38,134 nucleotides of DNA from Pseudolabrys sp. (GTDB lineage: Bacteria; Pseudomonadota; Alphaproteobacteria; Rhizobiales; Xanthobacteraceae): NCBI GenBank assembly GCA_022841665.1, contig JALHRB010000036.1:1-38134 (forward strand), given 5' to 3'. The notes under the pieces were generated by a model that saw only the letters and a program-made list of their open reading frames with translations, was not told where the DNA came from and did no database searches. Shown here one piece after another: positions 1 to 38,134 of this stretch; position 1 is the first letter of the stretch, and each line of letters begins with the position of its first letter. The translations under genes were made by a program, and so were the position numbers.

Positions 1-1
1 C

Positions 2-802
2 GACGCCACGCCGCCGCTGCCGCCGCCGGGCTTTGCCACGCCGGACGGCCGCCCGCCGGCCGTCGGCCATCAGCTCGACCCGCGCGGCCCTGCTGCCGCT
101 GCCGCGCCGCAAGATCGCGATGTCATTCGTCCGCCGGGCGCGGTCGGCACCGCGCCACCGGCTTCCGGATCGGCCTCGCTGCTGCCGCCGGAAGACCAGC
201 CGGAGGAAGGCCAGCCGAAAGAACTCCCGGCGCACCTGAAGAAGCAACTGGTCGACTTCACGACCAAGGAGCCGGCCGGCACCATCATCGTCGATACGCC
301 GAACACCTACCTCTATCTCGTGCTCGGCAACGGCAAGGCGCTGCGCTACGGCATCGGCGTCGGCCGCGACGGCTTCACCTGGACCGGCGCCGAGCGCATC
401 AGCAAGATGTCGGAATGGCCGGATTGGCATCCGCCGTCCGAGATGATCGAGCGCCAGCCCTACTTGCCGCGCTTCATGGCGGGCGGCCCGGGCAATCCGC
501 TCGGCGCGCGCGCGCTCTATCTCGGCAAGACGCTGTACCGCATCCACGGTACCAACCAGCCCTCCACCATCGGCCAGAACGTGTCGTCGGGCTGCATCCG
601 CCTCTTGAACGAGGACATCGAGGATCTCTACAGCCGGGTGCAGACAGGCACGCGCGTCGTCGTGCTGCCGGGCAAGGCGCCCGAGACGGTCGCCAACACC
701 GCCGCGCCGGCTTCCACCGGTGCCGCGCCCGCCGCTGCGGGGCAGGCTCCTACGCCCGCGCGCGCATCGATCTCGTCCTCGCCGCTGCCGGCCGCGCGCT
801 AG
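2..802 (+). CDS. L,D-transpeptidase (YkuD domain), 5' end outside window
   Basis: The frame is open from the left edge, so this is the C-terminal 266 residues of a longer protein. An N-terminal stretch rich in Pro, Ala and Gly (about residues 1-80) leads into a YkuD catalytic domain that starts near the segment GTIIVDTPNTYLYLV. The catalytic signature is visible: His in YRIHGTN, then SSGCIRL with the nucleophilic Cys. Family members act in the periplasm, forming 3-3 peptidoglycan cross-links or attaching proteins to peptidoglycan. The protein ends in a short Ala/Pro-rich tail. It converges on the monooxygenase gene with 15 bases between the stops. Two further YkuD genes lie near 18-19.6 kb. 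The family call is firm; substrate and true start are unknown. Confidence 0.9.
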   Translation, partial: DATPPLPPPGFATPDGRPPAVGHQLDPRGPAAAAAPQDRDVIRPPGAVGTAPPASGSASLLPPEDQPEEGQPKELPAHLKKQLVDFTTKEPAGTIIVDTPNTYLYLVLGNGKALRYGIGVGRDGFTWTGAERISKMSEWPDWHPPSEMIERQPYLPRFMAGGPGNPLGARALYLGKTLYRIHGTNQPSTIGQNVSSGCIRLLNEDIEDLYSRVQTGTRVVVLPGKAPETVANTAAPASTGAAPAAAGQAPTPARASISSSPLPAAR

Positions 803-817
803 CGTGAAGGGCGGCGA

Positions 818-1930
818 CTACTCCGCCGCCGCGGACTTTCCGATCGCCGCGTTCACCCGCGGCATGACTTCTTCGGCCAGCAATTGCATCGAGCGTTTGG
901 CGAGCGCTGGATCGACCCAGTCCATGCCGGCATAGACCAGCTCGCCGAAGTCGCCGATCTCCTCGCGCATCTTCAGGATGGCGTCGACCACCTTGTTGAC
1001 GCTGCCGTGGATCACGCAGTGATCCATGACGAAGTCGTGCGTGATCTCCTCGTCCGGCTGCTCCCGGTGGCTCTTGAACACGTAGAGCCGGTTGCCGCGC
1101 TTCATCTTGCCGAGCATCTGGTCGAAGTAGAACCGGTACGGGCTGTTGGCGTCCTCGCGGCCGTAGCGGAGCGCGGTCTTGTCGTCGTCGGCCACGAAGA
1201 TGGTGCGTGCCACGCGCCAGTCCGCGACCTTGGCGGTCTCGCCCACTTCCGCCTTGCCCTTGGCGTAGTTCTGCCAGTGCGACCTCATGTGCTTGGCGAG
1301 CAGGAAGTTCGCCGACAGCGGATGGAAGTCGCGCTTGCCCATCAGCACGACGCCCGGCGAGAACGGCGCCACCACGGTGCCGACGATCTCCGGCCGCGGC
1401 TTCTGGAACGGCTTGCCCATGTAGCCGATGCCGAGCTCGGGCGTCAGCGTGCGCTTGGTCGAAACCTTGTAGCGGTTGTCGGGGAAGTCGATGTCGTAGG
1501 GTGGGTCGCGCTCCCAGATCGCCAGGATCACGTCGATCGCTTCGGCGAACATCTTGTTGCGGTCCTCGTCCAGGATGTCGAGCGCCTCGGCGTCCGAGGT
1601 CAGCGCGCCGGCCGACACGCCCATGATGAAGCGGCCCTGCGAAAGATGGTCGAACATCGCGGCATTGGCCGCGATCACCACCGGATGGATCTGCGACAGG
1701 TTGCATGTGCCGCTGGCGAGCTTGATGTTCTTGGTCGCGTCGATCAGCGTGGCGTGGAACAAGAGGCTGTTGGTGACGGTCTCGCAGGCATCGGTCAGGT
1801 GCTCGCCGACGAAGGCGTCGTAGAAGCCGAGCTTGTCGGCCAGGATGATCGCCGCGCGGTCCTCCTGCAGCGTTTCGGCCCAGCTCCGCTGCATCGGATG
1901 CACCGGCATCGTGAAGTAACCCAACCGCAT
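818..1930 (-). CDS. LLM-class flavin-dependent oxidoreductase
   Basis: A 370-residue protein of the bacterial luciferase-like monooxygenase superfamily. It opens with MRLGYFTMPVHP and continues with the typical TIM-barrel segments FVGEHLTD, LASGTCNLSQIHPV and GRFIMGVSAGAL. Enzymes of this group use reduced FMN supplied by a separate reductase to oxidise or cleave organic substrates such as terpenes, alkanes or sulfonates. The overall pattern recalls limonene-monooxygenase-like members, but the substrate cannot be read from sequence. The ATG at 1930 is preceded by GGAG at a good distance. No reductase gene is adjacent. Family assignment is confident; function is generic. Confidence 0.88.
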   Translation of the reverse strand: MRLGYFTMPVHPMQRSWAETLQEDRAAIILADKLGFYDAFVGEHLTDACETVTNSLLFHATLIDATKNIKLASGTCNLSQIHPVVIAANAAMFDHLSQGRFIMGVSAGALTSDAEALDILDEDRNKMFAEAIDVILAIWERDPPYDIDFPDNRYKVSTKRTLTPELGIGYMGKPFQKPRPEIVGTVVAPFSPGVVLMGKRDFHPLSANFLLAKHMRSHWQNYAKGKAEVGETAKVADWRVARTIFVADDDKTALRYGREDANSPYRFYFDQMLGKMKRGNRLYVFKSHREQPDEEITHDFVMDHCVIHGSVNKVVDAILKMREEIGDFGELVYAGMDWVDPALAKRSMQLLAEEVMPRVNAAIGKSAAAE

Positions 1931-2239
1931 CGTGGTCTCCGCCTGAACTGTCTGTTGGCCCGCAAACTATCCGAGGCCGCGCGCGGATGCAGCAAACCTT
2001 TGAGTTGAACATGGGGGCCATGCGGGTCCCGCGCCGGCGGTATCGGAGGCGTGCTGTGGACAAATTTTGAGAGGGCGAAAACCGCTCGAACAGCTTGCGC
2101 CATGTCAACAGCGCAAGCCGCCGCCGGTGCTCAATGCCCCCGTTGTTCGCATGTCTTTCCGGGCCGGATTTCTGGCCAGCCGTCCGAAGGACTAGGCTCT
2201 CGCCCGGCCCGCCGATTCGAGCGCCGAGGGAGTTTCGCC
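1931..2239. other. Divergent intergenic region, no gene seen
   Basis: These 309 bases separate the monooxygenase (leftward) from the DUF47 gene (rightward) and must hold both promoters. The DUF47 frame stays open through part of it from 2051, but no ribosome-binding site supports an earlier start. I see no convincing sigma-70 boxes, terminator, repeat or small ORF. Confidence 0.5.
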
Positions 2240-2884
2240 ATGATGCGATGGTTTCATGCCCTGATGCCGAAGGAGGAGCGCTTCTTCGAGCTGTACGCCC
2301 GACATTCGAGGGCGGTGCTCGCCGGCGCCGAGGCCCTGCGCGCGATGATGGAAGGCGGCGACGCGGTTTCCCGCAACTGTCAGACCGTGATGGACCGCGA
2401 GCACGACGCCGACGTCGCCACCCGCGAGGTGCTGATTGCCGTGCGGCGCAGCTTCATCACGCCGTTCGACCGCGGCAGCATCCGCGAGCTCATCACGTCG
2501 ATGGATAACGCCATCGACCAGATGCAGAAGACCGCCAAGACGGTGATTCTCTTCGACGTCACCGACTTCACGCCGCAGATGAAGCAGATGGGCGACGCCA
2601 TCGTGAAGTCGGCCCAGCTCGTGCAGGAGGCGGTGCCGCTGCTCAACGCGATCAGCACGCACGCCGTACGCATCAGCACGCTGACCGAGGAGCTGTCGGC
2701 GCTGGAGGGCCGCGCCGACGAGCTGCACGACGTCGGACTCAAGGCGCTCTACAAGCTGCACGCCAAAACCGATCCGATGGGCTTCTTCATCGGCAACGAG
2801 GTCTACGACCATCTTGAGAAAGTGGTCGACCGCTTCGACGACGTCGCCAACGTCATGCACGGCATCGTCATCGAGCATGTGTAG
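2240..2884 (+). CDS. DUF47 / PhoU-like phosphate transport accessory protein
   Basis: A 214-residue, largely helical protein of the DUF47 family (COG1392, PhoU-like fold). The start MMRWFHALMPKEERFFELY is characteristic, and the body is helical with the segment SMDNAIDQMQKTAK, as in other members. DUF47 proteins are encoded next to PiT phosphate transporters and are thought to modulate them. Here a pit gene follows after 45 bases on the same strand, so the two probably form an operon. The ATG at 2240 was chosen over upstream in-frame codons because GAGGGAG lies just before it and the protein then begins exactly where homologues do; a second ATG follows at 2243. Confidence 0.9.
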   Translation: MMRWFHALMPKEERFFELYARHSRAVLAGAEALRAMMEGGDAVSRNCQTVMDREHDADVATREVLIAVRRSFITPFDRGSIRELITSMDNAIDQMQKTAKTVILFDVTDFTPQMKQMGDAIVKSAQLVQEAVPLLNAISTHAVRISTLTEELSALEGRADELHDVGLKALYKLHAKTDPMGFFIGNEVYDHLEKVVDRFDDVANVMHGIVIEHV

Positions 2885-2929
2885 ACCCCGCACCGTCGAC
2901 GCCAAATCAGTGACCGGAGCCTGATCCTC

Positions 2930-3937
2930 GTGGACGCCGTTCTCCTCTCGTTTCCGGTGCTGGTCGCGCTGATCGTGATCGCGCTCGCCTTCGATTTCCT
3001 CAACGGCCTGCATGACGCGGCCAATTCCATCGCCACCATCGTTTCCACCCGTGTGCTGCGCCCGCAATATGCGGTGGCCTGGGCCGCCTTCTTCAACTTC
3101 ATTGCGTTTCTCTTCTTCGGCCTGCACGTCGCCAACACGCTCGGCACCGGCATCATCGAAGCCGGCGCCATCGACGCGCGCGTGGTGTTCGGTGCGCTAA
3201 TGGGTGCGATCCTGTGGAACCTGATCACCTGGGGCCTCGGCATTCCGTCGAGCAGTTCGCACGCGCTGATCGGGGGCCTTGTTGGCGCCGGCATCGCCAA
3301 GGCCGGCCTCAGCGCGATCGTCTGGAAGGGCCTGGTGCCGACCACGGCCGCGATCGTCGCCTCGCCGGTAACCGGCTTTCTGCTGGCGCTCCTGCTGGTG
3401 CTGATCCTGTCGTGGATATTGCTGCGGACCACACCGTACGCGGTCGATCGCACGTTCCAGCGGCTGCAGTTCGTGTCGGCCTCGCTCTACTCGCTCGGCC
3501 ACGGCGGCAACGATGCGCAGAAGACGATGGGCATCATCGCCGTGCTGCTCTATTCGCAAGGCTACCTCGGCGGCACTTTCTACGTACCGTTCTGGGTGGT
3601 GATCACCTGTCAGGCCATGATGGCGCTGGGCACGCTGATGGGCGGCTGGCGCATCGTGAAGACGATGGGCTCGAAAATCACGCGGCTGACGCCGATGCAG
3701 GGCTTCTGCGCGGAGACCGGCGGCGCGATCACGCTGTTCGGCGCCACATGGCTCGGCATTCCGGTCTCGACCACGCACACCATCACCGGTTCGATCATCG
3801 GCGTAGGCGCCTCGCGCAAGCTGTCGGCGGTGCGCTGGAGCGTCGCCAACAACATCGTGTTCGCCTGGATCGTGACGATCCCGGCCTCGGCCTTCATCGC
3901 CGCGGCGTTCTATTGGCTGAGCGGGTTGTTCGGCTGA
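2930..3937 (+). CDS. pit: PiT-family inorganic phosphate transporter
   Basis: A 335-residue polytopic inner-membrane protein. It carries the PiT signature twice in inverted-topology halves: FDFLNGLHDAANSIATIVSTR near residues 21-41 and, in the second half, GHGGNDAQKTMGIIA, with GIPVSTTHTITGSI following. PiT proteins import phosphate, often as a metal-phosphate complex, driven by the proton gradient, with low affinity and constitutive expression. The start is GTG at 2930. The preceding DUF47 gene is its usual partner. The stop lies one base from the stop of the convergent chemotaxis receptor gene. Confidence 0.93.
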   Translation: MDAVLLSFPVLVALIVIALAFDFLNGLHDAANSIATIVSTRVLRPQYAVAWAAFFNFIAFLFFGLHVANTLGTGIIEAGAIDARVVFGALMGAILWNLITWGLGIPSSSSHALIGGLVGAGIAKAGLSAIVWKGLVPTTAAIVASPVTGFLLALLLVLILSWILLRTTPYAVDRTFQRLQFVSASLYSLGHGGNDAQKTMGIIAVLLYSQGYLGGTFYVPFWVVITCQAMMALGTLMGGWRIVKTMGSKITRLTPMQGFCAETGGAITLFGATWLGIPVSTTHTITGSIIGVGASRKLSAVRWSVANNIVFAWIVTIPASAFIAAAFYWLSGLFG

Positions 3938-3938
3938 C

Positions 3939-5399
3939 CTAGGCCGCGACGCGCGCGAGGAAGCCTTCCACTTCGCGGCGCAGTTCGGCGGCGGCCGCTT
4001 CCACCGCCTGCGAGGCGGTGAGCACGCTTTCGGCCGACTCGCGCGTGGCGCCGGCCGCGCCGGCCACTTCGTCCAGCACCGAGACCACCAGCCTGGCGCC
4101 GCTCGCCGCGCTGGCGACATTGTGCGAGATCTCGCCGGTGGCCGCGCTTTGCTCCTCGACCGCCGCCGAAACCGTGGTCGCGCAGTGGTCGATCTCCTGC
4201 ATGCGGGTCGAGATGCGCCCGATGGCGCCGACCGCGCCCTTGGTCGCCGCCTGCACCGCCATGATCAGCCGCGCAATGTCCTCGGTCGCTTTGGCAGTCT
4301 GCACCGCCAGCGATTTGACTTCGGAGGCGACCACCGCGAACCCCTTGCCCGCGTCGCCGGCGCGCGCCGCCTCGATGGTGGCGTTGAGCGCCAGCAGGTT
4401 GGTCTGCCCGGCGATGGCACGGATCAGCTTGATGACGTCGCCGATCTTCTGCGCCGCCTGCGCCAGCGAGGTGATCTGCTGGTTGGTGCCCTGCGCCTCG
4501 CCCACCGCCGCGCGCACGATGTCGGTGGTCAACGTGAGCTGGCGGCCGATCTCGCTGATCGACGACGACAATCCATCGGAGGCGACGGCGGCGGTGTCGA
4601 CATTGACCGAGGCTTCGTTGGAGGCGGTGACCGCGGTCTCCGCGCTGCGCGCGGTCTGCGCCGACGATGACAGCAGCGAGGTGGCGGTCGAGCGCATCGC
4701 CATGGCGCCGTCGCTCACCGTGCGCAGATGGTCCTCGACGCGCCGGCGGAAGGATTGGATGGCGCGGTCGATGGTGGCGCGGCGCTCTTCCTGCTCCTGC
4801 ATCACGGCGCGCTCGCGCTCGGCGTCGCGCCGTTCGGTGATGTCCTCGTGCGTTGCCACCCAGCCGCCTTCCGCCATCGGCGTGTTGATGACGCAGATCA
4901 GGCGGCCGTCGGCGGATCTGAGCTCGGTGCTGGTCGTCTTGCCGCTCGCCATGGCGTCGACGAGCTGGCGGCGGTATTTGCCGATATCCATCGAGAACGT
5001 TTGGTGCTTCGCGCGATATTCGAGCAGGTCGGTCAGCAGCGTGCCGGCCTTGGTGGCTGAATAAGGCAGCTTATAGAGCTGGCGGTAGCGGTTGTTGCAG
5101 ATCACCAGCCGCTCGTGGCGGTCGAACATGCACAGGCCTTGCGACATGTTGTCGAGGGCCACGCGCATGCGCAGGTTGTGGACGCGCAGCTTGTAGGCGA
5201 GCGCGAAGCCGATAACCGCCATCGCCAGCGCGGCCGCGGCGACCGCCACGAAGGCGGCATCGCCCGCAGCCACTGAGGAGCCCATAAAGGGCATGGCGAA
5301 ATAGAGCAGGGCGAAGCACAGCGCGAAGCAGGCGCCGCCCGTCAGCGCCACCAGCCGCCGCTCGAGTCCGGCGTCCCCCGCGGACAGATCTTCGGCCAT
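3939..5399 (-). CDS. Methyl-accepting chemotaxis protein with PAS domain
   Basis: A 486-residue receptor. Two hydrophobic helices near residues 15-40 and 47-68 are separated by only a few residues, so there is essentially no periplasmic sensor. A PAS domain of the PAS-7 type follows (about 78-190; [20 protein letters not shown]), ending in [12 protein letters not shown]. The C-terminal half is an MCP signalling coiled coil with the kinase-contacting hairpin tip [18 protein letters not shown] and [14 protein letters not shown]. It would sense a cytoplasmic or redox cue and control CheA. No classical HAMP is evident and no che genes are nearby, so it is an orphan receptor. The same architecture is common in Bradyrhizobium relatives. 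Confidence 0.92.
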
Positions 5400-5512
5400 G
5401 CTCGCGTCCCGCCCCCGCGCGCAACGTATTCCCCGACCCGTTGTTTTGCAGTTAATTGCGGACCCAAGATTGGTTAAATGAAGCTTAACAAAGTGGGCGG
5501 GGAGGGTGCGGT

Positions 5513-6037
5513 ATGACGAAGCTGCGGGCGGTCGAGTGCCGCGAATTCATCAAGGCGGTGGTGGAGAAGGCAGACGCCATGCGCGTGCCGATCTCGGTCG
5601 CCGTGGTGGGTCCGGAGGGCCATATTATCGCGGTCGAGCGCATGGACGACGCGGGCTTCATCACGCCGGAGACCGCCATCGCCAAGGCCTTCACGGTCGC
5701 CGCCTTCCGCTCCATGAGCCCGCGCTTTCCGGACGGCCTCGTCATCCAGCAGTGGTTCAAGGAGCGTAATCCGCAGCTCCTGGTCAGCTTGGCCGCGCTC
5801 ACCAACGGGCGCATCGCGGCCTCCGGCGGCGCCGCGCCGGTGTTCAAGGGCGACGAGATGGTCGGCGCCTACGGCATCAGCGGCGGCACCTCGCAGCAGG
5901 ACGAGGAGATGGCGCTGTACGCGCGGGCCAAAGTGGGCTGGTGCCCCGTGCCCGCGCATGACACCACCGACCCGAGCGTGAAGGAGCATATCAACGCGCT
6001 TTACGCCAAAGCTGGCCTCGCCGAGCGCAAGCTGTAA
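5513..6037 (+). CDS. DUF336 heme-binding/GlcG-like protein
   Basis: A 174-residue DUF336 family protein (GlcG/HbpS/PduO C-terminal fold). Typical segments are [34 protein letters not shown] and a glycine-rich end [17 protein letters not shown]. HbpS of Streptomyces binds heme; GlcG members accompany oxidation operons with unknown roles. The ATG at 5513 has GGAGGG upstream. The gene lies 35 bases before a molybdenum-hydroxylase large subunit on the same strand, so both are probably co-transcribed and this protein may serve that oxidation step. Family call is firm; the role is inference. Confidence 0.85.
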
Positions 6038-6072
6038 ACTCTCTAAGCCGTCCGTCCTGCCGGAGCCCCGCA

Positions 6073-8406
6073 ATGACCGCATCGAAAGCCGTGCCTGCCG
6101 ACTTCTCCGCCTGGGAGGGCCGCGTCGAGGACGATCCGCTGCTGCGCGGACACGGGCGCTTCGGCGACGACCTGAAGCCGGAGGGCGCGCTCGTCGCCTG
6201 CTTCCTGCGCTCGCCGCACGCATTCGCGGACATCATGCGCATCGACACCGCCGCCGCCAAGAAAGCGAAGGGCGTGGTGGCCGTGTTCACCGCCGCCGAT
6301 CTCGAGGCCGCGCACTACCACTCCATCTCGCACCCGCATCCGATCCCCGGCCGTGGCGGAAAGACGGCCGCCGCTCCGCACCGGCCCGCGCTCGCGGGCA
6401 AACGCATCATGCATGTCGGCGAGCCGGTCGCCATGGTGCTGGCCGCCACCGCCGCGCAGGCGCAGGATGCCGTCGAGCTGATCGAGGTGGACTACGCGCC
6501 GCTCACGCCGGTCACCGATCTGCGCGACGCCATCAAGCCCGGCGCGCCGCAGCTCTGGCCGGAGTCGCCGAACAACATCGGCTTCGACTGGACCGCGCCG
6601 GCCGATCCCGATGGAAAGAAGCAGGCCGCGCTCGACAAAGCCTTTGCCGAGGCCGCGCATGTCGTGAAGGTCGAACTCGTCAACCAGCGCCTGGTGGTCG
6701 CTTCGCTCGAGCCGCGCAACGCCAGCGCCAGCTACGATGCAGAGAGCAACCGGTTTACGCTGCGCTGCCACACGCAAGGCTTCGCATCCGTGCGCGGGCA
6801 GGTGGCGGGCGCGCTCGGCGTCAAGCCTGAGGAATTGCGCATCGTCACCGACGACGTCGGCGGCGGCTTCGGCATGAAGGGCTGGTGCTATCCCGAATAC
6901 GTCGCCATGCTGCATGCGGCGCGCCTGTTGAAGCGGCCGGTGCACTGGTCCTCGACGCGCTCGGAAGCTTTCCTCTCCGACAATCACGCCCGCGACTCGT
7001 TCTACACGGTCGAGCTCGCGCTCAACAAACGCGGGCGCTTCCTCGCGCTGCGCGTCGACGTGCTCGGCAATGTCGGCGCCTATTTCACCGGCATCGCACA
7101 TTTCATCGTCACCACGCACATCTCCGGCTGCCTGCCGACGCTCTACGACATCCCGCATGCGCAGGTTAATGCGCGCTGCGTCTTCACCAACACCGTCCCG
7201 ACCGGCCCCTATCGCGGCGCCGGCCGTCCCGAAGCAAGCTATCTCCTGGAGCGCGTCATCGACGCCGCCGCCGACCAGACCGGCATCGACGCCGCCGAAC
7301 TGCGCCGGCGCAACCTGATCGCGCCCGCGCAGATCCCCTACACCACCGCCTTCGGCAACACCTATGACAGCGGCGATTTTCCCGCCGTGTTCGAGCGCGC
7401 GCTGGCGGCGGCCGGCTACGACGGCTTCCGCGACCGCAAGAAGGCGTCGAAGAAGAACGGCAAGCTGCGCGGCATCGGGCTCGGCTGCTATCTCGAGATC
7501 GCCGGCGCCTTCCCGGAGGAGGCCGCGCGCATCTCCTTCCCGGGCAGCGGAAAGGTCGATGTCAGCATTGGCGCGGGCGCGACCGGGCAGGGTCACCGCA
7601 CAGTGTTCGGCAACGTGGTGGCGCGGCGGCTCGGCGTCGATTTCTCCGCCGTGTCGATCATGACAGGCGATTCGGCGCGCGACGTGCCGGGCTTCGGCGC
7701 GGTCGCCTCGCGTTCGGCCATGATGACCGGCGGCGCCATCGCGCGCACGACCGATCTCGTCATCGAGAAGGGCAAGCGCGTCGCCGCCATCCTGTTGCAG
7801 GCCGGTGAGGACGAGGTCACGTACCGCGACGGCAAGTTCGCCGTGAAGAATCGCGAGGTCTCGCTGTTCGAGGCGGCCGAGCGCGCCGTCGAGTTGAAAC
7901 GCCAGGGCGTGATCCCGGAAACGCTCGATACGACGGGCAATATCAAGGTGCCGCCGTCTTTCCCGAACGGCTGCCACGTCGCCGAGGTCGAGATCGATCC
8001 CGACACCGGCGCGACCGAGATCATCACTTACGTCGCGGTCGGCGACTGCGGCAACGTGCTCGACGACGTCATCGTCGAGGCGCAGATTCACGGCGGCGTC
8101 GCGCAGGGGCTCGGCCAGGCGCTCGTGGAGAACACCGTCTACGACGCGGGCGGCCAGCTCGTGTCCGCTTCGTTCATGGACTACGGCATGCCGCGCGCGC
8201 ACGACATGCCCGACATGCGGGTCGAGCACTTTGCGTTCGCCTGCAAGACCAACCCGCTCGGCGTGAAGGGCACCGGCGAGGCCGGCACCACCGCCGCGCC
8301 GCCCGCGCTGATGAACGCCATCCTCGACGCGCTGCCGCCCGGCACGCAGCTCGACATGCCGGCGACGCCGGCGCGGATATGGGCGGCACTTAACGCCGCG
8401 AAATAG
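6073..8406 (+). CDS. Xanthine dehydrogenase/CO dehydrogenase-family molybdopterin-binding large subunit
   Basis: A 777-residue molybdenum hydroxylase large subunit of the CoxL/XdhB class. The order is an N-terminal a/b-hammerhead domain (about 20-140; LLRGHGRFGDD, VGEPVAMVLA), then the molybdopterin-binding domains with DDVGGGFGMKG near 259-269, GPYRGAGRPE near 377, and the C-terminal active-site glutamate in GVKGTGEAG near 730. The segment GPYRGAGRPE replaces the Cys-containing AYRCSFR loop of true form I CO dehydrogenase, so CO is not the expected substrate; N-heterocycles or aromatic aldehydes are possible. These enzymes normally need a 2Fe-2S subunit and a FAD subunit, and neither is adjacent. 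The ATG is preceded by CGGAG. The DUF336 gene directly upstream probably belongs to the same operon. Confidence 0.9.
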   Translation: MTASKAVPADFSAWEGRVEDDPLLRGHGRFGDDLKPEGALVACFLRSPHAFADIMRIDTAAAKKAKGVVAVFTAADLEAAHYHSISHPHPIPGRGGKTAAAPHRPALAGKRIMHVGEPVAMVLAATAAQAQDAVELIEVDYAPLTPVTDLRDAIKPGAPQLWPESPNNIGFDWTAPADPDGKKQAALDKAFAEAAHVVKVELVNQRLVVASLEPRNASASYDAESNRFTLRCHTQGFASVRGQVAGALGVKPEELRIVTDDVGGGFGMKGWCYPEYVAMLHAARLLKRPVHWSSTRSEAFLSDNHARDSFYTVELALNKRGRFLALRVDVLGNVGAYFTGIAHFIVTTHISGCLPTLYDIPHAQVNARCVFTNTVPTGPYRGAGRPEASYLLERVIDAAADQTGIDAAELRRRNLIAPAQIPYTTAFGNTYDSGDFPAVFERALAAAGYDGFRDRKKASKKNGKLRGIGLGCYLEIAGAFPEEAARISFPGSGKVDVSIGAGATGQGHRTVFGNVVARRLGVDFSAVSIMTGDSARDVPGFGAVASRSAMMTGGAIARTTDLVIEKGKRVAAILLQAGEDEVTYRDGKFAVKNREVSLFEAAERAVELKRQGVIPETLDTTGNIKVPPSFPNGCHVAEVEIDPDTGATEIITYVAVGDCGNVLDDVIVEAQIHGGVAQGLGQALVENTVYDAGGQLVSASFMDYGMPRAHDMPDMRVEHFAFACKTNPLGVKGTGEAGTTAAPPALMNAILDALPPGTQLDMPATPARIWAALNAAK

Positions 8407-8412
8407 AAGAGA

Positions 8413-8551
8413 GCCGTCATCCCGGGCGAGCCAACGGGTCCGCGCGAAGCGCGGCCCGATGACAGGCTCCGCGAAACCCGGGATCCAGTACGCCGTGCCC
8501 TATCGATAGAGTGCGGCGACTGGATCACCCGCCTTCGCGGGCGATGACGGC
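8413..8551. repeat. Intergenic palindromic repeat (GCCGTCATCCCGGG type)
   Basis: The block begins GCCGTCATCCCGGGCGAG and ends CGGGCGATGACGGC, so its ends are inverted copies, with internal palindromes (CCGCGC/GCGCGG and ACCCGC/GCGGGC around CTTC). It fills the gap between the convergent Mo-hydroxylase and Bug genes. It belongs to the general class of dispersed intergenic palindromes in these genomes and may also end transcription, although there is no T-run. Confidence 0.7.
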
Positions 8552-8563
8552 ATCAATGCGCGC

Positions 8564-9559
8564 TTACTGCGACACCTCGATCTTCACCGCGCTGGTGATG
8601 GTCTGCCACTGCTTCAGTTCGCCGGCGAGCCACTTCTGCGCGTCGTCGACCGACTTGCTCGGCACGACGTTGTAATTCTGCTTCTTGAACTTCGCCTGCG
8701 CCTCGGGTGAGGCGAGCGCCTTGCTCACCGCGGCATAAAGCGCATCGAGCACCGGCTTGGGCGTGCCAGCCGGCGCGAACATGCCGTTCCAGGCGATGGT
8801 GCCGACGTCGGGGAAACCCGCTTCCTTCATGGTCGGAACGTTTGGATAGTCCGCCAGCCGCGTGTGGTTGACGACGGCGAGCGCGCGGAACTTGCCGGCC
8901 TGCACATTGCCGGCGCTGCTGCCGGTGTTGAGGAAGGCCGCCTGTGCGTCGCCGCGCAGCAGGTCCTGGATCACGCCGGAGGCGCCGTTCTTGTTCGGCA
9001 GCGGCGCCACGTCGAGATCGCCGGCCTTCTTGGCGAAGTAGGCGAAGTCGTAATGCGGATAGGAGCCGGGGCCGACGTGGCCGTAGACCAGCTTGCCCGG
9101 GTTCTTCTTGGCGTAGTCGACCAGCTCCTTCACCGTCTTCGGCGCGAAGTCGTTCGCCGTCGTCGCCAGCAGGAAGGCCGGCACGTCGACCAGGTTGGTC
9201 ACCGCGACGACGCTCTTGCCGTAGTCGTACGACATCTTGCTCTTGTAGAGGATCGGCGTGATCGTATTGGTCGTCACGTTGCCGACCATCAGCGTGTAGC
9301 CGTCCGGCGGCGACTTCACCAATTCCTCGATCGCCAGCAGGCCGTTGGCGCCCGGCTTGTTGACCACGACCATGGGCTGGCCGGTGATCTTCTGGAATTC
9401 GTCGCCGACGATACGCGCGGTGATGTCGGTGGCGCCGCCCGGCGCGTAGGGCACGATCACCTTGATCGGGTGGCTCGGATACTTGTCTTGCGCCGAAGCG
9501 GCCTGCGCCCCCAGTGCGAGTGCAACGGCCGACAGCAGCGTAACGCCCAGACGTTTCAT
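8564..9559 (-). CDS. Bug-family tripartite tricarboxylate transporter substrate-binding protein
   Basis: A 331-residue periplasmic receptor. Residues 1-23 are a signal peptide with an ASAQ cleavage site. Mature-protein landmarks are YPSHPIKVIVPYAPGGATD, NKPGANGLLA and DGYTLMVG, then PNVPTMKEAGFPDVG near the C-terminus, all characteristic of Bug/TctC proteins that bind carboxylates. No TctA/TctB membrane genes are near, which is usual because Bug receptors are greatly expanded and often orphaned. The ATG at 9559 follows GGAGGAAGCC. A cupin gene lies 71 bases upstream on the same strand and may be co-transcribed. The ligand is unknown. Confidence 0.92.
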   Translation of the reverse strand: MKRLGVTLLSAVALALGAQAASAQDKYPSHPIKVIVPYAPGGATDITARIVGDEFQKITGQPMVVVNKPGANGLLAIEELVKSPPDGYTLMVGNVTTNTITPILYKSKMSYDYGKSVVAVTNLVDVPAFLLATTANDFAPKTVKELVDYAKKNPGKLVYGHVGPGSYPHYDFAYFAKKAGDLDVAPLPNKNGASGVIQDLLRGDAQAAFLNTGSSAGNVQAGKFRALAVVNHTRLADYPNVPTMKEAGFPDVGTIAWNGMFAPAGTPKPVLDALYAAVSKALASPEAQAKFKKQNYNVVPSKSVDDAQKWLAGELKQWQTITSAVKIEVSQ

Positions 9560-9630
9560 TGGCTTCCTCCGGTGTTGCTTTGGGTTTCGCTCAAGCCGGA
9601 GGTCTTGCCGCCTCCGTTCTTACGCAATGC

Positions 9631-10029
9631 TCAGGCCTTGATGCCGTGCAGGCTGTGCGAGGCATCTTTCACGGTGAAGAACACGACGTCCGCCGCCGGC
9701 GTCGCCTTGCCGGAATGGATGGTGTTGGCGGGGATGTAGACGCAGGAGCCCGGCGGCGCGTCGATCTCGTGGCCGGCGATGGTGGCGTGAAAGGTGCCTT
9801 CCAGGATGTAGATCCACTGTTCGTTGGGATGCGAATGCGGCTCGGCGCCGGTGCCGGCCTTCATGCGCATGAGCCCGACGATCATGCGGTCGCCCTCGAC
9901 GCAGGGGCCGTGCGCGGTCGAGTAGGCGGGCCCGCCCATGATCTTGGCCACGGTGCCGAAGTCGAACAGGTACTCACCCGGTCCGGCGCGCTTGGCGCCC
10001 GGCGTGCGCGCGGCGGGTGCGTCGGTCAT
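9631..10029 (-). CDS. Cupin-domain protein
   Basis: A 132-residue single-domain cupin. The first cupin motif is visible as GAEPHSHPNEQWIYILEG (metal ligands His, His, Glu) and the second as PPGSCVYIPANTIHSG with the last His. Small cupins of this type occur in catabolic loci as dioxygenases, isomerases or ligand sensors. The ATG at 10029 has GGGAG upstream, so the longer open frame toward 10422 was not used. It lies upstream of the Bug receptor on the same strand. The precise reaction cannot be inferred. Confidence 0.85.
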   Translation of the reverse strand: MTDAPAARTPGAKRAGPGEYLFDFGTVAKIMGGPAYSTAHGPCVEGDRMIVGLMRMKAGTGAEPHSHPNEQWIYILEGTFHATIAGHEIDAPPGSCVYIPANTIHSGKATPAADVVFFTVKDASHSLHGIKA

Positions 10030-10211
10030 GCGGCGTTCTCCCTTGTCGCGTTCACGTCTTTTTTCTGCAACCGATGCTAGTTGAGGCCGGTGGGCGGCGC
10101 CAGTGGGCCGAGGCCTTTCGCGTCCGGCCGGGGTTCCTCCCACCACCGTTCGGCCACGGTCGTCGGCAAGTGATATTTTCCCGCCATTCCCCGATTCGGA
10201 GACGATCTTCC

Positions 10212-10730
10212 ATGCCGCTTCGACCGCTCGCCGCCTGCTTCGCGCTGCTGATGCTGGCCGCCTGCGCGGGCGACACTTTCGCGCCGAAGAGCGAGCCGAG
10301 CTTCTATCGCAATCTGGCGCGCCCGGGCGCCGAGCTGGACGCGGCGGCGGCCGCTTCGATGATCTCCGGCTATCGCGCCAATAACGGGCTGCCGGCGGTG
10401 GCGCTCGATGCCGAGCTGACACGGCTGGCGCAGGCGCAGGCCGAGATCATGGCCAGGCGCGACAAGCTCGACCACGGCGCGGGTAAGCCCTTCGTCGCGC
10501 GCCTGCGGGCGTCTGGCTATGATGCCAAGACCGCGGCCGAGAACATCAGCGCCGGCTATCACACGTTGGCCGAGGCCTTCTCCGGCTGGCGCGACTCGCC
10601 GCCGCACAAGGCCAACATGTTGCTCAAGGGCGCCACCCGCATCGGCATCGCGGCGGTCTACACGCCGGCGTCGAAGTACAAGGTCTACTGGGCGCTGATC
10701 CTGGCCGAGCCGGACGAGAAAAAGGGGTGA
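10212..10730 (+). CDS. CAP/SCP-domain lipoprotein
   Basis: A 172-residue protein with a lipoprotein signal: the hydrophobic run LAACFALLMLAAC ends in the lipobox LAAC (Cys 17). The rest is a CAP (SCP/PR-1) domain, with ISGYRANNGLPAV at its start, the conserved His and Glu in LDHGAG and AENISAGY, and PPHKANML near residues 130-140. Bacterial CAP proteins are extracytoplasmic and their molecular function is mostly unknown. The ATG at 10212 gives the proper lipoprotein signal; the frame upstream to 10017 would bury it. The gene is divergent from the cupin gene. Confidence 0.87.
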   Translation: MPLRPLAACFALLMLAACAGDTFAPKSEPSFYRNLARPGAELDAAAAASMISGYRANNGLPAVALDAELTRLAQAQAEIMARRDKLDHGAGKPFVARLRASGYDAKTAAENISAGYHTLAEAFSGWRDSPPHKANMLLKGATRIGIAAVYTPASKYKVYWALILAEPDEKKG

Positions 10731-10823
10731 GGCGTTGCGTGTGCCGCGCGCGCTCTGCGCGTGGTTCATTGTCTTGCCAATCCCGTCCCGCCTCCACACA
10801 CTGCCGGAAAAGCAGGACGGAAC

Positions 10824-12449
10824 ATGGCGGCGCAAACGGCGAGCATCGGCGAATTCGACTACATCATCGTGGGCGCGGGCTCGGCCGGCTGCGTGCTCGC
10901 CAACCGGCTCTCCGCCGATCCAGCAAAGCGCGTGCTGGTGCTCGAGGCCGGCCTCCGCGACAACTGGATCTGGTTTCACGTGCCCGTCGGCTATCTCTAC
11001 GCCATCGGCAACCCGCGCGCCGACTGGCTGCTGAAGACGGAAGCCGAGGAAGGGCTCAACGGCCGCAGCCTGAACTACCCGCGCGGCAAGGTGATCGGCG
11101 GCTCCTCCGCCATCAACGGCATGATCTACATGCTGGGCCAGGCCGGCGACTACGACCATTGGCGCCAGCTCGGCCTGCCGGGCTGGTCGTGGGACGACGT
11201 GCGGCCTTTCTTCCGCAAGCACGTCGATCATTTTTTGAAGAGCGAACACCACGGCGAAGGCGGCGAGTGGCGCGTCGAGGCGCCGCGGCTGTCGTGGGAA
11301 ATTCTCGACGCCTTCCGCGACGCCGCCGTGCAATACGGCATTCCCGCGGTGAACGACTTCAACACCGGCGACAACGAAGGCATCTGCTATTTCCACGTCA
11401 ACCAGAAGCGCGGCCGGCGCTGGTCGGCGGCGCGCGGCTTCCTCAAGCCGGTGTTGCACCGCCAGAACCTGCGCGTGGAATCCGGTTGTCTCGCCGAAGG
11501 CGTCGACTTCACCGGCAAGCGCGCCACCGGCGTGCGCTGGCGGCAGGCCAGCGAGACGCGTAGCGCCACCTGCAAGGGCGAGGTGATCCTCGCCGCCGGC
11601 GCCATCGGCTCGCCGCATCTGTTGATGCTGTCGGGCGTCGGCCCGGCGGGCCAGTTGTCCCAGTTCGGCATCAAGGTGCTGCTCGACAAGCCGGGCGTCG
11701 GCCAGAACCTGCACGATCATTTGCAGCTGCGCATGATCTTCAAGGTGAGCGGCGTGAAAACCTTGAACGCCACTTACGCGACGTTGCTCGGGCGCGCCGC
11801 CATGGGGCTCGACTACCTCGTCCGCCGCCGCGGGCCGCTGACGATGGCGCCGTCGCAGCTCGGCGCTTTCACGAAATCCGATCCGGCGCAGGCGACGGCC
11901 AATATCCAGTATCACGTGCAACCCTTGTCGCTCGACAAGTTCGGCGAGCCGCTGCATCCGTTCCCGGCCTTCACCGCCAGCGTCACCAATGTGCGCCCGA
12001 CCAGCCGCGGCGCGCTCACGCTCAAGTCGGCCGACCCGGCCGCCGCGCCCGCGATCAAGCCGAATTATCTCTCCACGCCGGAGGACCGCCGCGTCGCCGC
12101 CGACTCGATCCGCGTCACGCGCGGCATCGTCGCGCAGCCGGCGCTGCAAAAATATTCGCCGGTCGAATATTTGCCCGGCGAGGCTGTGCGCAGCGACGAC
12201 GAGGCCGCGCTGGTGCACGCCGCGGGCGACATCGGCACCACCATCTTCCACCCCGTCGGCACCGCCCGCATGGGCCGCGACGACGACGCGCGCGCCGTGG
12301 TGGACGCGCGCCTGCGCGTCATCGGCGTGCAGGGCCTGCGCGTCATCGACGCCTCGGTGATGCCCTCCATCACCTCCGGCAACACCAACTCGCCGACCAT
12401 CATGATCGCCGAGAAAGGTGCCGCGATGATTCTGGAGGATGGGCGGTGA
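10824..12449 (+). CDS. GMC-family FAD-dependent oxidoreductase (choline/alcohol dehydrogenase-like)
   Basis: A 541-residue flavoprotein. The FAD-binding motif [16 protein letters not shown] is at about residues 13-28, GMC signature 1 appears as [18 protein letters not shown] (about 90-107), signature 2 as [16 protein letters not shown] (about 262-277), and the catalytic His occurs in [11 protein letters not shown] near residue 475. The end, [14 protein letters not shown], is standard for the family. Members oxidise alcohols such as choline, polyethylene glycol or aliphatic alcohols. The ATG at 10824 follows AGGACGG; an in-frame upstream GTG at 10761 has no such support. No betaine or PEG genes adjoin, so the substrate is unknown. 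Confidence 0.92.
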
Positions 12450-12454
12450 CTCGT

Positions 12455-12587
12455 GTCCCGGGCGCAGCGCAGCACGTCTTCGTGGTGCGCTGCAGACCCG
12501 GGACCGTCAAAAATCGGAATCCGTTACGGCCCCGGATCAGCGGCGCACCATTTCGCTTCGCTTCATGCTGCGCCGCGTCCGGGGCAC
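12455..12587. repeat. Intergenic double-hairpin repeat (GTCCCGGGCGCAGCGCAGCAC type)
   Basis: Two long imperfect hairpins lie side by side. The first pairs CCCGGGCGCAGCGCAGCAC with GTGGTGCGCTGC-AGACCCGGG around GTCTTC. The second pairs CCCCGGATCAGCGGCGCA with TGCGCCGCGTCCGGGG. The block fills the space between the convergent GMC and AceE-like genes. It is a different sequence family from the CCGCTCATTCCCGC units, but has the same paired-palindrome design. Confidence 0.7.
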
Positions 12588-12590
12588 GTA

Positions 12591-14981
12591 TCACAGCGCC
12601 TTCAAATGCCGGATCGGCCTTCCCGGCGCGATGGCCTGCGCGGCGGCGACGATGGAGTTCGCGTCGATACCGTAATGCCGGTACAGGTCCGCGAGCGATC
12701 CCGTTTGGCCGAAATGCTCGACGCCGAGCGCGCGTGTGCGATGGCCGTTGACTGCGCCGAGCCAGGCCAGCGTCGCCGGATGGCCGTCGATCACGCTGAC
12801 GATGCCGCAATGCGGCGGCACGTCTTCCAGCAGCCGTTCGATGTGCGCGCGCGCATGCACCAGGCCGCGCTCGCGCGCCCGCTGCGCCGCGCTCCAGCCG
12901 GCATTGAGCCGGTCGGCCGAAGTGATCGCCAGAAGCCCGACGTCGCGCCGGTCCTCCGCCATCAGCCCGACGGCCTCGATCGCTTCCGGCGCGACCGCGC
13001 CCGTGTAGGCGACGATCACCTGCGCATTCGGCCCCGGCTTGCGCAGCCAATAGGCGCCGTCGACGATGTCGCGCTCCAGCTCGGGCGTCATCTTGCGCTG
13101 GAGCTGCTCCACCGGCCGCGTCGATAGCCGCAGGTAAACCGAGCCGCCGGTTTCGTCGCGCAGCCAATTCCTTTCCGAAATCTCGCCGCCGCTCATCTGC
13201 ATATAGGCGAAGGCCCAGCGCATGATGACGGCGAGCTCGTCGACGAAGGCCGGCTCGAACGCGGCCAGCCCGTCCTGCGCGATGCCGATCAGCGGCTCGG
13301 CGATCGACTGGTGCGCGCCGCCTTCGCCCGCGAGCGTGATGCCGGACGGCGTCGCCACCACCATGAAGCGGGCGTCCTGGTAACAGGCGTAGTTCAAGGC
13401 ATCGAGCCCGCGCGCGATGAATGGATCGTAGAGCGTGCCGACCGGCAGCAAGCGCTCGCCGTTGATCGAATGCGACAGCCCGAGCGCGGACAGCAAAATG
13501 AACAGGTTCATCTCGGCGATGCCGAGCTCGATGTGCTGGCCTTGCGGCGAGAACTCCCAGTTGAAGGTCGAGGGGATGCGCTCGCTCTTGAATGTGTCCG
13601 TCATCGCCTGGCGCGCGAACAGGCCGCGCCGGTTCACCCAGGGCCCGAGATTGGTCGACACCGTCACATCCGGCGAGGTGGTGACGATGTGGCGCGCGAA
13701 GTCGCCGTCGCCGCGGCCGATCTCGTTCAAGATCGCGCCGAAGCCGGTCTGCGTCGCCATCGTCGGCTGGATGGTGACCGGCAGCGTCTCCGGCACGAGG
13801 ATCGCCGGCGCGCTCAGGCGCCGCTCGCCGCCTTGCGCGAAGGGCACGCGGTCAAGGAAGGCCTGCAGTTCGCTCTCGCCGACCGGCAGGCCTTCGAACT
13901 TGTCCCACTCGTGGCCCGCCCGCACATTCTGCGCCTTGCGGTAGTCATCCATCTGCGCCGGCGTCATCAGTCCGGCGTGGTTGTCCTTATGCCCGGCCAT
14001 CGGCAGGCCGAAGCCCTTCACCGTGTAGCAGATGAAGCAGGTCGGCGTGTCGGTGTCGGCCTTGTGGAAGGCATCGCGCACCGACGGCATGTCGTGGCCG
14101 CCGAGATTGTTCATCAGTGCGGCGAGATCGGCGTCGGAACGTTTCGCGATCAGCCGCGACACGTCGCTCTGGTCGCCGATCTCGTCGTTGAGCCGCTTGC
14201 GCCAGGCCGCGCCGCCGGCGAACACCAGCGCCGAGTAGAGCTGGTTCGGGCAATTGTCGATCCAGGCCTTGAGCCGGTCGCCGCCCGACTCCTTGAACGC
14301 GGCCTGCTGGAGCGAGCCGTATTTCAGGATGACGACGTTCCAGCCAAAATTTTTGAACAGCTGCTCGTAGCGCTCCCACAGGCCTTCGCGCACCACGGCG
14401 TCGAGGCTCTGCCGGTTGTAGTCGACGATCCACCAGCAATTGCGCAGGCCGTGCTTCCAGCCTTCCAGCAGTGCCTCGAAGATATTGCCTTCGTCGAGCT
14501 CGGCGTCGCCGACCAGCGCGACCATGCGGCCTTCCGGGCGATCCTTGGCCCAGCCGTGCGCGCGCACGTAGTCCTGCGTCAGCGACGAGAACAGCGTCTG
14601 CGCCACGCCGAGGCCGACCGAGCCGGTGGAGAAGTCGACGTCGTCGGCGTCCTTGGTGCGCGAGGGATAGCTCTGCGCGCCCTTGTAGCCGCGGAAGGCT
14701 TCCAGCCGCTCGCGCGTCTGCTTGCCGAGCAGGTATTGGATGGCGTGGAAGATCGGCGAGGCATGCGGCTTCACCGCCACGCGGTCGGCTGGCTTGAGCA
14801 CGTCGAAATAGAGCGCCGTCATGATGGTGGCGAGCGAAGCGGACGAGGCCTGGTGGCCGCCGACCTTCAGCCCGTCGGCGTTCTCGCGCAGGTGGTTGGC
14901 GTTGTGGATCATCCAGCTCGCCAGCCAGAGCACCTTGCGCTCCAGCGCGGCGAGGATGGGCAGGTCGTCACGTGTCGTCAT
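12591..14981 (-). CDS. Homodimeric 2-oxoacid dehydrogenase E1 (AceE/MdeB-like, transketolase superfamily)
   Basis: About 796 residues, somewhat shorter than AceE of E. coli (887). Thiamine-diphosphate enzyme landmarks are ANHLRENADGLKVGGHQAS near the start, the ThDP motif VALVGDAELDEGNIFEAL and the downstream Asn in DYNRQSLD, with a transketolase-like pyrimidine domain (QHIELGIAEMNLF) and a C-terminal domain with GVEHFGQTGS. AceE-type proteins decarboxylate 2-oxoacids. No E2 or E3 gene is near, but an Lrp/AsnC regulator is divergent next to it, as with mdeB/mdeR of Pseudomonas putida, where MdeB acts on 2-oxobutyrate from methionine. That parallel is inference. A GTG at 14993 is an alternative start, but its GGAG is only two bases away, whereas the ATG at 14981 has it 13 bases away. 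Confidence 0.85.
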   Translation of the reverse strand: MTTRDDLPILAALERKVLWLASWMIHNANHLRENADGLKVGGHQASSASLATIMTALYFDVLKPADRVAVKPHASPIFHAIQYLLGKQTRERLEAFRGYKGAQSYPSRTKDADDVDFSTGSVGLGVAQTLFSSLTQDYVRAHGWAKDRPEGRMVALVGDAELDEGNIFEALLEGWKHGLRNCWWIVDYNRQSLDAVVREGLWERYEQLFKNFGWNVVILKYGSLQQAAFKESGGDRLKAWIDNCPNQLYSALVFAGGAAWRKRLNDEIGDQSDVSRLIAKRSDADLAALMNNLGGHDMPSVRDAFHKADTDTPTCFICYTVKGFGLPMAGHKDNHAGLMTPAQMDDYRKAQNVRAGHEWDKFEGLPVGESELQAFLDRVPFAQGGERRLSAPAILVPETLPVTIQPTMATQTGFGAILNEIGRGDGDFARHIVTTSPDVTVSTNLGPWVNRRGLFARQAMTDTFKSERIPSTFNWEFSPQGQHIELGIAEMNLFILLSALGLSHSINGERLLPVGTLYDPFIARGLDALNYACYQDARFMVVATPSGITLAGEGGAHQSIAEPLIGIAQDGLAAFEPAFVDELAVIMRWAFAYMQMSGGEISERNWLRDETGGSVYLRLSTRPVEQLQRKMTPELERDIVDGAYWLRKPGPNAQVIVAYTGAVAPEAIEAVGLMAEDRRDVGLLAITSADRLNAGWSAAQRARERGLVHARAHIERLLEDVPPHCGIVSVIDGHPATLAWLGAVNGHRTRALGVEHFGQTGSLADLYRHYGIDANSIVAAAQAIAPGRPIRHLKAL

Positions 14982-15000
14982 GGCGCGGGTCACATCTCCG

Positions 15001-15096
15001 CGTCGTCCCGGCGGAGGCAGGGACCCATACGCCGCAGCCTGTCGGTAGGCTTGGGGTTATGGGTCCCGGGTCTCGCTTCGGTCACCCGGGACGACG
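15001..15096. repeat. Intergenic nested palindrome (CGTCGTCCCGG type)
   Basis: Outer arms CGTCGTCCCGG and CCGGGACGACG enclose a second inverted pair, GGGACCCATA and TATGGGTCCC. It sits in the divergent region between the AceE-like gene and the Lrp/AsnC gene, close to the AceE-like start. It is a dispersed-repeat type rather than an obvious operator. Confidence 0.65.
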
Positions 15097-15156
15097 TGCA
15101 GCAAATATGCGCCCGCGGCTGTGGCGATGCCTGCCAATATGGGTTATTATCTCAAC

Positions 15157-15170
15157 ATCATTTGGATGAT
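15157..15170. promoter_or_regulatory. Candidate Lrp/AsnC operator
   Basis: ATCAT-TTGG-ATGAT is a perfect inverted repeat in an AT-rich island (about 15136-15195), 33 bases upstream of the Lrp/AsnC start. The surrounding DNA is otherwise very GC-rich. Lrp-family regulators bind AT-rich, roughly 15-bp dyads and usually control their own gene and the divergent neighbour, here the AceE-like gene. No binding evidence exists in the sequence itself. Confidence 0.4.
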
Positions 15171-15202
15171 TATATCAATTTTATCGCCAAAATAGGTGGA
15201 TC

Positions 15203-15673
15203 ATGCCAACACCAGCCCTCGACCCGGTCGACCTGAAAATACTGCGCCATTTGCAGGACGACGGCCGCATGAGCTTGGCGGACCTGGCCGAAAAAGTAGG
15301 CTTGTCGCCGTCGCCCTGTTTGCGGCGCGTGCGTCTGCTGGAAAAGGCCGGCGTCATCACGCGCTACGTGGCGGTGCTCGACCAGCGGGCTGTCGGCCTG
15401 CCGGTCAGCGTGTTCATTTCGGTGAAGCTCGAGAAGCAGCGCGAGGAATTACTCGATCGCTTCGCCAAGACCATCGCGCGCTGGCCGGAAGTTCTGGAGT
15501 GCTACCTGATGACCGGCCCGCGCGACTACTGGCTGCGGGTCGTGGTGCCCGACCTCGCCGCCTATGAGCGCTTTCTCAAAACGAAACTGACCCGCCTTGA
15601 AGGTATCGCCTCGATCGAGTCGAGCTTCGCGCTTGAGCAGGTGAAGTACACCAACGTGCTGCCGGTGGCATGA
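15203..15673 (+). CDS. Lrp/AsnC-family transcriptional regulator
   Basis: A 156-residue regulator. An N-terminal winged helix-turn-helix covers about residues 5-60 (LDPVDLKILRHLQDDGRMS, SPSPCLRRVRLLEKAGVI) and a C-terminal RAM/AsnC ligand-binding domain about 70-150 (PVSVFISVKL, CYLMTGPRDYWLRVVV). Such proteins form octamers or hexadecamers and sense amino acids. The ATG at 15203 follows AGGTGGA. It is divergent from the AceE-like E1 gene, which is its likely target; the AT-rich dyad between them is a candidate site. It converges on the FAH-family gene. Confidence 0.92.
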   Translation: MPTPALDPVDLKILRHLQDDGRMSLADLAEKVGLSPSPCLRRVRLLEKAGVITRYVAVLDQRAVGLPVSVFISVKLEKQREELLDRFAKTIARWPEVLECYLMTGPRDYWLRVVVPDLAAYERFLKTKLTRLEGIASIESSFALEQVKYTNVLPVA

Positions 15674-15683
15674 CGATGAACTT

Positions 15684-15756
15684 CGTTCGTCCCCGCGAAA
15701 GCGGGGACCCAGCGCGGCGTTCCACAACTGGATTCCGCTTGCGCGGGAATGAGCGG
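15684..15756. repeat. CCGCTC-type paired palindrome, gene-less copy (degenerate)
   Basis: Two hairpins face each other: GTCCCCGC-GAAA-GCGGGGAC on the left and ATTCCGC-TTGC-GCGGGAAT followed by GAGCGG on the right. The left outer end has drifted (CGTTCGTCC instead of CCGCTCGTCC) and the right hairpin has lost one base in one arm. Spacing between the hairpins is larger than in the 36.6-kb copy. It lies between convergent genes. Compare the units at 30668, 31074 and 36591. Confidence 0.8.
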
Positions 15757-15765
15757 AGCAAGCAG

Positions 15766-16617
15766 TTACCGCACCTTCACCTGCATCGTGCCGAGCTCCG
15801 AAATCGACGCATCCATGACGTCGCCCGGCTTGATCGGCCCGACGCCTTCCGGCGTCCCGGTCATGATCACGTCGCCCGGCATCAGCGTGTAGAACGACGA
15901 CGCGAACACGATCAGGTCGGCGATGCCGATGATGAGGTCGCGCGTGTTGGCCTGCTGGCGCGTCTCGCCGTTCACGCTAAGCAGCAGGTCGAGGCCGGAC
16001 GGGTCCTTCACATCGCCGGCGGTGACGAGATAAGGCCCGAGCACGCTGTAGCCGTCGATCGACTTACGCAAGGATCGCTCCTCAGGCCCGCGCACGGTGA
16101 TGTCGAGGCCGATGCAGTAGCCGGCGACATGATCGAGCGCACGCTCGCGCGTCACGCGGTCCGCCTTGGTGCCGATGATCGCCGCCAGTTCGATCTCGTG
16201 GTCGGTGCGCCGGTCCGGGTGGCGGATGGCGACGCCTTCGCTGGCGCCGACCAGCGACGAGGTCGCCTTCAGGAACAGGCCGACGCGCTGGATCTCCGCC
16301 ACCTGGTTCTGGTGATGGATCTGCGGATCGGCGCGCGCTTCGTCGAGGTGCTTCTTGTAGTTCACGGGCGCGGCAACGATCTTGCCGGGATTGGCGATCG
16401 GGCTGAGCAATCTGCAATCGCCGAGCGGCACGCTTATGGCGGCTTTTGCCGCCGTCTCGATGGCGGGCTTGAGCGTGGCCAGGTTTGCCACCAGCAGATC
16501 GTACGTGGGCAGCGGATAGCGGACGGCGGGCAGGGAATCGAGCGCGGCTGTCACGTCCTTGACGGCATTGCCTTCGACCAGCCCGAGGCGATTGTCGTTG
16601 AAACGGCAGAGCTTCAT
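15766..16617 (-). CDS. Fumarylacetoacetate hydrolase-family protein
   Basis: A 283-residue FAH-superfamily enzyme. The N-terminal part is MKLCRFND followed by a linker; the catalytic domain begins near KIVAAPVNYKKHLDEA. Divalent-metal ligands are visible in the DHEIELAAIIG segment (Glu, Glu) and GYCIGLDITVRG (Asp). The C-terminal landmark is LMPGDVIMTGTPEGVGPIKPGD. Relatives hydrolyse or isomerise C-C bonds of acylpyruvates or homoprotocatechuate intermediates, so a role in aromatic or acylpyruvate breakdown is plausible. The ATG at 16617 has AAGGACT upstream. It is 57 bases downstream of mepA on the same strand; a small hairpin (16629-16648) lies in that gap. Confidence 0.9.
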   Translation of the reverse strand: MKLCRFNDNRLGLVEGNAVKDVTAALDSLPAVRYPLPTYDLLVANLATLKPAIETAAKAAISVPLGDCRLLSPIANPGKIVAAPVNYKKHLDEARADPQIHHQNQVAEIQRVGLFLKATSSLVGASEGVAIRHPDRRTDHEIELAAIIGTKADRVTRERALDHVAGYCIGLDITVRGPEERSLRKSIDGYSVLGPYLVTAGDVKDPSGLDLLLSVNGETRQQANTRDLIIGIADLIVFASSFYTLMPGDVIMTGTPEGVGPIKPGDVMDASISELGTMQVKVR

Positions 16618-16674
16618 GGGAGTCCTTATGCGCGGCGTTTTCCGCGCACAGTTCTCACGTTTCGGCGGCGCGGG

Positions 16675-17916
16675 CTAGTTCTTTGCTTCGCGTGCGGGCG
16701 CGCTCGGCGCGCTCAGTACGGTCTGGCAGGCCGGCGGCAGGTCGGCCATGGTGATCGGCTTCGGCGGCTTGCCGCCCGGCGCGATCGTCGGCTTGAGCAC
16801 CTTGTCGGAGAACCAGTGCGCCAGTTCCTTGTCGCTGCAGCCGTCGCCTTCGGGCACTTCGGGCTGGCCGCGGCAGTTCGGCGAGTCCGCCGGGCATTTC
16901 AGCCGCACATGAATGTGGTCGTGGTGCCAGTACCAGGGCCGCACCTTTTTCAGCCAGCTCGCGCCGTTCTTGCCGGCGACGCGGCACAGTTCCTTCTTGA
17001 TCGCCGCGTTGACGAGCACACGCTCGACCTCGGGCTGCTCGGCGGCGGTGCGGATAAAGGCGACTTGCTGTGGCGACCACGTTTTCGGATTGAGGCCCTT
17101 CCAGTCGTCTGACACGAGGTTGATCGCGGAAATTTTTTCGCGCTCTTCGGCGCTCAGCGTGTGGTCCGGCATCGGCATGAACCAGATGTCGACGTCGAGC
17201 CCGGTCTGGTGGCTCTTATGGCCGAACGGCGTCGGGCCGCCGCGCGGCTGCGCCATGTCGCCGACCAGGATGCCTTTCCAGCCGGTGGCCTTGGCGGCGG
17301 CGGGCGCGAAGCGCTCGAGGAAGCGCACGAGGTTCGGATGGCCCCAATTTCGGTTGCGCGAAACGCGCATGACCTGCCAGTTCGGGCCGTTGACCGGCAG
17401 TTCGACGCCGCCTGCGAGGCAGCCGCTCGGGTAGTATCCGATCGCCATGGCCTTGCCGAGCGAGGGAAGCTGCTTGGCGGCGAACAGATATTTGGCGACT
17501 GCCTTGCTGCCTTCGAGCGCGGGCTTCGCGGGCGGCAACGGCGGCGCGGTCACCACCGGCGACGGCGCCGGGGTCGGCAACGGCGGTGCGGTGACGACGG
17601 GCGCGGGCGCATCTGGCGGGGCCGTCACGACGGGAGTCGGTGCGGCAGGCGGCGCGGTGACGACAGGCGCCGGCGCATCTGGCGGCGCCGTCGCGACGGG
17701 CGGGGGCGATGCGGGTGTTGCTGGTATTGTAGTTTGCGTGGGCGCTTCCTGCGCCGGCGCGGTCGGCGACGTCCCGTCCGCGGGCAACGGCGCGGTCGCC
17801 GCCGGCGTCTCGCTCGCCGTCTGCGATTGCGCGACGCTGAAGCGGTCGGCGACGATGAGGAGGCCGGCCACGAACAGGACGGACAGGCTGAACAGGCTTG
17901 CGATCCGCGCCATCAT
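16675..17916 (-). CDS. mepA: Penicillin-insensitive murein endopeptidase
   Basis: A 413-residue exported zinc peptidase of the MepA/LAS family that cuts D-Ala-meso-DAP cross-links in peptidoglycan. Residues 1-30 form a signal/anchor helix. A Pro/Ala/Val low-complexity linker (about 35-130) is unusual compared with E. coli MepA (274 residues). The peptidase domain follows with NRNWGHPNLVRFLE, the zinc motif GHKSHQTGLDVDIWF (His and Asp ligands) and the second motif WYWHHDHIHVRLKCP. Cys-containing segments SPNCRGQP and GDGCSDKEL close it. ATG 17916 or 17913 are both possible; GGAG lies before them. It is divergent from an L,D-transpeptidase gene, so this is a small cell-wall locus. Confidence 0.93.
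   Translation of the reverse strand: MMARIASLFSLSVLFVAGLLIVADRFSVAQSQTASETPAATAPLPADGTSPTAPAQEAPTQTTIPATPASPPPVATAPPDAPAPVVTAPPAAPTPVVTAPPDAPAPVVTAPPLPTPAPSPVVTAPPLPPAKPALEGSKAVAKYLFAAKQLPSLGKAMAIGYYPSGCLAGGVELPVNGPNWQVMRVSRNRNWGHPNLVRFLERFAPAAAKATGWKGILVGDMAQPRGGPTPFGHKSHQTGLDVDIWFMPMPDHTLSAEEREKISAINLVSDDWKGLNPKTWSPQQVAFIRTAAEQPEVERVLVNAAIKKELCRVAGKNGASWLKKVRPWYWHHDHIHVRLKCPADSPNCRGQPEVPEGDGCSDKELAHWFSDKVLKPTIAPGGKPPKPITMADLPPACQTVLSAPSAPAREAKN
17536..17709 (-). repeat. In-gene tandem repeat encoding a Pro/Val/Thr-rich linker of MepA
   Basis: Inside mepA, about residues 70-127 are built from imperfect copies of the heptad-like block PVVTAPP separated by DAPA, AAPT or LPTPAPS. Four to five units are visible at the DNA level as repeated GGCGCGGTGACGACGGGC-like stretches. 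Such repeats expand and contract by slippage and here lengthen the spacer between membrane anchor and peptidase domain. Confidence 0.75.
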
Positions 17917-18115
17917 GAGGGCTCCGATCTAGCGATTCCGCGCGCGGCTGTCAGGTTAAATGCGCGGCATGGTTTAAGCGCCATGGTGGCGGTACCAATT
18001 CGAAGTTCCACGAAAACGTGAGTAGCACCAAAGACTTTTATGGTTAACAAGGTCTTTACAAGCCGCCCGCTCCCGAGCGATGCTTGCTTAACGGCCACGC
18101 CATTCGGGTGATGCC

Positions 18116-18991
18116 ATGCGCAAGATCGCTGTCGCCGCCATTGGAACTTTGCTTTGCCTGCCGGTCGCCGCGCAGGCGGAGTTGGTTGTCAACATCAGCA
18201 AGGCCCAGCAGCAGCTTTCCATCGTGGTCGACGGCGAGACGGCCCATCGCTGGACCGTGTCGACCGGTCGTGCGCGCTATCCGACGCCGGCGGGAAAATT
18301 CCGGCCGTTCCGGCTCGAGCCGGATTGGTACTCGCGCAAGTACAACATGACGCCGATGCCCTGGTCGGTATTCTTCTACAAGGGCTACGCGGTGCACGGC
18401 ACGCTCGACGCCAAGAAGCTCGGCCGCGCCGTGTCGCACGGCTGCGTGCGCCTGCTGCCGGCCAATGCCTCGATCCTGTTCGCGCTGGTGCGCGCGCACG
18501 GGTTTGGCCGCACCCGCTTCGTGGTGATGAACGGGCCGCTGCCGCCGGGCTCGGTGCCGAAACCGCCGGCGCCCTTGCCGTCGCCGCGGCCGCCGTCCAC
18601 CGATGCGCCGATCGGTGTGGCGGAGTTGCCGGCCGAGGACGCGCAGTCGCATGTGATCATGGCGACGCACCGGAAGGATGAAGCGCCGGTGCGACTCGCA
18701 CTTCGCCACGACTCGGCCGCCGAAGATGGCATGGACCGAACGGACGCCAATGCCGTCCGCGATGCCGCGCCTGAACCGCAAGCGGCCGCACCCGCACCCG
18801 AGCCCGCGCCTGTACCCGAGAAGCCGCAGGCCGCGAATCCCGCCGCCACGGTGCCCAAGGCCGCCCCGCCAGCGCGCGCCCGCGCGGCGCGCGTCGACTA
18901 CAGCGTCTCGGTCGGCAACGAGGCGCAGGTGTTGCGCGAGCGCCAGGCCTGGCTGCGCGCCATCGACCGCAAGTATGGGATCGCGCATTAA
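18116..18991 (+). CDS. L,D-transpeptidase with C-terminal Pro/Ala-rich extension
   Basis: A 291-residue exported YkuD protein. Residues 1-21 are a signal peptide (AAQAEL junction). The catalytic domain occupies about 22-140, with PMPWSVFFYKGYAVHGT (catalytic His) and RAVSHGCVRLLP (nucleophilic Cys). A long Pro/Ala-rich, low-complexity region (about 143-260) follows and ends in a short charged segment ERQAWLRAIDRKYG. The domain is clearly paralogous to the next gene downstream (shared WSR/FSRKY and SHGC-RL blocks), so the two arose by tandem duplication. It would make 3-3 cross-links or anchor proteins to the wall. ATG 18116 is the natural signal-peptide start, although its ribosome-binding site is weak. 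Confidence 0.9.
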   Translation: MRKIAVAAIGTLLCLPVAAQAELVVNISKAQQQLSIVVDGETAHRWTVSTGRARYPTPAGKFRPFRLEPDWYSRKYNMTPMPWSVFFYKGYAVHGTLDAKKLGRAVSHGCVRLLPANASILFALVRAHGFGRTRFVVMNGPLPPGSVPKPPAPLPSPRPPSTDAPIGVAELPAEDAQSHVIMATHRKDEAPVRLALRHDSAAEDGMDRTDANAVRDAAPEPQAAAPAPEPAPVPEKPQAANPAATVPKAAPPARARAARVDYSVSVGNEAQVLRERQAWLRAIDRKYGIAH

Positions 18992-19067
18992 CCAGCGCGC
19001 GCGGCTGTGCGCTCCCAACGGCGCCGGTTTGCGATAATCCCGTCGATTGCCTGTTGGGAACGCCCTG

Positions 19068-19586
19068 ATGCCGCGCCTCGCCGCGACGATCGCCTTCGCC
19101 GCGCTGCTGTTTGCTCTGTCCGCCCCGGCGCGCGCCGGCGTGGTGATTGTGGTCGACAAGTCGGCGCAGCGCCTGACTGTCGAGGTCGACGGCGAACCGC
19201 GCTATCAGTGGCCGGTCTCGACCGCGCGCTGGGGCTACAACACGCCGAACGGCAGCTACCGCCCGTTGCGGCTGGCGCGCCAATGGTTCTCGCGCAAATA
19301 CGACTGGTCGCCGATGCCGCATTCGATCTTCTTCAACGGCGGCTACGCCATCCACGGCAGCACCGAGATTTCGCGGCTGGGCCGGCCGGCCTCGCACGGC
19401 TGCATCCGCCTGCATCCGCAGAACGCGGCGACGCTGTTCGCGCTGGTGCAAGCGAACATGCGCGACACGCGCATCGTGGTGACCGGCGACCGGCCCGGGC
19501 AATTCGCGCCGGAGGCGCCGCGGCCCGAGGCCGTCGCGCACAGGCGTCAGCCCCCGAGCTTCGAGCAGATCTTCAGCGCAAGGTAG
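19068..19586 (+). CDS. L,D-transpeptidase (tandem paralogue)
   Basis: A 172-residue exported YkuD protein. Residues 1-23 are a signal peptide (APARAG). The catalytic core reads PMPHSIFFNGGYAIHGS, then GRPASHGCIRLHP with the active Cys. It lacks the long Pro-rich tail of the upstream paralogue. The ATG at 19068 was preferred because GGGA lies eight bases before it and the signal peptide starts cleanly; an upstream TTG at 19047 is unlikely. The gap to the previous gene is 76 bases, so co-transcription is plausible. Confidence 0.9.
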   Translation: MPRLAATIAFAALLFALSAPARAGVVIVVDKSAQRLTVEVDGEPRYQWPVSTARWGYNTPNGSYRPLRLARQWFSRKYDWSPMPHSIFFNGGYAIHGSTEISRLGRPASHGCIRLHPQNAATLFALVQANMRDTRIVVTGDRPGQFAPEAPRPEAVAHRRQPPSFEQIFSAR

Positions 19587-19606
19587 CGCTATTCCGCTCT
19601 TTTAAG

Positions 19607-19635
19607 TTGTATAATATATTTTTATCTACTATAAA
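19607..19635 (+). promoter_or_regulatory. Candidate sigma-70 promoter for the 157-aa ORF
   Basis: TTGTAT at 19607-19612 and TATAAA at 19630-19635 are separated by 17 bases inside a markedly AT-rich stretch (19598-19640) that stands out from the GC-rich surroundings. A second -10-like TATAAT overlaps at 19610-19615. A leader of roughly 40 bases with GGGGGAAA leads to the ATG at 19682. Confidence 0.5.
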
Positions 19636-19681
19636 TAGTACCCGTTGTCGGCTCATACCAGCCAGTAAACGGGGGAAATGA

Positions 19682-20155
19682 ATGTCTGAATCCTGCATGG
19701 CCTGCCTGAACAACAATTCGGGCCGCTCGCTCGACCAAGTCTACATGTGGCACACGCCGGGCGAGCCGGACGCGGAGCCTTGGATGCCGGGCGATGCCTT
19801 CCTGAACAAGGCGAACCTGCCGAACAACGGCAGCATGGGCGTCCGTGTTCCGCTTTCGTCGTCGGCGACCGACTACTGGCGCATGGCCGTGCTCTTCCAG
19901 GGCGACGGCACCTGGTACGTGATAGCCGGCACGATGGCCGCGCCGTGGAAGGAATATGAGGTGTCCGACGGCAGCACCATCACCTTCACCATCAACACCT
20001 ACACGTCCGGCATGACCGACCAGAACGACATCACCATCGCCTATTCCGGCGACGACGGCGGCTCGGCGCGGCTGCTCAATCCGGTGACGTCGGCGATCTT
20101 CGGCTCGGTCGGGGAAGCGGCCACGCATATGCTCGCCGAGCTGGCGGTCGGTTGA
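19682..20155 (+). CDS. Hypothetical protein, 157 aa, family not recognised
   Basis: I do not recognise this protein. It has no signal peptide or membrane segment. Near the N-terminus are two Cys in a CMAC arrangement, and MWHTPGEPD, GVRVPLSSSATDYW, FQGDGTWYVIAG and ITFTINTYTSG suggest a mostly beta-sandwich, acidic, soluble protein; the last 20 residues look helical. Start evidence is strong: GGGGGAAA is nine bases before the ATG, and an AT-rich promoter-like region lies upstream. It stands alone between the L,D-transpeptidases and a convergent ABC-F gene. Its own promoter and lack of familiar motifs make it a candidate lineage-specific gene; a lectin-like or phage-derived beta protein is a speculative alternative. 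Confidence 0.75.
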   Translation: MSESCMACLNNNSGRSLDQVYMWHTPGEPDAEPWMPGDAFLNKANLPNNGSMGVRVPLSSSATDYWRMAVLFQGDGTWYVIAGTMAAPWKEYEVSDGSTITFTINTYTSGMTDQNDITIAYSGDDGGSARLLNPVTSAIFGSVGEAATHMLAELAVG

Positions 20156-20215
20156 CGCGTCGCGGCACCGAAACAAGGAGCGCCGGCCCCGCGCCGCCGC
20201 TTCCGCCAGGACGCC

Positions 20216-21853
20216 TCAACTGTGCAGGCCGGGCGCCTCGTGACCGGTGCGCGCCACATATTCGGTGTAGCCGCCGCCATATTGGTGGACGCCGTCCGGC
20301 GTCAGCTCCAGCACGCGGTTGGACAGCGCGGCGAGGAAGTGCCGGTCGTGCGAGACGAACAGCATCGTGCCCTCGTAGTCGCAGAGCGCCTTGATCAGCA
20401 TTTCCTTGGTGGCCATGTCGAGATGGTTGGTGGGCTCGTCCAGCACCAGGAAGTTCGGCGGGTCGAACAGCATCTTCGCCATCACCAGCCGCGCCTTCTC
20501 GCCGCCCGACAGCACCCGGCATTTCTTCTCGACGTCGTCGCCGGAGAATCCGAAGCAGCCGGCGAGCGTGCGCAGCGAGCCCTGGCCGGCTTGCGGGAAC
20601 GAGTCCTCCAGCGACTGGAACACCGTGCGCTCGCCGTCCAGCAGATCCATGGCGTGCTGCGCGAAGTAGCCCATCTTCACGCTACCGCCGATCGTCAACG
20701 TGCCGTCGTCCGGCTCGGTGGCGCCGGCGATGAGCTTGAGAAGCGTCGACTTGCCGGCGCCGTTGACGCCCATGACGCACCAGCGTTCCTTGCGGCGCAC
20801 GGTGAAGTCCAATCCGTCATAGATGCTGCGGCTGCCATAGGCCTTCTGCACGTTTTTCAGGATCGCCACGTCGTCGCCGGAACGCGGCGGCGGCGGGAAG
20901 TCGAACGCCACCGTCTGGCGGCGCCTGGGCGGCTCCACCCGCTCGATCTTGTCGAGCTTCTTCACGCGGCTCTGCACTTGTGCCGCATGGGAAGTGCGCG
21001 CTTTGAAGCGCTCGATGAACCTGATCTCCTTGGCAAGCATCGCCTGCTGCCGCTCGAACTGCGCCTGTTGCTGCTTCTCGGCGAGCGCGCGCTGCTGCTC
21101 ATAAAATTCGTAGTCGCCCGAATAGGTCGTCAAACCGCCGCCGTCGATCTCGACGATCTTGGTGACGATGCGGTTCATGAACTCGCGGTCGTGCGAAGTC
21201 ATCAGCAGCAGGCCCTCGTAGCCTTTCAGGAACTGCTCGAGCCAGATCAGGCTCTCGAGGTCGAGATGGTTGCTCGGTTCGTCCAGCAGCATGGCGTCGG
21301 GCCGCATCAACAGGATGCGGGCGAGCGCCACGCGCATCTTCCAGCCGCCCGACAGCTTTCCCACGTCGCCGTCCATCATCTCCTGGCTGAAGCTTAAGCC
21401 CGCCAGCACCTCGCGCGCGCGGCTATCGAGCGCGTAGCCGTCCAGCTCCTGGAAGCGGTGCTGCACGTCGCCGTAGCGCTCGATGATCGCGTCCATCTCG
21501 CCGGCGCGGTCCGGATCGGCCAAATCCGGATTAGACATGGCCGCTTCCAACTCCTTCATCTCAGCGGCGACTTCGCTCACCGGGCCGGCGCCTTCCATCA
21601 CTTCGGCAACCGCGCTGCGCCCCGCCATCTCGCCGACGTCCTGGCTGAAATAGCCGATGGTCACGCCGCGATCGACCGACACCTGGCCTTCGTCGGGCGC
21701 CTCCTGGCCGGTGATCATCCGGAACAAGGTCGTCTTGCCGGCGCCGTTCGGGCCGACAAGGCCGACCTTCTCGCCTCTGTTGAGCGCGGCGGAGGCCTCG
21801 ATGAAGAGGAGCTGGTGGCCGTTTTGTTTGGAGATGTTGTCGAGACGGATCAT
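20216..21853 (-). CDS. ABC-F family ATP-binding cassette protein
   Basis: A 545-residue protein with two ABC ATPase domains and no membrane segments. Domain 1 has GPNGAGKTTL (Walker A), LSGGWKMRVALARIL (signature) and LLDEPSNHLDLESL. A charged linker (about 235-310; RALAEKQQQAQFERQQAML) is the ABC-F ribosomal P-site tRNA-interaction region. Domain 2 has GVNGAGKSTLL, LSGGEKARLVMAKML and LVLDEPTNHLDM. ABC-F proteins act on the ribosome, relieving stalling or drug inhibition; this one is closest in build to YbiT/Uup-type housekeeping members. The ATG at 21853 has GAGAAG upstream. The in-frame ATG at 21871 falls at the edge of an intergenic repeat without a ribosome-binding site and is rejected. 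Confidence 0.92.
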   Translation of the reverse strand: MIRLDNISKQNGHQLLFIEASAALNRGEKVGLVGPNGAGKTTLFRMITGQEAPDEGQVSVDRGVTIGYFSQDVGEMAGRSAVAEVMEGAGPVSEVAAEMKELEAAMSNPDLADPDRAGEMDAIIERYGDVQHRFQELDGYALDSRAREVLAGLSFSQEMMDGDVGKLSGGWKMRVALARILLMRPDAMLLDEPSNHLDLESLIWLEQFLKGYEGLLLMTSHDREFMNRIVTKIVEIDGGGLTTYSGDYEFYEQQRALAEKQQQAQFERQQAMLAKEIRFIERFKARTSHAAQVQSRVKKLDKIERVEPPRRRQTVAFDFPPPPRSGDDVAILKNVQKAYGSRSIYDGLDFTVRRKERWCVMGVNGAGKSTLLKLIAGATEPDDGTLTIGGSVKMGYFAQHAMDLLDGERTVFQSLEDSFPQAGQGSLRTLAGCFGFSGDDVEKKCRVLSGGEKARLVMAKMLFDPPNFLVLDEPTNHLDMATKEMLIKALCDYEGTMLFVSHDRHFLAALSNRVLELTPDGVHQYGGGYTEYVARTGHEAPGLHS

Positions 21854-21866
21854 GTAAATCTTCTCA

Positions 21867-21969
21867 GTCATTCCGGGGCGCGACCGCCAGGTCGCGAACC
21901 CGGAATCCAGTAAGCTGTTCTCGTGGTTCTGGATTCCGGGTTGGCCGCTTCGCGGCGCCCCGGAATGAC
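21867..21969. repeat. Intergenic nested palindrome (GTCATTCCGGGGCGC type)
   Basis: Outer arms TCATTCCGGGGCGC and GCGCCCCGGAATGA enclose inner arms CCCGGAATCCAG and CTGGATTCCGGG. The whole block can fold as a long cruciform. It lies between lepA and the ABC-F gene, both leftward, and touches the false upstream start codon of the ABC-F gene. The CGGAATCCAG core resembles the CGGGAATCCAG of the CCGCTC family, so the families may be related. Confidence 0.75.
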
Positions 21970-22012
21970 GGTGGCGGGTGTTACGTCCTAACGTTCAAGG
22001 CCGGGCCGGCCC

Positions 22013-23824
22013 CTACACATCGACCTTCAGCGCGGCGATGAACGCCTCTTGCGGGATATCCACCTTCCCGTACTGGCGCATTTTCTTTTTGCCCTTCTTC
22101 TGCTTGTCGAGAAGTTTACGTTTACGGGTGGCGTCGCCGCCGTAGCACTTGGCGGTGACGTCCTTGCGCAGGGCGCGCACGGTCTCGCGGGCGATGATCT
22201 TGCCGCCGATGGCGGCCTGGATCGGCACCTGGAACATGTGCGGCGGGATCAGCTCCTTGAGCTTCTCCACCATGCCGCGGCCGCGCGTTTCCGCGCGCGT
22301 GCGATGGACCAGCATCGACAGCGCGTCGACCGGCTCGTCGTTGACCAGGATCGACATCTTGACGAGGTCGGCTTCGCGGTAGTCGGTCAGGTGATAGTCG
22401 AACGAGGCGTAGCCCTTCGACACCGACTTGAGCCGGTCGTAGAAGTCGAACACCACTTCGTTGAGCGGCAGGTCGTACTTCACCATCGCGCGGTTGCCGA
22501 CGTAGGTGAGCTCCTTCTGATTGCCGCGGCGGTCCTGGCAGAGCTTGAGCACAGCGCCGAGATAGTCGTCCGGCGTCAGGATGGTCGCCTCGATCCACGG
22601 CTCTTCGATGGAGAGGATCTTCATGACGTCCGGCATGTCGACCGGATTGTGAATCTCGATCTGCGTGCCGTCGCGCAAGTTCATCTTGTAGATGACCGAC
22701 GGCGCGGTCGCGATCAGATCGAGATTGAACTCGCGCTCCAGCCGCTCCTGGATGATCTCCAGGTGCAGGAGGCCAAGGAAGCCGCAGCGGAACCCGAAGC
22801 CGAGCGCGGCGCTCGTCTCCATCTCGTAGCTGAAGCTGGCGTCGTTCAGGCGCAGCTTGCCCATGGCCGCGCGCAGGTCTTCGAACTGCGCGGCGTCTAC
22901 CGGGAACAGGCCGCAGAACACGACCGGGATCGCCGGCTGGAAGCCCGGCAGCGGCTGCTCGATCGGCTTGCGGTCGTCGGTGATGGTGTCGCCGACACGC
23001 GTGTCGGCGACTTCCTTGATCGAGGCGGTGAGCATGCCGATTTCGCCGGGGCCGAGCTCGTCCACGGGCGTGAGCTTGGGCGTGAACACGCCGGTGCGGT
23101 CCACGTCATAGGCCGAGTTGGTGCCCATCATGCGGATGCGCATGCCCCTCTTGAGCGTGCCGTCGATGATGCGCACCAGGACGACGACGCCGAGATAGAC
23201 GTCGTACCAGCTATCCACCAGCAGCGCCTTGAGGGTGGCGTCGCGGTCGCCCTTCGGGGCGGGGAGGCGCGTGACGATGGCCTCGAGCACCTGGTCGATG
23301 TTGAGGCCGGTCTTGGCCGAGATGCCGATGGCGTTCGACGCGTCGAGCCCGATGACGTCCTCGATCTGCTGCTTGATCTTCTCCGGCTCGGCCGCCGGCA
23401 GGTCGATCTTGTTCAGCACCGGCACGATCTCGTGGCCGGCATCGAGCGCGTGGTAGACGTTGGCGAGCGTCTGCGCCTCGACACCCTGCGAGGCGTCCAC
23501 CACCAGCAGCGAGCCCTCGCAGGCGGCGAGCGAGCGGTTGACCTCGTAGGCGAAGTCGACGTGGCCGGGGGTGTCGATCAGGTTGAGGATGTAATCCTTG
23601 CCGTCCTGGGCGTGGTAATTCAGGCGCACGGTCTGCGCCTTGATGGTGATGCCGCGCTCCTTCTCGATGTCCATCGAGTCGAGGATCTGCTCCTTGCCCG
23701 CCATTTCGCGCGCGTCCAGCCCGCCGGTGAGCTGGATCAGCCGGTCGGCAAGCGTCGACTTGCCGTGGTCGATGTGCGCGACAATGGAGAAATTGCGGAT
23801 ATTCTGGATGGGGACGGCCGTCAT
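22013..23824 (-). CDS. lepA: Elongation factor 4 (LepA)
   Basis: A 603-residue translational GTPase, the normal length. The GTPase domain shows G1 [30 protein letters not shown] and NKIDLP; EF-G-like domains follow, and the LepA-specific C-terminal end is [17 protein letters not shown]. LepA back-translocates or remodels ribosomes and aids initiation under stress. The start ATG at 23824 ([21 protein letters not shown]) matches the family; the frame remains open to 23935 only because it runs into an intergenic repeat that translates as a typical [11 protein letters not shown] peptide. No clear Shine-Dalgarno sequence precedes the ATG. Confidence 0.97.
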
Positions 23825-23891
23825 GGCCGCGAGATAACACTCAGGCCGGGCGTCTACAAGCGGAGGAGGCGCTGCCGCGAGCACCGCCGGA

Positions 23892-24012
23892 CTCCCTCTC
23901 CCCTGTGGGGAGAGGGTTGGGGTGAGGGGGCTCAAGACTTTCGATTTTGTAACCCCTCACCCGCCCGCCTTCGCTGGCGCTCGGCGGGCGACCTCCCTTT
24001 GGGAGAGGTGAA
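23892..24012. repeat. Two abutting intergenic repeats (CTCCCTCTCCCC and CCCCTCACCCG types)
   Basis: The first part reads CTCCCTCTCCCC-TGT-GGGGAGAGGG followed by TTGGGGTGAGGGG; the second begins CCCCTCACCCG, carries CGCCCGCC/GGCGGGCG around TTCGCTGGCGCTC, and ends CCTCCCTTTGGGAGAGGTG. Overall the outer ends are inverted relative to each other, with an AT-richer spacer between. This is the widespread bacterial GGGGAGAGGG-type repeat, lying in the divergent lepA/glycosyltransferase region. Confidence 0.75.
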
Positions 24013-24066
24013 GAGCGCGCTTACCCGCGTGGACCAATCACCTCTCTCATGCGATAGCTCCCGCCC

Positions 24067-25578
24067 ATGCCGTTCGCCCCCCTCCAAGCCATCGACCGCG
24101 CCGCAGATCGCCTGCGCGGCGCGCTGGTCGATCCGGGGCGGGCGGAGCGGACCGTGCTGTGGCTGCTCGCGGCCTATGTCGTGGCGTGGGCGGCCTATGC
24201 CACCGTCTCCAAGGCGCCGCAGGGCCTGCATCCCGACATGACCGAGCTGGTGGCGTGGTCGCGCGACCTGTCGCTCGGCTATCTCAAGCACCCGCCGCTG
24301 GCCGCCTGGCTGGTCGCTGCCTGGTTCGCCGTGTTTCCGGTCGCCGGCTGGTCCTATTACCTCCTGGCCATGCTGATGCCGGCGCTGGCGCTGTGGTTCG
24401 TCTGGCGGCTGTCGGCGGACTATCTCGACGCTGAAAAACGCGTGATGGGCCTGGGGCTGCTGATGCTGGTGCCGTTCTTCAATTTCCACGCGCTCAAGTT
24501 CAACGTGAACACGGTGCTGCTGCCGCTGTGGGCGGCGACCGTGTTCTGCTTCCTGCGCTCCTATCGCACGCGGAGCTCCCTGTGGGCCGCGCTCGCCGGG
24601 CTGGCCGCGGCGGCTGCGATGCTCGGCAAGTACTGGTCGGTGTTTCTGCTGGCGGGCCTCGTCGTCGCCGCGCTGATCGACAGGCGGCGCTTGGACTACT
24701 TCCGCTCGTCGGCGCCGTGGATCACCGTTGCCGTCGGTGCGCTGGCGCTGGCACCGCATCTCTATTGGCTGGTGCAGCACGACTTCGCACCCTTCACTTA
24801 TGCGATGATTGTGCACGGCGAGAAGTCCCTCGCCACCACGCTGGTGAGCGTGCTCGGCTATCTCGCCGGCTCGCTCGGCTATGTCGCGGTGCCGCTGATC
24901 GTCGCCGCGGTGCTGGCGCGGGCGAAGTCTGCAGTGCTCGCCGACATGGCCTGGCCGCGCGAGACCGAGCGGCGGCTGGTGGCGGCGGCCTTCTGGGCGC
25001 CGTTGCTGTTGCCCGCGCTCGGCGCGGTGGCCGGGCGGAGCGAAATCACGTCACTGTGGTCGATGCCGGCGTTCGCTCTGCTGCCCGTGCTCTTGCTCTC
25101 ATCGGACAAGGTGGCGGTGCGCGCCGTCGACACCCGGCGCATGCTGACCGCGACCGTGGCGGTGCCGGTGGCGATGCTGATGGCCTCGCCGCTGGTCGCC
25201 TTCATCGCCCACCGCAACGGGCCGTCGGCGAACTCGGCGCAAGCGCACCTTCTGGCGCGGCAGGCGGAGGAGGCCTGGCATCAGGCGACGCCGCAGCCGC
25301 TGCGCTTCGTCGGCGGCGAAGCCGACCTTGCCTATGGCGTCGTCACTTTCGCGGCCGCGCGCCCGCGCGCGCTCACCGACATGCCGCCGCCGCCGGCGGA
25401 CGAACTGGCCCGCGCCGGGTCGCTCTGGGTCTGTTTCGCGGAAGGCGGGGCGTGCAAAAGCAAGGCTGCCGCGTCGCCCGGCAGCCGCATCGTCGAGAGC
25501 ACCATCGTGCGCGGCTTTTTCGGCCGCCTCGGCGAGCCGCAGCGCTATACGATCGTGATCGTGCCGCCGCGGCCGTGA
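24067..25578 (+). CDS. GT39/ArnT-like membrane glycosyltransferase
   Basis: A 503-residue polytopic membrane protein of the PMT_2 / dolichyl-phosphate-mannose mannosyltransferase class. The first periplasmic loop carries the conserved acidic pair in LHPDMTELVAWSRDLSLGY, then LKHPPLAAWLVA, the usual catalytic/lipid-carrier region. About ten hydrophobic helices cover residues 30-385 and a soluble C-terminal domain the last 115. Such enzymes transfer sugars from polyprenyl-phosphate donors to lipid A, lipids or proteins at the outer face of the inner membrane. The start ATG at 24067 lies in poor RBS context. It is divergent from lepA; no other glycan genes adjoin, so the acceptor is unknown. Confidence 0.88.
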   Translation: MPFAPLQAIDRAADRLRGALVDPGRAERTVLWLLAAYVVAWAAYATVSKAPQGLHPDMTELVAWSRDLSLGYLKHPPLAAWLVAAWFAVFPVAGWSYYLLAMLMPALALWFVWRLSADYLDAEKRVMGLGLLMLVPFFNFHALKFNVNTVLLPLWAATVFCFLRSYRTRSSLWAALAGLAAAAAMLGKYWSVFLLAGLVVAALIDRRRLDYFRSSAPWITVAVGALALAPHLYWLVQHDFAPFTYAMIVHGEKSLATTLVSVLGYLAGSLGYVAVPLIVAAVLARAKSAVLADMAWPRETERRLVAAAFWAPLLLPALGAVAGRSEITSLWSMPAFALLPVLLLSSDKVAVRAVDTRRMLTATVAVPVAMLMASPLVAFIAHRNGPSANSAQAHLLARQAEEAWHQATPQPLRFVGGEADLAYGVVTFAAARPRALTDMPPPPADELARAGSLWVCFAEGGACKSKAAASPGSRIVESTIVRGFFGRLGEPQRYTIVIVPPRP

Positions 25579-25581
25579 GGT

Positions 25582-25713
25582 TCAATAAAGCTGGAACGTG
25601 GCCAGCAGGTAAATGGCGGCCAGGCCCCACAGCGCGGTGCTGCACAGGCCGACGAATTCCTGCGCGCTCAACTGCGCGCGCCGGGCGGCCGCACGGGGAG
25701 CAACTTGTCTCAT
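25582..25713 (-). CDS. 43-aa single-pass membrane microprotein
   Basis: A short ORF of 43 codons. GGAGGG sits five bases before the ATG at 25713. The translation has a basic N-terminus (MRQVAPRAAARRAQLS) followed by a hydrophobic span from about residue 20 to 40 (FVGLCSTALWGLAAIYLLA) and ends TFQLY. That gives an N-in single transmembrane topology. The stop is three bases from the convergent glycosyltransferase stop. Small membrane proteins of this type are commonly missed; I do not know its function. Coding support is the strong ribosome-binding site and the plausible composition; no homologue search was possible. Confidence 0.6.
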   Translation of the reverse strand: MRQVAPRAAARRAQLSAQEFVGLCSTALWGLAAIYLLATFQLY

Positions 25714-25869
25714 GACGCCCTCCAGTCTCTGGATGAAACATCAATGCCGTGCAAAAGTTCCCCGCGCTTGATCCCGGTCAAATAGGCTGATCCGGAAATC
25801 TACGTACCACCGCGGCCGGGAAGTGCGGGCGGTGGTATGAAAATCGGGCGGAAAAGCAGAGGTAGTGGC

Positions 25870-27531
25870 ATGAAAGGGCGGGCTTGGCTGGCGCTTGGAC
25901 TTCTCGTGGCGGGCGCCGTCTTGTGCGGCGCAGCCTTCGCCCGCGAGCCGCGCACCGTCACTTTCCTCGCCATCAACGACATCTACCGGCTGGAAGGGGT
26001 AGCGGACAACACCAGCGGCGGCCTCACGCGCGTGCGCACGCTGCGCAAGGCGATCGAGCGCGATGCCCCCAACGCCATCCTGCTGCATGCCGGCGACTTC
26101 CTGTCGCCCTCGCTGGTCAGCCGCATGTTCAAGGGCGCGCAGATGATCGACGTCCTCAACAACCTGGACGGCGATGCCAACGCCTTCGACGCGCGCATGT
26201 TCGTCGCCTTCGGCAACCACGAGTTCGACGAGTCGACCTGCAACAGGCCGGACGCGCCGCTCAATGCGCGCGTGGCCGAATCGCAGTTCACCTGGCTGGC
26301 GGCCAACCTGGATTTCCCGACCTGCCCGAGCATGAGCGGCATGCTCAACCGCAAGAACGTGAAGAAGGACGGCGTCGTCATCGAGGTCGAGGGCGTGAAG
26401 GTCGGCCTGTTCGGCATCGGCCAGACGCCCGACAAGGCGAGCCTGCCGAAATATCCGCCGTTCGAGGAGTCGATGCCGGCGGCCAAGCGCAGCATCGACG
26501 CGCTGCGCAAGGCCGGCGCCGAGCTGATCGTCGCGCTGACGCATCTGCCGCGCGAGGACGACGAGGCGCTGCTCAAGGAACTGGCGTCGGCGGGCCTCGA
26601 TCTTCTCGTCGGCGGGCACGACCACACCCACATGACGCTCAAGGACGGGCAAGGCGTCGCGCGCGGTTTCAAGGCGGATTCCGACGCGCGCACGGCCTGG
26701 CGCATCGACGTGCATGTGCCGGCGGGCGGCAAGCCGCGTGTGGAAGCCAAGCTGATCACGCTCGACAAAAGAGTCGTTCCCGACGCGAACCTGACGAGTC
26801 TGGCGAAAGCCTGGACCGCCTTGGCCGAGGAAAAGATTTGCCTCGGCCGCGCCAAGAAGGGTCAACGCGTCCGGCCCGCCTGCCTGAACACGGTCGTCGG
26901 CAGCACGCGCGCGCTCGTCGAGCTCGAGGAAACGCCCAACCGCAGCCAGGAAACCGGCTTCGGCAACTGGCTCGCCGACGCCATGCTGCGCGAAACCAAG
27001 GCCGACGTGGCGATCGTCAATTCCGGCATTCTCGGACTGAACGAGGACCTTGCGGCCGGCACGCGCCTGCGCGTCGCGCACGTCGTCGACATCTTCCGCT
27101 TCGACGACGTGGTGGCCGTGCGCTCTTATCCGGCCAAGACCGTCTGCAAGGCGATCGAGCACGGGCTCGTCTTTCCCGGCACCGGCGCCTGGCCGCATCT
27201 CGGCGGCGTCACGGTCGAGGTGACGCGGACGGGCGACAAATATGAAAAGGCGGCGGTGAAAACGTTCACCGGCAAGCCGGGCCTCGACTGCACGAGCGAC
27301 GCGCCGGTCACGGTCGCCGCGGTGCCCTTCCTGCTTTGCGGCGGCGACAACTATCCGTTTCCGGCCAGCGCGAATTGCATGGCGGAGCTGGAGGCCAGGC
27401 CTTACGAGGCGGGCGGCAAGCCGGCGCTGCTGATCAGCCGGCTGGCTGAGGCGGCCATCCGCGCCGCCAAAGGCGGCATCAAGCCGGCGAAGGACGGGCG
27501 GGTGAGGTTTATCGAGGCGGGCGGGAAGTAG
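25870..27531 (+). CDS. Bifunctional metallophosphatase/5'-nucleotidase-family secreted protein
   Basis: A 553-residue exported protein. Residues 1-24 are a signal peptide (MKGRAWLALGLL...AAFA). The N-terminal metallophosphatase domain shows FLAINDIYRL, LLHAGDFLSPS, FGNHEFDES and GGHDHTHMT; the C-terminal 5'-nucleotidase domain shows GNWLADAMLRETKAD, VNSGILGLN, FRFDDVV and LLCGGDNYPF. The first metal motif reads ND-I-Y where UshA has D-x-H, and the usual NGGGIR is NSGILG, so chemistry may differ from classical UshA. The ATG at 25870 gives a clean signal peptide and has AGAGGT upstream; an in-frame ATG at 25837 is an alternative. Role is likely periplasmic nucleotide or phosphoester hydrolysis. 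Confidence 0.88.
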   Translation: MKGRAWLALGLLVAGAVLCGAAFAREPRTVTFLAINDIYRLEGVADNTSGGLTRVRTLRKAIERDAPNAILLHAGDFLSPSLVSRMFKGAQMIDVLNNLDGDANAFDARMFVAFGNHEFDESTCNRPDAPLNARVAESQFTWLAANLDFPTCPSMSGMLNRKNVKKDGVVIEVEGVKVGLFGIGQTPDKASLPKYPPFEESMPAAKRSIDALRKAGAELIVALTHLPREDDEALLKELASAGLDLLVGGHDHTHMTLKDGQGVARGFKADSDARTAWRIDVHVPAGGKPRVEAKLITLDKRVVPDANLTSLAKAWTALAEEKICLGRAKKGQRVRPACLNTVVGSTRALVELEETPNRSQETGFGNWLADAMLRETKADVAIVNSGILGLNEDLAAGTRLRVAHVVDIFRFDDVVAVRSYPAKTVCKAIEHGLVFPGTGAWPHLGGVTVEVTRTGDKYEKAAVKTFTGKPGLDCTSDAPVTVAAVPFLLCGGDNYPFPASANCMAELEARPYEAGGKPALLISRLAEAAIRAAKGGIKPAKDGRVRFIEAGGK

Positions 27532-27542
27532 GCGCCCGTTCT

Positions 27543-27640
27543 CCGCTCATTCCCGTACTCGGGTCCAGCCTTTGGCTGGCCCGAGCACAGGCTCCAGCGG
27601 GAATCCAGCACTGGGTCCCCGCTTTCGCGGGGACAAGCGG
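27543..27640. repeat. CCGCTC-type paired palindrome with a second palindrome nested in one hairpin
   Basis: The outer frame is a family copy: CCGCTCATTCCCG on the left, CGGGAATCCAGCAC, then GGGTCCCCGCTTTCGCGGGGAC and AAGCGG on the right. The left hairpin, however, has its loop replaced by about 42 bases (27556-27597) that hold another palindrome, CTCGGG(T)CCAGCC with GGCTGGCCCGAG. This looks like insertion of one palindromic element into the loop of another. It lies between the nucleotidase gene and the ahcY terminator. Confidence 0.8.
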
Positions 27641-27651
27641 ATGCCTGCAAT

Positions 27652-27677
27652 AAAAAGGCCGGGCATTAAGCCCGGCC
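27652..27677 (-). terminator. Rho-independent terminator of ahcY
   Basis: On the minus strand a perfect 8-bp stem, GGCCGGGC / GCCCGGCC, with a 5-base loop is followed directly by five T residues. It lies about 30 bases beyond the ahcY stop codon, ideal for ending that transcript. There is no equivalent T-run for the rightward nucleotidase transcript. Confidence 0.9.
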
Positions 27678-27707
27678 ATTCGTCATTTCCGCGATGAAGC
27701 GAGACGT

Positions 27708-29141
<1,434 letters not shown>

Positions 29142-29189
29142 GACGATCCTTTTGCGGACACGGGATTGGAATGGGGGATTGCTGCCGTG

Positions 29190-29218
29190 CCTATAACAGG
29201 CCCGGCGACCCCCCGCAA
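29190..29218 (-). promoter_or_regulatory. Candidate ahcY promoter
   Basis: Read on the minus strand, TTGCGG (plus 29213-29218) and TATAGG (plus 29190-29195) are 17 bases apart and about 50 bases upstream of the ahcY ATG. The match to the sigma-70 consensus is moderate. A perfect palindrome lies just upstream of the -35 element. Confidence 0.4.
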
Positions 29219-29225
29219 CGCATAT

Positions 29226-29241
29226 ATAAAGATTTCTTTAT
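29226..29241. promoter_or_regulatory. Candidate operator of ahcY (perfect 7-bp dyad, SahR-like)
   Basis: ATAAAGA-TT-TCTTTAT is a perfect inverted repeat in an otherwise GC-rich region, seven bases upstream of the candidate -35 element of ahcY. ArsR-family SahR regulators are known to control the S-adenosylhomocysteine cycle in Proteobacteria through AT-rich palindromes, and this resembles that type of site from memory; I could not compare it with a published matrix. No arsR-type gene is in the window. Confidence 0.5.
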
Positions 29242-29266
29242 GTAAGGTTTCCAAACCCGGAAGGGG

Positions 29267-29569
29267 TCAGTCCTCTTCCCCAAACCGGCCGGCGACCAGC
29301 GCGCTCAAGGCGTCGATGGCCTTCTGCGCCTGTTTCCCCGTTGCCGACAGGGTGATGGTCGTGCCGGGCGCGGCGGCGAGCATCATCAGGCCCATGATCG
29401 AGGTGGCGCCGACGGTTTCATGACCGCGGGTCACGGTTATGGCGGCGTCGAATTGTTCGGCCATCTGCACGAATTTCGCGGAGGCGCGCGCGTGCAGGCC
29501 CTTTTTGTTGACGATCTCGACGTCGCGCACGATGGCGCCCTTGAGCGTCGGGTCGCTTGAGCCGGTCAT
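29267..29569 (-). CDS. Phosphocarrier protein HPr (regulatory PTS)
   Basis: A 100-residue HPr. The phosphorylated His 26 is in NKKGLHARASAKF, and the regulatory serine (Ser 57) in GATSIMGLMMLAA, which HprK can phosphorylate. About ten extra residues precede the usual start. In alphaproteobacteria without sugar PTS permeases HPr relays phosphate from EI-Ntr to regulatory EIIA proteins. Its ATG overlaps the stop of the EIIA gene by four bases (ATGA), indicating translational coupling. Known family roles include control of carbon/nitrogen balance and, in several rhizobia, ChvG-ChvI and PckA-linked functions. Confidence 0.93.
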   Translation of the reverse strand: MTGSSDPTLKGAIVRDVEIVNKKGLHARASAKFVQMAEQFDAAITVTRGHETVGATSIMGLMMLAAAPGTTITLSATGKQAQKAIDALSALVAGRFGEED

Positions 29570-29967
29570 TTACCGCTGAGAACCCGGCTGGCGATGGTGC
29601 AGTACTTGCGGCCGGCTTCCTGCGCGGCGGCGACAGCGGATTCAAGCGGACAGGTTTCGCGCACCTTGGCGAGCTTGATCAGCATCGGCAGATTGATGCC
29701 GGCCAGCACCTCGACCTTGGGCTGGCTCATCACCGAAATGGCGAGATTGGAGGGGGTGCCGCCGAACATGTCAGTGAGGATGGCGACCCCTTCGCCACTG
29801 TCGACGCGCTTGACCGCGTCGAGGATGTTCTTGCGGCACTGCTCGACGTCGTCGTCGGGGCCGATGGTGATCGCCTCGATCTGGCGCTGCGGTCCCACGA
29901 CATGTTCTAGGGCCGAGCGAAACTCGGTGGCGAGCCGCCCGTGGGTTACTAATACGAGGCCGATCAT
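29566..29967 (-). CDS. PTS mannose-type EIIA (regulatory)
   Basis: A 133-residue EIIA-Man domain. The active His 9 is in MIGLVLVTHGRLA and the segment ILTDMFGGTPSNLA is characteristic. No IIB, IIC or IID gene follows, so it is a regulatory EIIA of the PTS-Ntr type rather than part of a mannose transporter. The ATG at 29967 has GAGGAG six bases upstream; the frame extending to 30096 has no start support. Its stop overlaps the HPr start by four bases. The hprK gene lies 241 bases upstream on the same strand, with a promoter-like AT-rich stretch in between. Confidence 0.93.
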   Translation of the reverse strand: MIGLVLVTHGRLATEFRSALEHVVGPQRQIEAITIGPDDDVEQCRKNILDAVKRVDSGEGVAILTDMFGGTPSNLAISVMSQPKVEVLAGINLPMLIKLAKVRETCPLESAVAAAQEAGRKYCTIASRVLSGK

Positions 29968-30208
29968 TCCGAACTCCTCGCGGGCGCCATTTTGCGCCGC
30001 ACGAAAGGGGGCACATTCAGGCCCATCCGAAACCCCATTGCAAGGGGCCTGCTCGCTATATAGGCGCTCTGCTGCACTGCGGAAAGATGGGGCCACGGGA
30101 GGCCTCTGGGAGGTCCGGTTTCGGCGGGGCGATCCTAGGCCCGTTATGGTTAATTATTCCAAACAAGGATCGCAGGGGGCTCCGGGTAGCCCAGAAGCGG
30201 GCCCTCGG

Positions 30209-30655
30209 TCAATCGGCCGCCGGGGGCGTCCTCAGGAATGCCAGCACCAAAGGCAGGGCAGCTATGCCGGCTGCGACAGCTAGACGCGGCAAGGTGACGC
30301 CGGCGATGGCGGTCCGCATCGTTTCAGGTTCCGGCAGGCGGGCGGCATCCTCCGCGGCGAGGTCGACGACCAGGCCCGCCACCGCCATTGGCTCGTAGGC
30401 CATCCGGCGGATGCCGAGCCCGCGCACTTCGAGCAGCCCGGCAAGCTTTTCGGCCGACCGCACCAGCAGGCGTCCGGCGTGGGCTTCGACGCGGGCGCGG
30501 TCGTCCGCCACCAGCCGCGCGAAGGGCAGGGCGCCCTGCGCGGCCGCCTCCAAGAGGTCCCAGGCCAGCCGCGACTTGCCCGATCCCGCGCGTCCGCGGA
30601 TCAGCACGGCCTTGGGGCCGGCAAGCACGGCGGAGGCATGGATGGTGGAGCTCAC
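30209..30655 (-). CDS. hprK: HPr kinase/phosphorylase, short alphaproteobacterial form
   Basis: A 148-residue protein containing only the catalytic C-terminal domain of HprK (Firmicute HprK is about 310). The P-loop GRAGSGKS is at residues 21-28, the HprK signature RGLGI at 78-82, and a hydrophobic C-terminal segment near 125-140. It would phosphorylate HPr on its regulatory serine. The start is GTG at 30655 (VSSTIHASAVLAG), with GGGGATGGGA just upstream; the frame beyond it is only repeat DNA and antisense to the GIY-YIG gene. In relatives hprK usually follows chvG closely; here a GIY-YIG gene and two palindromes intervene. Confidence 0.9.
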   Translation of the reverse strand: MSSTIHASAVLAGPKAVLIRGRAGSGKSRLAWDLLEAAAQGALPFARLVADDRARVEAHAGRLLVRSAEKLAGLLEVRGLGIRRMAYEPMAVAGLVVDLAAEDAARLPEPETMRTAIAGVTLPRLAVAAGIAALPLVLAFLRTPPAAD

Positions 30656-30667
30656 GTTGTCCCATCC

Positions 30668-30703
30668 CCGCTCATTCCCGCGCAAGCGGGAATCCAGCGC
30701 TGA
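30668..30703. repeat. CCGCTC-type palindromic unit, left flank of GIY-YIG element
   Basis: The unit starts CCGCTC, holds the hairpin ATTCCCGC-GCAA-GCGGGAAT and ends CCAGCGCTGA. Its first 33 bases are identical to one half of the gene-less pair at 36591-36652. It lies 12 bases before the hprK start codon (in transcription order) and 10 bases beyond the GIY-YIG stop. Confidence 0.9.
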
Positions 30704-30713
30704 GGTGCTTTCA

Positions 30714-31001
30714 TCAGATTGCGACTTCTTCCCAGAGATCGTTCCATTCTGGATTCCTCGTCTCGATCGCTTGCGTCTTCCAGTGTCGCCGCCATTTCTT
30801 GACCTGGCGCTCGCGAGCGAAGGCTGACTCACGCGAGCTATGCTCTTCGAACCAGACCAGGACCTTCAGTCCGTATCGCTTTGTAAAGCCGTCGATAATA
30901 CCTTCACAATGCTCCCAGACGCGCCGGACAAGGTCGTCGGTCATACCTACATAGATCGTTCCGTTTCGGCGGCTCGCGAGCATGTAGACGTAAAATGCCA
31001 T
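30714..31001 (-). CDS. Small GIY-YIG nuclease-domain protein
   Basis: A 95-residue single-domain GIY-YIG protein of the UPF0213/YhbQ-like class. All catalytic landmarks are present: FYVYMLASRR, then TIYVGMTDDLVRRVWEHC (Tyr, Arg, His) and the metal-binding Glu in FARERQVKKWRRHWK, ending with NPEWNDLWEE. Nothing else is attached, so DNA recognition must come from this domain or from structure. It sits between chvG and hprK on their strand, and inverted 36-bp palindromes bracket it at 10 and 72 bases. No cellular role is established for these short members. The start ATG at 31001 has only a weak ribosome-binding site. The context suggests a selfish or repeat-linked gene. Confidence 0.92.
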   Translation of the reverse strand: MAFYVYMLASRRNGTIYVGMTDDLVRRVWEHCEGIIDGFTKRYGLKVLVWFEEHSSRESAFARERQVKKWRRHWKTQAIETRNPEWNDLWEEVAI

Positions 31002-31073
31002 AGCGAAGGCCTACCCGTTCGCGTCGGTGCAAACGCGCTCGCGCCAAAGCTTATCGTTGAAGGATACTGCTTG

Positions 31074-31109
31074 TCAGCGCTGGACCCCCGCGTTCGCGGG
31101 GGTGAGCGG
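31074..31109. repeat. CCGCTC-type palindromic unit, right flank of GIY-YIG element
   Basis: Inverted relative to the left unit: TCAGCGCTGGACC, hairpin ACCCCCGCG-TT-CGCGGGGGT, then GAGCGG at the outer end. Compared with the left unit (reverse complemented), 30 of 36 bases match; four of the six changes are paired TT/AA to CC/GG substitutions that keep the stem. It lies ten bases beyond the chvG stop codon. Confidence 0.9.
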
Positions 31110-31119
31110 AGGGTCGGAA

Positions 31120-32928
31120 TCACATCGCCGGCAGGCGGACGATGAAGCGCGCGCCGAGCACGCGCGGCGCTTCGCCGGCTGCGCCGGGCGCAGCGCGGTT
31201 CTCGGCGCGGATGGTGCCGCCATGCGCTTCGACGATCTGCTTGGAGATCGACAGGCCGAGGCCGGAGTTCTGGCCGAAGCCCTGCTCGGGACGGTCGGTG
31301 TAGAAGCGCTCGAAAATCTTTTCCAGCGCGTCGGGGCGGATGCCGGGGCCGTCGTCGTCGACCAGGATCTCCACCTCGCCCTTCAGCTTGCGGCAGGTGA
31401 CGCGCGCGTTGCCGCCCGCGGGCGAGAACGAGCGCGCATTGTCGATGAGGTTGCTCACCACCTGGCCGAGCCGGGAATCGTGACCCGGCACCTTGAAGCT
31501 CGACGGCGGCCCGCCTTCGAAGCTGAGCGTGACGCCGACATCGTTGATGCGCACTTCGTTGGCGGCCTTGACCAGCGCCTCGAGCAGCCTGGCGAGATCG
31601 ACCGGCGCGGCCTCCTGCCGCTGCAATTCGGCGTCGAGACGGCTGGCGTCCGAGATGTCCGTGATCAGGCGGTCGAGCCGTCGCACGTCGTGCTCGATGA
31701 CGTCGAGCAGGCGCTTGCGGTTGGCGTCGGTCTTCGCCATCGGCAGCGTCTCCACCGCCGAGCGCAGCGAGGTGAGCGGATTGCGCAGTTCATGCGCCAC
31801 GTCGGCGGCGAAGCTCTCGATCGCCTCGATGCGGGTGTAGAGCGCGTTGGTCATGTCGCGCAGCGCCCCCGACAGATGGCCGATCTCGTCCTTGCGGCGG
31901 GTGAAGTCGGGGATCTCGACGCGGCTGCGGATGCGCCGGCGCACGCGCTCGGCGCCGTCGGCCAGCCGTCGCACGGGGCCGGCGATGGTGCCGGCCAGCA
32001 GCATCGACAACAGCACCATGACGGCGGCGGCGACCAGGAACACCTTGAAGATGGCGAAGCGTTCGGCCTCCACCATGTCGTCGATGTCGGCGCCTTGCGT
32101 CGACAGCATCAGCACACCGCGCACGGCGCGGAAGCGCTGTACCGGCACGGCGACCGAGACGATCACCTCGCCGCGGTCGTTGATGCGCACCTGGCTGGCG
32201 TGCAGGCCGTTGAGCGCCTGCGTCACTTCCGGATAGCCCTTGCCGTTTTCCGGACCGAGCTCCTTGTAGAGCGGCAGGTCGCCGCGCCCGAACCAGCGGC
32301 GGATGGCGATGAAGCTGCGCTCCATCAGCCCGGGCGTCTCGGCGTTGGGCGGCGGCAGGTCGAAGCGCAGCACGTCGCCGCGGCCGTAGAGATTGCGGCT
32401 GTCGAGGATGAGCACGCCGTCGCGGTCGTAGATGCGCGCGCGCGTCTTGGTCGGCGACACCAGGCGGCGCAGCACCGGGGCGACGCGCTCGGGATTGATG
32501 GGAAATTCGATGCTCGACAAGGAGTCGTCGCCGGGGCCGTAGCTTTCGCCCGCCTGCAATTCGAGCAGGCGGTCGGGATCGATGGTGATGGAGTCGGTCT
32601 CGACGGTGGCGGAGGCCGCGATGGCGCCGGCGATGATCTCGCTCTGCACCAGCAGGCTCTGCACGCGCGCGTCGATCAGGCCGGCGCGGAACTGCGAGAG
32701 GTACATCACGCCGACGACCAGCGCGGCGAGGCCGGCAAGATTTAGGAAGACGATGCGGCGGGTGAGGCTGGAGAAGCTCTGCGAGACGAAGAGCGCCCAG
32801 GCCGAGCGCAGCATGCGCCGGAGCGCGCTCGCACGCTCGGGCGCGGGCGGCGCGGCGTTCTCGCGCGCGCTTTCGCCTTCAGCCTTCTGCGCCAGGAGTT
32901 CCTGGGTCCGGTCGAGCACGTCGTTCAA
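31120..32928 (-). CDS. chvG: ChvG/ExoS/BvrS-type sensor histidine kinase
   Basis: A 602-residue membrane kinase. TM1 is near residues 60-80 (RIVFLNLAGLAALVVGVMY), a large periplasmic sensor covers about 85-270, and TM2 lies near 280-300 (VFLVAAAVMVLLSMLLAG), followed by HAMP, the phospho-acceptor His 379 in DVAHELRNPLTSL, N-box SNLIDNARSF, G1 DDDGPGI and G2 NSGLGLSI. ChvG senses acidity and envelope state and phosphorylates ChvI; in rhizobia and Brucella it governs exopolysaccharide, symbiosis and virulence. The apparent start is TTG at 32928; a GTG three codons on (32919) is equally possible. chvI lies 85 bases upstream on the same strand. Confidence 0.95.
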   Translation of the reverse strand: MNDVLDRTQELLAQKAEGESARENAAPPAPERASALRRMLRSAWALFVSQSFSSLTRRIVFLNLAGLAALVVGVMYLSQFRAGLIDARVQSLLVQSEIIAGAIAASATVETDSITIDPDRLLELQAGESYGPGDDSLSSIEFPINPERVAPVLRRLVSPTKTRARIYDRDGVLILDSRNLYGRGDVLRFDLPPPNAETPGLMERSFIAIRRWFGRGDLPLYKELGPENGKGYPEVTQALNGLHASQVRINDRGEVIVSVAVPVQRFRAVRGVLMLSTQGADIDDMVEAERFAIFKVFLVAAAVMVLLSMLLAGTIAGPVRRLADGAERVRRRIRSRVEIPDFTRRKDEIGHLSGALRDMTNALYTRIEAIESFAADVAHELRNPLTSLRSAVETLPMAKTDANRKRLLDVIEHDVRRLDRLITDISDASRLDAELQRQEAAPVDLARLLEALVKAANEVRINDVGVTLSFEGGPPSSFKVPGHDSRLGQVVSNLIDNARSFSPAGGNARVTCRKLKGEVEILVDDDGPGIRPDALEKIFERFYTDRPEQGFGQNSGLGLSISKQIVEAHGGTIRAENRAAPGAAGEAPRVLGARFIVRLPAM

Positions 32929-33013
32929 TCCAGCCGGGTTGATCGTATAGGCGATTTTACCGCAAGCCGGGCCTGGACGTTAGTGACCCCCGGGGGCCGA
33001 CTTTAAGCGCCCG

Positions 33014-33712
33014 CTATTCCTTGAAGCGGTAACCGACGCCGTACAGCGTCTCGATCATCTCGAAGTCGTCGTCGACCACCTTGAACTTCTTGCGCAGCCG
33101 CTTGATGTGGCTGTCGATGGTGCGGTCGTCGACGTAGACCTGATCGTCGTAGGCGGCATCCATCAGCGCGTTGCGGCTCTTGACGACGCCGGGGCGGGTG
33201 GCGAGCGCTTGCAGGATGAGGAATTCGGTGACGGTGAGCGTGACCGGCTCGTTCTTCCAGGTGCAGGTGTGGCGCTCGGGGTCCATGCGCAGCAGGCCGC
33301 GCTCGAGCACCTTGGCGGAATCGACTTCCTTCGGCGCGGAGCCATCCTTCGGAACCGCGCGCCGCAGCACCGCCTTCACGCGCTCGACCAGGAGCCGCTG
33401 CGAAAACGGTTTGCGGATGAAGTCGTCGGCGCCCATCTTGAGGCCGAACAATTCGTCGATTTCCTCGTCCTTGGAGGTGAGGAAGATCACCGGGATGTCG
33501 GTCTTCTGGCGCAGCCGGCGCAAGGTCTCCATGCCGTCCATGCGCGGCATCTTGATGTCGAGGATCGCCAGGTCCGGCGGCGAGGTCTTGAAACCGTCGA
33601 GCGCGGAGGCGCCGTCGGTATAGGTCATGATCCGGTAGCCTTCGGATTCGAGGGCCATCGAAACGGAGGTGAGGATGTTGCGGTCGTCGTCGACGAGAGC
33701 GATGGTCGGCAT
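33014..33712 (-). CDS. chvI: ChvI/BvrR-type response regulator
   Basis: A 232-residue OmpR-type regulator. The receiver domain (about 1-120) has the acidic pocket VDDDRN (8-10), phosphorylated Asp 52 in [12 protein letters not shown], and FLTSKDEE with the conserved Lys. The C-terminal winged helix (about 135-232) shows [28 protein letters not shown] and YGVGYRFKE. It receives phosphate from ChvG. The ATG at 33712 was chosen because AGAGGGG precedes it and homologues start [12 protein letters not shown]; the frame extends to 33754 without support. Divergent from the HugZ-like gene. Confidence 0.96.
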
Positions 33713-33875
33713 GGGCCCCTCTTTGTTGACGTCCCGGGCATTGGTGAAGCCCACAAACGGGGGCTGAAATGTGACCTCTTTGCAACAACTATGTGATTCG
33801 ATAGCGATTTCAACCCCGCCAGCCCGAAAGAATACGGGTCCGGCCCCGATCGTTAATAAAGGTTAATTTTAGCCG

Positions 33876-34676
33876 ATGACGCCCGCCGATCCAGATTCGC
33901 CGCTCCCGGGCGCGATGCCGGGACGCACCCCGGAGAACGCGCCGCAACCGGCCGACTTCGCCCCGCGCGCGGTGGCGAAGCTGCTGCTGCGGGTCATCCG
34001 CGTCGGCACCTTGGCCACGCTCGACCGCAACACCGGTCATCCTTTCACCTCGCTCGTCAATGTCGCGACCGATGTTGACGGCTCGCCCGTCATCCTGATT
34101 TCCAAACTCGCGACCCACACGGCCAACCTGGAGCGCGACGGCCGCGCCTCGGTGCTGCTGGCCGAGACCGGCAAAGGCGACGCGCTGGCGCATCCGCGCC
34201 TGACGGTGCTGGGCGCCTTCGCGCCGGTCGCACGCGAAAGCGAAGACGATGCGCGGCTGCGCCGCCGGTTCCTGGCGCGCCATCCGAAGTCGGAGCTCTA
34301 TGCCGGCTTCCCGGATTTCGCCTTCTGGCGCATGGCCGTCGTGTCGGCGCATCTCAACGGCGGCTTCGCGCGCGCCGCCGATCTCACGGCGGGCGATGTG
34401 CTCACGGACGTGTCCGACGCGGAAGCGTTGATCGAGGCGGAAGCCGGCGCGGTCGCGCACATGAACGGCGACCACGCCGAGGCCTGCCGGCTTTATGCAA
34501 CCAGGCTGCTCGGCGCGCCCGACGCCGACTGGCGCTGCGTCGGCATCGATCCCGAGGGCATCGATCTGCAACAGGGCAACGCGGCGCTGCGGCTGGCCTT
34601 CCCGCAGCGTGTCACCGGGCCGGGGCCTTTGCGCGGGGTGCTCAAGCAGCTTGCCGAACAGGCGCGGGCCCGCTGA
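33876..34676 (+). CDS. HugZ-like pyridoxamine 5'-phosphate oxidase-fold protein with DUF2470 domain
   Basis: A 266-residue protein. The N-terminal split-barrel (about 25-170) has GTLATLDRNTGHPFTSLVNVA, ISKLATHTANLERDGRASVL and LRRRFLARHPKSELYAGFPDF; the C-terminal DUF2470 domain (about 185-265) has AVAHMNGDHAEACRLYA and GIDPEGIDLQ. This two-domain build is that of HugZ/HutZ-type heme-binding or heme-degrading proteins and of PPOX-like FMN proteins. Its place between chvI and pckA is common in Hyphomicrobiales. The start ATG at 33876 has a weak ribosome-binding site; ATG 33915 is an alternative. Confidence 0.87.
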   Translation: MTPADPDSPLPGAMPGRTPENAPQPADFAPRAVAKLLLRVIRVGTLATLDRNTGHPFTSLVNVATDVDGSPVILISKLATHTANLERDGRASVLLAETGKGDALAHPRLTVLGAFAPVARESEDDARLRRRFLARHPKSELYAGFPDFAFWRMAVVSAHLNGGFARAADLTAGDVLTDVSDAEALIEAEAGAVAHMNGDHAEACRLYATRLLGAPDADWRCVGIDPEGIDLQQGNAALRLAFPQRVTGPGPLRGVLKQLAEQARAR

Positions 34677-34962
34677 CCCATGCCGTCAACCGGGCGTCGT
34701 GATGGCTGACCCATCACCGTTTTGATGGCTCAAACATCAGCGCTTCAGCCGCGGCCTGCCGCGTTAACGTATTGATGCAGTGCAATGCCGTCCGCGTTCC
34801 ATGCATGGCATTTCGCCTTGGCATTCACCCCCTTGATGACTATGGTCTCGCGCCTCGGGAACGGCGGGCTATACTAACGTCTTATAGCCGCAAGGGGCCT
34901 GAACGGCCGGTTGAGGGGTTTCGCTCAAAGCACCCCGTTGTGAGGTTTTGGGAGGATTTCGC
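34677..34962. other. pckA upstream region, no gene seen
   Basis: About 286 bases between the HugZ-like stop and the pckA start. It is less GC-rich than the coding DNA around it and must contain the pckA promoter. A TATACT at 34870-34875 could be a -10 box, but no good -35 lies 16-18 bases before it. GGAGGA at 34951-34956 is the pckA ribosome-binding site. No repeat or small ORF was found. Confidence 0.5.
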
Positions 34963-36582
34963 GTGCAAGAAACGGGTCTGCGCAACGCCGCATTCGGGGC
35001 CGATAAATTCGGTTTTAAAGATCTCGCCGGCGTGAACTGGAATCTCACCGAAGCGCCGCTCTACGAGCACGCGGTCGCCGCCGGCGAAGCCCAGATCGTC
35101 GCGGGCGGCGCGCTGTCCGCCTTCACCGGCCACCACACCGGCCGCTCGCCGAAAGACAAGCACACCGTCGTCGACGACCTCACGCGCGACAGCGTCTGGT
35201 GGGACGGCAACCGCAAGATGACGCGCGAGAACTTCGACGCGATGCTCGCCGACTTCATCGCGCACTGCAAAGGCAAGAAGCTGTTCGCGCAGGATCTCTA
35301 TGGCGGCGCCGATCCGAAGTACCGCATCAAGACGCGCGTCTACACCGAATACGCCTGGCATTCGCTCTTCATCCGCCAGCTCCTGATCCGTCCCGACCGC
35401 GACGAGCTCGCCAAGTTCGTGCCCGAGATGACCATCGTCGACCTGCCGTCGTTCAAGCCGGACGCCAAGCGTCACGGCGGCCGCGAAGGCTCCGACACCA
35501 TGGTGGCGATCGATTTCACCCGCAAGATCGTGCTGATCTGCGGCTCGTCCTACGCCGGCGAGATGAAAAAGTCGGTGTTCACCACGCTCAATTTCTATCT
35601 GCCGGCCGAGAACGTCGTGCCGATGCACTGCTCGGCCAATGTCAGCCACGAGGGCGAGAGCGCGCTGTTCTTCGGCCTCTCCGGCACCGGCAAGACCACG
35701 CTGTCGGCCGACCCGCACCGCATCCTCATCGGCGACGACGAGACCGGCTGGGGCCCGGACGGCATCTTCAATTTCGAGGGCGGCTGCTACGCCAAGACCA
35801 TCAAGCTCAGCCAGGAAGCCGAGCCGATGATCTGGGACGCCACCAACCGTTTCGGCGCCGTGCTCGAGAACGTGGTGTACGATCCCTACACGCGCGTTCC
35901 CGACTATAACGACGGCTCCAAGACCGAGAACACGCGCTCGGCCTATCCGCTCGACTTCATCCCGAACGCCTCGCGCACCGGCCGCGCCGGCCACCCGAAG
36001 AACATCATCTTCCTGACCGCCGACGCCTACGGCGTGATGCCGCCGATCGCCAAGCTCGATCCGAACCAGGCGATGTACCACTTCCTCTCCGGCTACACCG
36101 CCAAGGTCGCCGGCACCGAGAAGGGTCTCGTCGGCGTCGAGCCGGAATTCTCCACCTGCTTCGGCGCGCCGTTCCTGCCGCGGCATCCGTCGGTCTATGC
36201 CGACCTGCTCAAGGAATACATCAACAAGCACAAGGTCGACGTCTGGCTGGTCAACTCGGGCTGGACCGGCGGCAAGTACGGCGAGGGCCGCCGCATGCCG
36301 ATCAAGGCGACGCGCACGCTTCTGACCGCCGCGCTCAACGGCTCGCTCAAGAACGCCGACTTCCGCACCGATCCTTATTTCGGTTTCTCGGTCCCGACCT
36401 CGGTGCACGGCGTCGAGTCGCATCTGTTGAACCCGATCAAGACCTGGAAGAACAAGGCCGAGTTCGACAAGACCGCGCGCGCGCTGGTCGCCATGTTCCA
36501 GAAGAACTTCACCAAGTTCGAAAGCCACGTCACGCCCGACATCAAGAACGCGGCGCCCGAAGTGCGCATCGCGGCGGAGTAG
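34963..36582 (+). CDS. pckA: Phosphoenolpyruvate carboxykinase (ATP)
   Basis: A 539-residue ATP-dependent PEP carboxykinase that turns oxaloacetate into phosphoenolpyruvate, the first committed step of gluconeogenesis on organic acids. Landmarks are [14 protein letters not shown], the P-loop [10 protein letters not shown] near residue 238, kinase-2 motif [20 protein letters not shown], and the end region [18 protein letters not shown]. The start is GTG at 34963 (MQETGLRN), with GGAGGA six bases before it; an upstream TTG at 34948 overlaps that ribosome-binding site and is rejected. In rhizobia the chvI-chvG-hprK region is closely tied to pckA, both by position and by regulation. A strong terminator follows the gene. 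Confidence 0.98.
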
Positions 36583-36590
36583 CCCACCCG

Positions 36591-36652
36591 CCGCTCGTCC
36601 CCGCGAAAGCGGGGACCCGGCGCTGGATTCCCGCTTGCGCGGGAATGAGCGG
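36591..36652. repeat. CCGCTC-type paired palindrome, intact gene-less copy
   Basis: The cleanest family copy in the window. CCGCTC at the left and GAGCGG at the right are perfect inverted ends. Between them are GTCCCCGC-GAAA-GCGGGGAC and ATTCCCGC-TTGC-GCGGGAAT, each a hairpin, in opposite orientation around a GCGC-containing joint. The right half, reverse complemented, matches the left flank of the GIY-YIG gene over 33 bases. It lies nine bases after pckA. Confidence 0.9.
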
Positions 36653-36668
36653 AGAGAGCAAAGAAAAG

Positions 36669-36692
36669 GCGGCCTTGCAGGCCGCCTTTTTC
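36669..36692. terminator. Rho-independent terminator between convergent genes
   Basis: A perfect 8-bp stem GGCGGCCT / AGGCCGCC with a 3-base loop is followed by TTTTT on the plus strand; the A-rich stretch before it (AAAGAAAA) would be the U-tract for the opposite transcript. It can therefore end both pckA and the leftward LTXXQ gene. It partly follows the palindrome pair at 36591. Confidence 0.9.
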
Positions 36693-36710
36693 ATTTCGCG
36701 TGGAGCGTTC

Positions 36711-38134
36711 TTACTGTTTCGCTTCGCCGGTGGTCGCCGCCAGCGTGCGGCCGATGCGGTTGAAGCGGGCCTTCTGCTCGGCGCTCAGCGCAGCGTAGAA
36801 GTCCTCGAGCGCGGGCTGCACGGCGTCGGCTGCGTCGACCATGGCCTGCAGGCGCTTTTCCATCGCTTCGAGGCGGCCCGGCGGCGTCAGCGGCGTATCC
36901 TCCGGACAGGCTGCTTGCAGGAGCGAGACGCCTTCGGTGGTGGCCTGCTCCAGCGCGTCGAGCTTGGCGAGCTGTGCCTCGGTCGGCTTCACCGCGTCCT
37001 CGATCTTCTCGATCGGCAGGTTGGAGAGGCCGCTCTTGGGCTCCTTGCAGCTCTTGGTATCCTGCGCCTCGCGCGCTTCGGCGCTGGCCTGCTGCTGCTT
37101 GGGCCCGATCTGGTTGAAGCGCTCCTTCTGCTCGTCGCTGAGCGACTCGTAGAACCTCTCCAGCGCCGGCCGCACGGTCTGCACCGCTTCCAGCGTAGCG
37201 TTCAGGCGCGCGCGCATGGTTTGCAGGCGGCCCGGCGGCGTCAGCGGGAAGGCGTTCTCCTGCGGGCACGACGCCTTGAAGCCGGCGGCGGCGTCCGCCG
37301 CGGCCTTGCGCACGTCGCCAAGCAGCGCCTTCTGCTCCGCGTTGAGGCCGACCTTCTGCTCGATCTCCGCGATCGGCCAAGCGGTGATGCCGCTGCCCGG
37401 CTGCTTGCACAGGTCCTTCACGGCCGCGTAAGTCGGCTTCGGTGCGGCCGGCGCCGCCGCATAAGGCGCGGCTTCAACGTACTCGTCGGGCGGGCCTTGC
37501 TCGCCCCAGAACACGCCGTCGAAGAAGTCGTCATAAGCGTAGGCCCAGTAGCCGTCGTCATAGCCGCCCGGCCAGAACGTGTATTCGAAGATGTCCGAAT
37601 AGGCGTAGGGCCAGAACACCGGGCCGAACCACGGCACGAAGGCGGCGCGGAAGCCGCGGCGCCAGGCGCGGCGCGGATGGTCGCGCACGACGCGCACGCT
37701 TGCGTTGCCGACGCGGGCCGTGCCGACACTGGCCGCGCGGGCGGCCGTGAACGATGACGCGAAACGGCCCTGGCGGGCAGCCTGCGCGGTCACGCGCTGC
37801 TGGCCGCCGCGGCGGGCGGCGCGGGCGGCATTGCTCTGGATCGCGGCAGCGGCTGGGCCAGCCGTCGTGGGTTGCGCTTGGCGCTGCTGGATGCGTTCTT
37901 GCCGTTGCTGCGCGCGCTGCTCGCGGGTGCGGTTGAGTTCCTCGCGGCGCTGCGCGCGTTGCGCGGGCGGCAGGCGGCGTAATTCAGTGTCCTCACGCTG
38001 ACGCGTGACGCGTTCCTGCCGCTGCTCCTGCCGTTGCTGGAGGCGGAGCGCCCGCTCTTCCGCGCGCTTGGCTTGCGGAGTCGCGGCCTGCTGCGGCGCG
38101 GCCTGCGGCTGGGCAGTTTTGCCGGCGGCGGCCG
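36711..38134 (-). CDS. LTXXQ/Spy-type repeat protein, 5' end outside window
   Basis: The frame is open to the right edge, so the gene is cut; the visible part is 474 residues. The upstream part, to about plus position 37800, is Gln/Arg/Ala-rich and highly charged (RAEERALRLQQRQEQ, RREELNRTREQRAQQ), likely a coiled coil. A basic segment and an aromatic/acidic low-complexity stretch follow (VFWPYAYSDIFEYTFWPGG, GYWAYAYDDFFDGVFWG). The C-terminal 230 residues hold two copies of an approximately 95-residue module, each with a Cys pair (DLCKQP...SCPQE; KSCKEP...ACPED), LTPPGRL, and LS-EQK-RFN-IG. LTXXQ proteins are periplasmic and relate to the chaperone Spy; this group is common in Bradyrhizobium relatives. 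Exact function is unknown. An internal GTG at 37793 is not the start. Confidence 0.82.
   Translation of the reverse strand, partial: AAAGKTAQPQAAPQQAATPQAKRAEERALRLQQRQEQRQERVTRQREDTELRRLPPAQRAQRREELNRTREQRAQQRQERIQQRQAQPTTAGPAAAAIQSNAARAARRGGQQRVTAQAARQGRFASSFTAARAASVGTARVGNASVRVVRDHPRRAWRRGFRAAFVPWFGPVFWPYAYSDIFEYTFWPGGYDDGYWAYAYDDFFDGVFWGEQGPPDEYVEAAPYAAAPAAPKPTYAAVKDLCKQPGSGITAWPIAEIEQKVGLNAEQKALLGDVRKAAADAAAGFKASCPQENAFPLTPPGRLQTMRARLNATLEAVQTVRPALERFYESLSDEQKERFNQIGPKQQQASAEAREAQDTKSCKEPKSGLSNLPIEKIEDAVKPTEAQLAKLDALEQATTEGVSLLQAACPEDTPLTPPGRLEAMEKRLQAMVDAADAVQPALEDFYAALSAEQKARFNRIGRTLAATTGEAKQ

Follow-up and report, generated by a model that had tools for sequence, protein, structure and literature searches.

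A small GIY-YIG nuclease gene bracketed by REP hairpins, a candidate mobile element with the nuclease in the role of RAYT

Does a short nuclease gene belong together with the palindromic repeats on either side of it, and does the nuclease move them? This question is raised by a locus in the window, by which we mean the whole stretch of 38,134 nucleotides from Pseudolabrys sp. (contig JALHRB010000036.1) that was analysed. Next to genes which we take to be chvG and hprK, the minus strand carries an intact open reading frame of 95 amino acids with an ATG start (30714-31001). It matches the Pfam GIY-YIG profile PF01541 at 57.6 bits, where the cut-off is 22.6, with an E-value of 1.6e-15. One hairpin unit lies on each side, the left one on the plus strand (30668-30703, core 30677-30690) and the right one inverted on the minus strand (31074-31109, core 31087-31100). 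The two 36-nt units are 370 nt apart and 83% complementary, and in both the CCA tail points inward to the gene. A complete GIY-YIG gene between two inverted palindromic units is what an earlier note on this DNA had described, and the description was borne out.

The units resemble a known class of repeats. CGTC REPs are defined by a stem of 8-9 bp with A-T in the first two positions, a loop of 4-5 nt, a CCA tail and an arrangement as inverted dimers, and occur mostly in Alphaproteobacteria, also in Neisseria (dRS3) and Rickettsia (RPE-4/RPE-6), according to the sections of Di Nocera et al. 2013 (PMC3733652) drawn on here. With its 8-bp stem, 4-nt loop and CCA tail the left unit meets the stem, loop and tail parts of this definition, as do units of its subtype (W) in general, and the inverted dimers are shared as well. 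In the right unit the first stem pairs are A-T and then C-G. Unlike the CGTC-tagged REPs, the window units carry the variant tag (C)CGCTC; many other clades have CGTC or GTCAT, and some have CGTG or CTTG. In the same sections these REPs were said to "apparently lack a dedicated transposase" and none of the RAYT/IS200 genes in CGTC-carrying species was flanked by them. Two ideas were offered there, namely that the parent elements vanished early or that many transposases move CGTC REPs (PMC3733652). The term GIY-YIG has no occurrence in the main text of that paper. Full-text searching for GIY-YIG together with "repetitive extragenic palindromic" found no paper, and the titles and abstract openings of the matches listed, from sources other than subscription journals and bioRxiv, held no link between GIY-YIG genes and REPs.

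The core of the unit, CCCGCGNANGCGGG, occurs 191 times (94 + 97) in the 3.85 Mb assembly, far above chance, while the pattern read backwards occurs 1 + 0 times. In the places listed for this assembly, the cores often stand as plus then minus neighbours. The claim that the window also carries gene-less copies of the unit was confirmed by two inverted pairs and one single unit. The pair at 15684-15755 has its cores at 15692-15705 (plus) and 15734-15747 (minus, with one mismatch), the pair at 36591-36655 has them at 36600-36613 (plus) and 36630-36643 (minus) with a spacer of 16 nt, and the single unit lies on the minus strand at 27600-27639 (core 27618-27631). We also saw a gene-less inverted pair of another hairpin family, the Z type (GTCATTCCGGG...CCCGGAATCCAG), at 21867-21969; this family has a gene-bearing relative in the window's own genome (G000:C14, L041). 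Two more CGTCAT-tagged sites, in opposite orientations and of yet another subtype, are found at 8416-8541. A RAYT as the driver of the units was set aside, since the assembly (95% complete) gave no match to the Y1 transposase profile PF01797 at E 0.001.

Across 33 aligned homologues of the nuclease Y6, Y17, R27, H31 and E64 (numbered as in the first sequence of the alignment) were invariant, and we take these to be the catalytic residues of a GIY-YIG protein. The structure predicted for the 95-aa protein is a confident model (pLDDT 92.7). Its closest solved fold was the UPF0213 protein 1zg2 (Foldseek rank 1, E 5.2e-5; sequence profile E 1.4e-10), followed by Slx1, a nuclease of branched DNA (E 0.009), by 1ywl and, further down, by the nuclease domain of UvrC. 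None of the NCBIfam profiles matched the window protein. In its sequence and its modelled fold it is of the UPF0213/COG2827 type, COG2827 and YhbQ being, as we assume, labels for UPF0213-like GIY-YIG proteins. As modelled, the 95 amino acids form a single domain and could not accommodate a separate DNA-binding domain. The likeness to this family extends over fold and size, with 1zg2 and 1ywl as the nearest solved chains; unlike the window protein, the family has no element-like context in the parts of the published accounts drawn on here.

A GIY-YIG homologue was found at E ≤0.001 in 51 of 60 genomes (the window's own and its relatives), with 0 to 10 matches per genome. The nine next best-matching loci (L012-L020, one per genome) are 59-70% identical to the window's gene. 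Seven of them have the window-type unit on both sides, facing inward, while L014 has it on one side only and L018 lacks it; in L013 and L020 the gene has an internal stop. We rejected the window core as the sole marker of a unit, as it flanked only two of ten PF01541 genes in the window's own genome and other clades use other hairpins. Remoter homologues carry these different hairpins in the same inverted arrangement. When the left flank was aligned with the reversed right flank, seven of the ten own-genome loci were well above all 30 shuffles (L001, L002, L004, L006, L007, L008 and L010), and L003, L005 and L009 were not above them. L009 is a 721-aa frame and probably UvrC.

For a larger comparison the 200 nt to the left of each gene were aligned locally with the reversed 200 nt to its right, and the best match was scored, with a threshold of 16. 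The first set comprised 100 stretches around GIY-YIG genes from the own genome and its relatives, with 105 gene hits, 94 of which were scored; 11 were left out as fragments or genes with internal stops (8) or as hits below 85 bits (3). Inverted flanking units were present at 74 of the 94 homologues, compared with 0 of 848 random intervals and 6 of 1132 ORFs from the same stretches. Seven of the 11 hits left out also scored at least 16; one is an overlapping frame of a counted gene (L126). The second set consisted of named genomes, for which we took the best 80 of 127 relatives found with the window clade, with hosts including Pseudolabrys, Rhodoplanes, Afipia, Bauldia, Caulobacter, Brevundimonas and Parvularculaceae. 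Here inverted units stood at 59 of 80 homologues and at none of 493 random intervals; nine of the 80 duplicate loci of the first set (7/9 at or above 16), and without them the count is 52 of 71. The flank enrichment that the earlier note had predicted for GIY-YIG homologues was therefore observed in both sets. Homologues below the flank threshold numbered 20 of 94 in the first set, 21 of 80 in the named genomes and 4 of 14 among the loci of a plasmid collection.

In that plasmid collection 35 records had a match and 14 were examined. Flanking inverted repeats scored at least 18 in ten of the 14 loci, from Azospirillum, S. meliloti (18, the weakest), N. gonorrhoeae, Novosphingobium, Rhizobium CIAT894, two Shinella, Neorhizobium, Aeromonas and Sphingobium. 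The loci of R. tumorigenes, Rhizobium L51/94, Photobacterium and Planktothrix (at shuffle level) showed no flanking inverted repeats. The N. gonorrhoeae record holds 100 exact dRS3 units. Nine lie in the 2 kb surrounding the GIY-YIG gene, more than in any other 2 kb of the record (elsewhere the maximum is 4). As the nearest dRS3 units do not bracket the gene in the simple way, clustering is all that this case shows. Two records filed as plasmids, NZ_CP119140.1 and NZ_AP026896.1, are chromosome-sized (2.17 and 4.94 Mb). On the Planktothrix agardhii plasmid (L180) the homologue has an MmeI-type restriction enzyme on one side and a DISARM gene on the other, and different short repeats are nearby. 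Phage records gave no match to the nuclease at E 1e-5.

The type of unit follows the type of nuclease. When the genes were sorted by the protein tree, stem, loop and tail of the unit changed with the clade. Protein distance and unit similarity were correlated (rho -0.42, p 0.001; 74 genes scoring at least 16, from 33 genomes). Between genomes rho was -0.41, compared with a mean of -0.06 when the units were shuffled inside each genome (p 0.001, the smallest value reachable with 999 permutations). In genomes with several genes, each gene's unit was compared with that of the closest protein relative from a different genome and with the mean of the remaining units in its own genome; it was nearer to the former for 57 of 60 genes. 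We then left out all pairs with homologous neighbourhoods (blastn matches at 1e-15 over 150 nt or more, located 400-4500 nt away from the gene), and the result was retained, with a rho of -0.38 against -0.05 (p 0.001) and 51 of 60 genes; 185 of 230 pairs of highly similar units were without detected neighbourhood homology. Since unit subtype tracks nuclease clade without such homology, gene and cognate unit seem to travel together. The expectation that unit sequence would agree with nuclease phylogeny thus held under within-genome permutation. Several such gene-repeat pairings coexist in one genome.

At the level of whole genomes the matching was less specific. W units were more abundant where W-clade genes occur than where they do not (medians 59 and 28.5, p 0.014), and the same was seen for A units with A-clade genes (33 against 6.5, p 0.002) and T units with T-clade genes (25 against 10, p 0.0005), the clade sets having been assigned by hand from the homologue search and the tree, with an A-type remnant of the own genome outside the A set. 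Of the six mismatched combinations, five showed an increase at p < 0.05 too, among them A units with T genes (p 0.001). The evidence for specificity at this level is weak, and we set the genome-level correlation aside as a test of it. Core units had a median of 100 in the 29 genomes with any strong homologue and of 26 in the seven others (p 0.0002), while A units were not raised with any strong homologue (7 against 7, p 0.14). Outside the genus (24 genomes), W units reached at least five copies only in G050 and G052, which are also the only two of the 24 with a gene at least 59% identical to the window's (Fisher p 0.0036). According to the earlier note, unit-rich genomes that wholly lack the gene would count against the link. 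G026 comes part of the way to such a case with 73 core units and, as its sole homologue, a weak match (E 9.7e-5); G051 has 13 core units and no homologue.

The W hairpin appears from its base pairing to be under selection. For 51 distinct W units next to genes at the named loci, chosen regardless of pairing, 365 of the 408 stem cells were paired. Shuffling gave 325 on average and 337 at most; since it ignores relatedness, the strength of the contrast is overstated. The sixth stem pair is C-G in 30 units, G-C in 15, A-T in two and T-A in one, and is unpaired in three.

Gene-less pairs were counted by orientation in the window and the 100 fetched stretches. In the best-sampled types, W and Z, they are oriented as the gene-bearing copies are. 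W pairs stood 20 times as plus-minus and once as minus-plus, with a spacer of 16 nt in seven of the 20, and Z pairs stood 19 to 0 in the gene-bearing orientation, with a spacer of 21-26 nt in 16 of 19. T pairs had no preferred orientation (2 against 2), and types A and L1 contributed only one and two pairs. With 191 cores and W pairs at 20 to 1, the window's repeat occurs as high-copy inverted pairs in one orientation, as REPINs do. Pairs of Z type were present in at least 21 of the 60 genomes.

Descent of the gene-less pairs from a gene-bearing parent, as the earlier note had it, is supported in one clade, L1. At its six genes the inward end of the 5' unit is CCATA(A/G)CCAC, and the 3' unit, where present, ends in CCATACG or CCAGACG (CCATACAC in L140). 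A pattern search for exact L1-type pairs found 55 gene-less pairs in 13 genomes, at least three of which adjoin a GIY-YIG gene (twice at L134, once at L104). In 49 of the 55 one end is of the CG type (3') and the other is not; none has two CG-type ends and six have none. When the ends were re-paired at random 20000 times, such mixed pairs numbered 27.4 on average and 41 at most, never reaching 49. Descendants by internal deletion would have two unlike ends of this kind. Among the genes fetched, only four of the 13 pair-bearing genomes (G004, G027, G031 and G032) have an L1-clade gene, and G002 has 15 L1-type pairs without one. G000 and G019 carry L1-clade genes, and no exact L1-type pair was found in them.

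Filled and empty sites were compared at three places. At the chvG locus, surveyed for gene presence only in the window and 29 relatives (up to 1.5 kb or to the contig end), tblastn within the fetched stretches found the GIY-YIG gene in two of 30, the window and G013, so the empty junctions that the earlier note had suggested looking for in relatives do exist. At L161 the chvG junction holds another insertion, and at L159 no hprK was found. The chvG-hprK junction may be a favoured insertion spot because several relatives (L141-L170) carry different repeat types there. Azospirillum lipoferum 4B has the element between sufB and sufC; it is absent there in A. ramasamyi, A. oryzae and A. sp. B510, which are 95-97% identical around the site. 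In Sphingobium TomMM7A the element lies beside fnrL, and the same site has one hairpin in TomTYG64 and TomTYG74 and another repeat in TomTYG72. The TomTYG64 hairpin would result if the filled copy underwent a deletion at two of its 7-nt repeats, and either direction of change is possible. No target duplication was evident in the Azospirillum and Sphingobium comparisons; the spacers are too diverged. Judged from the neighbourhood comparison above and from these sites, the same gene with its ends occurs at unrelated loci and empty sites exist, as in a transposable element.

We consider it fairly probable that the locus is a small REP-bounded mobile element in which the GIY-YIG nuclease takes the role of RAYT. 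Flank enrichment, the tracking of units with clades and the L1 ends support this reading. The partnership of nuclease and unit is, from the comparisons, very likely, and it is somewhat likely that the nuclease also mobilises the units. The element would consist of a hairpin unit, the GIY-YIG gene and an inverted hairpin unit, the window locus being one copy, and the dedicated partner of CGTC-type REPs would be a nuclease. The nuclease would recognise its folded cognate hairpin as branched or single-stranded DNA and nick it at the foot, and the hairpin-bounded segment could then be copied by host replication or repair to another intergenic site. Internal deletion would turn gene-bearing copies into gene-less pairs, which the nuclease would move in trans in the way RAYT moves REPINs. 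This resembles the REP/REPIN-RAYT relation in its high-copy inverted hairpin pairs, a gene bracketed by its own repeat, gene-less pairs and a repeat type that follows the enzyme (for the RAYT side, from parts of PMC3733652 and general knowledge). It differs from it in that the enzyme is a GIY-YIG nuclease and not a Y1 transposase, and in that several gene-repeat pairs coexist in one genome. MITEs are similar, as gene-less derivatives that retain both parent ends. The enzymes of MITE parents are DDE or HUH transposases, whereas the putative parent enzyme here is a GIY-YIG nuclease. The results suggest that the nuclease gene and its matching repeats are an unrecognised kind of mobile element. 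We give an even chance to the wider proposal that the CGTC REP superfamily, Neisseria dRS3 included, has its missing movers in small GIY-YIG nucleases. A structure-selective enzyme of this kind, and no transposase, would then spread hairpin-bounded segments and their gene-less descendants across proteobacteria.

The chief rival is free-standing homing, in which the GIY-YIG gene targets REP pairs and inserts into or beside existing dimers, while the REPs are moved otherwise. GIY-YIG enzymes include known homing endonucleases, and with I-TevI and I-BmoI the window protein would share the catalytic domain and a nuclease-driven spread. Unlike these, it is a single 95-aa domain in a hairpin-bounded segment with gene-less derivatives. 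A complete pair lies upstream of the gene at L045, L104 and L134, three of the six L1-clade genes, with one pair on each side at L134, so only the other L1-clade genes are simple brackets. This fits homing, as does the persistence of units without a strong homologue in genomes such as G026. Against homing, stem, loop and tail of the unit follow the nuclease clade without detected neighbourhood homology, which points to units that move along with the gene; gene-less pairs retain one end of each kind; and Y1, the sole mover class searched, gave no match in the assembly that could move the REPs. We regard homing as unlikely.

Still less probable is a host repair enzyme that resolves or trims REP hairpins and cruciforms for its host and is retained close to these structures. 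The modelled fold is like those of UvrC and Slx1, and the parts of PMC1839093 drawn on here describe three small COG2827 genes in Caulobacter crescentus, one with an SOS box, for which a repair role was proposed in 2007. At the Caulobacter loci L214, L217 and L222 the homologues are without flanking units, and may have been domesticated. Such a role is at odds with a copy number that varies from 0 to 10 matches per genome and with the insertion between sufB and sufC, and an enzyme acting in trans needs no bracketing by its own repeat subtype. Coincidence, a short lone gene flanked by chance as REPs gather beside genes as terminators or RNA stabilisers, agrees with the mostly intergenic position of REPs (in the sections of PMC3733652 used) and with the other repeats at the chvG-hprK junction of several relatives, but is very improbable as, barring bias in the controls, flanking inverted units were found at one of 197 isolated ORFs (at least 100 bp ORF-free on both sides) against 74 of 94 homologues, which also disfavours intergenic crowding.

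If the mobile-element reading is true, it could explain a large class of bacterial repeats without a known mover. Should the pairing be causal, the parents of CGTC REPs still exist as small stand-alone nuclease genes, GIY-YIG takes its place beside HUH and DDE enzymes among the drivers of repeat families in bacteria, and the question of the mover becomes testable with one protein and one hairpin. The several matched nuclease-hairpin pairs inside one genus would then be a natural series for recognition studies.

Three loci of the first set had an unusual structure. Two GIY-YIG genes lie close to each other at L133 (G004; 86% alike over 383 nt) and at L051 (G019; 71% alike over 379 nt), which suggests local duplication. 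At L098 (G017) the flanking units hold a long inner palindrome that is nearly identical on either side of the gene.
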